Below are positions 1 to 64,000 of a stretch of DNA of 64,000 nucleotides, one piece after another (the stretch's first letter is position 1; every line of letters begins with the position of its first letter). The translations under genes were made by a program, and so were the position numbers. The DNA is taken from contig NZ_CP013074.1 of NCBI RefSeq assembly GCF_001889305.1, positions 186,001 through 250,000 on the forward strand. Direction: 5' to 3'. The notes under the pieces are model-generated. The model searched no databases. It saw only the letters and a program-made list of their open reading frames with translations, and was not told where the DNA came from. This DNA comes from Dehalococcoides mccartyi. GTDB taxonomy: Bacteria > Chloroflexota > Dehalococcoidia > Dehalococcoidales > Dehalococcoidaceae.

Positions 1-525
1 TTGAATTGTAACTGAGTATAGGTTTTCTAATCCCAAGCCAGATAATACTCTTTCTTCCCAAATAGATTTAGGTAGAGATAACACGATTGCTACATTTCTA
101 GCAACAGTACTATGTAAATATGAGGCGATTTCGGTTGTATAACCTGCTCCTCCAACAGCTAATATACAACTAATGTCTAATATAAACTCAATATTTTTGC
201 CTTTGCGTTGGTTTTCTATGAAATTTAATTTTTCCTCTGAAAGAGGAACATCGAAAGAGGAACAAGCATTATTATTATAAATCATGCTCGTTTCAGATAT
301 TTTCACCCATTTAGATTCATGATAGATTTTAAGGTTCACATTGAAAAATAGCGGAGTGAAATATATATTCATTGAAGAAAATTCAGGATTATTTTCAATT
401 ATAAATGGAATTCGAATATTGTTATCATAATCATTCAGATTATTTGAACATATTTCATTCTCATTTATTTTGATTCTTTTTATAAGCTTTCCTTGGTCCC
501 CACTAGTATAAAAATTTGCGTCCAT
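1..525 (-). CDS. Hypothetical protein, 3' end outside the window
   Basis: An uninterrupted frame of 175 codons runs from an ATG at 525 off the left edge. A purine-rich GAAGGGA stretch lies before the start and could be a ribosome site. The visible part is asparagine-, isoleucine- and lysine-rich, has no membrane segment or signal peptide, and includes a fairly hydrophobic stretch (ILAVGGAGYTTEIASYL) followed by a SIWEERVL patch. I do not recognise the family. Base composition is far more AT-rich than the genes from 1900 onward, so this belongs to horizontally acquired DNA left of the attachment site at 690-729. Whether the gene is intact cannot be judged. Confidence 0.7.
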   Translation of the reverse strand, partial: MDANFYTSGDQGKLIKRIKINENEICSNNLNDYDNNIRIPFIIENNPEFSSMNIYFTPLFFNVNLKIYHESKWVKISETSMIYNNNACSSFDVPLSEEKLNFIENQRKGKNIEFILDISCILAVGGAGYTTEIASYLHSTVARNVAIVLSLPKSIWEERVLSGLGLENLYSVTIQ

Positions 526-653
526 CTTAATCCCTTCATATATGTTTTAATGCGAATAAGAGCTTAACATAATAACATTGTCGTATATTTTACTAGAATT
601 TCGTAAAATATCAAGATTATTATTCATCTCAATTGAGTAAAGATTAAAAGGAG

Positions 654-679
654 TTAGTGCTTCGGTTGCTTAGTGCTTC
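654..679. repeat. Two direct repeats TTAGTGCTTC beside the att-like site
   Basis: TTAGTGCTTC occurs at 654-663 and again at 670-679, a 16-base period, ending about 20 bases before the tRNA-like fragment. Short direct repeats next to a core site are typical arm-type sites for tyrosine recombinases or excisionases. That role is an inference from position. Confidence 0.5.
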
Positions 680-689
680 TATAGCTGGC

Positions 690-729
690 AGTCAAAAGGT
701 AGAGGGTTCGAATCCCTCCGGCTCCACCA
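690..729 (+). other. 3'-end fragment of a tRNA or tmRNA gene, probable attachment site
   Basis: A perfect T arm is present: GAGGG (702-706), loop TTCGAAT, CCCTC (714-718). It is followed by a 3' acceptor strand CGGCTCC (719-725), discriminator A and CCA (727-729). The matching 5' acceptor GGAGCCG, the D arm and an anticodon arm are missing in the 150 bases upstream, so this is not a whole tRNA. Such a fragment next to a recombinase gene is the usual mark of an attachment site made by integration into a tRNA or ssrA 3' end. The ending resembles tmRNA, and Dehalococcoides islands are known to use the ssrA 3' end, but this copy alone cannot decide it. Confidence 0.7.
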
Positions 730-766
730 TAAAGCTAAAAGCGCTGTCGGTAGCTCGAAATGGCGC

Positions 767-1765
767 ATGAATGACCATTTAACCCACAAAAATTCTTACG
801 ATTATCCAATCGTAGCTAGTGACCTTTTGACTACACCTGATGACCTCAGATTATGTCTTTCCACATATATTCTGATGGCCAAGGTAGGGCAGCTTAGCCC
901 GGCTACAATTTCAAATTACAGATATATGTGCGGCAAATTCGTTGATTTTTGCCAGGAGCATGGCGTTACTAAGCCGGTCCAGATTACTTCGATATACCTC
1001 GGCTTATTCCTTCAGCAATTACAGTTAACCAACGGTCCGCAATCTGTCACTGATTATTTCAAGCAGATACGCCCATTTATCAACTGGCTCAAGGAAAATG
1101 GACAGATTACCGTAGATCCATTAAAGCAGGTACGTTTACCCAAAGTACCCCGCAAAGTTATACAGCCGTTCACTCAGGAGCATTGCCAGCGGCTGCTGTC
1201 CTTAGTGTCAGGGGAGACATTCGAGGATAAGAGGAATAAGACACTTATTTTATTGTTGCTGGATACAGGCCTCAGGCTACGGGAATGTACAGATCTGAAA
1301 TGGAGTGATATCAATTATGATAGCGAATTGGTTAAGGTTATGGGCAAGGGTGCTAAAGAACGGGTTGTACGTATAGGTCCTAAAGTTTAAAGAGCATTAC
1401 TGGAATATCAATACCTTAAAATTCAGTCATTTCCCGGAGATAAAACCCCTGATGTTTGGGTTAGCCGGCACAAAACCCGCTATAGTGATAAAGAGTGCCA
1501 CCCTTTAACTAAAAATGGCATCATGCAGACAATCATCACATTAGGCAAGCGGGCAGGCATTACAAATATACAGTGCAGTCCCAATACATTTAGACACACC
1601 TTTGCTACTATGTGCTTACGTAATGGAGCAGGTGAGTTTGAACTTCAGTCATTGCTGAGGCATGGTACTCTGACACAGACTAGAAAATACGCTGCCAGTT
1701 TGAATTCTGAAGTAGCAGTTCATGGGCATAAGAAATTTAGCCCGGTTGATAATTTAAAGCTGTAA
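767..1765 (+). pseudogene. Tyrosine recombinase (integrase), interrupted by an in-frame TAA
   Basis: The frame from ATG 767 reads as a phage-type integrase: an N-terminal SAM-like core-binding domain (about residues 25-115), then the catalytic domain with the first arginine in TGLRLRE and a lysine in GKGAKERVV. A single TAA at 1388-1390 stops it, but the same frame resumes at once and continues without another stop to 1765. This second part includes the NTFRHTFAT box and LLRHGTLTQTRKYA with the tyrosine nucleophile. Without the stop it would be about 331 residues, normal for the family. In box II the usual HxxR histidine is asparagine (NTFR). With the stop and this change the enzyme is probably inactive. 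It lies just after the att-like fragment, as expected for an integration remnant. Confidence 0.8.
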
Positions 1766-1827
1766 AAAAATTTGCAGAGCTAGGTATAATTAAATTAAGG
1801 GACATTGCCCGACTACAGACAGCGAGG

Positions 1828-1872
1828 TATATGAACGGGCGGTATTTGGGATTAGGCCCGTTCATATACCCC
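1828..1872. terminator. Perfect 15-bp inverted repeat after the integrase
   Basis: The arm at 1828-1842 (GGTATATGAACGGGC) is exactly complementary to 1858-1872, with a 15-base loop. It sits between the integrase remnant and the convergent ferritin-like gene. No strong T run follows on either strand, so it could be a weak bidirectional terminator, a recombination-associated dyad, or part of a small RNA. Only the inverted repeat is certain. Confidence 0.55.
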
Positions 1873-1938
1873 ATTTGTTTAGAAACAAGCGTTTAACTGT
1901 TCTGCAGTACAGAATACTCCGAAGCAGATAAAGTCAGA

Positions 1939-2247
1939 CTACTTGTTTTTGCGTTTTTCTATTTCCTCTTCTACTTCTTTAGCTCCGTCAGCGTAGAAAG
2001 ATTCTTCGTCGGGGGCAAGCTCCTTCAGAAGCCTGAGGAATTCACCTGCGTGTACTTTTTCTTCATTGGCAATATCTCTGAGTACTTCTATAGCCAGCCT
2101 GTTTGTTGTAGATTCGGCTAACTGCATGTATAGCTGGATAGCTTCATATTCGGCTGCTACCATAAACCTTATCGCACGGATAAGTTCTTCATTACTCAGT
2201 GGCTGGCTTTTGGCCATGCCGGAAAAGGGTGATCCAAACTCTGGCAT
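1939..2247 (-). CDS. Ferritin-like/rubrerythrin-fold small protein
   Basis: This 102-residue, mostly helical protein carries the two-helix half of a ferritin-like di-iron site: a glutamate in AAEYEAIQLY and an ExxH motif in EEKVHAGEF, followed by an acidic tail. It resembles the short ferritin-like proteins of anaerobes that form multimers to complete the iron site, including those packaged in encapsulins. No encapsulin gene lies beside it, and the tail (EIEKRKNK) does not look like a cargo-loading peptide. The start is supported by AGGAGGGAT six bases upstream. A role in iron storage or oxidative-stress protection is inferred from the fold. Confidence 0.75.
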   Translation of the reverse strand: MPEFGSPFSGMAKSQPLSNEELIRAIRFMVAAEYEAIQLYMQLAESTTNRLAIEVLRDIANEEKVHAGEFLRLLKELAPDEESFYADGAKEVEEEIEKRKNK

Positions 2248-2433
2248 TGTATCCCTCCTGACCCAATATTTTTGTCACTATTTAATTATAATATATTTTT
2301 TGTTCTTAAGGGGATGCCTCTTTGGATTTCACGCTGTCTTTGGGGGTAAGAAATAGTTTCAATCGGTGTGATGTTTCGGGAAGGGGGATGGCGGGTAACG
2401 AGAAATAGGGTATACCTGAATAGCTATAGCTGT

Positions 2434-3570
2434 TTAGGTATCTGCTATGTTTCTGGCCTTTTCCAAATCTTCCGGGCGGTTGATATTGAAAAAACTGCGG
2501 TGTTCAGGGTCGAAGCCGTTTATCTCGTCTTCTTCGATATAGCGTGTTTTCAGGCAGGCAAGTAGGTCACTTACCGCAGATTTGCCCTCTTTTATCAGGC
2601 GAAGGGCTTTTTCGCCGGCTGATTTAGAGTAGATTGCATGGAGAGGTTCAGGCTTTTGCCCGAGTCTGGGTACGACAGCCTCAAAACCTGTTATCTGGTC
2701 TTTCATGTACTCAAGCAGCGGGCGGTTGATAAAGGGCATATCACAGGCTATTACCATATTAAATGGGGATTTTGATGCCGTAAGGCCGCTGTAGATACCG
2801 GCCAGAGGCCCTTTTCCCGGCAGTATATCTTGTATTATTCTTACACCGGGTGGTGGCTTTATTTTTTCATCTGCTTGGCCGTAAGCGGTAACCACCAGAA
2901 TTTCACGCCCGTAACCGCTAAGGTTAGATACAGCCCGTTCCAGCAGTGTTTGTGAATTTAAGGTGGCGGTAACTTTATTGCTGCCTAAGCGGGTGCTTTT
3001 GCCGCCTGCCAGTATAATGCAGCTGATATCAGCTTGGTCAGGCTTATTTTTAAAAAAGGCGGGGTGTATGTCTGCATCAGTATCTATATCATGTATGATG
3101 AAGATATTGCTGGATTCCTCCGGTGCAAAGGCGGTCAGAAATTTTGGCAAAAGAGATTTGCGGACTACGGATATAGTATGGGGTGCTTTTTGGTAAGCCA
3201 GACGGGCCTGTTCAGAGAGCCCTTTGCCGGCTATTTCCAGATGCCCTATTTCATCAAGAAAAATAACCTCACAACCTGTCTTGAGAGCTTCCCTGATGGT
3301 GTTACAGGCAAAAGCGAGGCCGCTTTGGAGGATAGAGTACTTGCCAACCTTTTCACCTTGAAAATCAGCCTGGGGGTCAGTCAGGCTGAAAACTGCCTCT
3401 GCAGAAGTGCGGATATCAACGGCACTGTAACCTACTTTAATACCTCCCTGAAATACAGGGCGGCAGATTACACCGCCGGTTTTAAAACCGCACTCCTGCA
3501 GGTGTCTGGCATATCTCTGGCAATGTGAGCTTTTTCCGCTGCCCACTTCTCCGGTGACAATAAGGTTCAC
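2434..3570 (-). CDS. mobA: NTPase (THEP1-like) fused to MobA molybdenum cofactor guanylyltransferase
   Basis: Residues 1-170 form a P-loop NTPase of the THEP1/DUF2478 kind, with GEVGSGKS at 7-14 and LDEIGHLE as the Walker B-like strand. From about residue 183 the protein becomes MobA: the nucleotide-binding signature LAGGKSTRLGSNK, later PGKGPLAGIYSG, and ACDMPF with the metal-binding aspartate. MobA adds GMP to Mo-molybdopterin to make the guanine dinucleotide cofactor used by the catalytic subunit upstream in the same operon. The 378-residue length fits two domains. Translation begins at a GTG that directly abuts the TAG of the upstream gene, with GGGAGG just before it, so the two are probably translationally coupled. 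The NTPase half may supply or sense nucleotide; its substrate is unknown. Confidence 0.85.
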   Translation of the reverse strand: MNLIVTGEVGSGKSSHCQRYARHLQECGFKTGGVICRPVFQGGIKVGYSAVDIRTSAEAVFSLTDPQADFQGEKVGKYSILQSGLAFACNTIREALKTGCEVIFLDEIGHLEIAGKGLSEQARLAYQKAPHTISVVRKSLLPKFLTAFAPEESSNIFIIHDIDTDADIHPAFFKNKPDQADISCIILAGGKSTRLGSNKVTATLNSQTLLERAVSNLSGYGREILVVTAYGQADEKIKPPPGVRIIQDILPGKGPLAGIYSGLTASKSPFNMVIACDMPFINRPLLEYMKDQITGFEAVVPRLGQKPEPLHAIYSKSAGEKALRLIKEGKSAVSDLLACLKTRYIEEDEINGFDPEHRSFFNINRPEDLEKARNIADT

Positions 3571-4260
3571 CTAACCTCCCAGATGAAATACTGCCGGAAT
3601 AACCCAGCATGACACCACTGTCACAGCCGAAGTTATGTAGTATGCGCGGGGATAACTGGTCTTGAAATTTGCCAGTTTTGGCATACCGAATTTACCCAGA
3701 TAGTAGCCGGCGGCAAGGGTGATAGTACCGGCCAGTGCAACCGGCAAACCGGTAGTTACGATAGTATCTATCTTGCCGGCCATATCAAGCATAGGCCATT
3801 TGCCCAAACCGAACACCGAGGCTATAACGGCATATAATACTATACCCAAACCACCTGCCAGAAAGCCGGTGGTTATTTGAGCTAAAAGATGTTTTTCCAT
3901 AGCCTTTTTGAAGATAAAGGCTACCGCTCCGAAGGCAACTGCTTCCATTATGATGGCTATGGCGGGGTTTATTACATAAGCCGAAAATACCGGTTCGCCG
4001 AATATAAACGCGGAGAAGGGTTTGAAAGCGGCTGCAATGACACCCAGCAGGGGAATCAGGGCAGGTTTTTTTGTAATGCTCAGGAATATAGCCATAAGGG
4101 ATATAGCCAAACCGCCCATAACTGCCCCTTGATTGGCAAAATGAATTGCGTGCAGGAAACCTCCCAGTGCCATTTCCAGAAGCCCCCAAACAGAGCCTGC
4201 AACTGCCAGGGTCAGTACGGCTGGGATACGGTTTTTTTCAGGGTTTAAATATGTACTCAT
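3571..4260 (-). CDS. Integral membrane protein of unknown function in the molybdoenzyme operon
   Basis: This 229-residue protein has about six hydrophobic segments. An early GSVWGLLEMALGGF helix carries an acidic residue, and a loop follows it with AIHFANQG. I do not recognise a characterised family; the size and compact helix pattern recall substrate-binding components of small-molecule uptake systems, but no partner ATPase is nearby. It starts at ATG 4260 behind GAGGAGAC, 22 bases after the catalytic subunit, and its stop touches the NTPase-MobA start. Its place between a molybdoenzyme and its cofactor gene suggests a role in cofactor or substrate supply or in enzyme assembly. That is inference from context. 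Confidence 0.75.
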   Translation of the reverse strand: MSTYLNPEKNRIPAVLTLAVAGSVWGLLEMALGGFLHAIHFANQGAVMGGLAISLMAIFLSITKKPALIPLLGVIAAAFKPFSAFIFGEPVFSAYVINPAIAIIMEAVAFGAVAFIFKKAMEKHLLAQITTGFLAGGLGIVLYAVIASVFGLGKWPMLDMAGKIDTIVTTGLPVALAGTITLAAGYYLGKFGMPKLANFKTSYPRAYYITSAVTVVSCWVIPAVFHLGG

Positions 4261-4282
4261 AATCAGTCTCCTCTTGCTTTAG

Positions 4283-7200
4283 TTAGATATTAACTTTTTC
4301 CAGTCTGACCTTGGTATCGTAGAAAACTGCACTGCCTCCAATGGTATCAATCAGGCAGGTATTTTTCAGATAGGGGTCTACTCTCATGGCAGCGTTGGCA
4401 TTGACACCCTTGGTACGTTTTGTCTCACCCGGAATCAGCTCACCGTCAATGGTGATATCCAACCCACCGTAGGCAAAGTGGCCGTACCCCAGTGAGAAGG
4501 CTACTACCCCGGGGCGGATACCCTGCATAATGCTTAGTTTGGCGTTCATGGGCCATTCCTGCCCGTTACGCAGATTCCAGACACCCCTGGGGTTGCTTTC
4601 GGATACTACCCTGACTATATCTGTTTCGGTCAAGCCAAGCCTGTCCGCATCAGCTTGATTAATAAGTATCGTATTTTCAGGCAGCAGGGGGTTCAGATAA
4701 TAGTTGCTGGCGGTGGTGGGAGTGCGGGCAATCTCTCTGTAGGTGATTAAGTTCAGGTCATACCCATTCTTTTCGTCATTCAGTTCCTGCCCGTAGCAAT
4801 CACGCCCGGCGGTAATATAACAGGCATGGCCGGTAATGGGCGCACCCGTTTGCGAGTTTTTAACTTCGGTGGTTTTTTCCAGAAATACATTGAGCAGACG
4901 GCCGTATTTGTTGCCCAGCTGCTGATTAGCCGGGTAGCCACCCTCATAGTCCTGGAAGCGGCCGCCTCTGTTCAGCATGTATACAACCTTTGGCCAGTTT
5001 TCACCCGCCAGGCTTCGCCAGCGTTCAAGATTGTAAATGTTGTTTGGCATATGGCGTCTGGCTTGGGTAAATATCCGTATTTCTTCTTCGTCTGCATCAG
5101 GCACAGCATCAGAGCCGTCAGCTTTTTCACCGAAAGCCAGATTTGCTGCCATCCTAAGGTAAAGGTCATCAAAATGGCTAAGAGGGATACCTGCGCCCAG
5201 TCCGTCCGGCCCGAATCCCGGCAAGCCTATTTTTTCGGCCAGACCCAGCAGCATGGCTTCCATTGAAAGGGGAATATCCTGCCCGAATACTTTTACTATT
5301 TCCACCAGCGGGGCAATAGCGGGCTGTCTGACCGGCTGGGATTTGAACGGGATAGTATTCTGGCTGCCGGCAAATTCCCAGCGTTCCATATTGGTCAGGT
5401 CCGGGAAAATATAATCTGCATACATGGATGTTTCACTGACCACTATATCCGTAACAACCAGCAGGGGCAATTTCGCCGTATCTGTCAGAAACTCCAGAGC
5501 GGTATGGCCGGCCGGGACTACGTAAACAGGTGAACCCATGTGCAGGAAAAGAGCCTTGATAGGGTAGGGATAAGCATCTCCTGCCGAAGGGATAACCTCT
5601 TGATAAATATCTTCCGAAAGGGGATACCAGTTCCGCTTGGCCGGGTAGCCCTGACTCTTAAATAGGGTGGTATCCTCGTATACATTTCCGTGCCTTACTA
5701 TATTTACACCGGATGGTGTGAGTGCGCCGGGTTTCATCTTGCCCAGATTAAAGGGGCCACCGGCTTTGCTGCCGCTGATGTCATAGGCAGAGCCTTTGAG
5801 CATGCCTCCCTGCCAGTCATAGTTGCCTATAAGCATATTCAGATTCCACCAGGCAAGGGCGTTATAAAAGCCGTTTGTATGCTGGCTGACTCCTCGGTGG
5901 ACATCCGCCGCCGCTTTTTTGCCGTGGCTGGTAAATTCATAAGCTATTTCGGCAAGGTCATCTGCCTTGACCCCGCAGATATCGGCCCATTCCTCCAGAG
6001 TGTGGCTGGAAGCTTCGTCACGGAGTATCTGCAAACTGCTTTTCACCCGTACACTATTTATAACAGTATCAACCAGCAGTTCGCCTTCAGCCGCATTTAC
6101 TGTGTCATTTGGGTCAAACCGGGTAGGCTCTCCATTTTTCATAATAAGCGGAGTGTCAAAGCTGAAGCTGCCCTGTTCCAATCCTATATCCGAAGCTCGA
6201 AGAAGCCTCTCAGCCTTGCCTTTGTCATCTATCTTTACCAGCCAGGTGGAGCCGCTCCAGGTAGGTTCTCCATCTGCATTAGCCGCGGCTTTATTGGCAT
6301 TTGCCAGATATCTGGCGTCATAGCGGTTGTTATCAAATATCCAGCGGATTAATGCCAGCGCCAGTGCCCCCTCGGTGCCGGGTTTAGCCGGAAGCCATTT
6401 CCAGGCCTTTGAAGCAGCCTTGGAGAAGCGCGGGTCTACTACGGCGTATTTCATCCGTCCGCTGTCTAGTCCGTCTGCTATCCGCATGGCGCGGCTGGTC
6501 GGGCCGAAGCTGGCCTCGAAGGGGGATGCGCCGGTAAAAATAACAAATTCGCTTTTGCCTATGTCTGCCATCCAGTAAAATTTATCACCTTCAAGAAATG
6601 CGCCGGTTGAGGAATCAAACCTGGCACTTAGGGCTTTTGATGCCTGAAACAAACTGCCCTGACAAACTGTTGTGTGCCCGTGAGCGTTTATAGAGCCCAT
6701 GGCGTCATGGGTAAACCGCTTGATGAAGTCCACCCGTCCGCCCTGAGTCCGCCCGAACATAAAGCAAAAACCGTTGTTCTTAGTGCCCAAATCAGGGTGG
6801 TCGGGGTCTATAAATTTGTCCAGATAATCCCGGTGTTTTTCTTTAAAAGCCTCTACCAGAGCTGATTTTTTAGTTTCATCTTTTTCAGCCCAGATAGCCT
6901 TTATATCTGTGCTGATAGTCTTGGTGATTTCGGGTGAACGCAATGCCCAGATATCTTTCAAACCTTCAACTGTGCGGTTTTCTTCACCGGGAACGTTTGA
7001 AAAGAGTTTGCCGCCGCTGGCTATTTCTTCTACTGCCTGGTCAAAGGGAATGCTCTTCCATTTGTTGGAGCCGCGGGGACCGTCACGTTTTATCACTTTG
7101 ACCAGTCGGAACGGGTCATATGATGTTTGGGCACCCGAATGTCCTTTGGGGCAGATGCTGGCATCTGTCAGGGCAGATGTTGTCACCGGAGTTTTATAGT

Positions 7201-7495
7201 CCAGCTGGGGCATCATATTCCAGGGGCTGAACGGGTTTCCGTCCACTTTGGCAATGACGCCGTCAATCAGCTTTACTTTTATACTGCACTGAGTGGCACA
7301 CTGCTGACAGGTGCTGTAGATGATATCCTCAGGCTTGGATAGGGTATAGTCGTTGTTGCCCAGTATCTTTCTGGGTTGGGTTACCAGTTCGCAGCCGGAC
7401 AGCAGGGCGGTTCCTCCCAATAAAGCGGAAACCTTTATAAAATTGGCCCGGGTTATACCCCCGGAGGGATTTTTTGCTGCTCTTTCTTTATTCAT
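4283..7495 (-). CDS. Molybdopterin oxidoreductase catalytic subunit, TtrA/PsrA type
   Basis: This is a CISM-family catalytic subunit of about 1070 residues, close in size to tetrathionate reductase TtrA. An N-terminal [4Fe-4S] site is formed by CQQCATQC and a later CPKG, and the molybdenum ligand is probably the cysteine in GHTTVCQGS, as in the sulfur-compound reductases. The leader reads TRANFIK where a Tat motif TRRxFIK is expected, so the second arginine is alanine. It ends in LLSGC, a possible lipobox with Cys35. I chose ATG 7495, with GAGGAAG upstream, over an in-frame ATG at 7516; it overlaps the end of the membrane subunit gene by 8 bases. The likely place is the outer face of the membrane, reducing a sulfur oxyanion, polysulfide or related acceptor. 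The substrate cannot be read from sequence. Confidence 0.85.
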   Translation of the reverse strand: MNKERAAKNPSGGITRANFIKVSALLGGTALLSGCELVTQPRKILGNNDYTLSKPEDIIYSTCQQCATQCSIKVKLIDGVIAKVDGNPFSPWNMMPQLDYKTPVTTSALTDASICPKGHSGAQTSYDPFRLVKVIKRDGPRGSNKWKSIPFDQAVEEIASGGKLFSNVPGEENRTVEGLKDIWALRSPEITKTISTDIKAIWAEKDETKKSALVEAFKEKHRDYLDKFIDPDHPDLGTKNNGFCFMFGRTQGGRVDFIKRFTHDAMGSINAHGHTTVCQGSLFQASKALSARFDSSTGAFLEGDKFYWMADIGKSEFVIFTGASPFEASFGPTSRAMRIADGLDSGRMKYAVVDPRFSKAASKAWKWLPAKPGTEGALALALIRWIFDNNRYDARYLANANKAAANADGEPTWSGSTWLVKIDDKGKAERLLRASDIGLEQGSFSFDTPLIMKNGEPTRFDPNDTVNAAEGELLVDTVINSVRVKSSLQILRDEASSHTLEEWADICGVKADDLAEIAYEFTSHGKKAAADVHRGVSQHTNGFYNALAWWNLNMLIGNYDWQGGMLKGSAYDISGSKAGGPFNLGKMKPGALTPSGVNIVRHGNVYEDTTLFKSQGYPAKRNWYPLSEDIYQEVIPSAGDAYPYPIKALFLHMGSPVYVVPAGHTALEFLTDTAKLPLLVVTDIVVSETSMYADYIFPDLTNMERWEFAGSQNTIPFKSQPVRQPAIAPLVEIVKVFGQDIPLSMEAMLLGLAEKIGLPGFGPDGLGAGIPLSHFDDLYLRMAANLAFGEKADGSDAVPDADEEEIRIFTQARRHMPNNIYNLERWRSLAGENWPKVVYMLNRGGRFQDYEGGYPANQQLGNKYGRLLNVFLEKTTEVKNSQTGAPITGHACYITAGRDCYGQELNDEKNGYDLNLITYREIARTPTTASNYYLNPLLPENTILINQADADRLGLTETDIVRVVSESNPRGVWNLRNGQEWPMNAKLSIMQGIRPGVVAFSLGYGHFAYGGLDITIDGELIPGETKRTKGVNANAAMRVDPYLKNTCLIDTIGGSAVFYDTKVRLEKVNI

Positions 7496-8669
7496 CACCG
7501 GCTTCCTCATTTCCAATTCTGATAGGTATCAGTTTCATCATCTTGGCTACAATGTAAAATACCAGAATGACGGCGGCGGTAATACCCGCTGAAAGTGCCC
7601 ATTCGGGCAGGCTGGGGATATAACTGTCTATGTATCGGCCATCTACTATGGGGCTGGATAAGAAATCTGCCCCGGCCACTATCTGAGCCGGAATGATAAA
7701 ATTTAAACGGGCAACAGCCGCCCCAATCAGTACCAGAACGCCTACGGTAAGTCCCCAAGCCGGTTTCTTAGATAAACCGGGTTTGGACAGGATTTTTATC
7801 AATGCACCCAGAGCTACCACAATACCCAGACCCATCTGGACTATCCAGAAGCCGTACCAGTACTGTCCGAACATTATATAGTTGGCGGCCTCAATAGTAG
7901 GCGGGGTAGCGTCATATATGCCCACAAACAGCACTGAGCCTATTATGTAGGTAATGGCAAGCAGCAGGGTCATGGTGGAAATAACCATAGTCTTGGCTAG
8001 ACGGGGATAGCCGGGGCTGGTTTTATCCCCGTACAGGGCAACTATTATACGTGAAAGGGCGAATCCGGCGGACATACCGAAGATAGGGAAGAGTACAGGG
8101 AAAAGTCCTACGCTCCAGAATGAATGGGAAGATTGGGTGGAAAGGGTAAAGCCGACCGCGCCGCTGGCAATGACTGCTACCGGAAAGCCCAGAATCATCA
8201 GCCATTTTATTACCGGTTCTTTGCGGAAAGGCAGGCGTTTCTGAGGCATAAACAGAACAAACAAAATTGCGGCTGTAGCCAGTGCAATCAGGGTATAAAT
8301 CCAGACGGACCAGGCCAGCACCGAATCAAAATTCGGGTGCAAAAATACGTTCATAACCCGTTCGGGTCGGCCTTCATTGATAAGAATATGTACCAGACCG
8401 GCACCCAGGCTGGTCAGTGAAGCCAGCATGAATATTTTACCCGTGCCGGCAAAAGTTTTAACTTTAAAAAGAAGATCAAGCGATGCTATGAAAAACATAC
8501 CGGCTGCGGTACTGGCAAAAAACACGTAGAGTGCCATCCACAAGCCCCAGACTACGAAACTGCCTAGGCCGAGCATTTGCTGACCGTTGTTGAGGAGCAT
8601 CAGAAACCCCCAGACTCCGGCAGCAAGGGAAAGGATTAATATGCCCAGTGCTATCCTTTTCCAATTCAT
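7488..8669 (-). CDS. NrfD/PsrC-type quinone-interacting membrane subunit
   Basis: The 393-residue protein has about ten hydrophobic segments and the general plan of NrfD/PsrC/TtrC anchors, which pass electrons between a membrane quinol pool and a partner Fe-S subunit. A conserved-looking acidic and basic loop (NEGRPERVMNVFLHPNFDS) follows the third helix. The start at 8669 has GGAGGAGT upstream. The gene lies 20 bases after the Fe-S subunit and overlaps the catalytic subunit, so the three should form one complex. Dehalococcoides is reported to respire largely without quinones, so the true electron partner may differ from the family norm. Confidence 0.88.
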   Translation of the reverse strand: MNWKRIALGILILSLAAGVWGFLMLLNNGQQMLGLGSFVVWGLWMALYVFFASTAAGMFFIASLDLLFKVKTFAGTGKIFMLASLTSLGAGLVHILINEGRPERVMNVFLHPNFDSVLAWSVWIYTLIALATAAILFVLFMPQKRLPFRKEPVIKWLMILGFPVAVIASGAVGFTLSTQSSHSFWSVGLFPVLFPIFGMSAGFALSRIIVALYGDKTSPGYPRLAKTMVISTMTLLLAITYIIGSVLFVGIYDATPPTIEAANYIMFGQYWYGFWIVQMGLGIVVALGALIKILSKPGLSKKPAWGLTVGVLVLIGAAVARLNFIIPAQIVAGADFLSSPIVDGRYIDSYIPSLPEWALSAGITAAVILVFYIVAKMMKLIPIRIGNEEAGDE

Positions 8670-8689
8670 GGTTTACCGTACTCCTCCCG

Positions 8690-9628
8690 CTAAAATAAAT
8701 AATAAACTGAGGGGTCAGTGCCCAACTCTGATTTAAGTTGGATAATGCCCGGGTTTGCTATAAGCTCCGAAACCAGACTGTCAGGGTCATTGGCGTCACC
8801 GAAGTAATTCACCCGGCCGATACAGGTGGTAACACAAGCCGGCAGCATACCCTTTTCCAGACGGTGCAGGCAGAAATGACATTTACGGGCGTTGCCGATA
8901 GGCGAATCCCGCTTGGGTGTGCGTGAATGCGCGTTGCCGTATTCAAAATTGGTCGTACTCTGCCAAACTCCGCCTTGTTCATAACCCAGCACCAGACCGG
9001 AGTCCTCAGGTTCGTCTTCTAGATAGTTGTCACCGTAATCCATAGTGCGGGCGGTATAGGGGCAGGCTACAATGCAAAAACGGCAGCCTATACAGCGCTG
9101 GTAGTCAATAACCACTATCCCGTCCGGCTGTTTAAAGGTGGCACCTACCGGGCAGACTTTGGTGCAGGGGGGGTTATCACAGTGCATGCAGGGGCGGGGA
9201 GTAAAGCGTCTGGAGACATTGGGGTACTGCCCCATTTCCTCGTCCATAACAAAACGGTAAATTACTCCCGGAGGTAATTTGTTTTCCGAGACGCAGGCTT
9301 CGGTGCAGGCATGGCAGCCGACACACTTCCTAAGGTTGATTACCATAGACCAGTGGCGTTCTTCAGCCGGTTTCTGCATGGCCCGGCGAAGGTCTGCCTG
9401 CATACGGATCAGGGGGTCTTCTTTGGTAGAGCCGGGGACAAATGCTGTTTCTTCCAGCGGGAAGCTCACCGTAGATGGGGGTGCCACAGCCGCCGAAAGT
9501 TTTTGGGCACGTTCGTCCAGCTTTAGTATTGCCGCCAGTCCCAGCACGCCTCCGGAACTTTTTATAAAGTCTCTGCGTGTCGGGGGCGGGATTGACCGGT
9601 TAGTCCCTTTTTTGCCTTTATCTGTCAT
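8690..9628 (-). CDS. Tat-exported four-cluster ferredoxin subunit (PsrB/TtrB type)
   Basis: This 312-residue protein has a canonical Tat motif, TRRDFIK (residues 17-23), before a hydrophobic stretch. Four cysteine groups follow: [38 protein letters not shown] and [20 protein letters not shown]. This is the arrangement of the electron-transfer subunit in polysulfide, tetrathionate and related reductases. It is the first gene of the operon, with AGGAGT before ATG 9628. Its Tat signal may export the catalytic subunit by co-transport, which would explain the defective Tat motif there. Confidence 0.9.
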
Positions 9629-9738
9629 CGCTTACTCCTGCCATAGTTGATACTTATCTAACAAGATACCTTGTGTAGTTAGGCTGTTTCGGAGGTTAAT
9701 GGGTGATAGATATTGTGAGGCTTGCTTATTTAGTTGCC

Positions 9739-9775
9739 GGTATTAGGGGGGTATTAGTCCTAAGGTACTAGTACC
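9739..9775 (-). promoter_or_regulatory. Palindromic operator motif upstream of the molybdoenzyme operon
   Basis: On the coding strand of the operon the sequence reads GGTACTAGTACC followed by GGACTAATACC, and a further TAATACC lies 11 bases on. The same core, AAAGTACTA(A/G)TACC, is found upstream of hup and hym in the same orientation relative to the genes. It lies 110-150 bases before the first start codon. The binding protein is unknown. Confidence 0.55.
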
Positions 9776-9919
9776 ACTTGAGTAAAGTATAATAAATAAA
9801 TTACCTCGTTGTCAATTTATTCAGGTTTACGTTTATTGTCAGAAATAATATAGCACAGACTTCAGACATATTGGGATATGACTATAAGATGTACCCGTTT
9901 ATCGCTCTAGATATTTGCG

Positions 9920-9946
9920 TTGACGCTTTTTTTATATTGGTATAAT
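9920..9946 (+). promoter_or_regulatory. Promoter for mrp
   Basis: The -35 box TTGACG (9920-9925) and -10 box TATAAT (9941-9946) are 15 bases apart. A TG one base before the -10 makes an extended -10 element that can compensate for the short spacer. The predicted start falls near 9952-9954. Confidence 0.55.
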
Positions 9947-9951
9947 ATTAC

Positions 9952-9971
9952 TTATGGGCATATGCCCATAA
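9952..9971. promoter_or_regulatory. Perfect 20-base palindrome at the mrp transcription start
   Basis: TTATGGGCATATGCCCATAA is a perfect palindrome that begins five bases after the -10 box, so it covers the predicted start site. This is a usual place for a repressor operator. It differs from the AAAGTACTA(A/G)TACC motif on the other side of the region. It could instead form a hairpin at the 5' end of the mRNA. Confidence 0.6.
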
Positions 9972-10103
9972 TAACAAAGCAAGTTTCGGACTGCAAATCA
10001 ATATTTACCAGCCGGATTATTTTTTCTAAAGGATCGGAATTTGGTCAGTACACTTGTCAGTGTTAATATATGTCAAAAAAATATACAGGGGAATGTATAA
10101 ATT

Positions 10104-11090
10104 ATGTCTATTGAACCTGAAATAAGAGAAGCTCTGGGGAAAATATATGTGGCTGCTGCCGGGCGTATTTTGGCAGACCTGAATCTGCTGAGGAATGTAG
10201 AGGTAGAGCCGGATAAGATAAAGCTAAGCTTGGCCGGAGCCGGTTTATCTGAAGACAGCCGGAAAGTATTGCAGCAGGAAATAGGTCTGGCGCTGAAACC
10301 GCTGCTTGATAAACAAAAGCTTGAGATTGAGTATATTACCGTGCCGCTAAATGAACTCAACCGGGTTAAAAAAGTAGTGGCTGTTATGAGCGGCAAGGGC
10401 GGGGTAGGCAAATCACTTATAACCGGTTTGTGTGCGGTAGCACTAAACAGGCAGGGATATAGGGTGGGCATACTGGATGCTGATATCACCGGTTCAAGCA
10501 TACCCAAGATGTTTGGTGCCAACAAGCACCTTTCGGGCAACGAGGAAGCCATTTTACCGGCTAAGTCACCTGCGGGCATTTCACTGGTTTCCACCAGTCT
10601 GCTGCTTAGCAACCAGAGTGATGCCGTCATCTGGCGCGGGCCGCTTATTTCCAAGATGATTAACCAATTTTGGGATGACGTACTTTGGGGAGAGCTGGAT
10701 TATATGATAGTTGATCTGCCGCCCGGCACCAGTGATGCCGCACTTACAGTCTTACAGTCGTTGCCCATTTCGGGTATTGTGGTGGTATTTACTCCGCAGG
10801 GATTGGTGGAAATGGTAGCCCGAAAGGCGGTCAGTATGGCGGGGAAAATGGGCAAATCCATTATCGGTTTAGTGGAGAATATGGCATATTTGAAAGTTCC
10901 AGAATTGGATAAAAAGATAGAGGTTTTCGGTGCTGGACACGGCGAAGAGTTGGCAAAATCAATAGGTATACCGTTTATAGGGCAGATGCCATTGGATCCC
11001 GCACTGGTGGCTTTATGTGATAACGGGGATATTGAAAAATACAGCCATCCTCTGCTGGATGAATTGGAAAAAGCTATTTCTCGTTCATAA
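10104..11090 (+). CDS. mrp: Mrp/NBP35-family P-loop ATPase, Fe-S cluster carrier
   Basis: The 328-residue protein has an N-terminal alpha/beta domain of about 85 residues resembling the DUF59/MIP18 module. The ParA/MinD-type ATPase follows, with deviant Walker A MSGKGGVGKS and DLPPGTSDA as the Walker B region. Family members bind and deliver [4Fe-4S] clusters in the cytoplasm. The CxxC expected near the C-terminus of classical Mrp is not obvious here, so cluster binding is less sure than ATP binding. It stands alone, with its own promoter, palindrome and terminator, between two operons rich in Fe-S proteins. GGGGAA lies eleven bases before the ATG. Confidence 0.85.
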   Translation: MSIEPEIREALGKIYVAAAGRILADLNLLRNVEVEPDKIKLSLAGAGLSEDSRKVLQQEIGLALKPLLDKQKLEIEYITVPLNELNRVKKVVAVMSGKGGVGKSLITGLCAVALNRQGYRVGILDADITGSSIPKMFGANKHLSGNEEAILPAKSPAGISLVSTSLLLSNQSDAVIWRGPLISKMINQFWDDVLWGELDYMIVDLPPGTSDAALTVLQSLPISGIVVVFTPQGLVEMVARKAVSMAGKMGKSIIGLVENMAYLKVPELDKKIEVFGAGHGEELAKSIGIPFIGQMPLDPALVALCDNGDIEKYSHPLLDELEKAISRS

Positions 11091-11108
11091 TTAAGTAATA
11101 ACAGAAAT

Positions 11109-11141
11109 AAAAGGGCAGATTTTTAAGCTCTGCCCTTTTAT
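11109..11141 (+). terminator. Rho-independent terminator after mrp
   Basis: The 11-base arms AAAAGGGCAGA (11109-11119) and TCTGCCCTTTT (11129-11139) enclose a 9-base loop, and the right arm ends in a T-rich stretch. The A-rich left flank means it may also act on the opposite strand for the convergent gene. Confidence 0.85.
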
Positions 11142-11185
11142 TATATCCGGTTTAAACTGCGGCTCAGCTATTTTTGACTATGGTT

Positions 11186-11551
11186 TTACAGGAACAGTAT
11201 TATTCCAAGTATAGCCAGTTCCAAAGCTATGGCATAAGCAGCCACTACCGACCAGTTTTTTTGCTGAACAAAGTAACCGGGGCTATTTACCGCTGAATAA
11301 ATGAACATGCCGGTTGCCAGCAGGTATATGCTTTCCCCCCAGCTCTGTTCAGACAGCAAGCCGGTGCCTGCCAGAATAAGCATAAGGGCGGTGGCAAATT
11401 CGGCAGCTGAGCGGAGTATAAGCTCATAGGTACCCCATCTGACCTTGTAACCTTTGTTGGGGTCTTGAATTGCCCGCCGGTTAAGGTTTTCCCTCCACTG
11501 GAAAATCACCAGTGCGCCCACAATTATTGAAAATATAGCTGCAAAGCTCAT
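11186..11551 (-). CDS. Small integral membrane protein, function unknown
   Basis: This 121-residue protein has four predicted membrane helices: one at the N-terminus, two in the middle and one at the C-terminus. A charged loop after the first helix contains RENLNRRAIQDPNKGYKVRWG. I do not recognise the family and see no catalytic motif. It is a single gene between two terminators. The ATG at 11551 has GGAGGGCC upstream. Confidence 0.7.
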   Translation of the reverse strand: MSFAAIFSIIVGALVIFQWRENLNRRAIQDPNKGYKVRWGTYELILRSAAEFATALMLILAGTGLLSEQSWGESIYLLATGMFIYSAVNSPGYFVQQKNWSVVAAYAIALELAILGIILFL

Positions 11552-11648
11552 TTGGCCCTCCCTGTGTGTTGGGTAGCTCAGGGGGTAGGAAAGAAAACTC
11601 CCCGTATATAAAGTATAGCATGTACCGATCTTTGGGATAATACAAAAA

Positions 11649-11666
11649 GGGGGGATTACGCCCCCC
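11649..11666 (-). terminator. Rho-independent terminator after degV
   Basis: Six G:C pairs (11649-11654 with 11661-11666) close a six-base loop. Read on the minus strand the stem is followed by five T residues (11644-11648). It lies 32 bases after the degV stop. Confidence 0.8.
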
Positions 11667-11697
11667 TCAATTAAATACAGTATCTATTATATGATTA

Positions 11698-12537
11698 TCA
11701 GGCTTCTTTATATGCTACCCATAGAGTGCCGGGTCCGCCGTGAGTACCCAGAACAGCTCCCAGCTGGGCAATGATGGTCTGGTCTTTGGGGAAAATATCA
11801 CTAAGCATTTCGGCCAGTTTATGGGCGGTCTCCGGAGTGGTGGAATGAATTACGCTAAGATCTACGATATTTTTCCCTGTTTTGGCAAATTCTACCAGCC
11901 GTTCCAGACCTTTGGCGGTGTTGCGTACCCGTCCGCAGGGCTGGTACTCTCCGTCCGCCACTGTAAGTACGGGTTTAACCCCCAGTAGGGAGCCCATCAG
12001 TATTTTGGCTTTGCCCAGCCGTCCGCCTACCTGAACGTAACGCAGGGTATCAAAGAAGCCCATCAGTTTTATCTTGGGGATATTGTTTTTACAGTCTTCA
12101 ACAATATCGCCCAGCTTTTTGCCTGAGCGGGAAGCTATGGCGGCAGCTTTGATAATAAGCCCCATCCCCATGGAGAGCAGGCGGGAATCTATAACCTCTA
12201 TAGGGCAGCTTACCCCTGAGATTTTGGCACCTTCCATGGCGGATTGGTAAGTGCCGCTGAATTTGGATGAAATATGTATGGATACAATACCGGTGGCGTT
12301 GTCTTTGGCCAGCTCACGGTAGACATTTGCAAAATCTTCGGGGCTGGGCTGGGAAGTTTTGGGGTGAATGCCGCCGTTTATAAGCCTGTCAAAAAAGGTT
12401 TCCTTGTTTATATCCACTCCGTCACGGAATACTTCATTTCCAAAATGCACATAAAGAGGCACAACCGTAATACCCAGATTTTTTACTATATCAGCCGGTA
12501 AATCAGCTGTGCTGTCAGTTACTATCTTGATAGTCAT
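11698..12537 (-). CDS. DegV family fatty-acid-binding protein
   Basis: The 279-residue protein starts MTIKIVTDSTADLP, the hallmark DegV N-terminus, and includes TSQPSPEDF and a middle IHISSKFSGTYQSA segment that lines the ligand site. DegV proteins (FakB in Firmicutes) bind a single fatty acid and present it to a fatty-acid kinase for phosphorylation. No fakA-like kinase is in this window. The frame remains open upstream to 12717, but those 60 residues show no conserved pattern, and ATG 12537 begins exactly at the family start. It is a single gene divergent from the LemA-like gene. Confidence 0.85.
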   Translation of the reverse strand: MTIKIVTDSTADLPADIVKNLGITVVPLYVHFGNEVFRDGVDINKETFFDRLINGGIHPKTSQPSPEDFANVYRELAKDNATGIVSIHISSKFSGTYQSAMEGAKISGVSCPIEVIDSRLLSMGMGLIIKAAAIASRSGKKLGDIVEDCKNNIPKIKLMGFFDTLRYVQVGGRLGKAKILMGSLLGVKPVLTVADGEYQPCGRVRNTAKGLERLVEFAKTGKNIVDLSVIHSTTPETAHKLAEMLSDIFPKDQTIIAQLGAVLGTHGGPGTLWVAYKEA

Positions 12538-12730
12538 CAGGACCTTATTAACTCCTTGTTGAAATTTTCGGGCAGTGCACACAGTATACTTGTATAATCC
12601 TGTTGTGTAAAATTTTACTAATGCAATTAAACAAATGGTAATATTGTAAATATTAATTCGGGGGTTATCCGTCTGAAAGGCGGGTATGTTATTATAAAGA
12701 CCCTGTAACCTTTGCATAGGGGAGTGGCAA

Positions 12731-14035
12731 ATGGAACTTCAGATTTGGGGTTATCCGGTTTTTGCACTCGGTCTGACAGCTCTGGTGCTGGCATTCCGGA
12801 CCATGCGCCGTAAACGGCTGGTAGATGATATCCCCACCTCGCGTACCCGCGGGGTTTTTATTGGTCTGGTTGAGCTTAAAGGCACTGCCGAAAGCGAAAA
12901 ACCTTTTACCGGCTTTCTTTCTGCCGAGAAATGTGTTTATTACCATTACAAGGTGGAGGAACGCTGGTCACGCATGGTGACTGAAAGTTATACCGATGCC
13001 AAAGGGCATGTCCAGTTCCGTACCCGCCAGGAGAGCGGCTGGACACAGGTGGCTTCCGGTAAAGAGATGCAGCCGTTTTACCTTAAAGATGAAACGGGGA
13101 TTATCCTGATTCAGCCGGAAGGTGCGGATATTCAGCCCAAAAACCTGTTTAACAAAACCTGCGGGCGTAATGACCCGCTTTATTATGCCAAAGGTCCGCA
13201 AGGGAGTGTAGCCAACTCGGACCACCAGCGCCGTTTTACCGAAGAAGCTATCCCTTTGCATGCAGAGCTTTACATAATGGGTCAATCTAGAGAGAGACAG
13301 GATGTGGTTGCCCCTGAAATAGCCAAAGACAAGTCTGCCCCCCTGTACGTAATTTCCACCCGGACTGAAAAACAGATAAGCCGCAGTTACAGCGGCTGGT
13401 TCTGGTTTTGGATAATACTGGGTTTGCTGATATCTTTGGGCAGCGGGTTACTTTTGTCTCAACGGGATACGGAGAGCTTTAACTCGGACTGGGGAATTGT
13501 GGCTTTGTGGTCTGGGTTTTACCTGCTCAGCTGGCTGCTGGGTTGGCTGTGGGCGGGTTATAACAGTCTGGTTGGGCTTAGAAACAGGGTTTGCCAGGGA
13601 TATGCCCAGGTGGATATTCAATTGAAACGCCGTTTTGATCTGATACCCAATCTTGCAAAGAGTGTGGAGGGATTTAGCAGGTACGAGCGTGAACTTCAGG
13701 AGATGCTGGCCGAAGTACGTACTGTCTCAAAGGTAAACGGCCAGGATACTATGGATATCAAGGGTGCATCGGCCATACTGGTTTTTAATATGGAAAAATA
13801 CCCCGAACTCAAAGCGGATACAGTGTTTCTGAAACTGCAGGAGGAACTGGCGGCTACCGAGTCACGGATAGCTCTGGCCCGTGATTATTATAATTCTATA
13901 GCTACTTTTTACAATACCCGTCGCGAAATATTCCCTGACCATCTGCTGGCCGGTATTTTCGGTTTTAAAGAACGGGTGCTTATAAATGCCAGTGATTTGG
14001 AAAGAGCGGCGCTTAAAGTAAAGCTGGCTGAATAA
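12731..14035 (+). CDS. GIDE-like and LemA domain membrane protein
   Basis: The 434-residue protein has an N-terminal membrane helix, then a domain around residues 35-190 resembling the GIDE/MULAN intermembrane domain (PFTGFLSAEKCVYYHYKVEE). Two membrane helices follow (about 215-235 and 245-275), then a C-terminal LemA-like coiled-coil domain (GYNSLVGLRNRVCQGYAQVD, RRFDLIPNL). LemA proteins are membrane-anchored helical bundles of poorly known function. The ATG has an AGGGGAG stretch eight bases upstream. Both domain assignments rest on motif recognition; the role in the cell is unknown. Confidence 0.75.
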   Translation: MELQIWGYPVFALGLTALVLAFRTMRRKRLVDDIPTSRTRGVFIGLVELKGTAESEKPFTGFLSAEKCVYYHYKVEERWSRMVTESYTDAKGHVQFRTRQESGWTQVASGKEMQPFYLKDETGIILIQPEGADIQPKNLFNKTCGRNDPLYYAKGPQGSVANSDHQRRFTEEAIPLHAELYIMGQSRERQDVVAPEIAKDKSAPLYVISTRTEKQISRSYSGWFWFWIILGLLISLGSGLLLSQRDTESFNSDWGIVALWSGFYLLSWLLGWLWAGYNSLVGLRNRVCQGYAQVDIQLKRRFDLIPNLAKSVEGFSRYERELQEMLAEVRTVSKVNGQDTMDIKGASAILVFNMEKYPELKADTVFLKLQEELAATESRIALARDYYNSIATFYNTRREIFPDHLLAGIFGFKERVLINASDLERAALKVKLAE

Positions 14036-14103
14036 GTAAACAACTTTTAAACATAAATGTTTTCAACGGGTCAACCTTGGTTAGAGAGTGAGGTACGGCA
14101 GGT

Positions 14104-16023
14104 ATGAGGGGATTTCTTCAGGCAAAGCCGGGTGCAGTGGAATTTTTATTGCCGGCAATGGTTTTGACCCTGGCGATAAGTTTGTTTCCTCTATTCAGTT
14201 CGGGTATGACCTGGATACTGGGTGACCGCTTCGGGCAGGGGGCAGGGGTGCTGGGACTAATTGCCCTTGTTATTTTCGGTCTGTCCTTTCTGGCAAAGCC
14301 CCTTCGCCGGTTTTTGTGCAGTTACAAAGCCATTATCTTCAGTGCAGGCGGAGTGGCTATATTGAGTCTGCTTGCCCAGATAGGCTTTGCCGAGCCTCTT
14401 ATAAACTTTATCTGCTCTGCTTTGGGGTTGTCCCTGTTTGCTGTTTTCTTAGCTGTTTATCTGGATAGTGCCCGGGTGCGGGGGGCATCTTCAGTGGGGC
14501 ATTTCGGGGCGGGTGTTGTCTTCGGCTTGCTTCTTAATACCGCTTTGTCTGCCGGATTTGGTACTTATGACCAGATAAATCAGCCTTCGGTTTTTCCTTT
14601 GCTGATTAGCACCGTAATAGCGGTGTTTATATTATTTTTGCTTGGGGTGCATATGCCTCTGGCTGAGGGGCCGGCTGCTAGTAACAACGGCCTGGGCTGG
14701 CTGGTGATAGGGCCATTCCTGTTTTTAGAACTGGTAGTTTTCGGCAATATTGCCCGCTTGTCTGCACTCAGCGGATTTTCCAGCCCGGTTGCCTCGATAT
14801 TTGTGCTGGGGGCTCTTTCACTGGGATTGGTGGGTATACTCTGGGTATTTTCACTCCACCAAAGGCATATCAGGCTGCTGACCCTGATTGCCAGCTTGTG
14901 TCTTATACTTTCACTGACAAGTATTTCTGAAGAGGTGGCTTTTATGAGCCTTATCCAGCAGATGCTTGGGCAGCTGGCAGTGATACTCCTGTTCGGGGTG
15001 ATTCTTCGCTATATTGGCGGCAGAAAGGCTGATGGAGTGGGTGAAAGCCTGAATCTGCCTAACGGGCTGGGTATGATTTTATTCGTTATACTCCTGCTGG
15101 GGTATTATGCGGTGTATCAGGTGGCTGTGCCGTATGATAATACAGTCTTAGAGCTTGTGGCCGGGCTTATAGTGGTGGGTTTGGGTTTGTATTCGGGGCG
15201 GGAGTGCCTGCCTTTGCTGGACTTTAAGGGTGAACGCTTTATTTTGCCGGCTATGTCCATACTGCTTTTGACGCTGCCCCTTTTAGGTTTGCTTACCTAT
15301 AAAACGCCTCCGGCTGCACCTCAGTTTAGCGGCACTCTGCGTATTATGACTTATAATTTACATAACGGGTTTAACACCCAAGGCAGATTGGATATGGAAG
15401 CTCTGGCAAGAGTGATTGAAAATAGCGGGGCGGATGTGGTGGCTTTGCAGGAAATTTCCCGTGGCTGGGTGATAAGCGGGCGGGTGGATATGCTTGAGTG
15501 GCTTTCCCAGCGGCTGAATATGTACTCTGCTTTTGGGGCTACCGCCGGTGAATACTGGGGGAATGCCATATTATCCAAATACCCCATACTGGATACCCAT
15601 AATGTTAGTCTGGAAAGTGACGGGCTGCCTATAAAGCGGGGCTATCTGAATGCGGTGCTGGATTTGGGGGGCAGGTATTTGTATCTGGCGGCCACCCATT
15701 TGCATCACGTACCTGAGGAAGGGGATGTGCGGCTTATTCAGGCAGGTGAACTGGCAGATTTCTGGGATAATGCTCCCTCTACCATAATGCTGGGTGATTT
15801 CAATGCCGAACCGAACTCTGCGGAGATAGGTTTGCTGCGTCAGGCAGGTCTTTCGGATAGTCTGGAAGGACAGACATCTGTTCTTACCTACCATTCAGCA
15901 GATTTATACCAGAGGATAGACTATATCTGGGTTTCACCTGATATAGTCTATGTAGATTCGTTTACTATATTTAATCTGGCATCAGACCATCTGGCTGTTA
16001 TAGCCGATATACGTCTTTCCTGA
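14104..16023 (+). CDS. Multi-pass membrane protein with C-terminal endonuclease/exonuclease/phosphatase domain
   Basis: Residues 1-400 of 639 contain about twelve hydrophobic helices. From about residue 415 an EEP domain begins with MTYNLHNG (metal-binding asparagine), ALQEI (catalytic glutamate), ATHLHH, LGDFNAEPNS and a final SDHLAVIADI containing the catalytic Asp-His pair. EEP enzymes cleave phosphodiester bonds in nucleic acids, inositol phosphates or phospholipids. A membrane part joined to this domain recalls Cwh43/PGAP2-interacting proteins involved in lipid remodelling. The side of the membrane and the substrate are not shown. No strong ribosome site precedes the ATG. The gene is followed by a clear terminator. 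Confidence 0.78.
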   Translation: MRGFLQAKPGAVEFLLPAMVLTLAISLFPLFSSGMTWILGDRFGQGAGVLGLIALVIFGLSFLAKPLRRFLCSYKAIIFSAGGVAILSLLAQIGFAEPLINFICSALGLSLFAVFLAVYLDSARVRGASSVGHFGAGVVFGLLLNTALSAGFGTYDQINQPSVFPLLISTVIAVFILFLLGVHMPLAEGPAASNNGLGWLVIGPFLFLELVVFGNIARLSALSGFSSPVASIFVLGALSLGLVGILWVFSLHQRHIRLLTLIASLCLILSLTSISEEVAFMSLIQQMLGQLAVILLFGVILRYIGGRKADGVGESLNLPNGLGMILFVILLLGYYAVYQVAVPYDNTVLELVAGLIVVGLGLYSGRECLPLLDFKGERFILPAMSILLLTLPLLGLLTYKTPPAAPQFSGTLRIMTYNLHNGFNTQGRLDMEALARVIENSGADVVALQEISRGWVISGRVDMLEWLSQRLNMYSAFGATAGEYWGNAILSKYPILDTHNVSLESDGLPIKRGYLNAVLDLGGRYLYLAATHLHHVPEEGDVRLIQAGELADFWDNAPSTIMLGDFNAEPNSAEIGLLRQAGLSDSLEGQTSVLTYHSADLYQRIDYIWVSPDIVYVDSFTIFNLASDHLAVIADIRLS

Positions 16024-16040
16024 GGATATTTTAGTAATAA

Positions 16041-16069
16041 AAAATGGGCGGTGAAAAGCCGCCCATTTT
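16041..16069. terminator. Bidirectional terminator between the EEP gene and the hup operon
   Basis: Arms AAAATGGGCGG (16041-16051) and CCGCCCATTTT (16059-16069) with a seven-base loop give a stem with A/T-rich flanks on both sides. It can serve the rightward EEP gene and the leftward hydrogenase operon, whose last stop is at 16096. Confidence 0.85.
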
Positions 16070-16095
16070 ATTTTCAGTTTTTACACTTAAGGGGG

Positions 16096-16578
16096 TTATT
16101 TAATGCCCAGCTCTTCCTTCATCATTTCCACTACTCGGTTTACTGCTTTATCTACTGCCGGGGTCAGCTCAAATCCCGGTGCCATGCTGCCGGGCTGGAT
16201 GCCGTAAATAATAATATCTTTGGGCATAGCGTCATGATATTTGGCCAGATTAAGTATTTCCATCAGCCCCATCTGGTGGAAAGAGATATCAATTTTTTGC
16301 TCGGTCTTGATATCCTCGGGGCGGAAGCGGTATATCATGCCGGGTTCGTCTCCGCCGTGAACCGCATCCAGTATGAACATTTTTTCGCGGCCGGATATAA
16401 CGTCCAGCAAATCCATGGCAGCAGTGCCGCCGTCATACAGCTCTACATCTTCAGGAATAGGAAACCGGGATAGCCGCTCTATGCAGCGTACCCCGGCACC
16501 TTCATCACTTAAGAGTATATTGCCTGTACCCAGGACCAATATAGGTTTGGGAGATTCATCTCCCGGATTAAAAAACAT
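16096..16578 (-). CDS. hupD: [NiFe] hydrogenase maturation protease (HycI/HupD family)
   Basis: This 160-residue protein has the family core: VLGTGNILLSDEGAGVRCIERL with the nickel-sensing acidic residue, ELYDGGTAAMDLL, and LDAVHGG with the second metal ligand. The enzyme removes a short C-terminal peptide from the large hydrogenase subunit once nickel is in place. The start lies two bases after the hupL stop, so the two are translationally linked. Its substrate is almost certainly HupL, which has the expected extension after its DPCxxCxxH motif. Confidence 0.9.
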   Translation of the reverse strand: MFFNPGDESPKPILVLGTGNILLSDEGAGVRCIERLSRFPIPEDVELYDGGTAAMDLLDVISGREKMFILDAVHGGDEPGMIYRFRPEDIKTEQKIDISFHQMGLMEILNLAKYHDAMPKDIIIYGIQPGSMAPGFELTPAVDKAVNRVVEMMKEELGIK

Positions 16579-16580
16579 AC

Positions 16581-18161
16581 TTAGTAAACGCGGAAGCGGC
16601 TGATTTCATTGCCGGTGGGTGAGACCAGATGAACGGCACAAGCCAGACACGGGTCAAACGAGCGGACAATGCGAACCAGCTCAAACGGATTATCGTTATC
16701 ACGTACCTTAGTACCGACAAGAGCCTGCTCAACAGGACCGTAAACACCCTGATTATCTTTGGGTGAACAGTTCCAAGTGGAGGGCACTACGCACTGGTAG
16801 TTGCTTATCTTGTGGTTTTCAATCTTTATCCAGTGGCCAAGAGCACCGCGGGGAGCTTCCCAGAGACCCATGCCTTCGGCACTTTCGGGTATTTCGTAAT
16901 CAGCGCACACAGGTTCGCCAATCTTGAGTTCCATAGCCCACTTGACCATTTCATCAGCTACGATCTTGCATTCAAGGGCACGGGCGGCATGTCTGCCGAG
17001 TGTGCTGAAAAGGGCGGCAGGGCCGGCACCGAAATGAGCCAAGGTATCGTTTACCATCTTCTGAACCACGGGGTCACCGGCTACGTAGTTAACCACCATA
17101 CGAGCCAGAGGGCCTACTTCGTAGGGGGTATTCTCGTATCGGGGGGCTTTCAGCCAGGAATAGCCGTCCGGCTTGGTAAATTCAGGTTCGGTTACTTCGT
17201 TCAGGGGGTATTCATTGGTTTCACCGCTGAACCAGCTGTATTTGATTGATTCGGTAATCTTGTTGGGATCAAAGGTGCGGAGTTTCAGGTCAGAAGCGGA
17301 GACCACACCCTGAGTGAAGAGTCTCTGGCGGGTAGCCAGATTAGTGCCGTTTGCTTCAAGATCAAACACACCATAGCTGAGCAGATTGCCGCAACCCACA
17401 CCGATACCGAAGTAATCAGGATAGGTTTCGGCTACTGCAATAACGTCAGGCAGATATACATTGTCAATAAAGTGACGCAGGGTATTCAGCTTGCTCATAA
17501 AGTTTGAGATGCTGTCTATGCTGGGGTGTGAAGTAACACCGCCGGCTACCACTGCTACACTGTGCGGCATGCGTCCGCTGTAAATAGCGGAAAGTTCGTG
17601 AGCCAGACGGCGCATGTTCAAAGCTTCAACATAATGGGCAACTGCGGCCTGGGCAACCTTCTTGGGAAGGCGGTAATCACCTTCGTATCTGGGGTAGAAG
17701 GGAGCCAGCATGGACATATCACCGGCAGCCAGAGCCCGGGCAATAAAATCCTTTACTTTTAAAAGTTCAGGATCAGTACCATCATAATCGGCTACTTCGG
17801 TTACGTCTACGAAATCCAGAGCGGCCAGATGGTAAAAATGAACTATATGGGAAGCAATATAGTTAGCACCCTGAATAAGGTTGCGGAGTATCCGCCCGTT
17901 ATTCGGTATTTTGTCAGCTACGCCAAAGGCGGAGTCCAAGTTTAAAGCGGCGGTAGTGCCGTGGGATGTGGGGCAGACGCCGCAGATACGCTGGGTAATA
18001 TGAACAGCATCACGCGGGTCACGGTCTTTCATAAATATTTCAAAGCCGCGGAACAGAGTGCCGACACATTTGGCATCTTTAACCTCACCGCCGTCTACGG
18101 TGGCTTCGATTTTTAGATGACCTTCAATCCTCGTTATGGGATCAATTACTATCTTCTGCAT
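16581..18161 (-). CDS. hupL: [NiFe] uptake hydrogenase large subunit
   Basis: The 526-residue protein carries both nickel-binding motifs: RICGVCPTSH near residue 63, and DPCLACAVH near the end. Fifteen residues beginning LVSPTGNE follow the terminal histidine and are expected to be cut off by the protease encoded next. The N-terminus IDPITRIEGH is typical. ATG 18161 is chosen because GGAG lies seven bases upstream; a TTG four codons earlier is in frame but overlaps that site. With HupS and HupX it forms the periplasmic H2-oxidising module that feeds electrons to reductive dehalogenases in Dehalococcoides. It has no signal of its own and should be co-exported with HupS. Confidence 0.95.
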   Translation of the reverse strand: MQKIVIDPITRIEGHLKIEATVDGGEVKDAKCVGTLFRGFEIFMKDRDPRDAVHITQRICGVCPTSHGTTAALNLDSAFGVADKIPNNGRILRNLIQGANYIASHIVHFYHLAALDFVDVTEVADYDGTDPELLKVKDFIARALAAGDMSMLAPFYPRYEGDYRLPKKVAQAAVAHYVEALNMRRLAHELSAIYSGRMPHSVAVVAGGVTSHPSIDSISNFMSKLNTLRHFIDNVYLPDVIAVAETYPDYFGIGVGCGNLLSYGVFDLEANGTNLATRQRLFTQGVVSASDLKLRTFDPNKITESIKYSWFSGETNEYPLNEVTEPEFTKPDGYSWLKAPRYENTPYEVGPLARMVVNYVAGDPVVQKMVNDTLAHFGAGPAALFSTLGRHAARALECKIVADEMVKWAMELKIGEPVCADYEIPESAEGMGLWEAPRGALGHWIKIENHKISNYQCVVPSTWNCSPKDNQGVYGPVEQALVGTKVRDNDNPFELVRIVRSFDPCLACAVHLVSPTGNEISRFRVY

Positions 18162-18191
18162 TTTCTTCTCCAAAGGTAAGATTACGGTCTA

Positions 18192-19256
18192 CTAACCCTT
18201 TTTCGCGGCATTCCGCTTGGCTTTTTTAGCGAGCTCTACAGCAGCCACACCGGCAGTCAGTACCACGGCAGTGCCGGCAATACCGATAGCCAGTTTGTCA
18301 GTACTATTGATAACAGGCGGGGCTTCAAACATGGGAGAAACCTCATCCGGGAAGCCGGGGTGAGCACAGCCGATACACGGCGAATCAGCTTCCACGCACC
18401 AACGGGTTTTATTGTTCCAAAGCCTGTCAGAACAATCAGCATATGTCACCGGACCTTTGCAGCCTACAAGGAACAAACAGTAAGGCTCAGACAGCTTGGT
18501 GGCAAATAAACCCTTTTCATAGTGGCCGCGGCGCGGACACTGGTCATGAAGCAGTTTGCCGTAGTAAGCCTTGGGGCGACCCATGTCATCAAGGTCAAGT
18601 GCATCAAGCCCGCTCATAAGTACGGTAGCCAGAGTGCCCACTACCCAATCCGGGTGGGGGGGGCAGCCAGGCAGATTTACAACCGGGGTAGTTATATTGT
18701 GCTCTTTAAGAATCTCTGAAACGGCTTTGGCGCCAGTGGGGTTGGGGGCAGAGGCAGTGATGCCTCCGAAGGCGGAACAAGTACCGGCAGCTACCACGGC
18801 CAGTGCCTTGGGAGCAAGGTTCAGTACATGCTCAAGCATGGTGATACCTTCGCCGTCTTTTTCGCCGATTTCAGCGTAAACTCCGTCATCTTTAAGAGGT
18901 ACAGAACCTTCGATTACCAGTACAAACGGTCCTTTGGCGGCAGTATCGGTAATAGTGCTCATGGCCAAATCACCCTGAGCGGCCATAATGGTGGGGTGGT
19001 ACTGCATGGATACATGAGTACCGGGCACTACCGAAGTCAGCAGTAAGTCCTGGATAGTGGGTGAGACAACGTTGATAGTAGAGATAGTGCAGCCATTGCA
19101 GCCTGCACCCTGCAGCCATATAACCGGGATTTCTTTCAAAGCCTCGGCGAACATTTTTTCAAACTCGGGGAGCTTTAAAGCACCCAGACTCAGGGCGGCA
19201 GTAGAGCCGGCGGCTAGCTGTACAAAATCCCGTCTAGTAAGTTTAGTATTAAACAT
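18192..19256 (-). CDS. hupS: [NiFe] uptake hydrogenase small subunit, Tat-exported and membrane-anchored
   Basis: The 354-residue protein begins with a Tat signal (TRRDFVQLAAGSTAALSLG, residues 7-25). Cysteines for the proximal cluster occur in GAGCNGCTIS and later AAGTCSAFGG and LPGCPPHPDW. The medial and distal cluster ligands lie in the second half (DQCPRRGHYE, GCKGPVTYADC, CIGCAHPGFPD). A C-terminal hydrophobic helix (IGIAGTAVVLTAGVAAVEL) followed by lysines is a membrane anchor. It sits between hupX and hupL. The Tat signal places the complex on the outer face of the membrane. Confidence 0.95.
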   Translation of the reverse strand: MFNTKLTRRDFVQLAAGSTAALSLGALKLPEFEKMFAEALKEIPVIWLQGAGCNGCTISTINVVSPTIQDLLLTSVVPGTHVSMQYHPTIMAAQGDLAMSTITDTAAKGPFVLVIEGSVPLKDDGVYAEIGEKDGEGITMLEHVLNLAPKALAVVAAGTCSAFGGITASAPNPTGAKAVSEILKEHNITTPVVNLPGCPPHPDWVVGTLATVLMSGLDALDLDDMGRPKAYYGKLLHDQCPRRGHYEKGLFATKLSEPYCLFLVGCKGPVTYADCSDRLWNNKTRWCVEADSPCIGCAHPGFPDEVSPMFEAPPVINSTDKLAIGIAGTAVVLTAGVAAVELAKKAKRNAAKKG

Positions 19257-19309
19257 TTTTCCTACTCCATTCCAAAGTGGTTCTTTTGTCTAAACCCGCT
19301 TACGCCGGT

Positions 19310-20113
19310 CTAGTGCTTGCCAGCCTTATTTTCAGCATGCTCGGCATCGTGTGCCTGAGCCTGAATTCTGCGGCCGCGGAAGTACCATACACCAACCATC
19401 AGCGAAGCTACTATGGAGATTTCCAAAGGTATATTGCCAAGGAATTCTCTGGTAAAGCTGGGGAAGAACTCATGCTCGTGCATGTCAAAGCCGAGTTTTT
19501 CGGGATGGACGCTGCTTAAGTATAAAACATGAGTACCGCCGGCTTCTTTTTCGCCGTAGACATAGGGGTAATATCTGTCAGGGTTGTTTGAAAGTCTTTC
19601 ATAGGCTTCGGCAAGCAGGTCAGCCCGTTCGCCGAATTTAATAGCGCCGGTGGGGCAGGTAGTTGCACAAGCCGGTTCCATGCCTTCATCTACCCTGTTC
19701 CAACACATAGTGCATTTGGTGATTTTAGCCCAGTTGTCATCCCACTCAAATTTGGGGATTTGGAAAGGGCAGGCATTTTGACAATAGCGGCAGCCGAAGC
19801 ATTTATCTTGATCCCAGACTACTGCGCCGTTAGGCCGTTTGTGGAGGGCACCGACCGGACATACTGAAACACAGGCCGGTTCATAGCAGTGTAAACATCT
19901 TTTATGAGCGAAGATCCATTGAAGTTTTCCGTCTTCTTCAATCTCCCTGCACTCCAGCAGGTTGTAGTTGAATGCATTCTGTTCCAGGGGATTGGTCACT
20001 TCAGGACTGAAAGTTGTCTTGACAGCGGGGTTTTCGTTCCACTGTTTACAGGCTACCTGGCAGCCTCGACAACCAGTACATCTAGTGGTATCAATCAGCA
20101 TTCCATTAGGCAT
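19310..20113 (-). CDS. hupX: Four-cluster ferredoxin subunit HupX
   Basis: This 267-residue protein has four [4Fe-4S] motifs: CTGCRGCQVACKQW, CLHCYEPACVSVCP, CFGCRYCQNACPF and CTMCWNRVDEGMEPACATTC. A C-terminal membrane helix around LEISIVASLMVGVWYF is followed by positively charged residues. This is the plan of formate dehydrogenase beta subunits (FdnH type). No Tat signal is present, so export would depend on HupS or the protein may face inward. It is the first gene of the hup operon. In Dehalococcoides it links the hydrogenase to the respiratory supercomplex, which fits a link between HupS and the next electron carrier. Confidence 0.92.
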   Translation of the reverse strand: MPNGMLIDTTRCTGCRGCQVACKQWNENPAVKTTFSPEVTNPLEQNAFNYNLLECREIEEDGKLQWIFAHKRCLHCYEPACVSVCPVGALHKRPNGAVVWDQDKCFGCRYCQNACPFQIPKFEWDDNWAKITKCTMCWNRVDEGMEPACATTCPTGAIKFGERADLLAEAYERLSNNPDRYYPYVYGEKEAGGTHVLYLSSVHPEKLGFDMHEHEFFPSFTREFLGNIPLEISIVASLMVGVWYFRGRRIQAQAHDAEHAENKAGKH

Positions 20114-20259
20114 TCCTGTTGCCCCCCTTGTGCTTTAATCTATAAAGGGCATCGCCCTGTATTGCATAAACCAAATGCCATTGTGCAGGCATTTTGCAAA
20201 AGAGGTATAGAACCCATATTGTCTAGAATACCTCTAAATGCTACTCACGTGCAACTTGC

Positions 20260-20275
20260 AAAGTTCTAATACTTT
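20260..20275 (+). promoter_or_regulatory. Proximal palindromic motif upstream of hup
   Basis: AAAGTTCTAATACTTT has the inverted halves AAAGT and ACTTT and differs at few positions from the hym site AAAGTACTAGTACC. It lies 147 bases before the hupX start codon. It is a weaker match than the distal site. Confidence 0.4.
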
Positions 20276-20382
20276 CCTTCTGCCTTAAGTCCGTTGGCAC
20301 TAGGCCTTTTTTCGGCCAATAGCAGACGGAGTTCTGATTGGTAATTGATGTATTGTAACATACAGGTTTTTACATCGTCAAA

Positions 20383-20407
20383 GGGGTATTAGTACTTTGA
20401 TACTAAG
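20383..20407 (-). promoter_or_regulatory. Distal palindromic motif upstream of hup
   Basis: On the hup coding strand the core AAAGTACTAATACC matches the hym site at 13 of 14 positions. An outer inverted pair TTAGTA/TACTAA with a six-base spacer surrounds its centre. The same core with three changes is found upstream of the molybdoenzyme operon, followed in both cases by a run of C residues. Confidence 0.6.
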
Positions 20408-20843
20408 TCTTAATCGTAAAGTAAAAAATATTGTATATATTTTTACAAAAGATTATAAGGAACTAATATTTTTGGAAGTTATCTGTAATAGAGCAGGCGG
20501 AATACCTTGCGGTTTGTCTGCTAAGCGAGGCATTTTAACACCCTTAATACTGAGTGTCAAACAGGTTCTTTGCTTTATAAATACGGTAGGCTGAACACCT
20601 GTTCAGTTTGCTTAAGGCGGTACGGATGCAAAAGGATGCTGTTTTCTTCTATGGAAGAGTGTATGGCAAGGAAAAGCTGACGCAGGAGGTTTTAACTTAT
20701 CTGGTTGAGTAAACTTAGCCAGAGATGGTATCTAGAGAGTAACAGCATCTGACATGGCTAATACGATAAACCTGATGTGATTTGAATAAATAGCCAGGTT
20801 TTTCCTCTATAGTATTCTGTTTGCAGCAGTATCTGGATAAGCA

Positions 20844-20880
20844 TAAAAAGCCGCCCGGTTCTGGATAGAGCGGCTTTATG
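20844..20880 (-). terminator. Terminator after the ABC exporter operon
   Basis: AAAGCCGC and GCGGCTTT pair around a 15-base loop 20 bases after the last permease gene. The minus-strand side of the stem ends in TTTTTATGC. Confidence 0.65.
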
Positions 20881-20900
20881 TTTTAACCCCAAGAATTTTG

Positions 20901-21974
20901 TCAGGTATAAAGGCGCAGGGCAGAGTTTGACATGCGTTTGACTACGTTGGGAACCACTGCCAGCAGTATAGCCACCAGTATCATGGTTATCCCTGCGTTC
21001 AGGGCTATATCAGACCAGCTGGCATCATATATGCTCAGGTCTACTACCGGTTTTAAGATGTAATAGGTGGGGAAGAAGTAGCCTATCCACTGGGGTATCT
21101 GGGGGAAGAGGTAGATAAAAGCCGGCCCGAAAAGGAGCAGCCCGCCAAACTTCCAGACGGCAAAAAGGGTGTTCATATCCTTTATAAAGGCACCTGCCAG
21201 AAGCCCCAGCAAAGAGGCCATTAGCGAACCCAGTACCAGCATCAGTACCAGCGGCAGAGGGGCATTGCCGAAAGCTGAGTTCATACCGAGTATAATAAGC
21301 CCCATAATTAAGCCCAGCAGAGTGCCTATGGCCCCCTTGGCGGTAAATATTTCGCCCAGAGTGGCCGGGGTGATATTGACTGCTTCCAGAGTGCGTTTTT
21401 GTTTTTCATCTATAAGGGAACTGGCCGGCAGCATCAGCCCGCTGAAGAACATGGCCATGAGTACCACGAAGGGGAATAAGCGGTCAGACCAGGGTACGTT
21501 TTGCTCATCTCCAAGTGAGATGGAGTTTATTTCCACCGGCACTTCTGCCCCGGTAATCTGTCTGGCGGTGTCAGCCAGCACCGCCGGGATAATCATGCGG
21601 TTTTTAGCCAGACTTTCCCCCCAGACATAGGCACTAGACTTAAGGGTATTGGTCTGGAGAAGGGTGGTATCAAAATCCGCCGGCAGTACCAGCCCCATGT
21701 CTACCGCACCGCTTGTGGCCGCTTCTTTAAGGGCGGCTTCGTCAGGGTATTCCTTAATAAGCAGGGTATTATTGTCTTTTAGCAGGCTTACAAGCTGGGA
21801 GTTGCCCAAATCAGTCAGCCCCAGCTTGGGTTTTTCCGAAAAAATATTACCGAAAGCCAGAGATATAAAAAGGGAAATAAGTATGGGGGTTACCACTACC
21901 ATTATAAAGGTAACGTCCTTAGGGCCGTGGATTACTTCGCGGTTAAAAAGGGTGATTATATGCTTTATGCTCAT
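20901..21974 (-). CDS. ABC-2 type exporter permease (second)
   Basis: The 357-residue protein has one N-terminal membrane helix, a large external domain (about 45-165), and five helices in the C-terminal half. These include LFPFVVLMAMFFSGLMLPAS and the EKQKRTLEAVNITPATLGEIF segment typical of ABC-2/NatB/YhgE-like permeases. Its ATG overlaps the stop of the preceding permease by four bases. Two such permeases probably form a heterodimer with the ATPase to export an unknown compound, possibly a drug or lipid. Confidence 0.85.
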   Translation of the reverse strand: MSIKHIITLFNREVIHGPKDVTFIMVVVTPILISLFISLAFGNIFSEKPKLGLTDLGNSQLVSLLKDNNTLLIKEYPDEAALKEAATSGAVDMGLVLPADFDTTLLQTNTLKSSAYVWGESLAKNRMIIPAVLADTARQITGAEVPVEINSISLGDEQNVPWSDRLFPFVVLMAMFFSGLMLPASSLIDEKQKRTLEAVNITPATLGEIFTAKGAIGTLLGLIMGLIILGMNSAFGNAPLPLVLMLVLGSLMASLLGLLAGAFIKDMNTLFAVWKFGGLLLFGPAFIYLFPQIPQWIGYFFPTYYILKPVVDLSIYDASWSDIALNAGITMILVAILLAVVPNVVKRMSNSALRLYT

Positions 21975-23029
21975 TGGTAACGCCTCCGCAGGACAACAAT
22001 ACCGGCTGCTACTATTACGGCGGTAAAGCCCAGCAGGATAAGCAGGTTTCCGCCCACTACGCTTAGGTCTGCCCCGTAGTTAACCACCCGGTTTACGGTA
22101 TCTGTCAGGTAGTACGAGGGTATTACCTTAGCCCAGCTGCTTATCAGGCCGGGGAACATTATGCCCATGCCGGGTATAGCCAGAATGATAAACAGCAGCA
22201 TACCCCAGGCGGTTACCGACATAAGGCTCTTGGTAAGCGAGGCTAGCAGGAAGCCCAGCCCGGTTACCATAAGGCTGCCCAAAATAAGCACGCTTAAGGT
22301 TATAAGCGGCTGGGAGCTGAACCCGCCGACCAGCAGCATAAAGAGCACCACCTGCCCCAGCGCCATGCCAACCCCTATTATACCTTTGGCGGCAAAGAGT
22401 TCGGGTACGCTCATAGGGGTTACCAGCAGGGCTCTGGCCGTACCCTGTTCGTTTTCTTCGGCTATCAGGCTGGCCAGACTGAGTATTTCCATCATAAGTA
22501 TAAATATGGCCAGCAGGGGTACCATCCGGTTGCGCATGGGTATCTGTTCACCCAGCATATCCTGTCCCATTACCTGCTCGTTGGTATCGAATGTAAGAGA
22601 CTGGCCGGTCTGAGCGTAGGACAGCTCTTTTACCAGGCTGATTATGGCATCCCGCAGCTCAAGCGGGGCGGATGAGGAATAATATATTTCTATTTCGGGT
22701 TTGCCGCCTGAAGCCCAAACCTGCATGATATCTTCCGGCAGGGCAATAACTGCCTGGGTATCCCCGTTTTCCACTGCGGCTTTAGCTTCATCAAGCGAGT
22801 CATAGCTGGAGAGGCTGTTTGCCGGGTCTGCCACCAGTACTGAAAATGCCGGCGGCATGACTGGGGCGTATATACCCGCTTTAAGCTGTTCGTCCACTTT
22901 GTTGGGCATGATAAAGAAGATAATGATATAAAATACCAGCCCGACAATAGTCATCAGCATATAAAAGCGGTTTTGTAGGAAAAGGGAAAAATCCTTTTTC
23001 AGCAGGGCTTTTATAATGCGAAAGTTCAT
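21971..23029 (-). CDS. ABC-2 type exporter permease (first)
   Basis: The 352-residue protein has the same topology as the next gene: an N-terminal helix, an extracytoplasmic domain, then helices beginning at VPLLAIFILMMEILSLASLIAEE. The conserved ENEQGTARALLVTPMSVPELFAAK loop precedes the remaining helices. It overlaps both neighbours by four bases. The paired arrangement suggests a heterodimeric exporter. Confidence 0.85.
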   Translation of the reverse strand: MNFRIIKALLKKDFSLFLQNRFYMLMTIVGLVFYIIIFFIMPNKVDEQLKAGIYAPVMPPAFSVLVADPANSLSSYDSLDEAKAAVENGDTQAVIALPEDIMQVWASGGKPEIEIYYSSSAPLELRDAIISLVKELSYAQTGQSLTFDTNEQVMGQDMLGEQIPMRNRMVPLLAIFILMMEILSLASLIAEENEQGTARALLVTPMSVPELFAAKGIIGVGMALGQVVLFMLLVGGFSSQPLITLSVLILGSLMVTGLGFLLASLTKSLMSVTAWGMLLFIILAIPGMGIMFPGLISSWAKVIPSYYLTDTVNRVVNYGADLSVVGGNLLILLGFTAVIVAAGIVVLRRRYQ

Positions 23030-23895
23030 TCGGTCAGCCTCCGTCCGGTTATCTTTATAAAGATATCCTCCAGAGTGGCTTCTTCGCTGTGCAGGGTCAG
23101 CACCTGTTCGCTATCAAGGAGCTTGCTGACCTCTGCGGAGGTTTTACCGGTATCCAGGGCAATCTCTCTGTTTTCCAGTTTTCCGTCCGGGGTTTTTATC
23201 TTGGCTACCAGGGAACGTTTGCCGTACTGCTGTTTTAAGTTAACCGGGGCATCCAATGCGGCAATAGAGCCTTCGTTTATGAAAGCAACCCGGTCACACA
23301 GTTTGTCTGCTTCCCACATGTCATGGGTGGTTAAAAATATGGTTGCCCCCCGCTTGCGTTCTTCCAGTATGATGTCCCGGATAGATTCTGAAGATACGGG
23401 GTCAAGCCCGGAGGTGGGTTCGTCCATAAAGAGTATGCTTGGGGTGTTTACCAGAGAGCGGGCTATCATAAGGCGCTGTTTCATGCCCTTGGAGTAACCG
23501 GATACTTTGTCTTTTTCCCGTCCGCTCAGTCCCACCCTTTTTAAAAGAGCATAACCGTCAAAGTTTTTCACCCCGAACAGGTCTGCAAAAAGCTGGAGGT
23601 TTTCCAGAGCGGTCATTTGTTCGTACAGATTGGTCTGTTCAAAACAGATGCCTATCCGCCGGTGGATTTCCTCGGTATCTTTAGCCACATCAAATCCCAG
23701 CAGGGTAGCCCGGCCATCCTTCGGTTTGAGCTGGCCGGTCAGCATTTTCTGGGTGGTGGTTTTGCCTGCCCCGTTGGGGCCCAGAAAACCCAGAATTTCA
23801 CCTTGTCCAACCTCAAAGCTTATCTGGTTTACCGCTTTCAGGTCTCCGTACCAGTAGCTCAGTTTTTCTACCGAAATTGATATTTGACTCATCAA
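23026..23895 (-). CDS. ABC transporter ATP-binding protein
   Basis: The 289-residue ATPase has Walker A GPNGAGKT, Q-loop EQTNLYEQ, signature SGYSKGMKQR, Walker B ILFMDEPTSGLDP and the switch histidine in LTTHD. It is of the NatA/CcmA/DrrA type, which powers ABC-2 permeases. A C-terminal domain of about 80 residues follows. The gene overlaps the TetR stop by four bases and the first permease by four. Confidence 0.92.
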   Translation of the reverse strand: MMSQISISVEKLSYWYGDLKAVNQISFEVGQGEILGFLGPNGAGKTTTQKMLTGQLKPKDGRATLLGFDVAKDTEEIHRRIGICFEQTNLYEQMTALENLQLFADLFGVKNFDGYALLKRVGLSGREKDKVSGYSKGMKQRLMIARSLVNTPSILFMDEPTSGLDPVSSESIRDIILEERKRGATIFLTTHDMWEADKLCDRVAFINEGSIAALDAPVNLKQQYGKRSLVAKIKTPDGKLENREIALDTGKTSAEVSKLLDSEQVLTLHSEEATLEDIFIKITGRRLTE

Positions 23896-24542
23896 TTACT
23901 CCTTAAGCCAGTTTTTGGGTGCCTGTTATTGATATCCGGTATCAGGCAGGCATCGTTTTTAAAGAAGCCGTACATCATTATCCGGGAAAGTTCCATCATA
24001 AGGTTTATTTTGTCTTTGGCGGGTTCAAACAAGGCGGCGTTGGCATTAAAACCATCACGGACCACTTTCAGGTAAATAAATACCGCTTCTTCGGAAAGAG
24101 ACGGGTCTACATATCCTTCAGCTTTGCCGTCCGCTATCAGTTTCTGCCACATGGGCTGGATTTCTTTCTGGTAGATTTCCTGTATCAGGGCGGCTACCTC
24201 CTCATCCATGTGCACCAGTTTTTTCAGTATCTCTTCCGGCATTTTGCCGGCCATATCGTTTTTGTTGGAGAGTATCAGCTGTATTTTACCGGGAAAGGGC
24301 AGGGGACGGGATATGATATCTTTTGCCTGTATCAGGCTGTTGTCTATTATTTTTTCCACCACCACGTGCACCAGTGCTTTTCTGCCCCCGAAATTGTTGT
24401 AAATGGTAGTGGGGGAAACCTTGGCCTTGCGGGCAATATCTTCAATACTTACTTTGCCGGCATCATGTGAGTTCAAAAAAAGGTGGGTAGCGGCCGAGAT
24501 TATTTTGTCACGGCTGGCAGTGCTCTGTTTGGTTCTGGTCAA
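23892..24542 (-). CDS. TetR family repressor of the ABC exporter
   Basis: The 216-residue protein has an N-terminal TetR helix-turn-helix (residues 10-55; IEDIARKAKVSPTTIYNNFGGRKAL) and a helical ligand-binding domain that is not conserved enough to name a ligand. It is the first gene of the operon. A palindrome 33-58 bases before its start suggests autoregulation and ligand-induced expression of the exporter. Confidence 0.9.
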   Translation of the reverse strand: MTRTKQSTASRDKIISAATHLFLNSHDAGKVSIEDIARKAKVSPTTIYNNFGGRKALVHVVVEKIIDNSLIQAKDIISRPLPFPGKIQLILSNKNDMAGKMPEEILKKLVHMDEEVAALIQEIYQKEIQPMWQKLIADGKAEGYVDPSLSEEAVFIYLKVVRDGFNANAALFEPAKDKINLMMELSRIMMYGFFKNDACLIPDINNRHPKTGLRSN

Positions 24543-24574
24543 GGGAATTTGCTCCCCCTTTGGAATATAATACT

Positions 24575-24600
24575 GTAGTAATGCTATAACTTTACTACAA
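24575..24600. promoter_or_regulatory. Probable TetR operator
   Basis: TGTAGTAA (24575-24582) and TTACTACA (24593-24600) form perfect inverted arms around ten bases. This is the usual architecture for a TetR-family dimer or dimer pair. It lies just upstream of the tetR start, over the expected promoter. Confidence 0.65.
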
Positions 24601-24675
24601 GTAAGTCAATATCTTTCGGAAAATATTTTTTGCAAACAGGTGATGCTATGTGGAATAGTCAAGCTGTTTAAATAC

Positions 24676-24701
24676 AAAAGGGGGCTTTTAGCCCCCGTTT
24701 T
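24676..24701 (-). terminator. Terminator after the DJ-1/PfpI gene
   Basis: GGGGGC (24680-24685) pairs with GCCCCC (24691-24696) across a five-base loop. On the minus strand the stem runs into TTTTG. It follows the stop at 24721. Confidence 0.75.
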
Positions 24702-24720
24702 ATTTCAGATGGTGCGGTAT

Positions 24721-25263
24721 CTAAACCAGCATTTCGTCACGTACCACCTTAGCGGCCTGGGGTTTGGCAAACATATCCATCAGGGTCAGGGCAAAATCCA
24801 TGGCGGCCTGAGGGCTTCGCCCGGTAATAAGTTTGCCTTCCGCCTTTACCCGCAGGTCACAGGCAGTACAGTTTTTTAGCAGGTGTTTAACCCCCGGATA
24901 TATGGCAACCTCTTTGCCGTTTATCACCCCGGCTCTGGAAAGGACTGCCGGACCGGCACAGATAGCCGCCAAATATTTGTTTTCGGTATGGGCAGTGCGG
25001 ATAAGCTCAAGCACCCGCTGGTCTTTGCCCATATTTATAAAGCCGGGATTACCTCCGGGCAGAACTAGTACTTCGTAATCTGTGGTCTTTAGGTCATCTA
25101 TATACATATCCGGCATGATGCGGATTCCCCTTGAGCCGCCGGTAAGACCGTTTTTAAGCCCCACTATCTTAACCTCAAGGTCTGCCCGCCGGAGGATATC
25201 CGTAATGGTGCAGAACTCTATTTCTTCAAAACCCTCGGCTAACAAAACGGCAAAGCGGCTCAT
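24721..25263 (-). CDS. DJ-1/PfpI family protein
   Basis: The 180-residue protein has the class I glutamine amidotransferase-like fold with an acidic residue in AEGFEEIE, and the reactive cysteine in AAICAGPAVLSRAG. Family members act as glyoxalase III, deglycases, proteases or stress proteins; the subtype is not fixed by what I can see. ATG 25263 is chosen for its GGAGGAAAC ribosome site, not the ATG six codons earlier. A methylglyoxal-making gene (mgsA) exists at 45117, so a glyoxalase-like role is possible but speculative. Confidence 0.85.
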   Translation of the reverse strand: MSRFAVLLAEGFEEIEFCTITDILRRADLEVKIVGLKNGLTGGSRGIRIMPDMYIDDLKTTDYEVLVLPGGNPGFINMGKDQRVLELIRTAHTENKYLAAICAGPAVLSRAGVINGKEVAIYPGVKHLLKNCTACDLRVKAEGKLITGRSPQAAMDFALTLMDMFAKPQAAKVVRDEMLV

Positions 25264-25433
25264 AGTTTCCTCCGAAAACAAATAAAAATAGTGATACCCG
25301 CACTCGGGAGCTTAGCCCATTTGGAGGATTAATATTATAGCCCAGAAATTTGCCGAAGTGAAATGTGCCTTTTTCAGCTACAAAGTCACAGGTTTGCAGG
25401 CCTTTGGAGTGAACGGCTAATGCTTGCCGTTTC

Positions 25434-25462
25434 TTGACAGTACAGTAGGGCTAAGATAGAAT
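25434..25462 (+). promoter_or_regulatory. Promoter for pycBA
   Basis: TTGACA (25434-25439) and TAGAAT (25457-25462) are separated by 17 bases. This is a near-consensus housekeeping promoter with a predicted start near 25469 and a leader of about 88 bases. Confidence 0.7.
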
Positions 25463-25556
25463 AAACTTCATTTCTGTCTTTTTGCCTCAGTATTTTCATA
25501 TGTCCTGTCTGAGCGAATAGCAACCGGATTACTAATATAGACGGTAGGTTAATAAT

Positions 25557-27320
25557 ATGGGTATAAAGATAACAGATACAACTCTGCGGGATGCGCACCA
25601 GTCACTGATAGCCACCCGAATGCGTACCCGTGACATGATTGATATTGCCGCCAAACTGGATAAGGTTGGCTTTTATTCACTGGAAGTCTGGGGCGGTGCT
25701 ACATTTGACTCCTGTATCCGTTTTCTGAATGAAGACCCCTGGGAACGTCTCCGACTGATACGCCAGAAAGCGCCCAATACCCCTCTTCAGATGCTTCTCC
25801 GCGGGCAGAATCTGGTGGGATACCGCCACTATGCAGATGATGTGGTGCGTGAGTTTGTCCGTTTGTCCGTTAAAAACGGCATAGATATTTTCCGGGTTTT
25901 TGATGCCTTGAATGATACCCGAAATATGGAAGTTTCCATCCAGACGGCCAAAGAGCTTAAGGCCCATGTTCAGGGTACTATCTGTTATACCACCAGTCCC
26001 ATTCATACCGTAGAGAAGCTGGCCGAGATGGCAGTGGAACTGGAAAAAATGGGCTGTGATTCCATATGTATCAAAGACATGGCCGGGCTTATCACTCCTA
26101 CCGCTGCCGCCCAGCTGGTCAAGTCTATAAAAGCCAAGGTCAAACTGCCGGTGGACCTCCACTCACACTGCACCAGCGGCATGGCGCCTTTGGCTTATTA
26201 TGCTGCGGCCGAGGCCGGGGTGGATATAATAGATACCGCCTTTTCCGCCTTTGCCTGGGGTACTTCCCAGCCCACCACCGAAAGTTTCGTGGCCGCTTTT
26301 CAGGGTACGAAACTGGATACCGGGCTTAATCTGGAACTTATGAGCGAAATAGGTGAGGAATTTAATAAAATAAGTTCTACTTACCGCTGCCTTTATACCT
26401 GTGAAGCCACCCAGCCGAGTATCGGCGTGCTTCTCCATCAGATACCCGGCGGTATGATTTCCAATCTGGTCAGCCAGCTTCGCCAGCAGAATGCCTTTGA
26501 CAAACTGCCGCAGGTATTGGCCGAAGTACCCAAAGTAAGGGCTGATTTGGGCTATCCCCCGCTGGTTACCCCGTCAAGCCAGATTGTAGGTACGCAGGCC
26601 ATTTTGAACGTGCTGAGCGGCGCCCGCTACAAACAGGTAACCAAAGAAACTAAAAACTATCTCATGGGGTACTACGGTAAAATACCCGGTGCGGTAAATG
26701 AAGAAATACGCAAAGCTATTATCGGTGATGAAAAACCCGTCAGTGTCAGGCCGGGGGCTTTACTTGAGCCGGAACTGCCCAAGATGAAAGCCGAAGGCGA
26801 AAAGCTGGGTATACTTAAAACCGAGGAAGACCTTTTGACTTATGCCATGTACCCTGAGGTAGCTGCCAAATTCCTCAAGGGTGAGTGCAAAGAAGAGTGT
26901 CTTCTGCCGTCTACGCCTGAAGCTGCCAAATCCGCCAAGACTGAAGTGAAAGCTGAAGCCAAATCCGCTCCTGTTCTTAGCGGTACGGCTGAATATAGTG
27001 TAGAGGTAGACGGAGAGGTCTTTACGGTCAAGGTTTCTTCCAAGGCCGGTATAGTTGGTGAAGCCCCCAAGGCTGCTAAACCTACTGCTTCGCATCCAGG
27101 TGCGGTTGTTTCTCCCATGCAGGGTATGCTTCTTTCACTGAAGGTGAAGGAAGGGGATAAGGTAACCGAGGGTGAAGTAGTGGCTACCATAGAAGCTATG
27201 AAAATGGAAAATGATGTCACTGCCGCTGTAAGCGGGGTGGTTTCGGAAATATATGCCTACGAAGGCGAAGTGGTAGGCAGTAAAGACGTTATCATGGTGA
27301 TTGAGCCAGATGCTAAATAA
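25557..27320 (+). CDS. pycB: Pyruvate carboxylase subunit B (carboxyltransferase and biotin carrier)
   Basis: The 587-residue protein begins with the carboxyltransferase barrel ([18 protein letters not shown], metal ligands in [11 protein letters not shown]). A PYC/OADA conserved domain follows, then a linker rich in alanine and lysine (about 450-515), and a C-terminal biotinyl domain with EAMKMEN carrying the biotin lysine. With subunit A it makes oxaloacetate from pyruvate and bicarbonate. The family also includes oxaloacetate decarboxylase alpha, but the paired biotin carboxylase and absence of beta and gamma membrane subunits favour the carboxylase. It supplies the incomplete citric acid cycle. 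Confidence 0.92.
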
Positions 27321-28806
27321 AATACTGGTTGCCAACAGGGGTGAAATAGCCATACGCATTATGCGTGCCTGCCGTGAGCTGGGCATAAAGACTGTTGCCG
27401 TCTATTCCGATGCTGATAAAGGTGCTCTCTTTGTAAAGTATGCAGATGAAGCTTATCATATTGGTCCTGCCCAGCTGTCTGAGAGCTATCTTAATATTAA
27501 AAAGATAGTTTCTGTTGCCAAAAAAGCGGGGGTAGACGGGGTTCACCCCGGATATGGCTTTTTATCAGAAAACCCCGGTTTTGCACTGGCTCTGGAAAAG
27601 GCCGGCATCAAATTTGTAGGTCCCAGCAGCCGGGTTATAGAGTTGATGGGCAACAAGATTGCCGCCAGGCGTGAAATGAAAAAAGCGGGTGTGCCGGTAC
27701 TCCCGGGTACCGAGGGTTGTGTTTCCGGTATTGAGCAGGCCACCGAAGCGGCAGCAGCAATTGGATATCCGGTTATTATAAAACCCAGCGGCGGGGGTGG
27801 CGGTATAGGCATGCGGGTGGCCAACGGTCCGGATGAGCTTAAAGATGCCATAGAATCCTCCCAGAAAGTAGCCGGAAACACCTTCGGTTTGGCCGAAGTT
27901 TATATTGAAAAATATATATCCAAGCCACGTCATATAGAAATCCAGATAATGGGTGATTCCCAGGGCAACGTGGTTTATCTGGGTGAGAGGGAATGTTCTA
28001 TCCAGCGGCGTTATCAGAAACTGATAGAAGAAGCCCCTTCGCCGGTTATTACCCCCGAACTCCGCAAGAAAATGGGTGAAGTGGCTATCAAGGCCGGCAA
28101 GTGGGTTAACTATGAAGGTGCCGGCACTATTGAATTCATCTTTTCAAACGGCCAGTTTTACTTTCTTGAGGCTAATACCCGGGTGCAGGTAGAACATCCG
28201 GTTACCGAAATGGTTACCGGCATAGATATAGTCAAAGAACAGATAATGGTAGCTTCGGGCAACGAGCTTTCTTTCAAACAGGAAGATGTTCAGATGCGGG
28301 GCTGGGCTATAGAGTGCCGTATCAATGCCGAAGATCCCTTAAATGAGTTTGCTCCCTCAGCTGCCAAGCTTAAGGGTTACCGTTCACCCGGTGGTATCGG
28401 GGTACGGGTAGACAGCGGTGTTCATACGCGTTATAACATACCCTACCTGTATGATCCTATGATATCCAAGCTTATTGTTTGGGGCCGTACCCGTGAAGAA
28501 GCAATAGCCCGTATGCGGCGCGCTCTTTACGAATACATTATAGTAGGTGTGAAGACCAATATCCCCTTCCACAAAGCGGTTATGGTCAATCCCAATTTTG
28601 TGGCCGGTAATCTGCATACCCATTTCATTGAGAAAGAAACAACCCTGCTTGATGAAATGAAACGCATTATGAGCGAAGAACAGCCTCTGGAAGAGAAGCT
28701 GTCTGAGATATTTGATGATACCCGGAGAATTGCCGCTATTGCGGCGGTTACTGCCCTGACCCAGCTTCCGGCTGAAATTGATGAAGATGAGATAACCGGC
28801 GTTTAG
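27310..28806 (+). CDS. pycA: Pyruvate carboxylase subunit A (biotin carboxylase)
   Basis: The 498-residue protein has the biotin carboxylase plan: N-terminal [23 protein letters not shown]-grasp loop [16 protein letters not shown](S)[13 protein letters not shown], and [14 protein letters not shown] with catalytic residues. It carboxylates biotin on PycB using ATP and bicarbonate. The start ATG 27310 overlaps the end of pycB by 11 bases; an in-frame TTG at 27301 is less likely. Its stop overlaps the stop of the convergent gene. Confidence 0.93.
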
Positions 28807-29090
28807 AGGTTTTTCTTTAAACGCCCTATCTCTTTCTGGATTTCCTTGTTTTCCCAGTCACTTTCATCGCGCATAAAGCCGAAAACACTCAGAAAGTGGA
28901 AAATCAGCCCTATACCCCAGCCGCCCAAAGGGAAAATAAACCAGGGGTATGAACTGCCGGTAAATGCCCAGATACCTATAAGCATCAGGTTTATCACTAT
29001 GTATACTGAAAGGTGATTGTAAAATTCCTTCTTTTCCTTGACCCTTTTCTGGGCAACGCGGTAGATTTCGTCGTCAGTCAGCTGTTTCAT
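28803..29090 (-). CDS. Small 2TM-domain membrane protein
   Basis: The 95-residue protein has a charged N-terminus ([21 protein letters not shown]), two membrane helices (about 27-45 and 50-70), and a charged tail. This matches the 2TM domain found in bacteria, sometimes fused to histidine kinases or LytTR regulators. Function is unknown. Its TAA overlaps the TAG of pycA on the other strand. Confidence 0.75.
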
Positions 29091-29173
29091 CTTGTATGCC
29101 TTCCTTCATTTGGAATTATGATTTATTTCCCCGGTGTAATCAAGCCCTCCGCGGGGCAAATCCGGGCATAAAA

Positions 29174-29202
29174 AAACTGCCGGGTTTTAAAGCCGGCAGT
29201 TT
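29174..29202 (-). terminator. Terminator after the GltD-like flavoprotein
   Basis: AAACTGCCGG (29174-29183) pairs with CCGGCAGTTT (29193-29202). Read on the minus strand the stem ends in a run of T residues. It follows the stop at 29223 by about 20 bases. Confidence 0.85.
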
Positions 29203-29222
29203 GCAAGTGCTAACAGTTATTT

Positions 29223-31025
29223 TTACTTGAAAAGTTTGGCAACAGCGGCAGCCAGTATCATAAGACCTATGGCAATAGGCAGAATACGGATAGCGTAGTT
29301 GTAGACGCTGTGCTTTTCTTCCAGAGCGGCTATTTCAGTCTGTCGTTTTTTGGCGGCGGCTTCATAACCGTAACCGCTGGTAATGGCATCCCAGTAGCAG
29401 GCATTTACGCACCGTCCGCAGTAGGTGCAGCTGGAGGTATCCAGACTATAGTCATGTACCTGGTGGACAATGTCACACCGCAAACATCTCTGGGCTTCTT
29501 TCTTGGCAGCAGCGGGGGATAGAGTTTTTTCAATTTCTACCTTATCACCACCGGCTTGTTTAACCAGATTCAGCTCTATCTGAGAGCGGTTTTGTCCTTT
29601 GGGTTCGCTAAGGGGTTTGATATCTTTTTCAGGCGGGGCCAGAGTCTCATCCAGATTGCCCTCACCCTCCAGATATTTGTCAATCAGACCGGCTACCGAA
29701 CGCCCGGCGGCCATAGCCTCAATGACCGAGCGGGCGCCGCTGATGCCGTCACCGGCGGCAAATACGCCGGGTTGGACTACGGTCAGGTAATCCGCACCGG
29801 GTTTTTCATCGGGAGCGACCGTGGTGATGATGGTATCTGCCGGTATAAAGCGGCGGGTATCATTTATTATCTCATAATGGAGTTTATTTTCTTTGTCATA
29901 TCCGTAAGAGCGGATACGGAAGAGTTCCACTCCCTCAATTTTGTCATCAGATTTAACCAGCTTTACAAAATCCAGTGAGGGGTGAACGGTTACGCCTGCA
30001 TCTATTGCGCGGTCAACTTCTTCGGGGGAAGCTTCCTTGCTGCCGGTATGGCGGCTGCAAACCAGATGCACCTCTGAGACCCCTAGGCTCTTAGCGGCAA
30101 AGGCACTATTATAGGCTTCACTGCCGCCGCCTATTACAACTACCTTGTCGCCCAGGCTTTCTTTGGTGGTTGATTTTATACTCTTCAGGAAGTCACTGCC
30201 TTTAATCAGGTCTGACTCAACAGTTTCGTCGCAGGGGAGAAGAAGACCTTCGTCCAGGCCAAGTACGCCTGTAGAAAGCAGGACCGAGTTGTAACCCTGT
30301 TTGAACAGGGTCTGTACGGACTGCACCTGGCAGGAGGTATGTATGGTGACGCCCAGGTCGGTTATAGTTTTAATCTCTTTATTAAGTATATCTTTGGGCA
30401 GCTGGTGTTCCGGTATACTGTAAAACATCTTGCCGCCGGCATACTCCATTGATTCAAATATAGTTGCCTCATGTCCCAGCAGGGTTAAAAAGTAGGCTGA
30501 GGTAAGTCCGGCCGGGCCGGAACCGATAATAGCTACTTTTTTGCCGGTGGGCGGGGCAATTTTAAGGTTATTTTTCCAACTGCCGTCATCATTTTCAGCG
30601 GCATATCTCTTCAATGCCCGAATGGCAATAGGTTCGTCAAATTTCTGGCGCTGACATTCAAGTTCGCAAGGGTGAAAACAGACATAGCCGCACACGGAAG
30701 GGAAGGGTATTTTTTCTCTCATAACAGCAGTTGCGGCTGAAGCATTGCCGTCAGCTACGAAACGCACATAGCGGGGGATATCTAATCCAGCAGGGCAGGC
30801 ACGTGTGCAGGGGGAGGTGCCAACCCGTTTGGTAGGTGTTTTATCCCTGTCCAGTTTGATAGCATCTACCGGGCAAACGCTGGCACACCGGTTGCACCCT
30901 GTGCAGCGGCTTTGGGTCCAGAAAAATTCACTGCCCTTGGTACGCTTGGTAGAGACTACCTTGCCGTCCTTTTGAATTTCTTCGGCTGATTCCAGTTTTT
31001 CTACAGGTGCTTTTGTTTTGGCCAT
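29223..31025 (-). CDS. GltD-like FAD/NAD(P) oxidoreductase with ferredoxin domains and a C-terminal membrane anchor
   Basis: The 600-residue protein has an N-terminal ferredoxin motif CTGCNRCASVCP (about residue 40). A GltD-type Fe-S domain follows (SPCTRACPAGLDIPRYVRF, GYVCFHPCELECQR), then an FAD site (IIGSGPAGLTSAYFL), a pyridine-nucleotide-like Rossmann motif (VVIGGGSEAYNSA), and a last cluster CTYCGRCVNACYWDA. One membrane helix (IRILPIAIGLMILAAAVAKL) lies at the extreme C-terminus. It is not an ordinary glutamate synthase beta subunit because of the extra clusters and anchor. It probably moves electrons between NAD(P)H, ferredoxin and a membrane partner. ATG 31025 is chosen; the 77 codons upstream look non-coding and contain the promoter. 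Confidence 0.82.
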   Translation of the reverse strand: MAKTKAPVEKLESAEEIQKDGKVVSTKRTKGSEFFWTQSRCTGCNRCASVCPVDAIKLDRDKTPTKRVGTSPCTRACPAGLDIPRYVRFVADGNASAATAVMREKIPFPSVCGYVCFHPCELECQRQKFDEPIAIRALKRYAAENDDGSWKNNLKIAPPTGKKVAIIGSGPAGLTSAYFLTLLGHEATIFESMEYAGGKMFYSIPEHQLPKDILNKEIKTITDLGVTIHTSCQVQSVQTLFKQGYNSVLLSTGVLGLDEGLLLPCDETVESDLIKGSDFLKSIKSTTKESLGDKVVVIGGGSEAYNSAFAAKSLGVSEVHLVCSRHTGSKEASPEEVDRAIDAGVTVHPSLDFVKLVKSDDKIEGVELFRIRSYGYDKENKLHYEIINDTRRFIPADTIITTVAPDEKPGADYLTVVQPGVFAAGDGISGARSVIEAMAAGRSVAGLIDKYLEGEGNLDETLAPPEKDIKPLSEPKGQNRSQIELNLVKQAGGDKVEIEKTLSPAAAKKEAQRCLRCDIVHQVHDYSLDTSSCTYCGRCVNACYWDAITSGYGYEAAAKKRQTEIAALEEKHSVYNYAIRILPIAIGLMILAAAVAKLFK

Positions 31026-31080
31026 ATATGTCTCTTTTTTAAAATATTTACGCCTATATTTAAAAGACCTAGTTCCTGAT

Positions 31081-31111
31081 ATTATACTTGCAACATATAG
31101 TACATTGTCAA
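31081..31111 (-). promoter_or_regulatory. Promoter for the GltD-like gene
   Basis: On the minus strand TTGACA (31111-31106) and TATAAT (31086-31081) both match consensus, although the 19-base spacer is long. The start would be near 31074, giving a leader of about 50 bases. Confidence 0.5.
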
Positions 31112-31224
31112 TCCGTGAAGCCCGCTGTCGGGACAAGCAGGTTAATTCTACCACCCCTTCGGTTCTTTGGCCAACTTGGTGTCCGGTATCGGTGTGCAGG
31201 GATAAAAGAGTCTCAAACAGGGGA

Positions 31225-31253
31225 TTGACAAAACAGAAATAACTAATTAAAAT
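31225..31253 (+). promoter_or_regulatory. Promoter for the riboswitch-controlled operon
   Basis: TTGACA (31225-31230) and TAAAAT (31248-31253) are 17 bases apart. The predicted start near 31260 is about ten bases before the riboswitch. Confidence 0.7.
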
Positions 31254-31270
31254 CAATTCTAATTGAATAA

Positions 31271-31440
31271 GGTCTGCCGGTGCTTTGTAACAAAAGCTTA
31301 AAAGGGAAGCCTGTTAGAATCAGGTGCGGTCCCGCCGCTGTGTACGGGGACGAAAACTGGAGTACGCCACTGTTTCATTGGAATGGAGCGGGAAGGCCCG
31401 GTGAGTAGGTTGAGCCGTAAGCCAGAATATCTGCCGGCAT
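31271..31440 (+). ncRNA. Cobalamin (adenosylcobalamin-type) riboswitch
   Basis: The leader has the marks of a B12 aptamer in order: the AGGGAAGCCTG-type junction (from 31303), a GGTGCGGTCCCGCCGCTGTG core (near 31324-31343), peripheral stems, and a B12-box-like element GCCAGAATATCTGCC (31421-31435). It lies between a good promoter and an intrinsic terminator, so it should act by transcription attenuation, switching the downstream genes off when corrinoid is plentiful. Exact ends are approximate. Confidence 0.93.
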
Positions 31441-31490
31441 AGAGTTTCGCGGAAAATGGCCGTGGGAAATGGTAAATCCCTGAGCCGAAA

Positions 31491-31549
31491 GGTTTGGGGT
31501 TTTATTTTTTGTTTGAATCCTCAAACCTTGGTGGTTTGGGGATTTTTTT
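31491..31549 (+). terminator. Riboswitch expression platform: antiterminator and terminator
   Basis: CCTCAAACC (31519-31527) can pair with GGTTTGGGG at 31533-31541 to make a terminator stem followed by seven T residues (31543-31549). An identical GGTTTGGGG at 31491-31499, directly after the aptamer, can capture the same CCTCAAACC strand and form an antiterminator. This is a complete on/off platform readable from sequence. Confidence 0.75.
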
Positions 31550-31566
31550 ATTACGCGGGGTGAAAT

Positions 31567-32598
31567 ATGAAAGCGGTCTTGCTGGAAAAACCGGGAGAAC
31601 TCCTTCTTGCGGAGGTGGCTACTCCATCCTGCCCGAAAGGCGGGGTACTCTTAAAGGTTTCCTGTTGTGCAATCTGCGGGACAGACGTAAAAATGTTTCG
31701 GCGGGGGCATCGTGACCTTAAGTACCCCCGCGTGCTGGGGCATGAAATAGCCGCCGAGGTAGTCTGCTCCGAACACCCTGATTTTAAGGCAGGTACTCGG
31801 GTGCAGGTTTATCCGGGTATTGCCTGCGGGGTTTGCCCGCTTTGCCTGCAGGGTAGGGAGAACCTGTGCGGGCAGGTGAAAATAATCGGTTTTAATTATG
31901 ACGGGGGCTTGGCCGAATATATGGCACTTCTCCCTGAAAGCCTGCCTGGCGGGCTTAACATAATACCTGAGAATGTTTCAGATGAAGAAGCCTCTCTGGC
32001 AGAGCCGCTTGCCAGCTGTATTCACAGCCAGTATGTTTGCCGGGTGGGGGACGGAGACCGGGTGTTGGTATTGGGGGCTGGACCTTTAGGGTTGCTGCAG
32101 ACCATGCTCGCCAGATATAACGGAGCGGAACAGGTGCTTGTGGCTGAAATCCTGCCGGAGAGAGTGTGCGGAGCGGAACTGGCCTGCCCGGACAGGGTAA
32201 TAGATTTGGGTAAGACCAGCCTTAAGCAGGGGGTTTTTGAGCAGACCGGCGGGGTTGGTGTGGATGTAATCTTAATTGCCAGTTCGGGGGTGGAAGTGGG
32301 AGAACTGCCCTCTGTTTTAAGCCCCGGCGGGCGGATAAATTTCTTTTCCGGCCTACCCAAGGACCGTTCTGGATTTACCATTGATGCGAATTCCATCCAT
32401 TATCAGGAATTGATTTTGAGCGGCTCTTACGGCTCTACCGCAGCGGATAATGCTGAGGCTGTCCGCCTGATAGGGCAGGGAATTATACCCGTAAAGAGGC
32501 TTATCAGCCGGGTGACAGGTATTTCATATATAGAGGAGGCTTTTCTGGGAGTAGAAAGGCTGGAAGGTCTTAAAACCGTAATCAAATTTTATAAATGA
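31567..32598 (+). CDS. Zinc-dependent alcohol dehydrogenase family protein
   Basis: The 343-residue medium-chain dehydrogenase has catalytic zinc ligands in CAICGTD and GHEIAAE. A structural zinc loop follows (CGVCPLCLQGRENLC), then a Rossmann motif VLGAGPLGLLQ. It is nearest in appearance to threonine/sorbitol dehydrogenases. It is the first gene behind the cobalamin riboswitch, so it is expected to be made when corrinoid is low. A corrinoid-linked job would be unusual for this family. It could make or modify a precursor for the corrinoid nucleotide loop, such as an amino alcohol, but that is a guess. Confidence 0.85.
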   Translation: MKAVLLEKPGELLLAEVATPSCPKGGVLLKVSCCAICGTDVKMFRRGHRDLKYPRVLGHEIAAEVVCSEHPDFKAGTRVQVYPGIACGVCPLCLQGRENLCGQVKIIGFNYDGGLAEYMALLPESLPGGLNIIPENVSDEEASLAEPLASCIHSQYVCRVGDGDRVLVLGAGPLGLLQTMLARYNGAEQVLVAEILPERVCGAELACPDRVIDLGKTSLKQGVFEQTGGVGVDVILIASSGVEVGELPSVLSPGGRINFFSGLPKDRSGFTIDANSIHYQELILSGSYGSTAADNAEAVRLIGQGIIPVKRLISRVTGISYIEEAFLGVERLEGLKTVIKFYK

Positions 32599-32610
32599 AG
32601 GACACAAAAA

Positions 32611-33735
32611 ATGGATGAAAACAGGGTTAAAAATTTTGGGGCTGTCATAAGCCGCCTTATCTCAAAGGAAAATCTGAGTCGTGAGGAAGTAAAAGACTGT
32701 TTTTCCCAGATAATGCGGAATGAACAGCCTGATCTTCAGCAGGGTGCATTCATGGCCGCCCTAACTGCCAAAGGCGAAACGGCAGCTGAGATTGCCGGTG
32801 TCTGGGAAGCTATATATGAGCAGGATACAATTCGGGTGAGGCCTCTGGTAGATAAACCTGTGGTGGACAACTGCGGCACAGGCATGGACAGCCTGAAGAC
32901 CTTTAACATCAGCACGGCTGCTTCCATTGTGGCGGCGGCGGGCGGGGTGGTACTGGCAAAACACGGCGCCCGAGCCCTTTCCGGGAGCTGCGGCACTATT
33001 GATATGCTGGAATCACTGGGTGTTGATGTGGAAACAGACGTTGAGACAGTCAAACGGAGTATTGAAACTGTGGGTATAGGCATTTTTAACGGTATGAGTG
33101 CTAAGGTTCACCCGCAGGCTCTTTTCCGTATTCTTTCCCAGATACGTTTCGGGACTACCCTTAATATTGCCGGTTCACTAGCAAATCCGGCTTTGCCCCA
33201 TTATGCGGTTAGGGGTGTATATTCGGCTGAACTATTGCAGCCGGTGGCTGAGGTGATGCGCGAGATAGGCTATAAAAGAGCTCTGGTTATATACGGGTCT
33301 GCCCCAGGCGGACGCGGCATGGATGAGCTTTCAAATCTGGGTGAAAGCCATATTGCCGAACTATGTGAAGACGGGCAGATTATTAAGTACAGCTTGTCTC
33401 CGTCGGATTTCGGTTTGACGCCCTGTCTGACTGAGGAAATCGTAACTTCAGGTGACAAACAACGTGAAACTCTGAGGCTGCTGCGGATTCTTTCAGGTAA
33501 CGACGAAGGGGCTGCTTTTGAAGTTGTTTGTTTAAATGCGGCGCCTGTTTTTTATATAGCAGGTATGGTTAAAAGTCTTCAGGAGGGTTATGCTAAGGCG
33601 GCAGAGATAATCCGTTCCGGTGCGGCTATTGCCAAGCTTCGGCAGTGGATAGAGGCACAAAACACCAACCCTGAAGCGGGTATTGCCCGGCTGGAGAGTC
33701 TGTTGGGTGAACTGGATGGGGCTAAAATCAGCTAA
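32611..33735 (+). CDS. TrpD-family phosphoribosyltransferase paralogue under riboswitch control
   Basis: The 374-residue protein has the fold of anthranilate phosphoribosyltransferase: an N-terminal helical domain, then NCGTGMDSLKTFNIST, KHGARALSGSCGTIDMLE and HPQALFRILSQIRFG. Normal TrpD has GTGGDGxxTFNIST, KHGNRAxSSxxGSADVLE and R(T)xFNxLGPLxNP. Here the second GD is MD, the NR is AR, and RTxFN is GTTLN, so the anthranilate-side residues differ. It lies 12 bases after the dehydrogenase and behind a cobalamin riboswitch instead of in a trp operon. A role in making a ribosylated base for the corrinoid lower ligand, by analogy to CobT, fits context but is inference. Confidence 0.82.
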   Translation: MDENRVKNFGAVISRLISKENLSREEVKDCFSQIMRNEQPDLQQGAFMAALTAKGETAAEIAGVWEAIYEQDTIRVRPLVDKPVVDNCGTGMDSLKTFNISTAASIVAAAGGVVLAKHGARALSGSCGTIDMLESLGVDVETDVETVKRSIETVGIGIFNGMSAKVHPQALFRILSQIRFGTTLNIAGSLANPALPHYAVRGVYSAELLQPVAEVMREIGYKRALVIYGSAPGGRGMDELSNLGESHIAELCEDGQIIKYSLSPSDFGLTPCLTEEIVTSGDKQRETLRLLRILSGNDEGAAFEVVCLNAAPVFYIAGMVKSLQEGYAKAAEIIRSGAAIAKLRQWIEAQNTNPEAGIARLESLLGELDGAKIS

Positions 33736-33763
33736 GGCTGTAGATATATGTGTTTGAAAGTGA

Positions 33764-33803
33764 GGTTGCCGGGGAGTAAGCTTGGGCGGCACTTCCGGCA
33801 GCC
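33764..33803 (+). terminator. Possible terminator after the TrpD-like gene
   Basis: GGTTGCCGG (33764-33772) pairs with CCGGCAGCC (33795-33803) with one G:T pair and a long loop, followed by a TTATTTCCCTTTT stretch. The long loop makes it a weak call. Confidence 0.4.
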
Positions 33804-33871
33804 TTATTTCCCTTTTAAGATTGTAATTGGAAAATATGCTCTGACAAACGGGCGGGGTATAGGTAAGAAAA

Positions 33872-36800
33872 CTAACCTGCTGTTTGGCTGGGGGTTTCAG
33901 CCGTGGACAGCGGCTGAATATCTGCAACCGGCAGTTCTATACGGAAAGTAGCCCCGTTTCCCGGGGTGCTTTCTACAGATATTCTGCCGTTGTGTTCCTC
34001 AATAATACCATGGCAGATGGAAAGCCCCAGTCCGGTGCCTTTGCCGACCTCTTTGGTGGTAAAGAACGGGTCAAAAATACGTTTTATATTCTCAGGGCTG
34101 ATACCGGGGCCGTTATCGGAAATACTGATTATTACGTGCTTGTTGTGCTGGCTGGTCTTGATAATTATCTGGGGGTGCTCTTTCAGCCGCAGGAAAAACT
34201 CTGCGTTGATAATAATATTTATAAGAACCTGCTGAATCTGGAAGAAGTCCAGCATCACCCGGGGCAGATCAGGATCAAGCTCAGTGATGCAGCGGATGTT
34301 ATTAATCCGGTGGTCATGTTTGCGTAATTCAAGCACCTTATGGATACTCAGATTGATATCACCGGCTTCGCGGGTAGGTGGCTGTTGGCGGGCAAAGGTC
34401 AGTAGATTACGTACTACTTCGGCTGCCCGCAGGGCTTCACGGTGAATAGTCTGGATATCTTCCTTTATAGATTCTTCCAGTTCGTTCATCAGTAAAAGTT
34501 CGCTGAAACCTACAATACCGGTAAGGGGGTTGTTTATTTCATGAGCCAGACCGGAAGCCAGTTCACCCACGGAAGCCATGCGGTCAGTCATAATAAGCTG
34601 CTGTTCTATCTGCTTGCGTTCGGTAATATCTACGCTGAGTATTATTATGCCCTTAATCTCACCGGCATATCCGCGGAGTACAGCCCCGCTTATCTGGCTG
34701 AAATATTCGGTTCCATCCGGGCGTAAACACCGGAGCTCCAGATTGCGTATTTCATTCAGGCTGTCCGCCTGATTCATATATGACCTGGCCATATCACGGT
34801 CTTTAAGGGAAACAAACTCCAGTGCGTGTCTGCCTATCAGCTGGTCTTTACTGGTGCAGTTGTTCATTTTCAGCATGGTTTGGTTTATTTCGGTGACATA
34901 TCCGCTGGTATCCATGACCGCTATGCCTTCATTAACCCCGTTGAACATGCTGCGGATTTTTTCCTCCGAAGCTATCAGGGCGTAATGTGTTTGTTTCTGC
35001 TCAGTCATATCAGAGATAATGCAAATAGCGTTCAGTACACTGCCGTGTTCATCAAGCAGTGTAGAGCAGTTTACCATGACATCACGGTACTGTCCGTCCT
35101 TGTGCAGCATGCGGCAGTCTTTGTTGTAAATGATATCTCCGCGGTTCAGGCTGGCAATATGGTTGCGGACTTCGTCGCGGAAAGATTCATGAATAATATC
35201 CAGAAAGTTTGTACCCAGCATTTCGGCCGGGGTATACCCCAGAATTTCCTGAATACGCATATTGCAGTCGTTGATAATACCGTTCCGGTCAAATGAAATA
35301 ATTATACTGGCGGCGGTTTCAAATATTGAACGGTAACGGTTTTCACTGCGGGTCAGGGCATCCCGGGCATTTTTCAGGCGGCTTATATCTGTAAAAGTGG
35401 TGTAAACCATATATGAATTTTCCTGATTTATGCGGAAAAGGGGAAGGGCGAACAGGTTTACCCAGCGGATTTCACCGGAAAGGTTGTTTTTTATACCCAT
35501 GAAAACATTGCGTATGGCTTTCCCTGTTTTCAGGGCTGCTATCACCGGGTTTTCACCGGGCGGCATGATTGAGCCGTCCTCATGTACATATGTCCAAATG
35601 GGGTCGGCAATATTTACACCCAGCAGTTCGCTCTCGTGCCTGCCGAAAATGGTATTAGCTGCAGGGTTAGTTTCAATTATGATACCTTTATTATCAACAT
35701 AAATAGCACCCTGAGCCATGGTTTCAAACAGGGTATGGTACTTTTCCTCGGACATGCGCAGGGCTTCTTCGGTATGCTTCAGTTCGGTTACATCTTCACC
35801 TGAATACAGTATGGAACTCATCTGTCCGTTTTTGCTGCGGATAGCGGTAGAATGCCAAAGAATTACTTTTTCCTGGCCGTCTTTAGTCAGGACTACATCC
35901 ATATAGCGTTCGGGCAGTTCGGTTTTACCGGATATAATCTGTTTATACATGGAACGTTTTATCAGGCGGCGGTATCCGGGTATAAAATTTTCAAACCAGT
36001 TTTGCCCCAAGATATCCTGATACTCATACCCCAGTATCTGACAACCCCGCTTGTTAATCTGGGCAACAGTCTCATCTTCATTCAAGACAACTATAATTAC
36101 TCCTGCGATATCCAGATAAAGCTGGGCTTTGTCCCGTTCTTCTTTAAGCCGTATTTCTGTCCGGGCAAGTTCCCTGCGCCGGCGTATTTTTTCTACCCCC
36201 AGTGATATATCTTGGGAGACTTCACGCAGCAGGGAGATTTCTTCCCTTCCGAATACATCCGGTTTATTTGAGCAAACGCATAATATACCCAGCAGTTCCT
36301 CTCCGAAATCTATGGGTGAACAAAGCAGACTGCGGCAATACTGGCAGTGTGTTGCATAGTTTTCAATTGGCTGGCTGTGAATATCTGGCACTACTATCAG
36401 ACTGCGGCTTTTAATGGCCTGTTGTATGGGTTCACCCGGCAGGTGCAGGCAATGATGTGCGGGGCACGTTTCGGCTGAAAGATGGGGTTGCCCGTAGACA
36501 GCGTGGTAACGGGGTTCAACCATCTGCTGGTCAGGGGTTGCATAACCTATCCAGGCTACCTGATACCGTCCAGCATAAACCAGCCTTTCACATATCCTTT
36601 CCATAAGCTCTTCTTCATTATCTATATGGGTAATATGGTGGCTTATATCCCGTATCATGGACAGGATCTGATTAAGATTTTCTTCGTGGCTGATTACTCG
36701 GCGGTGGTTGTTGATTATCAGGCTTACCAGACTGCTGGCGCCCAGGGTTATTAAGACAAGTAAAAAAGTAATTGGCTTAAACAGGTTCAGTGTAACTAGC

Positions 36801-37060
36801 ACCAGCATACCCGGAATAAGTATGCCGCTGGCCCAGAACATGGAAACTTTAAATCCCCAGCGCCAGGTGGCAATGGCAATAATAATTATGGTAGTGGCTG
36901 CTTCTACGCTGGTGGTGAAAAGTTGCCAGTTGGAATTTTGGACGAGGTCCGGAGGGGAAAAAACTGTATATAATCCCAGAACGATTACCAGTACGGATAA
37001 ACCAGCGACGTATGTGAAGTATTTGTCCTTGAAAAGTGGAGGGAACTGTTGTTTTGTCAC
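33872..37060 (-). CDS. Membrane sensor histidine kinase with GAF and multiple PAS domains
   Basis: The 1062-residue protein has four N-terminal membrane helices (about 20-125) and a GAF domain (about 150-300; note CPAHHCLHLPGE and CQYCRSL). About four PAS domains with PAC tails follow (from 325, 445, 570 and 695). The HisKA domain has the phospho-acceptor in LAHEINNPLTG, and the HATPase has DNGPGISPENIKRIFDPFFTT and GKGTGLGLSICHGI. There is no receiver domain. Orphan response regulators at 38980 and 39437 are on the same strand nearby and may be partners. The GAF cysteines and histidines could bind a metal or heme-like ligand, but no such ligand is shown. Confidence 0.88.
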   Translation of the reverse strand: MTKQQFPPLFKDKYFTYVAGLSVLVIVLGLYTVFSPPDLVQNSNWQLFTTSVEAATTIIIIAIATWRWGFKVSMFWASGILIPGMLVLVTLNLFKPITFLLVLITLGASSLVSLIINNHRRVISHEENLNQILSMIRDISHHITHIDNEEELMERICERLVYAGRYQVAWIGYATPDQQMVEPRYHAVYGQPHLSAETCPAHHCLHLPGEPIQQAIKSRSLIVVPDIHSQPIENYATHCQYCRSLLCSPIDFGEELLGILCVCSNKPDVFGREEISLLREVSQDISLGVEKIRRRRELARTEIRLKEERDKAQLYLDIAGVIIVVLNEDETVAQINKRGCQILGYEYQDILGQNWFENFIPGYRRLIKRSMYKQIISGKTELPERYMDVVLTKDGQEKVILWHSTAIRSKNGQMSSILYSGEDVTELKHTEEALRMSEEKYHTLFETMAQGAIYVDNKGIIIETNPAANTIFGRHESELLGVNIADPIWTYVHEDGSIMPPGENPVIAALKTGKAIRNVFMGIKNNLSGEIRWVNLFALPLFRINQENSYMVYTTFTDISRLKNARDALTRSENRYRSIFETAASIIISFDRNGIINDCNMRIQEILGYTPAEMLGTNFLDIIHESFRDEVRNHIASLNRGDIIYNKDCRMLHKDGQYRDVMVNCSTLLDEHGSVLNAICIISDMTEQKQTHYALIASEEKIRSMFNGVNEGIAVMDTSGYVTEINQTMLKMNNCTSKDQLIGRHALEFVSLKDRDMARSYMNQADSLNEIRNLELRCLRPDGTEYFSQISGAVLRGYAGEIKGIIILSVDITERKQIEQQLIMTDRMASVGELASGLAHEINNPLTGIVGFSELLLMNELEESIKEDIQTIHREALRAAEVVRNLLTFARQQPPTREAGDINLSIHKVLELRKHDHRINNIRCITELDPDLPRVMLDFFQIQQVLINIIINAEFFLRLKEHPQIIIKTSQHNKHVIISISDNGPGISPENIKRIFDPFFTTKEVGKGTGLGLSICHGIIEEHNGRISVESTPGNGATFRIELPVADIQPLSTAETPSQTAG

Positions 37061-37139
37061 TGCTCCGTTCTTCCCTTCCCTTTTGCTGGTTTATATTAAA
37101 CCAGAACCAATTTAATTATTCAAAAGAATAGTAAAAGAG

Positions 37140-38531
37140 CTAAATTGTACAGAATTTTTTGGAAACGCGTATGAAATGCCTTGCCAGATTTGGATTTGTG
37201 CCGAAATGCAGGTGCAGGTAACTGGCAAGTACATTAGTACTGTTCCCTATAATAAAGCCTTCGCTTTGACCAACAAATTCGGCTGGCTCCAGCAGGGTGT
37301 AGGCGGGTTTGGTCTGAGGGGAAGGTAATTTTGACCAATGGAAGATATGACCGCGGAGTTCGGTGCCCTTGGCAGAAAGGATATTATCGTTCTGTACTGC
37401 TGCTCTGGTATATGCCAGACGATGGAGTTTCTTTTGCATAACGGATATGCCGGGAAGCAGCCCCAGCATCAAGTATTTTGTGCCGTCAAAGTCCTCTATT
37501 GCTTCGGATAAATACATAAGCCCGCCGCATTCGGCGTAAATGGGCATGCCGCTCTCTGCTGCTTTGGTCAGGGCGGTCTTCATGAGTTGATTGGTACTTA
37601 GTTCAGCGGCCATTATTTCCGGAAAGCCGCCCCCTATATATATGCCGCCGATATTTTCAGGCAGGCAGGTATCATGTAATGGGCTGAAATAACAAAGTTC
37701 CGCCCCCCAGTCTGACAGCATATCCAGATTGGCTTGATAATAGAAGCTGAATGCTTCATCTTTGGCTACAGCTATGCGGGTAACCGGGCAGGCAGGGGTT
37801 TTGGGGAAGATGTGCGGACAGGGTTTTTCAGGCAGGGGCGGGGCATTTTGGGCAATTTCCCAAATGCGGTCAATATCTATAGTACTTTCAATATGGGTAG
37901 CCAGGTTCTGGATAAAGGTTTCCAGTTCACCGCCTTCAGAGGTAGTCTTCAACCCCAGGTGGCGTTCCGGTATAACCAGGTCTTTATTGCGAAGCAGATA
38001 GCCTATTACCGGGGTAGAGGCATATTTTTCAATTGCGTTCCGGCAGATTTCATAGTGGCGCATACTGCCTGCCTGGTTGAGTATCACGCCGGCAATATTT
38101 ATACGGGGGTCCAGATTTTTGTAGCCTAGAACTATGGCAGCGGCACTTTCAGCCATATGCGAGATATTGACAAGCAGTATGACAGGGGACGAAAGCAGTC
38201 TGGCAATCTCGGCGGTAGAGCCTCCGGGGCGTTCCCCGCTGTATCCGTCATAAAGCCCCATTACGCCTTCCACCAAAGCTATCTCTCTGTTTTTCAGGCC
38301 GTGGAAAAACACTTCCGCCATGGCATCTTTGTCCAGCATCCACGAATCAAGATTATGGCAGGGGTTATGCGAAGCCAAAGTAAGGTATCCGGGGTCTATA
38401 TAATCAGGGCCGCACTTGTAGGCGGCTACTTTATGTCCGCGTTTGGTAAGGGCGGCGGTAATGCCGCTGCTTATAGTGGTTTTGCCGCTGCTGGAGGATA
38501 CTCCGGCTATAACGATGCGTGGGAAATTCAT
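37140..38531 (-). CDS. cbiA: Cobyrinic acid a,c-diamide synthase (CbiA/CobB)
   Basis: The 463-residue protein has an N-terminal P-loop (GVSSSSGKTTISSGI) and the DLDxWML-like motif LDSWMLDKD. The glutamine amidotransferase half has the cysteine nucleophile in YAECGGLMYL and a late histidine in SYLHLHFG. It amidates the a and c side chains of cobyrinic acid or a salvaged corrinoid, using ATP and glutamine. Dehalococcoides needs corrinoids for reductive dehalogenases but is known mostly to salvage and remodel them. The gene lies a few kilobases from the cobalamin riboswitch but has no visible riboswitch of its own. Confidence 0.92.
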   Translation of the reverse strand: MNFPRIVIAGVSSSSGKTTISSGITAALTKRGHKVAAYKCGPDYIDPGYLTLASHNPCHNLDSWMLDKDAMAEVFFHGLKNREIALVEGVMGLYDGYSGERPGGSTAEIARLLSSPVILLVNISHMAESAAAIVLGYKNLDPRINIAGVILNQAGSMRHYEICRNAIEKYASTPVIGYLLRNKDLVIPERHLGLKTTSEGGELETFIQNLATHIESTIDIDRIWEIAQNAPPLPEKPCPHIFPKTPACPVTRIAVAKDEAFSFYYQANLDMLSDWGAELCYFSPLHDTCLPENIGGIYIGGGFPEIMAAELSTNQLMKTALTKAAESGMPIYAECGGLMYLSEAIEDFDGTKYLMLGLLPGISVMQKKLHRLAYTRAAVQNDNILSAKGTELRGHIFHWSKLPSPQTKPAYTLLEPAEFVGQSEGFIIGNSTNVLASYLHLHFGTNPNLARHFIRVSKKFCTI

Positions 38532-38570
38532 ATTGCAGAGTATATCACTCGGAGTTTATTTGCGTAAAGC

Positions 38571-38987
38571 TCACTTTTCTTTGAGGATTTTTATATTTAC
38601 AGTGCGTTTGCGCGGACCGTCAAACTCCGCGAGGTAAATACCCTGCCAAGTCCCCAGCAGCGGCCTTCCTGCTTCTATAATAAGGTTCAGGCTGTTTCCT
38701 GTCAGGCTGGTTTTTACATGGGCGGCCGAGTTGCCTTCCGCATGAAGAAAATGGGTGACAGAAGGGACTATCCGTTCAAGCTGGGCTTTGATATCGGTAA
38801 TAACGTCAGGATCGGCATTTTCATTTATGGTTAATCCGGCAGTGGTGTGGGGGACAAATATATGGCACAGGCCGGAGGTAACGCCGCTTTGGCTTATAAC
38901 CAGACTAATCTGACTTGTAATATCTATAAATTCGGTTTGGCTGCGGCTTAGTATTTCAAGACAGTACAGGGGTGTGGCATCAGTCAT
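38571..38987 (-). CDS. YjbQ/UPF0047 family protein
   Basis: The 138-residue protein has the family signature VPHTTAGLTINENADPDV and LHAEGNSAAHVKTSLTG, with histidines placed as in YjbQ, a small beta-barrel protein with weak thiamine phosphate synthase activity. The physiological role is unsettled. ATG 38987 is preferred, overlapping the upstream response regulator stop by eight bases; an in-frame GTG at 39002 is possible. Confidence 0.85.
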   Translation of the reverse strand: MTDATPLYCLEILSRSQTEFIDITSQISLVISQSGVTSGLCHIFVPHTTAGLTINENADPDVITDIKAQLERIVPSVTHFLHAEGNSAAHVKTSLTGNSLNLIIEAGRPLLGTWQGIYLAEFDGPRKRTVNIKILKEK

Positions 38988-39354
38988 GTTTGATAAATTC
39001 ACTCACCTTGTTTCGCAGCTCCTGCGGATTAAATGGTTTGGTAATATAGCCGTCAGCACCCAGTTGCTGGCTGAGTTTCTTGTTCAGTTCATAACCCACT
39101 CCAGTCAGCATAATAATGGGAGTGGAGCTGGTTTGTTTATCCCCTTTGAGCATGCAGCAGGCTGCCAGCCCGTCCAGCTTGGGCATCATGATATCCATGA
39201 GTATCAGGTCAAAGTTCTGCTCGCGTGATTCTTTTACGGCTTCCTCGCCGTTTTTAGCCTGAACTATCTGATAGTTTTTGTCCAGTATACTGCAAACCAG
39301 CTGCCGGATATGCTCTTCGTCATCAGCCACCAGTATCTTTATTTTGGACATCAC
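38980..39354 (-). CDS. Single-domain response regulator
   Basis: The 124-residue receiver domain has the acidic pair in VADDEEH, the phospho-acceptor aspartate in LILMDIMMPKLDG, the threonine in IIMLTGVG and lysine in YITKPFNP. No output domain is attached, so it acts through protein contact like CheY or Spo0F. It overlaps yjbQ downstream. The large histidine kinase at 33872 is a candidate partner. Confidence 0.9.
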   Translation of the reverse strand: MMSKIKILVADDEEHIRQLVCSILDKNYQIVQAKNGEEAVKESREQNFDLILMDIMMPKLDGLAACCMLKGDKQTSSTPIIMLTGVGYELNKKLSQQLGADGYITKPFNPQELRNKVSEFIKHD

Positions 39355-39436
39355 TGCCTCCCTAGGATACTTCAGATAATAATGAATAATAGTATATCAT
39401 TAGGGGTAAAAAAATAGATAGAGTTCTTAAAAAACC

Positions 39437-39829
39437 TTAGTTACAGTTCTCAAGTTTTCCCAGCGTTTCGGTGATTATCTTCTTGAGATCGCTCGGGGTG
39501 AAGGGTTTGGGTAAAAAAGGCTGACCGGCGGCATCCAGAAAACCCTGGGTGGTTTCGTCCATCAGGTCACCGGTAGTGAATATAATCCGTTTGGCAATAT
39601 CAGGATAGTGGTTCAGTGCGTATGCGTACAGGTTTTTACCGTTCATGATAGGGGTGCGTATATCTACCAGGCAAAGATCAAAAGTTTCCTGCTGAATAAG
39701 TGCCTGACCTATCTGGCCGTTTATGGCAATAGTTACTTCAAGCCCCATGCCTTCCAGAGTGCGCAGGCACACCTGACATATGGAGGGTTCGTCTTCAACT
39801 GCCAGTACCCGGTATTTTTTGTCTGTCAT
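39437..39829 (-). CDS. Single-domain response regulator
   Basis: The 130-residue receiver has AVEDEPSI, the phospho-acceptor in LCLVDIRTPIMNG, the conserved threonine in IIFTTGD, and lysine in FLPKPFTP. It has no output domain. It lies 82 bases before the next regulator and has a near-consensus promoter with a palindromic -35 region, so both regulators may be transcribed together. Confidence 0.9.
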   Translation of the reverse strand: MTDKKYRVLAVEDEPSICQVCLRTLEGMGLEVTIAINGQIGQALIQQETFDLCLVDIRTPIMNGKNLYAYALNHYPDIAKRIIFTTGDLMDETTQGFLDAAGQPFLPKPFTPSDLKKIITETLGKLENCN

Positions 39830-39893
39830 AGAGTCCTGTTTTCGGTAGGAGAATTTGGGTTATTAGAATGGGTAATGAATTTATACTAATGGT

Positions 39894-39921
39894 ATTGTAT
39901 CACAGAGTTGACAGCTGTCAA
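39894..39921 (-). promoter_or_regulatory. Promoter with palindromic -35 for the response regulators
   Basis: Minus-strand TTGACA (39921-39916) and TACAAT (39899-39894) are 16 bases apart. The -35 lies in the perfect palindrome TTGACAGCTGTCAA (39908-39921), which could be an operator. Confidence 0.6.
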
Positions 39922-39971
39922 TAGAGGGGTACAGTAAAGTGTTAAAAAAGCAAAAAAGAAGTCAAAAATAC

Positions 39972-40544
39972 TTAGAATCTAAATTTACCCTGCTTGATAA
40001 GGTAACCGCAGGCAGCTCCTACGAGTAACCCTCCCAAATGTCCCTGCCAGGCGACTGACGGCAGGAAGGACAGGATAATAAAACTGCCTATGACTGCAAT
40101 CCACAAGGGGATGGGTACAGGCAGAGGGAAGACCATAACCTTGGAGTTCGGGCGGAGTACTGCCAGGGTTCCGCCAAGTGCAAAAACCGCCCCCGAAGCA
40201 CCTATGACATATCCGAAAGAGCCTGCATTGAGGAGTATAAACAGCAAACTGCCCGCCAGGCCGCCCCCGAAGAATATTATCAGCCAACTGCGCTGGCTTA
40301 TCATCTGGAGCAGGGCGTTGCCGAAGAAATACAGAGTAATCATATTGGCAAAGAGATGCCAAAGGTCTGCATGAACAAACAAACTGGTTATAATGGTCCA
40401 CGGGTGGCTGATAGCTGTTGCCGGCTGAAGTGCCAGATAAGGCCCAATCTGGGGGGCAAAATTAACCCCGAAAAACACAATAACACAGGTGATTATTACA
40501 AGGAGTATTATATCCGGCTGGTTACGGTAGCTGGTATATCTCAT
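39972..40544 (-). CDS. Rhomboid family intramembrane serine protease
   Basis: The 190-residue protein has six membrane helices. The motifs HLFANM (helix 2), GASGAVFALGG with the catalytic serine, and the catalytic histidine in WQGHLGGLLVG are present. It cleaves membrane-spanning substrates within the bilayer. Substrates are unknown. It is a single gene. Confidence 0.9.
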   Translation of the reverse strand: MRYTSYRNQPDIILLVIITCVIVFFGVNFAPQIGPYLALQPATAISHPWTIITSLFVHADLWHLFANMITLYFFGNALLQMISQRSWLIIFFGGGLAGSLLFILLNAGSFGYVIGASGAVFALGGTLAVLRPNSKVMVFPLPVPIPLWIAVIGSFIILSFLPSVAWQGHLGGLLVGAACGYLIKQGKFRF

Positions 40545-40589
40545 ACAGCGTAATTCTGACAGTTTTATCCAAGGTGTGTCAAATTTTTA

Positions 40590-40619
40590 TTGACAGCCGG
40601 ATTTGAGCGGCACTAAAGT
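40590..40619 (+). promoter_or_regulatory. Promoter for the ornithine cyclodeaminase-family gene
   Basis: TTGACA (40590-40595) and TAAAGT (40614-40619) are 18 bases apart, with a predicted start near 40626 and a short leader containing AAAGAGGTG before the ATG. Confidence 0.5.
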
Positions 40620-40650
40620 CTTATAAGAAAGGTATTAAAGAGGTGAAATC

Positions 40651-41610
40651 ATGCCCACTCTTATTCTTTCGCGCAAAGATATTTCCGGATTGATTTCCAT
40701 GCCGCCGGTTATACAGGCTGTGGAGCAAGCATTCAGGGATTGGGCAACGGGATTAGGTGATATGCCCTCTAAGGTTTATTTGACGCTACCTAAAGGGGAC
40801 TTCAGGGCTATGCCGGCCTCTCTGCCGGGTGCCGCCGGAATAAAGTGGGTAAATGTTCATCCGGGGAACAAGGCTTTGCAGATGCCTACTGTAATGGGAC
40901 TTGTGATTTACTCTGACCCGGATACCGGTTATCCCTTGGCGGTTATGGACGGCACGGATATTACCGCTTACCGTACCGGGGCGGCTGCCGCCATAGCCTC
41001 AAAGTATCTAGCCAGAGCTGATTCTGCCACGCTGGGGATTGTGGGTGCGGGCAGACAGGCTGTTACCCAAATAATGGCTCACCAGGTGCTTTTTAATCTG
41101 AAAGAAATACGGGTATATGACATATTTCCCGATTCGGTTCTAAGGTTGAATAAGTATTTTCCTGAGCTAAATATAAGGCAGGCCAGCCTTGCTGAGGCTG
41201 CTGCTTCGGATATTATTTGTACTCTTACTACCTCAAACAAGCCAGTGTTACTCTTAAAAGACCTTAAACCCGGCTGTCATATCAATGCGGTCGGGGCGGA
41301 TGCTCCCGGCAAACAGGAACTTGATTCCCGTATTCTCCGTCAGGCGGTAGTGGTGGTAGATGATATGGAGCAGGCAATTCATGCCGGCGAGCTGAATGTG
41401 CCGGTTCGGACAGGGGTTTTCAGTAAGGAAATGGTGAAAGCCAACCTGGGACAGATAATACAGGGTAAAAAAAGCGGACGCGGCTCAGCCAGTGATATAA
41501 CGGTGTTTGATTCTACCGGGGTGGCTATTGAAGATATTGCGGTAGCCAAAATGCTGTATCAGATGGCAAGCGAACTCGGAACCTTCCGTAGCCTTGGGCT
41601 GGTGGATTAG
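40651..41610 (+). CDS. Ornithine cyclodeaminase/mu-crystallin family protein
   Basis: The 319-residue protein has KVYLTLPKGDFRAMPASLPG, KWVNVHPGN, DGTDITAYRTGAAAAIASKYLAR and a Rossmann motif LGIVGAGRQAVTQ. These are typical of the family that includes ornithine cyclodeaminase, archaeal alanine dehydrogenase and ketimine reductases. The exact substrate cannot be assigned. AAAGAGGTGAAATC precedes the ATG. It stands alone. Confidence 0.87.
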   Translation: MPTLILSRKDISGLISMPPVIQAVEQAFRDWATGLGDMPSKVYLTLPKGDFRAMPASLPGAAGIKWVNVHPGNKALQMPTVMGLVIYSDPDTGYPLAVMDGTDITAYRTGAAAAIASKYLARADSATLGIVGAGRQAVTQIMAHQVLFNLKEIRVYDIFPDSVLRLNKYFPELNIRQASLAEAAASDIICTLTTSNKPVLLLKDLKPGCHINAVGADAPGKQELDSRILRQAVVVVDDMEQAIHAGELNVPVRTGVFSKEMVKANLGQIIQGKKSGRGSASDITVFDSTGVAIEDIAVAKMLYQMASELGTFRSLGLVD

Positions 41611-41613
41611 GTT

Positions 41614-41826
41614 TCAGGATTTCGGTTTTTTAGAGGGCATTTCTTTGGGGGCTTTGAGGTTTACTTCTTCGGCTGAGAAGGGGGAGTAGCCCTGAATGAC
41701 TTCATCTTCAGTGGTTATCTCCAGTTTACCCCCGCATTGGGCGCAACTTTGATGACGGGCATTTAAAAGTGCCCATCCGTGATAATGCCCTCCGCACTTG
41801 GTACATCTTGCCTCTGGTATCTGCAT
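41614..41826 (-). CDS. Small zinc-ribbon protein
   Basis: The 70-residue protein has two CxxCGG knuckles (CTKCGG and CAQCGG) about 20 residues apart, forming a probable zinc ribbon. An acidic middle and a proline- and lysine-rich tail follow. No specific family is recognised. It starts at ATG 41826 and converges on the preceding gene with three bases between stops. Confidence 0.7.
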   Translation of the reverse strand: MQIPEARCTKCGGHYHGWALLNARHQSCAQCGGKLEITTEDEVIQGYSPFSAEEVNLKAPKEMPSKKPKS

Positions 41827-41911
41827 GCTATTATATTACCATTAAGGTAGATATAACCTGTCAACTACTTTTTAGTTACTATTTTAGGGGGAAAACAATT
41901 TTTAGCAGTTT

Positions 41912-42331
41912 CTACTGCCATGCCCCGTTTACGAAAGTAAGACCTTCCCAGTCACTGCCTTCGGGCATCTCGGCACTCACTATCAGTCCCTTTTCGTTCA
42001 AAGTATATATACCGATTACTTCGCCCATAATAAAACTGTAAACCGGTAAATCAGTAGAGGGTGAGCCGTAGGTTACGTTTGAGGTATGGCCAGGACCTAC
42101 CGTTCCGCCATCATTCAGTGTATTCGTTTCCACATCTACCATAGCGGACAGGACAGCCAGACGGACATTCGCCAGTTCGGTATTGGCTGACTCTACCTTG
42201 CCTTCGTGCATAAATTTGATTACATTTGGGATTATTACTCCTGCCAGTGCTCCCAGTATGGCCACAACTACCAGTATTTCAATCAGTGTAAAACCGTTTT
42301 CGCGCTTGAAAATGGTTGCCGGTATTTTCAT
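41912..42331 (-). CDS. Type IV pilin-like prepilin
   Basis: The 139-residue protein has a class III signal: KRENG, then FTLIEILVVVAILGALAGVI with glutamate at +5 after the cleavage site, continuing as the hydrophobic pilin stalk. A globular domain without cysteines follows. It would be processed by a prepilin peptidase and built into a pilus or pseudopilus. No assembly genes lie nearby. ATG 42331 has GGGGGAAATTT upstream; the longer frame to 42583 is not supported. Confidence 0.88.
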   Translation of the reverse strand: MKIPATIFKRENGFTLIEILVVVAILGALAGVIIPNVIKFMHEGKVESANTELANVRLAVLSAMVDVETNTLNDGGTVGPGHTSNVTYGSPSTDLPVYSFIMGEVIGIYTLNEKGLIVSAEMPEGSDWEGLTFVNGAWQ

Positions 42332-42430
42332 AAATTTCCCCCTGCGGCTGCACTTGTGCACATTTATATATCCAATAGTACTAAAATATGGTAAAAGGTT
42401 GCAATACCCCCGGGTATTTACCCTCCTGTC

Positions 42431-42459
42431 TTGCCGAAAATACCCTCCGGCTTTATACT
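42431..42459 (+). promoter_or_regulatory. Promoter placing the transcription start at the phoP-like ATG
   Basis: TTGCCG (42431-42436) and TATACT (42454-42459) are 17 bases apart. Seven bases after the -10 box is the A of ATG 42466, so the transcript is predicted to be leaderless; no ribosome site lies between. Confidence 0.6.
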
Positions 42460-42465
42460 TTAGCC

Positions 42466-43158
42466 ATGCCTGAGCATAAAATACTGGTAGTTGAAGATGA
42501 CGCCACTCTGAGGGAGCTTTTGTGTTATAACCTTGCCAAGGAGGGGTATACGTTGGAATGTGCCGAAGACGGGCTGAAGGCACTGGGTATTTACCGCCTG
42601 CTTAAGCCGTCATTGGTTATACTGGATGTGATGCTGCCGGGTATAGACGGCTTTGAACTTTGCCGTCTTATCCGTACAGAGAGCAGTGTTCCCATACTTA
42701 TGCTGACCGCTCGTTCAAGCGAGTCTGATAAGGTAAACGGGCTGGAAGCCGGGGCGGATGATTATCTGTCCAAACCCTTTGGCATGAGGGAATTGCTGGC
42801 CAGAATGAAGGCTCTCCTTCGCCGCAGCCAGACGCAAAACTCCCAAACAGAGACAACAGGCGGGCTGAAAATAGGTGATTTGGAGATATTTATTGAACGC
42901 CATCTGGTCATGCGGAACGGGGTGGCTCTGGATTTTTCACCTAAAGAATTTGATCTGTTTAGTTTTATGGTGCAGAACCGCTGCCGGGTTTTCAGCCGTG
43001 AACAGCTGCTGGAAAAGGTCTGGGGTTACGATTATCCCGGAGGGACCCGCACTGTAGATGTGCATATAAGCTGGCTTCGCCAGAAGATAGAGGCCGACCC
43101 CTCCAGTCCCCGTCATCTTATAACGGTGCGGGGAACTGGTTACAAGTTTGAGGAGTGA
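42466..43158 (+). CDS. phoP: OmpR/PhoB-family response regulator, PhoP-like
   Basis: The 230-residue protein has a receiver domain (VVEDDATL, phospho-acceptor in LVILDVMLPGIDGFE, LTARSSESD, SKPFGMREL) and a C-terminal winged helix (DFSPKEFDLF, YPGGTRTVDVHISWLRQKIE, ITVRGTGYKF). The following kinase gene, the Pho-box repeats and the pst operon downstream support PhoP/PhoB identity. The start is ATG 42466; the upstream extension has no similarity and holds the promoter. Confidence 0.88.
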   Translation: MPEHKILVVEDDATLRELLCYNLAKEGYTLECAEDGLKALGIYRLLKPSLVILDVMLPGIDGFELCRLIRTESSVPILMLTARSSESDKVNGLEAGADDYLSKPFGMRELLARMKALLRRSQTQNSQTETTGGLKIGDLEIFIERHLVMRNGVALDFSPKEFDLFSFMVQNRCRVFSREQLLEKVWGYDYPGGTRTVDVHISWLRQKIEADPSSPRHLITVRGTGYKFEE

Positions 43159-43159
43159 T

Positions 43160-44905
43160 ATGACCAGAAGCCTTAAATGGCGTTTGATAACCCTGTTCTG
43201 CCTGCTTATTGCCGGTTGCGTGGGTATACTCAGCATATTTCTTTCCAATCACCTGGAAGATTCGTATATGGACAATCTTCAGTCACGCCTGATACAGGAG
43301 GTTACTCTGTTTTCGCGGGTAGTGCCCGAACATATTACCGAAAGTGCTGACAGTTTTGATGCCTATATAAAGAAGCTTGGGGCTTCGCTGGACATACGGC
43401 TGACGGTGATTGCCCCTGACGGACAGGTGCTTGCAGATTCACTTCAGTCTCCCTCCGAAATGGAAAACCACTCTACCAGAGTTGAGTTTATTGATGCCCT
43501 GAAAGATGGTATCGGTATAGACATGCATCAGTCTGCCAGCTTGGGTTACGAAATGCTGTATGTGGCTGCGTCTATTAAAGACGGGACAGGTGTGCTGGCG
43601 GTAGTGAGGGTGGCTTTGCCGGTGGAAGAAGTGTACGCCGCCGTAGGGGATGTAGACCGGACTATTTTGCTGGGTGCGGTGGTAAGCATACTGGCGGCCG
43701 GACTTTTGGCGGTTTGGGTAGCGGCTAATGTCAGCCGCCCGGTTAAAGAACTGACAGCAATTTCCCGGCGTATTGCCCAGGGGCAGATTGATACCATTCA
43801 GATAGATGTAAGCGGCAAAGGCGAAATGGAAGAATTGGCACACGCCTTCCGCCTGATGACAGAGCGCCTGCGTGACAGTATTAAAGCAGTCAGTTCGGAG
43901 CGTGACCGCCTTTCGGCGGTGCTGCAGCGGATGGGTGACGGCATATTCCTGCTGGACCGTGAGGGGGTAATAAGTCTTTTAAACCCCGCCTCCGAGAGGA
44001 TATTTAAGCTGGAAGCAGAAGGGATAATAGGGCATAGCTTTGTGGAAGCGATACGTGACCATGAAATCCACTCTGTTTTTGAGCATGCCAGATCCTCGGG
44101 TAAACAGGAGATGGGCTTTGTCGAGCTTGCCGCCGGCAGGCGTTTTCTGGGCATTATTGCCACTCCGCTGGTCAGCCAGTCAGGTTATCTGGTGCTGGTG
44201 CAGGACCTTTCAGAGCTTCGTCGGCTGGAAAAGGTAAGGAGGGATTTTGTAGCTAATATTTCCCATGAATTGCGCACCCCTATCAGCTCTTTGAAACTGT
44301 TGACCGAAACTTTGCAGGAAGGTGCGGCGTCTGACCCAGCGGTTGCGGCCGGGTTTATTGATAAAATTCACCTTGAGGTAGATAAATTGGCTCAGCTGGT
44401 TACCGAATTGAGTGACCTTTCAGCTATCGAGAGCGGGCAGGCGGTTTTACGCCTTCAGCCGGGAGATATTTCAACCGCAATCAAGCTTGCGGCGGAAAGG
44501 CTTAGGCCTCAGGCTGAACGGGCAGGTATAAGCCTTGGGGTAGAACTGCCCGAAACTCTGCCGCAAGTAAAACTGGATGAAAACCGGGTTGAACAGGTGT
44601 TGGTCAATCTGGTGCATAATGCTATCAAGTTTACCCCTAAAGGCGGCAGGATAAAGATTGGGGCCCGCACCCAAGGGCAAACACTGGTAATCTATGTATC
44701 TGACAGCGGTATAGGTATACCCGAAGAGGACCTTACCCGGGTGTTTGAGCGTTTTTACAAAGTAGACAAAGCCCGTTCCAGCGGGGGTACAGGTTTGGGT
44801 TTGGCTATTTCCAAGCATATAGTGCAAGCGCATGGCGGGACTATTTGGGCAGAGAGTGTTTATGGCAAAGGGGCTACATTCAGCTTCGGTTTACCCCTGA
44901 CCTGA
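43160..44905 (+). CDS. phoR: Sensor histidine kinase, PhoR-like
   Basis: The 581-residue protein has two membrane helices (about 9-30 and 170-190) enclosing a periplasmic domain. HAMP, PAS (GDGIFLLDREGVISLLNPASE), HisKA (NISHELRTPISSLKLL) and HATPase (NLVHNAIKFTPKGG, SDSGIGIPEEDL, GTGLGLAISKHIV) domains follow. The architecture matches PhoR of Gram-positive type. ATG 43160 follows AGGAGTGAT, two bases after the regulator's stop; a TTG four codons upstream is less likely. Confidence 0.9.
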   Translation: MTRSLKWRLITLFCLLIAGCVGILSIFLSNHLEDSYMDNLQSRLIQEVTLFSRVVPEHITESADSFDAYIKKLGASLDIRLTVIAPDGQVLADSLQSPSEMENHSTRVEFIDALKDGIGIDMHQSASLGYEMLYVAASIKDGTGVLAVVRVALPVEEVYAAVGDVDRTILLGAVVSILAAGLLAVWVAANVSRPVKELTAISRRIAQGQIDTIQIDVSGKGEMEELAHAFRLMTERLRDSIKAVSSERDRLSAVLQRMGDGIFLLDREGVISLLNPASERIFKLEAEGIIGHSFVEAIRDHEIHSVFEHARSSGKQEMGFVELAAGRRFLGIIATPLVSQSGYLVLVQDLSELRRLEKVRRDFVANISHELRTPISSLKLLTETLQEGAASDPAVAAGFIDKIHLEVDKLAQLVTELSDLSAIESGQAVLRLQPGDISTAIKLAAERLRPQAERAGISLGVELPETLPQVKLDENRVEQVLVNLVHNAIKFTPKGGRIKIGARTQGQTLVIYVSDSGIGIPEEDLTRVFERFYKVDKARSSGGTGLGLAISKHIVQAHGGTIWAESVYGKGATFSFGLPLT

Positions 44906-44933
44906 GTAATTCTAAGTGCAGTTAGTGGATAAG

Positions 44934-44957
44934 CCGGTTTGAAAAACCGGTTTTTTT
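44934..44957 (+). terminator. Terminator after phoR
   Basis: CCGGTTT (44934-44940) pairs with AAACCGG (44944-44950) around GAA, followed by seven T residues. It separates phoPR from the mgsA-pst operon. Confidence 0.88.
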
Positions 44958-45011
44958 ATTTTCCGGGAAGCCCGGAGCTCAGGCTTTTATCTTACGGGTT
45001 ACTTTAAAATT

Positions 45012-45050
45012 TTTACACAACCTTAACATGTTCTTTATACAGCCTTAATC
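45012..45050 (+). promoter_or_regulatory. Four Pho-box repeats with an 11-base period
   Basis: TTTACA (45012), TTAACA (45023), TTTATA (45034) and TTAATC (45045) are separated by exactly five bases each. This is the arrangement bound by PhoP in Bacillus (repeats of TT(A/T)A(C/T)A). They lie 67-105 bases before the mgsA start, over the expected -35 region of the operon. Confidence 0.78.
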
Positions 45051-45116
45051 TTGTGGCTTTAAACTAGTAATGTGAATAAGGAAAGAGGAAAAGAAACAAG
45101 AAAGGAGGTGAATATA

Positions 45117-45551
45117 ATGGAAAGAATAACTTTAGCTCTGGTAGCCCATGATAACAAGAAGCAGGAAATGGTTGAACTGGTAAAAAAGCATGAGACGGAT
45201 CTGGGAAGCCTTAATCTGGTAGCCACCCGCACCACCGGTAAGCTCATTCAGGCCAGCACCAGTTTGAATGTAAATCTGCTGCAAAGCGGCCCTCTGGGAG
45301 GTGACCAGCAGATTGGTGCTATGGTAGCCAGCGGGGTAGTAACCGCTATCATATTCCTTCGTGACCCCCTGACCGCCCAGCCCCATGAACCTGATATTTC
45401 CGCCCTGATGCGAGTGTGTGACGTACACAATGTACCCTTGGCTACCAACATATCTACTGCTGAAGCCGTGCTGCACCTTATATTCGAGCATCCGGAGGAA
45501 CTTAAGGAGCATAGGCTGAAGAGCCAGCTTTTAAATAGTCTGAACAGCTGA
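45117..45551 (+). CDS. mgsA: Methylglyoxal synthase, first gene of the pho operon
   Basis: The 144-residue protein has the family core: [23 protein letters not shown], and [17 protein letters not shown] with phosphate-binding and catalytic aspartates, then [13 protein letters not shown]. The enzyme converts dihydroxyacetone phosphate to methylglyoxal, releasing inorganic phosphate, and is known to be inhibited by phosphate. ATG 45117 follows an ideal AAAGGAGGTGA; the 15 codons upstream are the leader. Its place directly behind Pho boxes and before pstS suggests it frees phosphate during starvation. Confidence 0.92.
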
Positions 45552-45593
45552 TATACAGGCTTTGCAAAGAAATAAAGAGAAAAGGAGGAAAAA

Positions 45594-46451
45594 GTGAACA
45601 AGATAGTAAATAAGAAAAAAATTATGCTGCCTGCGACTGCCGTAATGCTGCTGGCATTGGGTATGGCAGGGTGCAGCAATGATACAGATAATACAGATAA
45701 CCCGGACAATACTTCCGCTCTCTCAGGAACTATCAACGAGGCCGGTTCTACTACTGTTCAGCCTCTGGCTGAAAAACTGGCAGCCGCTTTCAAAGTTCTG
45801 TACCCGAATGTTAATGTGGTAATAGGCGGCGGCGGTTCATCAGTTGGGGTTAAATCTGTAACCGAGGGGACTGTAGATATCGGGGCGGCTTCGCGTGACC
45901 TGAAAGACACCGAAACAGGCCTGACTAAACATCTGCTGGCCAAAGACGGTATTGCCATAGTGGTTCACCCTGATAATACCGCGGTAAATAACCTGACTAT
46001 AGACCAGGTACGGGATATCTTTGCCGGCGTAATAACCAACTGGAGCCAGGTGGGCGGCCCGGACAAGACAATCCATGTAATGGCCCGTGAAGAGGGTTCC
46101 GGCACCAGAACCGCCTTTGAGGAACTGGTCATGGGTGCTGATGTGCGGATTGTAGCCAATGCAGTCCTCCAGAACTCCAACGGTGCTCTTAAGACCGCTC
46201 TTTCCGGTGACAAAGATGCCATCGGCTTTATCTCCTTCGGCTATATAGATTCAAATGTAAAAGCCCTGAGCATAAACGGTATAGCTGCTACCTCCGAGAA
46301 TGGTAAAAACGGTACTTACCCCATTATCCGCCCGCTCTACTTCCTGACCAAAGGCACTCCCAGCGAACTGGTACAGGCCTTCCTGGACTACTGTATGAGC
46401 GATGCAGTCCAGCAGATAATAACTGAAGAAGGTTACTTATCTGTAAACTAA
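45594..46451 (+). CDS. pstS: Phosphate ABC transporter substrate-binding lipoprotein
   Basis: The 285-residue protein has a lipoprotein signal ending in LGMAGC (Cys about residue 27), then an Asp/Asn-rich linker. The phosphate-binding pattern is GSTTVQPLAEKLA, GGGGSSVGVKSVTEGTVDIGAASR and REEGSGTRTAFEE. It starts at GTG 45594 behind AAAAGGAGGAAAAA. It captures phosphate outside the cell and passes it to PstCA. Confidence 0.94.
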   Translation: MNKIVNKKKIMLPATAVMLLALGMAGCSNDTDNTDNPDNTSALSGTINEAGSTTVQPLAEKLAAAFKVLYPNVNVVIGGGGSSVGVKSVTEGTVDIGAASRDLKDTETGLTKHLLAKDGIAIVVHPDNTAVNNLTIDQVRDIFAGVITNWSQVGGPDKTIHVMAREEGSGTRTAFEELVMGADVRIVANAVLQNSNGALKTALSGDKDAIGFISFGYIDSNVKALSINGIAATSENGKNGTYPIIRPLYFLTKGTPSELVQAFLDYCMSDAVQQIITEEGYLSVN

Positions 46452-46523
46452 GTCCGGGTCGGGTAAATCAGACCATCTTAATGGGCAGAGACCGACACTC
46501 TCTGCCCGGACTGGTTTAGAAAA

Positions 46524-47384
46524 ATGTTGCCCAGATATCTTACTGATAAATTAGCCAAATACGGGGTTTTTATTACTGCTCTTGTTTCCATACTGGTACT
46601 GCTGGCTATTGCAGTATTTATTATAAAAGGCGGTTTGCCATTATTCGGCGAAGTAAACCCGCTGGATTTCCTGTTCGGGGAGAGCTGGAGCCCCACCTAT
46701 GGCGAATACGGCATACTATCCATGATAGTGGGCTCTCTGCTGGTTACTCTTGGCGCTATGCTGATTGCAGTGCCGCTGGGTATTGCCTGTGCTATTTTGC
46801 TGGCAGAGGTTGCACCCCGGAAGGTGCGTAATCTGCTTCGTCCGGCAGTTGAACTACTGGTGGGTATTCCCTCTGTGGTTTACGGTTTGGTAGGCATAAT
46901 GGTAATTGTACCGGCTGTAAGAAGCCTGGGAGGGACAGGTTATTCCATACTGGCGGCAGTGCTGGTACTCTCAATTATGGTTTTACCAACTATTATCAGC
47001 ATCTCCGAAGATAGTCTGCGGGCTGTACCCCGCACCTATCGGGAAGGGTCCCTGGCACTGGGTGCCAGCCATTGGCAAACTATCTGGCATGTGCTGCTGC
47101 CGGCCGCCCGTTCCGGGGTAGGGGCAAGCATAGTGCTGGGCATGGGGCGGGCTATCGGTGAGACTATGGCTATGATTATGGTTATAGGGAATGCGGTTAT
47201 TATTCCCTCTTCCCCTCTTGACCCCGCCAGAACACTCACAGGTAATATTGCGGTAGAGATAAACTATGCGGCAGGTCTGCATGAAAATGCCCTTTTTGCC
47301 ACCGGTTTGGTGCTTCTCATCTTGATACTTATACTAAACAGTCTGGCTACTTTGGCGTTGAAGCGGGGTGAACAACATGCTTAG
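46524..47384 (+). CDS. pstC: Phosphate ABC transporter permease
   Basis: The 286-residue protein has six membrane helices and the EAA loop (YREGSLALGASHWQTIWHVLLPAA) of binding-protein-dependent permeases. GRAIGETMA follows, as is typical of PstC. It pairs with PstA. Its end overlaps the start of pstA. Confidence 0.93.
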   Translation: MLPRYLTDKLAKYGVFITALVSILVLLAIAVFIIKGGLPLFGEVNPLDFLFGESWSPTYGEYGILSMIVGSLLVTLGAMLIAVPLGIACAILLAEVAPRKVRNLLRPAVELLVGIPSVVYGLVGIMVIVPAVRSLGGTGYSILAAVLVLSIMVLPTIISISEDSLRAVPRTYREGSLALGASHWQTIWHVLLPAARSGVGASIVLGMGRAIGETMAMIMVIGNAVIIPSSPLDPARTLTGNIAVEINYAAGLHENALFATGLVLLILILILNSLATLALKRGEQHA

Positions 47385-48228
47385 ATTTACTTCCCGCAGT
47401 ACCCAGAAAGTGGCATTTGTGCTGTTGTGGACAGCAGGTATTATCACTCTGCTGGTTCTGCTGCTTATCATAGGTTATATAATTATCAGGGGATTGCCCG
47501 GTTTCTCCTGGGATTTTCTGTTTACCCCGCCGGCTGGCGGTCTGGCAGGAGAGGGAGGTATTTCCTCTACAATTGTGACTACTCTTTATCTGGTCGGGCT
47601 GACCCTGCTGATACTGGTACCGGTGGGTATCGGGGCGGCTATATACCTGGTGGAATATGCACCAGACAACCGCCTGACCCGTTTTATACGTTACGGAGTT
47701 CAAACTCTGGCGGGTGTGCCTTCTATCCTGTTTGGTTTGTTCGGGTTTGCCCTGTTTGTTACTGTTTTGCATTTCCGTTTTTCCATACTTTCGGGCGCGC
47801 TTACACTGGCATGCCTTCTGCTTCCTGTGCTTATCACTGCTACGGAAGAAGCGTTGAAGACAGTTCCCCGTTCTTACCGGGCAGGGGCAATGGCTTTGGG
47901 GGCTACCAAGTGGCAGGCGGTGACTCACGTGATACTGCCGGCGGCTTTGCCGGGTATTGCAACCGGGGTAATTTTATGTGCCGGGCGGGCACTGGGTGAA
48001 ACCGCCTGTTTGTATGTTACTATGGGAGGGAGCGCTGCCATGCCGGATTCACTCCTTTCAGGCGGGCGCTCACTGGCACTGCATGTCTTTTATCTGGCTA
48101 CCGAAACTAATGCCATAGATAAAGCCATGGCGACAGCCGCAGTTTTAATAGTGATTATTGTGGGATTAAATGCCTTGACCAATTTCATTTCCCGGCGTTT
48201 CCAGAAACGCATAAGCGGAGGAGTTTAA
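47377..48228 (+). CDS. pstA: Phosphate ABC transporter permease
   Basis: The 283-residue protein has six helices, GAAIYLVEYAPDNRLTRFIR, and the EAA loop YRAGAMALGATKWQAVTHVILPAA. GRALGETA follows. ATG 47377 with GGGGTG upstream is preferred over the GTG three codons earlier; it overlaps pstC by eight bases. Confidence 0.93.
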   Translation: MLRFTSRSTQKVAFVLLWTAGIITLLVLLLIIGYIIIRGLPGFSWDFLFTPPAGGLAGEGGISSTIVTTLYLVGLTLLILVPVGIGAAIYLVEYAPDNRLTRFIRYGVQTLAGVPSILFGLFGFALFVTVLHFRFSILSGALTLACLLLPVLITATEEALKTVPRSYRAGAMALGATKWQAVTHVILPAALPGIATGVILCAGRALGETACLYVTMGGSAAMPDSLLSGGRSLALHVFYLATETNAIDKAMATAAVLIVIIVGLNALTNFISRRFQKRISGGV

Positions 48229-48984
48229 ATGGAACCTAAAATCAAAATCCGCGGTGTAAATTTCTTTTACCACCAGCACCAGGTACTTAAAAATATAAAT
48301 ATGGATTTCCCCGACCGCCAGATAACCGCCATTATAGGCCCTTCGGGATGCGGCAAAAGTACCCTTTTACGTGCTCTTAACCGGATGAATGACCTGGTCA
48401 GCGGAGCCAGGCTGGAGGGTGAGATATTGCTGGATAATGAAAGTGTTTATTCCCCCAGCCTGGACGTGGTCAATCTCCGCAAACGGGTTGGTATGGTCTT
48501 TCAGCAGCCCAATCCCTTTCCAAAGAGCATTTTTGACAATGTGGCTTTCGGTCCGCGCATGCTGGGTACTACTGCCCAGTCACGTCTGGATGAGATAGTG
48601 GAAAAAAGCCTGCGGCAGGCGGCACTTTGGGATGAGGTCAAGGATAATTTGCACAAATCCGGTCTGGCACTTTCCGGCGGGCAGCAGCAAAGACTGTGTA
48701 TTGCCAGAGTGCTGGCGGTAGAGCCGGAAGTTATCCTAATGGATGAGCCCTGTTCCGCACTTGACCCTGTGAGCACTATGAGAATTGAAGAATTGATGCA
48801 GGAACTCAAGCAGAACTATACTATCGCTATCGTAACCCACAATATGCAGCAGGCAGCCCGTGCCTCAGACTGGACAGGGTTTCTGCTGACGGGTGACCTG
48901 GTTGAATACGGTCGTACCGGTGAGATTTTTTCCCGACCCAAAGACAAGCGCACTGAAGATTATATTACCGGCCGGTTCGGTTAA
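48229..48984 (+). CDS. pstB: Phosphate ABC transporter ATP-binding protein
   Basis: The 251-residue ATPase has Walker [29 protein letters not shown] (typical PstB Q-loop), signature LSGGQQQRL, Walker [14 protein letters not shown] and the switch in VTHNMQQA. It starts directly after the pstA stop, behind GGAGGAG. Confidence 0.95.
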
Positions 48985-48995
48985 AGGAGGATATC

Positions 48996-49661
48996 ATGCC
49001 GCGAATGGGATTTGACCGTCACCTTAGGGAACTTGAAAATGACTTGCTCCTGTTGGGAAGCATGGTAGGCAAGGCTATTGACCGCTCTATGCAGGCTATG
49101 AAAGAGCGGGATTTGGAACTGGCCAAACAGGTTATAGAAGAAGACAAATATATTAACCAAAAACGTTTTGAGATAGAAGAAAAAAGCATAGAGCTTATGG
49201 CTACCCAGCAGCCGATGGCCCGTGACCTGCGGATAATCGTAGCTGTGCTTAACATAATAGTTGACCTTGAACGTATTGGCGACCATGCCGAAGGTAATGC
49301 CAAAATAGCCCTTATGCTAGGTGAAGAGCCTCCTCTTAAACCGCTTATTGACCTGCCCCGTATGTCTCTGAAAACAGAGGAAATGCTCAACCGGGCACTG
49401 GGGGCTTTTGTCAGGCGTGACTCTGCTGAAGCTCTGCGGGTAATAGACGAAGATGATGAAGTAGACGGCCTGTATAATCAGGTTTTTCGGGAGCTTCTGG
49501 TCTTTATGGCTGAAGACCCCCATACTATCTCACGTGCAACCCGTCTTATCTGGGCGGCCCATAATCTGGAAAGAAGTGCGGATAGGGTTACCAATATTTG
49601 TGAAAGGGTGCTCTTTGTGATTACCGGTAAATCTGAAGAGTTTGGTTCATCAAAGTACTGA
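48996..49661 (+). CDS. phoU: Phosphate signalling and transport regulator PhoU
   Basis: The 221-residue all-helical protein has two PhoU repeats with the acidic metal-binding motifs (IVVDLERIGDHAEG-like in the first, NLERSADRVTNI in the second). PhoU links Pst transport to PhoR, repressing the regulon when phosphate is plentiful. ATG 48996 follows AAAGGAGGATATC. Confidence 0.94.
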   Translation: MPRMGFDRHLRELENDLLLLGSMVGKAIDRSMQAMKERDLELAKQVIEEDKYINQKRFEIEEKSIELMATQQPMARDLRIIVAVLNIIVDLERIGDHAEGNAKIALMLGEEPPLKPLIDLPRMSLKTEEMLNRALGAFVRRDSAEALRVIDEDDEVDGLYNQVFRELLVFMAEDPHTISRATRLIWAAHNLERSADRVTNICERVLFVITGKSEEFGSSKY

Positions 49662-49662
49662 T

Positions 49663-50079
49663 ATGAAAGACAAAAACCAGGTCTTGTTTGTATGTTTGCA
49701 TAATGCCGGCCGTTCTCAGGCAGCCGAGGCTATTTTTAATCATCTGGCCGGGGACAAAGCTCTGGCACTTTCCGCCGGGACAGAACCTTCTTTAGCTCTT
49801 AATGCGAAGGTAGTGAAAGTGCTGAAAGAGGGCGGCATAAATACAGATGGTCTCAAACCTAAACTGCTTAATCCGGGTATGCTGGATAGTGCCAGCCGGG
49901 TTATCAGTATGGGGTGTGATGTTACTCTGTCCTGCCCGGGGCATCTGTACGGCAAGGAAGATTGGGGCATAACCGATCCGCGGGGTAAAAATCTGGCGGA
50001 AGTTCGCCTGATAGTGGAAAGTATCCGCCAAAAGGTGGAAAAACTGCTGGATGAGCTTGGTATAAAATACGGGGTATAA
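49663..50079 (+). CDS. ArsC/low-molecular-weight phosphatase family protein
   Basis: The 138-residue protein has the phosphate-binding loop CLHNAGRSQ (C-x5-R), a later cysteine pair (GCDVTLSC), and the DPRG acid loop. This matches the thioredoxin-coupled arsenate reductase or LMW tyrosine phosphatase fold. The cysteines favour arsenate reductase. At the end of the pst operon it would protect against arsenate taken up through the Pst system. It starts one base after the phoU stop; a TTG upstream is less likely. Confidence 0.88.
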   Translation: MKDKNQVLFVCLHNAGRSQAAEAIFNHLAGDKALALSAGTEPSLALNAKVVKVLKEGGINTDGLKPKLLNPGMLDSASRVISMGCDVTLSCPGHLYGKEDWGITDPRGKNLAEVRLIVESIRQKVEKLLDELGIKYGV

Positions 50080-50129
50080 AGTTGGGGGATTTACGGGGTA
50101 AAAGCCGCATCTTCCGAATGCCAAGCGGT

Positions 50130-50681
50130 TTATTTTGACAGCAGATAATCGTTGCGAAGTAGCCCGCAGTATTCCACATCTTCAAAAACGCCGTTTTTCA
50201 GCAGATGCTTGGGGAAACTGCCTTCGTGTTTTAGCCCGGCTTTGGCCATTACCCGGCCGGAAGCAGGGTTTCTTTTAAAATAGTAGGCATACAAGCGGTG
50301 CAGATTCAAGTCCAGAAAAGCGTAATCAACTAAAGCCTTCAGTGTCTCGGTAGCATAACCTTTGTTCCAGTAGGGTTTGCCAATCCAGTAACCCAGCTCG
50401 GAACGCTGGTGGGGAAAGCAGAATATCAGCCCGCAGGCACCCAGCAGTGTTCCGTTACCCTTTTCGGTTATGGCAAAGTGCTGTTCAGTATCGGTGGCCA
50501 GTTTTTCTGCATGGCCGGATATCCACTTTTCAGCCATTTCCGGCAGGTAGGGGTGGGGAATATTAAGGGTAGTATCGGCTATCAGGGCATCTCCTGCCAG
50601 TCCGGCAACTGCAGCCGCATCTGCCAGGCTGAAAGGCCGCAGTACAAGACGGGGTGTTTCCAGTACAGTTTTATATAACAT
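50130..50681 (-). CDS. GNAT acetyltransferase, RimJ/RimL-like
   Basis: The 183-residue protein shows the RimJ/RimL pattern: TPRLVLRPFSLADAAAVAGL, LGYWIGKPYWNKGYATETLKALVDYAF (acetyl-CoA binding loop region) and RLYAYYFKRNPASGRVMAKAGLKHEG. The substrate may be an N-terminus of a ribosomal protein or a small amine. It is a single gene converging with the pho operon. Confidence 0.88.
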   Translation of the reverse strand: MLYKTVLETPRLVLRPFSLADAAAVAGLAGDALIADTTLNIPHPYLPEMAEKWISGHAEKLATDTEQHFAITEKGNGTLLGACGLIFCFPHQRSELGYWIGKPYWNKGYATETLKALVDYAFLDLNLHRLYAYYFKRNPASGRVMAKAGLKHEGSFPKHLLKNGVFEDVEYCGLLRNDYLLSK

Positions 50682-50995
50682 GCCGTTACCGTTCTGAAAT
50701 ATTTTTTACATTATATCAGGGTTAAGCCTGTTAGGGGATAGCCAAGCCTTGTATTATATGGTAGTATATATAAAGTACTAGTACCTTTCTTTACCCAATA
50801 CGGCAATAGCGTATACATTCAGTAACTTACCCACGAATGGAATACGGTGCTTAATGGCAAACATTTGCCTATTGTTTTATTAGTTTGTAGCTATAAATAT
50901 TATTATAATCCACTAATTTGATATTGTTTGCCGTTATATGCTAGTATGTACAGGTCTTTTACGCCCCCTATTAAAATAACCGGAGTTACTTCAAT
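50682..50995. other. 314-base divergent region before hymA
   Basis: It contains the palindromic motif at 50761-50785 and AT-rich DNA with a TATAAT at 50904-50909 that could be the hym -10, though its -35 is poor. No coding frame is seen. Confidence 0.5.
50761..50785 (+). promoter_or_regulatory. Palindromic operator motif upstream of hymABCD
   Basis: AAAGTACTAGTACC (50772-50785) differs at one of 14 positions from the distal hup site, and its centre GTACTAGTAC is a perfect palindrome. A TAGTATATA stretch precedes it as a TAGTATC stretch does at hup. It lies about 210 bases before the hymA start. Confidence 0.6.
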
Positions 50996-51463
50996 ATGGA
51001 AAGTATCTGGAAAGAAAAAGTAGACGGCGTCATTACCCAGAGCGGAAGCTCTCGGCTCTCCCTCCTTCCATGTTTGGAAGCGGTTCAGGAAGAGTGTGGC
51101 TACATACCCCACGAAGCTGTAAATTATTTGAGGGAATGCTTAAGCATTCCCTCAATTGATATTTACGGCATGATTACCTTTTACAGCCTGCTCTCCACTA
51201 ACCAAAAGGGAAAGTACGTTATCCGCCTGTGTAATTCGCTACCCTGTTACCTGAACGGTACGGAAAACATTCTGGATACCCTGGTGGACAACCTGGGTAT
51301 AGAACCGGGCCAAACCACTCTGGATCAACGTTTTACCCTGGAGCTGGTACCCTGTCTGGGATTATGTGACCAGTCACCGGCTATGGTAATTAACGGGGTG
51401 GTTTACGGTAAGCTAACTGCTCAGTTGGTAACCGAAGTCCTGGACGAATTGAGGACTTACTAA
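50996..51463 (+). CDS. hymA: [FeFe] hydrogenase NuoE-like subunit
   Basis: The 155-residue protein is a thioredoxin-fold NuoE homologue with the four [2Fe-2S] cysteines in CNSLPC (spaced pair) and VPCLGLCDQSPAM. It forms the small electron-transfer subunit with HymB. It has GGAG ten bases before ATG 50996, and the next gene starts one base after its stop. Confidence 0.92.
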   Translation: MESIWKEKVDGVITQSGSSRLSLLPCLEAVQEECGYIPHEAVNYLRECLSIPSIDIYGMITFYSLLSTNQKGKYVIRLCNSLPCYLNGTENILDTLVDNLGIEPGQTTLDQRFTLELVPCLGLCDQSPAMVINGVVYGKLTAQLVTEVLDELRTY

Positions 51464-51464
51464 G

Positions 51465-52718
51465 ATGAAAGACGTGAAGATTATTACCCGTCATCTGAAC
51501 ACTGCCAATTCAGCTGATATTGATGTATATCTGGCTGACGGCGGTTACCAGGCCCTTAAGAAAGCTTTGTCTATGACCCCGGAGGAAGTGATTGCCGAGG
51601 TCAAACGCTCAAAGCTGGTGGGCAGGGGGGGAGCGGCCTTTCCCACTGGGCTCAAATGGGAGCTTACCCGCAAGGAAAAGGCCAACCCGAAATATATTGT
51701 CTGTAATGCCAGCGAGGGCGAACCGGGCACTTTTAAGGACCGGTTGATACTTAAAAATGACCCCCATATGGTACTGGAAGGTTTTATTATTGCCGCTTAT
51801 GCGGTGGGCACTTCCCAGGGCTTTATTCACGCCCGTGAGGTTTATACTGAAGAGATAGAGCTTTTCCAGAAAGCCATAGACCAGGCAACCGAACGCGGTT
51901 TTCTGGGGCAGAATATCATGGGGAGCAATTTCTCGCTGGATATTCAGTTTTACAAGAGTGCCGGTGCTTATATCTGCGGTGAGGAAACTGCCCTTTTTGA
52001 GTCCCTTGAAGGGCACAGAGGTATTCCCGCCGCTCGCCCGCCGTATCCGGTGCAGGTGGGGCTTATGGATAAACCCACTACGGTTAACAACGTAGAAACT
52101 CTCTGCAATGTTCCTGCCATTATAAATAACGGGGCGGACTGGTTCGCTTCAATAGGCCATCCGGACTATCCCGGTACCAAGCTTTTCTGCCTTTCCGGCA
52201 ACGTGAAAGAACCGGGTGTTTTTGAAATGCCGCTGGGAACCAACCTGAAGGACTTGCTTGAGGCCGGGGGGGGCGTAGACGGCAAGTTCAAGGCGGTTTT
52301 ACCGGGCGGCATATCTTCCAGCCTGCTGACCGAAACTGATATCAGTCTGGATTTCAAGACGCTGGCCAAGGCCGGTACTATGCTTGGGTCAGGCGCGGTT
52401 ATTGTTATAAACTCCGACACCAGTATGGTCAATGTAGCCTCCAACGTAGCCCACTTCTTTGACGAAGAGGGTTGCGGCAAGTGCTCTATCTGCCGCGAAG
52501 GTACTCGCCGGGCGGCTGAAATCCTGAGCCGCTTTTCCCGCGGGCAGGGTAACCGCAATGAACTGGAGTGGCTGCTGGAACTGCATGAGGTAATGAAAGA
52601 TACTGCTTCCTGCGGTCTTGGGCAGGTGGCCCTGAATGTGGCTGCCAGTGCTATCCGTAACTTCAAGGGTGAATTCTTGGCGCAGGTGCGTAAGGAGGAA
52701 GGCGTATGGTTACGCTAA
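51465..52718 (+). CDS. hymB: [FeFe] hydrogenase NuoF-like flavoprotein subunit
   Basis: The 417-residue protein has the NAD(H)- and FMN-binding motifs GRGGAAFPTGLKWE, GEPGTFKDR and GEETALFESLEGHRG. The [4Fe-4S] ligands are in CGKCSICREGTRRAAEIL with the later CGLGQ. It is shorter than HydB/HndC proteins of about 600 residues: no N-terminal [2Fe-2S] extension and no C-terminal ferredoxin domain are present. It should exchange electrons with a pyridine nucleotide, or with another carrier in this organism. Confidence 0.92.
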   Translation: MKDVKIITRHLNTANSADIDVYLADGGYQALKKALSMTPEEVIAEVKRSKLVGRGGAAFPTGLKWELTRKEKANPKYIVCNASEGEPGTFKDRLILKNDPHMVLEGFIIAAYAVGTSQGFIHAREVYTEEIELFQKAIDQATERGFLGQNIMGSNFSLDIQFYKSAGAYICGEETALFESLEGHRGIPAARPPYPVQVGLMDKPTTVNNVETLCNVPAIINNGADWFASIGHPDYPGTKLFCLSGNVKEPGVFEMPLGTNLKDLLEAGGGVDGKFKAVLPGGISSSLLTETDISLDFKTLAKAGTMLGSGAVIVINSDTSMVNVASNVAHFFDEEGCGKCSICREGTRRAAEILSRFSRGQGNRNELEWLLELHEVMKDTASCGLGQVALNVAASAIRNFKGEFLAQVRKEEGVWLR

Positions 52719-54427
52719 ATATTGACAACAAGCAGATAAGCGTACCTGAAGGTACGACTATTATGCAGGCCGCCAAACAGGCCAATATTAATATTCCCCA
52801 CCTGTGTTATTTCGAAGGCCTGAAAAGTTACAGCGGCTGCCGGGTATGTGTGGTGGAAATAGAGGGTGAACCCCGTTTGGCTACATCCTGCTCACGTAAG
52901 GTAGCCGAAGGGATGAAGGTTAATACCCATTCTGCCAGAGTCCGCCGCGCCCGCCGCACTATACTTGAAATTTTGCTGGCCAATCACCCACAGGACTGTT
53001 TTAATTGTGAACGCAACCAGAACTGTGACTTATTGCGGCTGGCGTTTGAATGCGGAGTTAAAAAGCTGCGCTTTGAAGAAAGCGAAAAGCGGGTACTGCC
53101 TATAGACAGTACCAGCCCCAGCATTATCCGTGATCCCAATAAATGTATTGCCTGCGGACGGTGTGTCCGCGTCTGCCACGATATACAAACAGTAAATGCC
53201 ATAGGTTTTATAAATAAAGGTCCGGATACCATGGTGGCAACCTCTATGGATAGGGGTATGGGCAATGTTGCCTGTGCCAACTGCGGCCAGTGTATACTGG
53301 TCTGCCCGGTGGGTGCTATCAAGGAACGCTCGGCGGTGGATGCTGTCTGGGCGGCCATAGCAGACCCGACCAAACACGTAGTTGTTCAGGAAGCCCCTTC
53401 GGTCAGGGTTTCTCTGGGTGAAGAGCTGGGCTTGCCGGCAGGTACGCTGGTTGCCAAAAAGATGTATGCCGCTTTAAGGCGTCTGGGTTTTGACGCCGTA
53501 TTTGATACCAACTTTACCGCTGACCTGACCATTATGGAAGAGGGTTCGGAACTGGTGGAACGGGTTAAGGATGGTGGGGTGCTTCCCCAGATAACCTCCT
53601 GCTGCCCCGGCTGGGTCAAGTTTATGGAACACTATTATCCTGAGCTTGCGCCCAACGTTTCCTCCGCCAAGTCCCCCCAGCAAATGTTCGGGGCGGTCTG
53701 CAAGACCTATTATGCTGAAAAGGCCGGTATAGACCCCAAAACTATTATTAATGTTTCGGTTATGCCCTGTACGGCCAAGAAGTTTGAGTGCCAGCGTCCC
53801 GAAATGAATGATAGCGGTTTTAAAGACGTGGATTATGTCTTAACTACCCGCGAGCTGGCCCGCATGATAAAAGAGGCCGGTCTGGACTTTGCTTCGCTGG
53901 AAGAAGAGCCTGCCGAAGACCTGCTGGGTCTTTACACCGGTGCGGCCACTATCTTCGGAGCTACCGGCGGTGTTATGGAGGCGGCTATCCGCAGTGCCTA
54001 TACGCTGATAACCGGACGTGAACTGGAAAATCTGGACATAGAGCCGGTGCGCGGGCTGGAAGGCATAAAGACAGCCAGTGTTAATATTGACGGGTTAGAG
54101 GTTAAAGTGGCGGTGGCTCACGGGCTGGGAAATGCCCGGCACTTGCTGGAGGAGATAAAAGAGGGTACTTCACCGTATCACTTTATAGAAATTATGGCTT
54201 GCCCCGGTGGTTGTGTCGGTGGCGGAGGCCAGCCCATACGCTTTGATTCCAGCTTGAAGAAAAAGCGCGGCGAAGCCCTTTACGAAGAGGACAGAAATAT
54301 GCCCAAGCGGTGTTCTCATCACAACACCTCCGTAGAGAAGATATATGCCGATTATCTGGAAAAACCGCTCGGCAAGCGTTCTCACAAACTGTTGCATACC
54401 GAATATACAAGTCGCCCGGTGGTTTAA
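52706..54427 (+). CDS. hymC: [FeFe] hydrogenase catalytic subunit
   Basis: The 573-residue protein has a [2Fe-2S] domain (CYFEGLKSYSGCRVC), a His-Cys3 cluster (HPQDCFNCERNQNCDL), and two [4Fe-4S] motifs (CIACGRCVRVCH, CANCGQCILVCP). The H-cluster motifs TSCCPGW, MPCTAKKFE and MACPGGCVGGGGQP follow. It is a complete cytoplasmic hydrogenase with no export signal. It overlaps hymB by 13 bases and has AAGGAGGAAGG before its ATG. The hydEFG maturation genes are not in this window. Its job may be hydrogen turnover for NAD(P)H or ferredoxin supply. Confidence 0.95.
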   Translation: MVTLNIDNKQISVPEGTTIMQAAKQANINIPHLCYFEGLKSYSGCRVCVVEIEGEPRLATSCSRKVAEGMKVNTHSARVRRARRTILEILLANHPQDCFNCERNQNCDLLRLAFECGVKKLRFEESEKRVLPIDSTSPSIIRDPNKCIACGRCVRVCHDIQTVNAIGFINKGPDTMVATSMDRGMGNVACANCGQCILVCPVGAIKERSAVDAVWAAIADPTKHVVVQEAPSVRVSLGEELGLPAGTLVAKKMYAALRRLGFDAVFDTNFTADLTIMEEGSELVERVKDGGVLPQITSCCPGWVKFMEHYYPELAPNVSSAKSPQQMFGAVCKTYYAEKAGIDPKTIINVSVMPCTAKKFECQRPEMNDSGFKDVDYVLTTRELARMIKEAGLDFASLEEEPAEDLLGLYTGAATIFGATGGVMEAAIRSAYTLITGRELENLDIEPVRGLEGIKTASVNIDGLEVKVAVAHGLGNARHLLEEIKEGTSPYHFIEIMACPGGCVGGGGQPIRFDSSLKKKRGEALYEEDRNMPKRCSHHNTSVEKIYADYLEKPLGKRSHKLLHTEYTSRPVV

Positions 54428-54466
54428 GGGCAAATAATAAAACAATACGCGGGAGGAACAAAACAT

Positions 54467-54970
54467 ATGTTCAATGTCCAGAGTATTAGCCTTAGGAAAG
54501 AGCTTGTTATTGCCTTTTTGGTTATGCTGGGGCTGGCTACCGCTGCTCCGCTGCTAGGCAACCAGTATCTGACCGGTTCACTGGTAAACGCCGTTTTGTT
54601 TATCAGCGCTGTTACACTCGGCTGGAAAAATGCAGTAGCTATTGGTCTTATTTCCAGCAGTATCGCTTTGGCTACCGGTCTTTTACCCGTAGTTATGGCT
54701 CCCATGGTGCCCTTTATCATGGCGGCTAATGCTCTGCTGGTTGCAGCTTTTAGTACGCTTCGCGGCAAGAGTTTCTGGCTGGGTGCCGGAGTGGCTGCGG
54801 TTTTGAAGTTTGCTTTCCTTTGGGCTACTTCCAGCCTTGTTCTGAACCTCTTTATAGAACAGAATGTAGCTGACAAGATTGCCGGAATGATGGGTTTGAC
54901 CCAGCTCCTCACCGCCCTGATGGGTGCGGTTATGGCTTATGGTGCTCTGCGTCTGGGCAAGAAGATATAG
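54467..54970 (+). CDS. hymD: HymD-like membrane protein
   Basis: The 167-residue protein has five or six hydrophobic helices (from residues 10, 35, 50, 80, 105, 135), small size and no cofactor motifs. It follows hymC by 39 bases with GGGAGGAAC before its ATG, matching the position of HymD in similar operons. It could hold the soluble HymABC at the membrane. Its size and topology also resemble small-molecule uptake S-components, so the role is not certain. Confidence 0.75.
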   Translation: MFNVQSISLRKELVIAFLVMLGLATAAPLLGNQYLTGSLVNAVLFISAVTLGWKNAVAIGLISSSIALATGLLPVVMAPMVPFIMAANALLVAAFSTLRGKSFWLGAGVAAVLKFAFLWATSSLVLNLFIEQNVADKIAGMMGLTQLLTALMGAVMAYGALRLGKKI

Positions 54971-54997
54971 TTTTTTAGTAAACCCTGTAGTAAACGT

Positions 54998-55025
54998 TAA
55001 GGGGGGCTTCAAAGCCCCCCTTTTT
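54998..55025 (+). terminator. Terminator after hymD
   Basis: AAGGGGGGCTT (54998-55008) pairs with AAGCCCCCCTT (55011-55021), followed by more T residues. It is a strong intrinsic terminator for the hym operon. Confidence 0.9.
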
Positions 55026-55094
55026 ATTTGGATAAATTTCAGATACTCCGGTTCAGAGGAACTCTTTAACAATATCTGGGCAAATTGCCTCTAA

Positions 55095-55129
55095 TAAAAA
55101 ACGCCTGCTGACATATGTCAGACAGGCGT
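55095..55129 (-). terminator. Terminator after the alpha/beta hydrolase
   Basis: ACGCCTG and CAGGCGT enclose the palindrome CTGACATATGTCAG, giving a long stem with one bulge. On the minus strand it ends in six T residues, 17 bases after the hydrolase stop. Confidence 0.82.
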
Positions 55130-55145
55130 CAATTACCAAAGAACC

Positions 55146-55979
55146 TTAAATATGGTTTTCAAGCCAGAAGAAAAGGTCATTCCAGACCTGGGGGCAGTCA
55201 GGCTCATTAAATACCTCGTGATACATACCGGGGTAGGTTATCAGGGTTTTATCCTTGGAACTTATCCGTTGCACCAATTCACGGCTGCCGTTTATATTTA
55301 CCAGATGGTCTTCTTCGCCGTGAATAACCAGACTGGGCAGGCTGATTTTCTTCAGAAAATCGGGCAAATCCTGACAAATGCGCAGAAATTCGGCTGCCAT
55401 GTGGGCACTCATACGGTGGTGCAGTACCAGCGGGTCTTCATTGTACGCTTTGACTATATTTTTATTGTGGCTGATAGTGGAAGCGTCAATTTTGCGTACG
55501 CCAAGCATCGGGGCTATTTTGGACAGGGGTTTAACAATCTGATTTAAAATACCCGGCATGCCGGTATACGGTTTGAGGGCTATGCTGGAAAAAATAAGGC
55601 CGCTGGCATCATACTGGTGCTTGCTGGCATAAGCCGCGGTAACCAGGCCGCCCATGCTGTGGCCGAAAATGAATATTTTAGAAGTAGGATGTTTAGCCTG
55701 CACCATGCTGAAAGCGCTGATGAGGTCATAAATATATACATCGTAACTGGATACATAACCGGCCTTGCCGTCTGTTTTGCCGTGTCCGAAATGATCATAA
55801 GCATAAACGGCATAACTTCGGTCTGCCAGATAATGGGCCAGCTCGCTGTAACGGCCGGAGTGTTCACCCAAACCGTGAACTACCAGCACAATGGCTTTGG
55901 GACTGCCGTTTGGCAGTAAGGCTTGATAGTAACAATTGTAGTCCTGACAGCCTTTGAAATGCCCTTCGGTGAACCTCAT
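55146..55979 (-). CDS. Alpha/beta hydrolase, monoacylglycerol lipase-like
   Basis: The 277-residue protein has VHGLGEHSGRYSELA (oxyanion region), YDHFGHGKTDG, nucleophile FGHSMGGLVTA, the aspartate in HGEEDHLVN and the histidine in YPGMYHEVFNE. This is the Ser-Asp-His triad of the monoglyceride lipase and lysophospholipase group. No signal peptide is present, so it is cytoplasmic. The substrate is unproven. Confidence 0.88.
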   Translation of the reverse strand: MRFTEGHFKGCQDYNCYYQALLPNGSPKAIVLVVHGLGEHSGRYSELAHYLADRSYAVYAYDHFGHGKTDGKAGYVSSYDVYIYDLISAFSMVQAKHPTSKIFIFGHSMGGLVTAAYASKHQYDASGLIFSSIALKPYTGMPGILNQIVKPLSKIAPMLGVRKIDASTISHNKNIVKAYNEDPLVLHHRMSAHMAAEFLRICQDLPDFLKKISLPSLVIHGEEDHLVNINGSRELVQRISSKDKTLITYPGMYHEVFNEPDCPQVWNDLFFWLENHI

Positions 55980-55985
55980 CTTGTT

Positions 55986-56246
55986 TTAGTCTTCCACTCC
56001 TGCTTCAGCTTCCATTTCAGCCAGACGGGTATAGTAATCTTCTATTTCATTCAGGTGGGCCAGGGCTATTTTACCGGTCAGTACCGGGTCATCATTGGTG
56101 ACGTTGGTGTGCGGGTCTCTGGTGCCGTGTTCCAACTCTACGTCCATGCCCATGCGGAACTGTTCTATGTTGTATTTGTTAAAGGTGATACCCAGTATTT
56201 TGGCTACTGCTTTAGCTTCGTCGGTTGAAAAACTTTTCTTAGACAT
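55986..56246 (-). CDS. DUF5661-like small protein
   Basis: The 86-residue protein begins KKSFSTDEAKAVAKILGITFNKY and contains MGMDVELEHGTRDPHTNVTNDDP, then a helix with DYYTRLAEMEAEA. The pattern matches a conserved small protein family of unknown function that often occurs in phage or metabolic contexts. GGAGGAAAC lies ten bases before ATG 56246; the longer frame to 56309 is not needed. Confidence 0.78.
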   Translation of the reverse strand: MSKKSFSTDEAKAVAKILGITFNKYNIEQFRMGMDVELEHGTRDPHTNVTNDDPVLTGKIALAHLNEIEDYYTRLAEMEAEAGVED

Positions 56247-56385
56247 TTTCAAGTTTCCTCCCCTGCATAATATTAAAGCTATTCTGAAGGTAAATTGAAA
56301 ATATGTCAACCTGTTTCACCCCCCAAAATGGCAAAGGCTAAACGGGGTAGAAATAATTTATGACGGGCGGGTGGCTGGGGGTATT

Positions 56386-57108
56386 TTATTCGTAGGTTTT
56401 CAGCTGCTTACGCAGAGTTTTCCAGTTTGGGCAATACTTTTCCACCACTGCCCAGAATCTATCTGTATGGTTCATTTCCACCCGGTGGGAAAGTTCGTGA
56501 ATTATCACGTAGTCTATGAGCGGCTGCGGCATGGTTGCCAGTTTCCAGTTAAAATTAAGATCGCCCTTTGAGGTGCAGCTGCCCCAGCGGGTTTTTTGAG
56601 CGCGTATAGAGAGCTTGCCAAAGGTTAATCCCATAGCGGCAGCATTTTTTTCAAGGCTGACTTTAATAGCCTCGGCAGCCTGATGGCGATACCATTTTCC
56701 CATCACTTCGACTGCAGATTTACTGCCGGTAAGCAAGTGAATTGTATTTTCAGACAGACTAACGTGGCCTCTTTCTCCGCCTTCTCTTATCCGCAGGGTA
56801 TAAAGTTTGCCCAGATAGGGGACTTTTTGTCCGTCATGCAGTCCGTCTTCAAGTATAAAACGGTTGGCATTCATTTTAGTCTGGTGTTTCAAAATCCAGG
56901 CTGAACGCTGCAGCAGGATATCGTCCAGCCCGTTCATATTGTAGTGGTGGGGAACAGTAACTACCAAGCCGGTGGCAGAGCGTATAGCCAGGCGGATGAG
57001 GTCTGAAAAATGGCTTTTTCTCAGTGTATAGTGAACCTCTTTGCCTTCCAGGACTATGCTTTTCTTGCCGATAACCTCAGGACGGGAATAAATATTACGG
57101 GGACTCAA
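56386..57108 (-). CDS. YgjP-like M48 metallopeptidase
   Basis: The 240-residue protein has HELSHRVEMNHTDRFWAVVEKYCPNW, with HExxH zinc ligands and a third ligand in the NHTDRFW segment, and KTRWGSCTSKGDLNFNW just before. This is the DUF45/YgjP pattern. A single catalytic domain is present and no membrane helix. It overlaps the EamA transporter gene by four bases. Confidence 0.87.
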   Translation of the reverse strand: MSPRNIYSRPEVIGKKSIVLEGKEVHYTLRKSHFSDLIRLAIRSATGLVVTVPHHYNMNGLDDILLQRSAWILKHQTKMNANRFILEDGLHDGQKVPYLGKLYTLRIREGGERGHVSLSENTIHLLTGSKSAVEVMGKWYRHQAAEAIKVSLEKNAAAMGLTFGKLSIRAQKTRWGSCTSKGDLNFNWKLATMPQPLIDYVIIHELSHRVEMNHTDRFWAVVEKYCPNWKTLRKQLKTYE

Positions 57109-57998
57109 TGCGGTGTCTCAGCCTCCATTTTTTCGGTGCGGGGCTGGTTTAACATAACAACAAGTATGCCGGCTAGTACCAGCATACCTCCCAGAAATTC
57201 ATTAAGGGTAAGACCTTCCCCCAGAAAAATATATCCCAGTATAATAGCACCTACCGGTTCACCCAGTATGGCTACTGAAACTACCAGAGCAGGTACCAGC
57301 CGTAAAGCCATATTCAGAGACGAGTGGCCTACCAGTTGGGAAATCACTGCCAGCAGGAAAATCATCAGGTAGGTAGTGCCGGGATATCCGCTGAATTCTT
57401 CACCGCTGATAAACGCACCCGCCAGCAGTATAAAAGCGGCACTCCCGTAAAGAAGAGTGATGTAAGGCAGAAAATCTATACGGTTACGCATCTGGCGGCC
57501 GATAATCAAATATCCTGTAGTAGGTATAGTAGCCGCTAAGGCCAGTATGTTGCCCAAAAATGCCTGTTCACCTACCTGAGCGGTGGCTAGATTTATTAAC
57601 GCCATGCCTCCGAAGGCTGCCAGTACACCGCCTATGGCTTTCGGGTTTAGCCGTTCACGCCACATTATATAAGACATAACGGCTACCAGCACCGGGTGTG
57701 AAGTTACCAGAATAACCGAGCTGGCGATGGAGGTGTATTCAAGAGAACTTACCCAGAAAAACTGGTCAATACCTACCAGAAAACCGGCCAGTATGATAAG
57801 CAGCAGGTTTCGCCGTGATAGGCGTTTTACAGCCTGATATACTGGTCCTGCGGCAAACGGCATAAGCAAAAGGGTAGCCGTAAGCATGCGCAAACTGGTG
57901 ATTATAACAGGCGGAGCATCTGCCAGACGGGTAAAAACCGAAGCCGCAGCAATGCCAAACACCCCGAGAAGCAACAGGAGATACGTCTTAGCTTTCAT
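57105..57998 (-). CDS. EamA/DMT family transporter
   Basis: The 297-residue protein has ten membrane helices in two five-helix EamA repeats. The second includes GSAAFILLAGAFISG, LAVISQLVGHSSLNMALRLVPALV and GEPVGAIILGYIFLGEGLT. It belongs to the drug/metabolite transporter superfamily. The substrate is unknown. Confidence 0.88.
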   Translation of the reverse strand: MKAKTYLLLLLGVFGIAAASVFTRLADAPPVIITSLRMLTATLLLMPFAAGPVYQAVKRLSRRNLLLIILAGFLVGIDQFFWVSSLEYTSIASSVILVTSHPVLVAVMSYIMWRERLNPKAIGGVLAAFGGMALINLATAQVGEQAFLGNILALAATIPTTGYLIIGRQMRNRIDFLPYITLLYGSAAFILLAGAFISGEEFSGYPGTTYLMIFLLAVISQLVGHSSLNMALRLVPALVVSVAILGEPVGAIILGYIFLGEGLTLNEFLGGMLVLAGILVVMLNQPRTEKMEAETPH

Positions 57999-58092
57999 GT
58001 GAAGAACCCAGCATACCCTAATTCCTTAAAAAATACCAGTTTACGCCTGTCCTTATGGATTATAATATTATCAGCAAACAGGGGAGGCAGAT

Positions 58093-59127
58093 ATGAAAAT
58101 TATAGACCTTAGGAGTGATACTGTTACCCGTCCCACCCCCGAAATGAAAAAAGCCATGTGTGATGCCCCTCTGGGAGATGATGTATTCGGGGAAGACCCC
58201 ACCGTAAACCGTCTGGAGGAAATAGCAGCCGTGAAAACTGGTAAAGAAGCGGCTTTGTTTACTCCCAGCGGTACCATGAGCAATCTGCTGGCAGTTTTAT
58301 CCCAAACCCGCCCGGGTGATGAAATAATACTGGGGAGCGAATCTCATATACTCTGGTACGAGGTAGGCGGGGCATCAGCCGTTGGTGGAGTGGTTATGAG
58401 GGCTGTGCCAAACCAGCCTGACGGAACTATTCACCTCGCGGATATAAAAGATGCCATCCGGAGTTCAAATCTTCATTTCCCGCCGACCCGCCTTATCTGT
58501 CTGGAAAATACCCATAACCGTTGCGGAGGAGCGGTGCTAAGCCCATCCTACACCGCCGGGGTGGCAAATCTGGCCGGGGCGCGGGGTATCAAGGTGCATC
58601 TGGATGGTGCCCGCCTGTTTAATGCCTGTGTGGCTTTGGGTGTTTCGGCTAAAGAGCTCTGTTTGGGTATGGATACAGTCAGTTTTTGCCTGTCAAAAGG
58701 GCTGTCGGCACCGGCAGGTTCGCTTTTGTGTTCTGACAGAGAAACCATAAATCGGGCCAGAAAATTCCGTAAAATGCTGGGCGGTGGTATGCGTCAGGCC
58801 GGGGTATTGGCAGCCTGCGGTATTGTGGCTCTGGAAACTATGATAGATCGTCTGGCTCAGGACCACGCCATGGCAAAAACTCTGGCTGAGGGTCTGTTTA
58901 GTATAGACAACCATACGCTTGATAAGAATACAGTTCAAACCAATATAGTTATCTTTAACCCGCCGTTTGGTTTGGATGCCGATAAATTTCTGGTACAAGC
59001 TAAACAGGCAGGGATGCTTTTTACCACTGGTAGTCACGGGCGTGTCAGGGCAGTTTGCCACCATGACCTGAGTGAATCAGATATACAAACAGCTCTCAGC
59101 CGTATTGCTGCTATGAAGGGTTGCTAG
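58093..59127 (+). CDS. ltaE: L-threonine aldolase family enzyme
   Basis: The 344-residue PLP enzyme has IDLRSDTVTRPTPEMKKAM, GDDVFGEDPTVNRLEE, LENTHNRCGG and LDGARLFNA. The PLP lysine is in SFCLSKGLSAPAGS. It cleaves L-threonine or allo-threonine to glycine and acetaldehyde, or acts in the reverse direction. GGGGAGGCAG precedes the ATG. It is a single gene. Confidence 0.92.
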   Translation: MKIIDLRSDTVTRPTPEMKKAMCDAPLGDDVFGEDPTVNRLEEIAAVKTGKEAALFTPSGTMSNLLAVLSQTRPGDEIILGSESHILWYEVGGASAVGGVVMRAVPNQPDGTIHLADIKDAIRSSNLHFPPTRLICLENTHNRCGGAVLSPSYTAGVANLAGARGIKVHLDGARLFNACVALGVSAKELCLGMDTVSFCLSKGLSAPAGSLLCSDRETINRARKFRKMLGGGMRQAGVLAACGIVALETMIDRLAQDHAMAKTLAEGLFSIDNHTLDKNTVQTNIVIFNPPFGLDADKFLVQAKQAGMLFTTGSHGRVRAVCHHDLSESDIQTALSRIAAMKGC

Positions 59128-59193
59128 CCGTATAAAAGCAGGGTTTTATTAAGTGCGGCGGATGCACTGTATGGCTATTTTATCGCTAAAGGG

Positions 59194-59727
59194 GTGATTA
59201 TTTGTGAAAAAAAGGTTATTAAGTTAAAATTAGATACGATGAAAAAATTCCCCAAGCGTACATATTCAAATCCCGTCCAGTTTTTCTCCGATATAGGTTT
59301 TATTCTGAAAAACCGCCGAAAGTTAAAGGAATCCCGCATAAGCGGATTTCCATCTGCGGCTTTTCGTGAAAGGTTGATGCTGGCGGTAACCGGGGTTAAT
59401 GCGTGCCGTTTTTGCACTTACGCCCATACCAAGATGGCACTGGAAAGCGGTCTTTCCCAGCAGGAAATAAAAGCTTTGCTGGATGGTGATTTCGGGAATT
59501 GCCCTCCGGGCGAATTAAATGCAGTTCTTTATGCCCAGCATTGGGCGGATACTGTCGCCAAACCATCGGCGGATATGAAGCTTAAGCTTGAGGCAGATTA
59601 CGGGGCTGAAAAATCTGGTTTTATACATCTGTATCTGCGTCTGATACGTGTTGGCAACCTTAGCGGCAACACCGCTGATAAATTTCTGTATTATCTTTCC
59701 TTCGGCAAAATGGGGCTGGACCGCTAG
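59194..59727 (+). CDS. Carboxymuconolactone decarboxylase/AhpD-like protein
   Basis: The 177-residue protein has the AhpD core: LMLAVTGVNACRFCTYAHTKMALESGLSQQEI, with CxxC and following histidine placed for redox or proton-relay activity. An N-terminal stretch of about 45 residues and a C-terminal helical part surround it. The start is uncertain: GTG 59194 has AAAGG directly before it; ATG 59239, 15 codons later, begins nearer the conserved part but lacks a ribosome site. Confidence 0.82.
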   Translation: MIICEKKVIKLKLDTMKKFPKRTYSNPVQFFSDIGFILKNRRKLKESRISGFPSAAFRERLMLAVTGVNACRFCTYAHTKMALESGLSQQEIKALLDGDFGNCPPGELNAVLYAQHWADTVAKPSADMKLKLEADYGAEKSGFIHLYLRLIRVGNLSGNTADKFLYYLSFGKMGLDR

Positions 59728-59738
59728 CTGTAGCTGCA

Positions 59739-59767
59739 TTGAATTTAGCTTACCTATAAGATATAAT
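59739..59767 (+). promoter_or_regulatory. Promoter for tRNA-Val
   Basis: TTGAAT (59739-59744) and TATAAT (59762-59767) are 17 bases apart. The predicted start near 59774 is about nine bases before the tRNA. Confidence 0.7.
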
Positions 59768-59782
59768 CGGCCTGAGTTGTTT

Positions 59783-59858
59783 GGGCGGTTAGCTCAGTGG
59801 TTAGAGCACCTGCTTCACACGCAGGGGGTCAGTGGTTCAAATCCACTACTGCCCACCA
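59783..59858 (+). tRNA. tRNA-Val (anticodon CAC)
   Basis: A 76-base cloverleaf is readable: acceptor GGGCGGT with ACTGCCC, a D arm with AGCTCAGTGGTTAGAGC, and anticodon arm CCTGC-TTCACAC-GCAGG with anticodon CAC. A T arm with GTGGTTCAAATCCAC, discriminator A and encoded CCA complete it. The 3' end overlaps the last codons of the opposing serine recombinase gene, marking it as the integration target. Confidence 0.95.
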
Positions 59859-61399
59859 TACTGTACGATAGGCAGAACTCCTATCCTTTCTTCCAATACA
59901 CCATTGATCGGTAACCAATAATGGATTGTCCCCTGTCGGTCCTTTACTTCGATTTTTTTAATGAAGCCCTTGAGAAATGCTCGTTTACCTGTTAGCTCAC
60001 TTTCTTGCAGTATTTGGCGCATATCTTTCACGTAACTTTTAACTATCTCTGGACTGGCCAGTTCAACTTTCCTGTCAGACAAACTGTTTGTGATCTGTAT
60101 TTTTCTTTCCTGCAACTTTTCGATGCGTAATTTAAGGTCATGGATTCTGGGGGCTAAGTCCGCCAGCGGAATTTTGCCTGTTTCAACCGCGTCATAAAGC
60201 CGTTCTAATCTACGGTTAGTTTCGTTCATCTCTTCCAGCACAGCATCGAGCTCTTCTTGGTAACCCCTCGAATTAACATCCATTTCCTGATTAACCATTT
60301 CAACCAGTCGCTTTAGATGCTCTTCAGTTAATATATTTTCTCTGATTACTTTTACAACCGTTTCTTCAAATGATCTGCTGTTGAAGTAATGGGAAGGACA
60401 TGAACCAGCACCTTTTTTGTTGAGAGTGCCACAAACATAGTAAGAATACTTTCCACTCTTTGCATCCTGACCAATCATAGCTTTACCGCAGTGGCTACAA
60501 AAAGTAAAACCACTCAACAGGAAGCGGCTACAAGTTCTTTTGGGATGAGTTAATTTTGGAGCTCTCTCCCGGATCAATTCCTGTGCACTATCGAAAACTT
60601 GCCGACTCACGATCACTGGGCAGGCATTCTCAACCCTGACGGGAGCCAATCCGCGCTTACTATTACGTCCCCAGACAAAAGAGCCGGCATATGCTTCATT
60701 AGACATGATAGTGCGTACTGCAGTTTTACCCCATCCTTTGCCTCGAGGCGAGGCGATACCCTTGTGATTTAACTCCTTGGCGATTTCAGTAAGTCCCTTT
60801 CCTTTCAGGGCATCAGTAAACATTGAACTTACAATGGCAGCCTGGTTTGGTTCGATTTCCAGTTTTGTGTGTTCTTTCTCTCCGTCCTTGAAACGAACTT
60901 TTCGATAACCATAGGGTGGTTTACTGGATAAATAAAACCCGCGAGCGGCACTCTCCCGCATTCCCCTGGTTACCTCCTCCCCAAGGTTGTCCGAATAGAA
61001 TTCATCAAGACTTTCGATAATTGCCTCAAGAAGGCGGCCAGTAGGAGTATCATCGAACGGCTCATTTATCGAGATTACATGGACATCGCTTTTCCGCAGC
61101 ATGGCTTTATAAACAATGGAATCTTCACGACTGCGAGCAAATCGGGAATATTTCCAGACCAGAATAATATCGAAGGGTTTCTGGGGGTGCCGGGCCAGGG
61201 AAATCATCTCACGGAATGCTGGACGTGCCGTAGTTCTGCCGGTCTCGGCTTCATCCACAAATTCACGCACTACTTCATACTCGTTGTTTTTAGCATACTC
61301 ACGGATTGCTTTCAGCTGAGCTGAAATAGACAAGTCTACGTCTTGTTTATCGGAAGAAACTCGAGCGTATATAGCTACTTTCTTAACTCGATTATCCAT
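59846..61399 (-). CDS. Large serine recombinase (site-specific integrase)
   Basis: The 517-residue protein has a resolvase catalytic domain (YARVSSDKQ with the nucleophile serine, WKYSRFARSREDS, and TPTGRLLEAIIESLDEFYSDNL). A recombinase domain (about 165-265), a zinc ribbon (FCSHCGKAM with later CGTLNKKGAGSC) and a coiled-coil region (about 365-430) follow. This is the plan of phage and mobile-island integrases. Its last four codons and TAG stop lie inside the 3' end of tRNA-Val, so the att site is part of the gene. AGAGGTG precedes ATG 61399. It probably inserted the element that continues past 64000. Confidence 0.92.
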   Translation of the reverse strand: MDNRVKKVAIYARVSSDKQDVDLSISAQLKAIREYAKNNEYEVVREFVDEAETGRTTARPAFREMISLARHPQKPFDIILVWKYSRFARSREDSIVYKAMLRKSDVHVISINEPFDDTPTGRLLEAIIESLDEFYSDNLGEEVTRGMRESAARGFYLSSKPPYGYRKVRFKDGEKEHTKLEIEPNQAAIVSSMFTDALKGKGLTEIAKELNHKGIASPRGKGWGKTAVRTIMSNEAYAGSFVWGRNSKRGLAPVRVENACPVIVSRQVFDSAQELIRERAPKLTHPKRTCSRFLLSGFTFCSHCGKAMIGQDAKSGKYSYYVCGTLNKKGAGSCPSHYFNSRSFEETVVKVIRENILTEEHLKRLVEMVNQEMDVNSRGYQEELDAVLEEMNETNRRLERLYDAVETGKIPLADLAPRIHDLKLRIEKLQERKIQITNSLSDRKVELASPEIVKSYVKDMRQILQESELTGKRAFLKGFIKKIEVKDRQGTIHYWLPINGVLEERIGVLPIVQYGGQ

Positions 61400-61423
61400 T
61401 CCAACACCTCTCTTGTAAACATA

Positions 61424-62353
61424 TTACAAATGCTTGTGAAATTCTTCCACTTCAACTGGATTATTATGGTCTATTTGTGGTTGTAAAAGCCCGATACTAT
61501 GTGCTAATACCACTACTAACACCACTTTAACAAGATCTCCGGCAATGACTAATGGTCTGGCAATAGCTACGAGTCCATCATCTTCTCTGGTATCAAGGAT
61601 AGTGATTCTGCGAACCATATGTGGTTTTTTAGTTTTAATTACCATGTCTATTATCGAACCCGGGGCAACAGATCTTCCCTTTCTCGGGAACAGTCCATCC
61701 GCTCCATAGACATTAGCGTCCGGATCATCGTTGTTGGCACTTCCGGTCCAGTAACTTACTATCCAACTATCGACCTCGGGACCCGGTTCATAAAGAGCGC
61801 TGTATAGAAATACACTTCCTTGTATCACTTCACCCATTCTGAGAAGTACCTGAGAGCAACTCTTTGAATAAAGCTTAGATAGAGCGATGACATCAAACCC
61901 TAACTCGTATACTTTATCCCGAAATTCCTCTTTCGGTAACAGAACAGCCGTGGCGAATTTATTGGCCGCCATGTGAACAGCATTTGTTCTCAATGGACTA
62001 TAATCTGTGTACAACTCGGCAAAAACCGGTTCTATCATCTCCCTGAATTCATGAAGAACGGTGTTTTCTATGCCACTTTTTGTATCGCCTTTTTTGTAAT
62101 AGATGTTTCTCTTATCATCAAAGACGTCATGATAGCCCCTTATATTTTGGGGGAAATTCTTACTTTCGACGCCATTAACGTAAACACCGCATGCCGAAGC
62201 GATAGCTCGAAGTGTTCTTATGTCCGGCGGTAAATCCCGCAGGTAAATCTTGCGAAATTCTTGAGCCTTATCTTCCTCGGATGCATTTGAGGGTGAGCCG
62301 TATTTTTTTACAATGTACTCACAAAAATAGCGCAGGTCGCTAAAACTTTTCAA
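61424..62353 (-). CDS. ImmA/IrrE-like protein with altered metallopeptidase motif
   Basis: The 309-residue protein has the ImmA/IrrE layout: an N-terminal helical part, the metal-site helix, LLPKEEFRDKVYELGFDVIALSKLYSKSCSQVLLRM, then a C-terminal domain of about 120 residues. The usual HExxH is HEFRE here, so the second histidine is glutamate, and the later ExxA(N)xFA helix reads VHMAANKFA. Proteolysis is therefore doubtful. It starts at a TTG three bases after the XRE repressor stop behind GGAGGATAG. In integrated elements such pairs control induction through cleavage or binding of the repressor. Confidence 0.8.
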   Translation of the reverse strand: MKSFSDLRYFCEYIVKKYGSPSNASEEDKAQEFRKIYLRDLPPDIRTLRAIASACGVYVNGVESKNFPQNIRGYHDVFDDKRNIYYKKGDTKSGIENTVLHEFREMIEPVFAELYTDYSPLRTNAVHMAANKFATAVLLPKEEFRDKVYELGFDVIALSKLYSKSCSQVLLRMGEVIQGSVFLYSALYEPGPEVDSWIVSYWTGSANNDDPDANVYGADGLFPRKGRSVAPGSIIDMVIKTKKPHMVRRITILDTREDDGLVAIARPLVIAGDLVKVVLVVVLAHSIGLLQPQIDHNNPVEVEEFHKHL

Positions 62354-62356
62354 AGA

Positions 62357-62752
62357 CTATCCTCCAGGTAAAAGCTTCTTACCGGTTGCTTTCTCGTACA
62401 TCTCGACAATGAAACGCTTCACATCGGTAGTAAGCCCACCCTTGATGCGGGTACCTGATTTATACCTGGGATCGTTCATTACGTAGTTGAAGGCCATCTC
62501 GATTTCATCATTCTCACTTATAGAGATGTCTTCATCTTTCAGGTACCCGGCAGCCTTGAGTAGATCCCTCACCGGCACATCATAGACAGGAGCGAGCTTC
62601 TTCAGGATATCTGCGCCCGGTATAGGTCGCTGGCCGCGTTCGATGAGTCCCAGGTATGAGTTCGAGACGCCGGACTGCTGTTCAACTTCCCGCAGTGATA
62701 GCCTCTTCTCAACCCTCAAGGTACGGAGATATTCACCGAAGTTCTCCACCAT
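62357..62752 (-). CDS. XRE family repressor of the integrated element
   Basis: The 131-residue protein has an N-terminal helix-turn-helix (LREVEQQSGVSNSYLGLIERGQRPIPGADILKKLA, residues 19-53). A C-terminal part of about 55 residues follows. It is transcribed divergently from a smaller XRE gene across a region with two promoters and matched operators. By analogy to ICE and phage repressors it keeps the element quiet. An AAAAGGAGGTGAGGAGC ribosome site precedes ATG 62752. Confidence 0.9.
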   Translation of the reverse strand: MVENFGEYLRTLRVEKRLSLREVEQQSGVSNSYLGLIERGQRPIPGADILKKLAPVYDVPVRDLLKAAGYLKDEDISISENDEIEMAFNYVMNDPRYKSGTRIKGGLTTDVKRFIVEMYEKATGKKLLPGG

Positions 62753-62775
62753 AGCTCCTCACCTCCTTTTAAAAC

Positions 62776-62804
62776 ATAATAGCACTTTTTGTATACCAAG
62801 TCAA
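62776..62804 (-). promoter_or_regulatory. Leftward promoter for the repressor and ImmA-like genes
   Basis: On the minus strand TTGACT (62804-62799) and TATTAT (62781-62776) are 17 bases apart. The spacer contains the operator arm GTATACCAA, complement of the arm at the rightward promoter. Confidence 0.7.
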
Positions 62805-62877
62805 ACACTAATGTCATCAATATGCTATCTACAGTGACATTTATCTATTGACAATATATGAATAGCCTTTGGTATAC
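62791..62877. promoter_or_regulatory. Nested inverted operators between divergent XRE genes
   Basis: GTATACCAA (62791-62799) is exactly complementary to TTGGTATAC (62869-62877), and AATGTCA (62810-62816) to TGACATT (62835-62841). The outer arms lie in the leftward spacer and at the rightward -10 box, so one regulator could control both promoters. Confidence 0.65.
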
Positions 62878-62878
62878 T
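62848..62878 (+). promoter_or_regulatory. Rightward promoter for the Cro-like gene
   Basis: TTGACA (62848-62853) and TATACT (62873-62878) are consensus-like, with a long 19-base spacer. The -10 overlaps the operator arm TTGGTATAC. Confidence 0.55.
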
Positions 62879-62910
62879 ACAGAAAGCGTAATGAGTTCTG
62901 AGGTATCTCT

Positions 62911-63153
62911 ATGGTTAAGGTAAAGTTGAACCGGGTCGCTTTTGAAGTTGCCATGTCGAGGAAAAACCTCTCTCAGCGTGACCTCGCAGAGAAGATAGGC
63001 TTTTCCCGTAGTCATTTGTCTCACATCATCAACGGGAGACGAGAGCCCTCGCCGGTTTTAAGACGCCTTATCCTAGAGCATTTACCCGAATACACTTTCG
63101 ATGACCTGTTTGTCATTGAGGAGAATGGCGGCAATGTCCGAACCAACGATTAG
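62911..63153 (+). CDS. Small XRE (Cro-like) DNA-binding protein
   Basis: The 80-residue protein is one helix-turn-helix domain (SQRDLAEKIGFSRSHLSHIINGRREPSPVLRRLI, residues 21-54) with an acidic tail. It is the first rightward gene of the element. It probably opposes the repressor at the shared operators. A TGAGG stretch lies 11 bases upstream. Confidence 0.85.
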   Translation: MVKVKLNRVAFEVAMSRKNLSQRDLAEKIGFSRSHLSHIINGRREPSPVLRRLILEHLPEYTFDDLFVIEENGGNVRTND

Positions 63154-63355
63154 CGATTTCGATAATAGTCTGCGGATCCTAGCACGGATAATTGCCCAAG
63201 CATATTTGAAAGATTTAGCTAAGAAACCAGTAAAAACGTCATGCGATTCAAATATTACGAAGGAGGACGACAATGCCAATCAAAGGTGTGACCGGAGTGG
63301 TGAGGCTTCCCCGCCTGGGAAAATTAAGGCTGGGAGTAAAGAAAGAAAATGCTAG
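63134..63355 (+). CDS. Small hypothetical protein of the element
   Basis: A 73-codon frame starts within the end of the XRE gene (ATG 63134, with GAGGAG ten bases upstream) and runs into the next gene. Residues 5-35 (SDFDNSLRILARIIAQAYLKDLAKK) look like one amphipathic helix, and the rest is low-complexity polar. The coding case is moderate because its 3' half overlaps the next gene in another frame. No function can be given. Confidence 0.4.
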   Translation: MSEPTISDFDNSLRILARIIAQAYLKDLAKKPVKTSCDSNITKEDDNANQRCDRSGEASPPGKIKAGSKERKC

Positions 63356-64000
63356 CGGAATATCTTACCCCTGCCCGACGGATCATTTTGTCTGCCCGGA
63401 AGAGGTCAAGAAGGTTTTTGGTGAAAAGCCTAAAGAGTTGCGAATTATGTTCCCTACCGATGACCAGACTCAATGGGCTAGCCAGTATTTAAGATGTTAC
63501 TCGGCATCGAGAGGACTCGTTTGCCGCGGCGACGGTGAAACGGCAGTCGCCAAGGTTGACACCCGTACCGGTGAGATTGCCAACAGAGATTCTGTTGAGA
63601 CGGAAATGAAGGAAATCACCTGTAATCCGGCCAAGTGTACCTTCTATCAAGTAGCACGGTGCCGCCGAGTAATGAACCTACAATTCCTTTTGCCTGACTG
63701 TCCCGGCTTCGGCGTTTACCAGCTCGATACCAGCTCCTTTTATTCTATTGTAAATGTTAATTCCAGCCTTGAACTGATTCGCGGTACCTGCGGCAGACTA
63801 TCAATGATCCCGCTGTCACTCAAACTTGTTGAACAGGAAGTACAGCCGGAAGGAAAGAAAAAGACGGTCCGGGTCCTCAGCATGACAGCGCCGTTTTCAT
63901 TGGTCGAAATCCAACGATACGCACAAATTCCACCCGGGCAGGTCTTACTCCTACCTCCGCCCGACAATGAAGCACCTGATGATCTTTTTCCGGACGAAAT
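63273..64000 (+). CDS. Truncated protein resembling Gp3-like recombination directionality factors
   Basis: A frame from ATG 63273, behind GGAGGACG, stays open for 242 codons to the window end. It begins GVTGVVRLPRLGKLRLG, then HFVCPEEVKKVFGEKPKELR, MFPTDDQTQWASQYL, GLVCRGDGETAV, a three-cysteine cluster (TCNPAKCTFYQVARC) and FGVYQLDTSSFYSI. This recalls the Gp3-like family that includes the directionality factor of phage phiC31, but I judge this from memory of the pattern only. The cysteine cluster could bind zinc. Its position, close to a large serine recombinase and its regulators, fits an excision factor. The C-terminus is not visible. Confidence 0.6.
   Translation, partial: MPIKGVTGVVRLPRLGKLRLGVKKENASGISYPCPTDHFVCPEEVKKVFGEKPKELRIMFPTDDQTQWASQYLRCYSASRGLVCRGDGETAVAKVDTRTGEIANRDSVETEMKEITCNPAKCTFYQVARCRRVMNLQFLLPDCPGFGVYQLDTSSFYSIVNVNSSLELIRGTCGRLSMIPLSLKLVEQEVQPEGKKKTVRVLSMTAPFSLVEIQRYAQIPPGQVLLLPPPDNEAPDDLFPDE

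Follow-up and report, generated by a model that had tools for sequence, protein, structure and literature searches.

A conserved palindromic site upstream of respiratory operons in Dehalococcoides mccartyi and related Dehalococcoidaceae

Palindromic sites with the consensus AAGTACTAGTACTT were found upstream of the hup and hym hydrogenase operons and of a molybdoenzyme operon in a stretch of 64,000 nucleotides of Dehalococcoides mccartyi (hereafter the window; positions 186001-250000 of the 1.52-Mb genome). The sites are real, conserved and specific to respiratory operons, and their spacings to the predicted promoters are fixed. Taking the genomes of the family together, this box precedes genes for each of the three organohalide-respiration modules and also the cytoplasmic hydrogenase, complex I and molybdenum-cofactor genes. 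Because a conserved site stands before genes of every module of the respiratory machinery, one putative protein probably coordinates the whole organohalide respiratory chain.

The organohalide-respiration complex consists of RdhA/RdhB, OmeA/OmeB with HupX, and HupSL (PMC6005880), and the control of organohalide respiration described so far acts locally, through MarR proteins linked to rdh genes or through two-component systems (PMC13390414, PMC2610375). A further question is how the common core (Hup hydrogenase and OmeA molybdoenzyme; PMC6005880) is coordinated with many interchangeable dehalogenases. No earlier report of the motif or regulon was found in the literature searched. A family-wide operator before all of these genes offers a bait for isolating the regulator from organisms in which genetic work is difficult, and the sites mark promoters worth measuring in bioremediation cultures.

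Sites, promoters and operons in the window

The initial annotation had placed one motif before the three operons, and all the sites it reported were located, with exact or one-mismatch cores and with the weaker second copies at hup and at the molybdoenzyme operon (Table 1). The exact core AAAGTACTARTACC occurs at 20385-20398 (-) and 50772-50785 (+), while the molybdoenzyme operon core at 9762-9775 (+) has one mismatch to it; the hup and hym cores agree at 13 of 14 positions, as had been stated. The operon identities also held: hup encodes a NiFe hydrogenase with a HupX-like ferredoxin, hym an FeFe hydrogenase of the HymABC type, and the third operon a molybdopterin oxidoreductase that has NrfD and Fe-S subunits. 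The orientation relative to the genes, which was said to be the same at all main sites, is void because the motif is palindromic, and at the molybdoenzyme operon the closer match to the core is on the other strand from the gene.

Table 1. Sites, predicted promoters and genes of the three operons, with window coordinates.
Feature	Sequence	Position	Strand	Basis
hup site 1	AAAGTACTAATACCCC (dyad)	20383-20398, element to 20407	-	sequence match
hup site 2	AAAGTATTAGAACTTT	20260-20275	-	near-perfect dyad
hup promoter, predicted		20352-20381	-	kept in three species; top promoter score for hup site 1
hup operon		16581-20113	-	Pfam NiFeSe_Hases, Oxidored_q6/NiFe_hyd_SSU_C, Fer4_11
HupL		16581-18173	-	
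HupS		18192-19256	-	
HupX-like ferredoxin		19310-20113	-	
hym site	AAAGTACTAGTACCTT	50772-50787	+	near-perfect dyad
hym extended -10, predicted	TGG-TAGTAT	50759-50767	+	promoter geometry; TGG-TATTAT in two other species
hym operon		50996-54970	+	Pfam 2Fe-2S_thioredx, Complex1_51K, Fe_hyd_lg_C
HymA		50996-51463	+	
HymB		51465-52718	+	
HymC		52706-54427	+	
Small uncharacterised protein		54467-54970	+	
Molybdoenzyme operon site 1	GTGGTACTAGTACCTT (gene strand)	9762-9777	-	sequence match
Molybdoenzyme operon site 2	TTAGGACTAATACCCC	9748-9763	-	14 bp downstream of site 1, orientation alike
Molybdoenzyme operon promoter, predicted		9786-9815	-	kept in three species; score 14.1, among the highest of the set
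Molybdoenzyme operon		3571-9628	-	Pfam Fer4_11, NrfD, Molybdopterin
Fe-S subunit		8690-9628	-	
NrfD		7488-8669	-	
Catalytic subunit		4283-7516	-	
229-aa protein		3571-4260	-	no Pfam match

With up to three mismatches to the core, 20 matches occurred in the window against 9.3 expected, and none of 100 shuffles reached 20. A symmetric matrix, trained partly on the window sites themselves, scored at least 12 at six places in the window, which were the five reported sites and position 25059 in a DJ-1/PfpI coding gene; at a score of at least 17 there were four places, compared with none in each of 12 Markov-resampled windows. No motif site was present near the PhoB-like response regulator of the window (42388-43158). 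A phage-type integrase gene lies at 767-1390, past the distal end of the molybdoenzyme operon.

The dyad of hup site 1 has an imperfect direct-repeat partner, CTTAGTATC, at a step of 14 bp and ending at 20407. Directly downstream of this site is the predicted hup promoter (-35 TTGACG, 20376-20381; 18 bp; -10 TACAAT, 20352-20357), with the dyad centre near -46. The predicted molybdoenzyme operon promoter (-35 TTGACA, 9810-9815; 18 bp; -10 TATACT, 9786-9791) has the dyad centre of site 1 about 16-17 nt after its -10, and the predicted extended -10 of hym ends 12 nt upstream of the dyad centre. Another conserved strong promoter, TTGACA-17-TAAAAT, lies at 20532-20560 (-), about 420 bp before hupX and upstream of both hup sites; a long leader at hup, or a small RNA, is possible.

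Conservation and distribution of the motif

The sites are kept before orthologous operons. All 16 dyad bases of hup site 1 were identical in three species, against an intergenic mean of 66%, and so were the inner 12 of 12 bases of hup site 2 and of molybdoenzyme operon site 1. The hym site had one difference among three species, the hym and omeA sites kept 11 of 12 inner bases, and molybdoenzyme operon site 2 was less conserved (9 of 12, three species). The site TAAGTACTAATACTTA, before a NuoE/HymA-like gene, was identical in all three species of the genus. In the second genus, molybdoenzyme sites were found in two genomes and a hup site in one: G010 (L101) has sites before hup and paired sites before the molybdoenzyme operon, and G008 (L098) has weaker paired sites before the latter.

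The omeA gene, which lies outside the window, was searched with a matrix made from the five window sites only, which makes the test non-circular. A site was found 91-114 bp upstream in all seven second-genus genomes with an orthologue (p 0 to 0.02 each). The matrix also found a site before omeA in one Dehalococcoidales genome that does not belong to the family, and there the promoter is TTGACA-17-TATTAT with the site 12 nt past its -10. With the five-site matrix, no omeA site was found at the Chloroflexota locus L315, and the more distant omeA-like loci (280 kb) contained none scoring 14 or more.

The 1.52-Mb genome has three exact copies of the core, of which the third lies about 430 bp before an rdhA gene. 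A search allowing up to one mismatch found three places beyond the window, and two of these three independent matches precede respiratory genes. One (C1:1510511, L003) lies in the gap that separates an rdhA gene from its upstream MarR gene, and another (C1:301914, L005) about 100 bp before a molybdoenzyme gene whose reading as omeA is based on its sequence and on the position of its product within the respiratory complex. The one-mismatch match at L006 was discarded as an operator, being at the apparent 3' end of a coding sequence, and was taken as chance. The link to rdhA is weak in this genome because a strong site precedes just one of its rdhA genes, which number about 25, and does so at a distance of 430 bp; local MarR and two-component regulators presumably dominate rdhA control there. 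Upstream of the rdhA gene at L003, beside the motif, are three copies of TACATGACA, one of them inverted (L003:1441-1480), which suggests a second regulator. Elsewhere in the genome, two rdhA genes are repeated 20 kb apart with their order kept (C1 1460325-1463423 and 1480352-1483456; L037/L027 and L035/L028) and with model scores that are equal or almost so; this is a likely segmental duplication.

Across 11 genomes of the family, a model built from 21 sites gave at least 108 matches (E 10 or better, best 150 candidates per genome scored), while a column-permuted control model of equal information gave none on the same scale of search (11 genomes, best 150 candidates per genome). Matches concentrated before redox operons rather than at random density, and among the matches listed for the genome of the window the five places were hym, rdhA, the NuoE-like gene, hup and the molybdoenzyme operon, all before redox operons. 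Of 43 second-genus places outside the model training, 15 preceded rdhA-type genes; ten of these genes were checked and all ten matched the RDH model, eight of them over the cut-off. Ten more places preceded other redox or molybdenum-cofactor genes (REC-ferredoxin fusions, nuoA, moaA, pyridine-nucleotide oxidoreductase), seven were by two-component genes, three preceded a gene for a small cysteine-rich protein, and eight were without an evident link to respiration. The motif was also present before a cytochrome gene and the NuoE-like gene.

With sites before the RdhA, OmeA and Hup genes, all three modules of the organohalide-respiration complex are covered. The initial annotation had proposed one regulator for two hydrogenases and a molybdoenzyme. 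Its common operator stands, being non-random and conserved, and from it we infer a single protein; the gene set is wider, and because it also holds omeA, rdhA, the NuoE-like gene, nuoA, moaA, cytochromes and REC-ferredoxin it is a respiration regulon, not merely two hydrogenases and a molybdoenzyme.

Two of the gene families met in this search have features of their own. The REC-ferredoxin protein (L187:1-1445; orthologues L177, L185, L193 and L205) joins a receiver domain to a 4Fe-4S dicluster domain (Response_reg and Fer4_22), and the motif lies about 95 bp upstream of its gene in five genomes. The cysteine-rich protein is conserved, about 55 aa long and without a Pfam match; its four cysteines lie in HCGLCHYSGYSNRCTFFDDG.CPY. 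It is driven by a consensus promoter, TTGACA-(17-18)-TATAAT, with motif copies immediately upstream of the -35 and about 25 nt past the -10 (L196:1500-1610, L198:1500-1600, L209:1530-1640) and, in L196 and L198, a third copy within the spacer.

Promoter geometry and candidate regulators

The motif has the dyad symmetry AAGTACT/AGTACTT, with G4, A6, T8, A9 and C13 invariant in 21 sites. Many rdhA promoters carry a composite, ACATCGT(A/C)CT-WWA-GTACTAGTACC, which is a direct repeat with a 14-bp step, and the same step is found at hup site 1 and in the molybdoenzyme operon pair. A collection scan, covering genomes outside the family only, contained no composite rdhA site CATCGTHCTDWRGTAYTAGTACY.

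Promoter predictions clustered at offsets of -43 (z 10.8), -17 (z 8.0) and +17 (z 7.6) from the dyad, z-scores that overstate independence because many rdhA promoters are homologous copies. The predicted -10 ends 43 nt downstream of the dyad, which is then near -50, at most rdhA genes (about 43 nt for the best predicted -10), at one response regulator gene and at hup site 2. It lies 17 nt downstream at REC-ferredoxin and some omeA genes, with the dyad in the spacer, and 17 nt upstream at omeA and the molybdoenzyme operon, with the dyad near +10. The downstream distance is 39 nt at hup site 1, 50-51 nt at cytochrome genes and 53 nt at the NuoE-like gene. By the usual logic of promoters, a dyad placed at +1 to +10 or within the spacer would block the polymerase, and one near -50 or -60 would activate. 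Since the position of the site relative to the predicted promoters varies, the sign of regulation probably differs between operons, and for the same reason a second protein with a similar site is conceivable and could own part of the set.

The sites might instead be promoter or leader-RNA elements, or chance, rather than protein operators. Several overlap predicted start sites, and the palindrome could form a 4-bp RNA stem; however, they range from about -60 to +20 around the predicted start, and the RNA-element reading was rejected because many sites lie outside the predicted transcripts. Specificity and conservation exclude chance, and this explanation as a whole is extremely improbable.

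MarR-type repressors of rdhA genes, of the Rdh2R kind and several of them with similar operators, are quite unlikely owners of the sites. The target of Rdh2R in strain CBDB1 is a direct repeat that contains short palindromes and spans the start site, MarR genes adjoin motif-bearing rdhA promoters (L168, L188/L206, L195, L003/L170), and other MarR-rdhA divergons of the window's genome contain 13-14 bp direct repeats with CTAG or TAGT. However, the MarR that neighbours the rdhA site was present in only two of three Dehalococcoides-type genomes, and the third keeps its hup, hym and molybdoenzyme operon sites. The neighbouring MarRs have recognition helices unlike one another, and the rdhA promoters linked to two-component systems share the composite site with the MarR-linked ones. 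MarR is further disfavoured because the site-rich genome G010, with at least seven site-bearing places (hup, the molybdoenzyme operon, omeA, rdhA, moaA and the cysteine-rich protein among them), has a single clear MarR, which immediately precedes a gene for a drug (MFS) transporter and is under an operator of its own, TAAGGTGCTAA/TTAGCACCTTA. When MarR genes were counted in 11 genomes, a cognate MarR was not present in every site-bearing genome, and the only clade found in all second-genus genomes precedes the MFS transporter gene. A MarR for the core sites is thus unlikely at the level of this Pfam survey, in which a divergent winged-helix protein may fall below the threshold.

As single candidates, the local rdh-type MarR was rejected, its orthologue being missing where core sites are conserved, and so were the core MarR genes, whose own operators differ or which are not conserved. 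A GntR-family regulator was likewise rejected, with no match over the Pfam cut-off in the 11 genomes, while control genomes did give matches. The operator TAAGGTGCTAA-N-TTAGCACCTTA stands before MarR genes that immediately precede a DHA2-type MFS transporter gene (L289-L299) and is conserved in eight of eight second-genus genomes. Several rdhA-linked MarR divergons of the window's genome carry other palindromes. At L058, the interval from the end of the gene on the rdhA side (1166) to the start of MarR (1393) holds a perfect 42-bp palindrome built from two 14-bp repeats, TAGTCTATATAGAC; at L056:1825-1848, the palindrome TAACATATTGTATACAATATGTTA covers the -10 between another MarR gene and rdhA and is evidently a different operator.

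That the sites serve several related response regulators (RdhP-like, OmpR type) with separate targets, and no single regulator, is possible but rather unlikely. Many sites have a histidine kinase or response regulator gene next to them (L158, L190, L192, L194, L200, L208, L213, L218), and two orthologous OmpR-type regulator genes are preceded by the rdhA-type composite, as an autoregulated activator might be. However, the usual targets of OmpR-type regulators are direct repeats with a spacing of about 10-11 bp, in contrast to the compact 14-bp dyad; MarR-linked rdhA promoters share the composite with the OmpR-regulator promoters; and, in the stretches read, no two-component gene was beside the hup, hym, omeA and molybdoenzyme operons of the window's genome.

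The favoured explanation, with a fair balance of probability behind it, is that the sites are operators of one conserved respiration regulator, a helix-turn-helix homodimer acting as roadblock or activator according to position; that there is one protein, which family it belongs to, and whether it activates or represses a given operon are stated here as the most likely assignments. Such a putative homodimer would bind the 14-16 bp dyad AAGTACT|AGTACTT, often with a half-site 14 bp away, and its Dehalococcoidaceae regulon would comprise rdhA, omeA, hup, hym, the NuoE-like gene, nuoA, the molybdoenzyme operon, moaA, cytochromes and REC-ferredoxin. Where the dyad is over the predicted start or in the spacer (molybdoenzyme operon, omeA, hym, nuoA, moaA, REC-ferredoxin), the bound protein would be a roadblock to RNA polymerase, the promoter assignment for omeA in the window's own genus being tentative; where the dyad is near -46 to -60 beside the -35 (rdhA, hup, NuoE-like, cytochrome), it would probably activate. 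A redox or electron-acceptor cue would be a signal that fits the gene set. More speculatively, and with considerable doubt, this could be a global Dehalococcoidales regulator from a family new to respiration, which would sense the redox or acceptor state and set the stoichiometry among the three modules of the quinone-free complex; through one and the same box, rdhA and hup would be activated, and omeA, hym and the second molybdoenzyme gated.

Comparison with known systems

The Rdh2R-type MarR operators of Dehalococcoides rdhA genes resemble the sites described here in having short palindromes as direct repeats before rdhA genes. They overlap a start site; at the rdhA promoters of the present set 14-bp direct repeats occur, and for most of these promoters the best predicted -10 is about 43 nt downstream of the dyad. 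Unlike these operators, the present motif stands before core respiratory operons in all family genomes; the site-bearing genomes include one in which no rdh-linked MarR was found, and local MarR divergons carry other palindromes. The Rdh2R-type repressor operator of these genes is reportedly the subject of Wagner 2013, as cited in PMC13390414, and of Krasper 2016.

The CprK/RdhK dehalobox of Desulfitobacterium (TTAAT-N4-ATTAA) is likewise a 14-bp dyad controlling organohalide respiration (PMC2610375), but its half-sites differ from AAGTA and TACTT in the consensus AAGTA-CTAG-TACTT, which does not match the dehalobox, and its spacer is free whereas the central TA is invariant here. CprK acts on rdh clusters, while the present motif is also found at hydrogenases, omeA, nuoA and moaA.

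The Trp repressor operator GTACTAGTTAACTAGTAC contains GTACTAGT, with CTAG at the palindrome centre. Both features are shared by the present motif, but the genes here are respiratory and the repeats are 14 bp apart, not 8. With FNR, ArcA and Rex, one operator stands before many respiratory operons and activation or repression is set by its position. The motif matches none of their boxes in sequence, but its multi-operon layout is alike, and a regulon of this kind is a known type of system.
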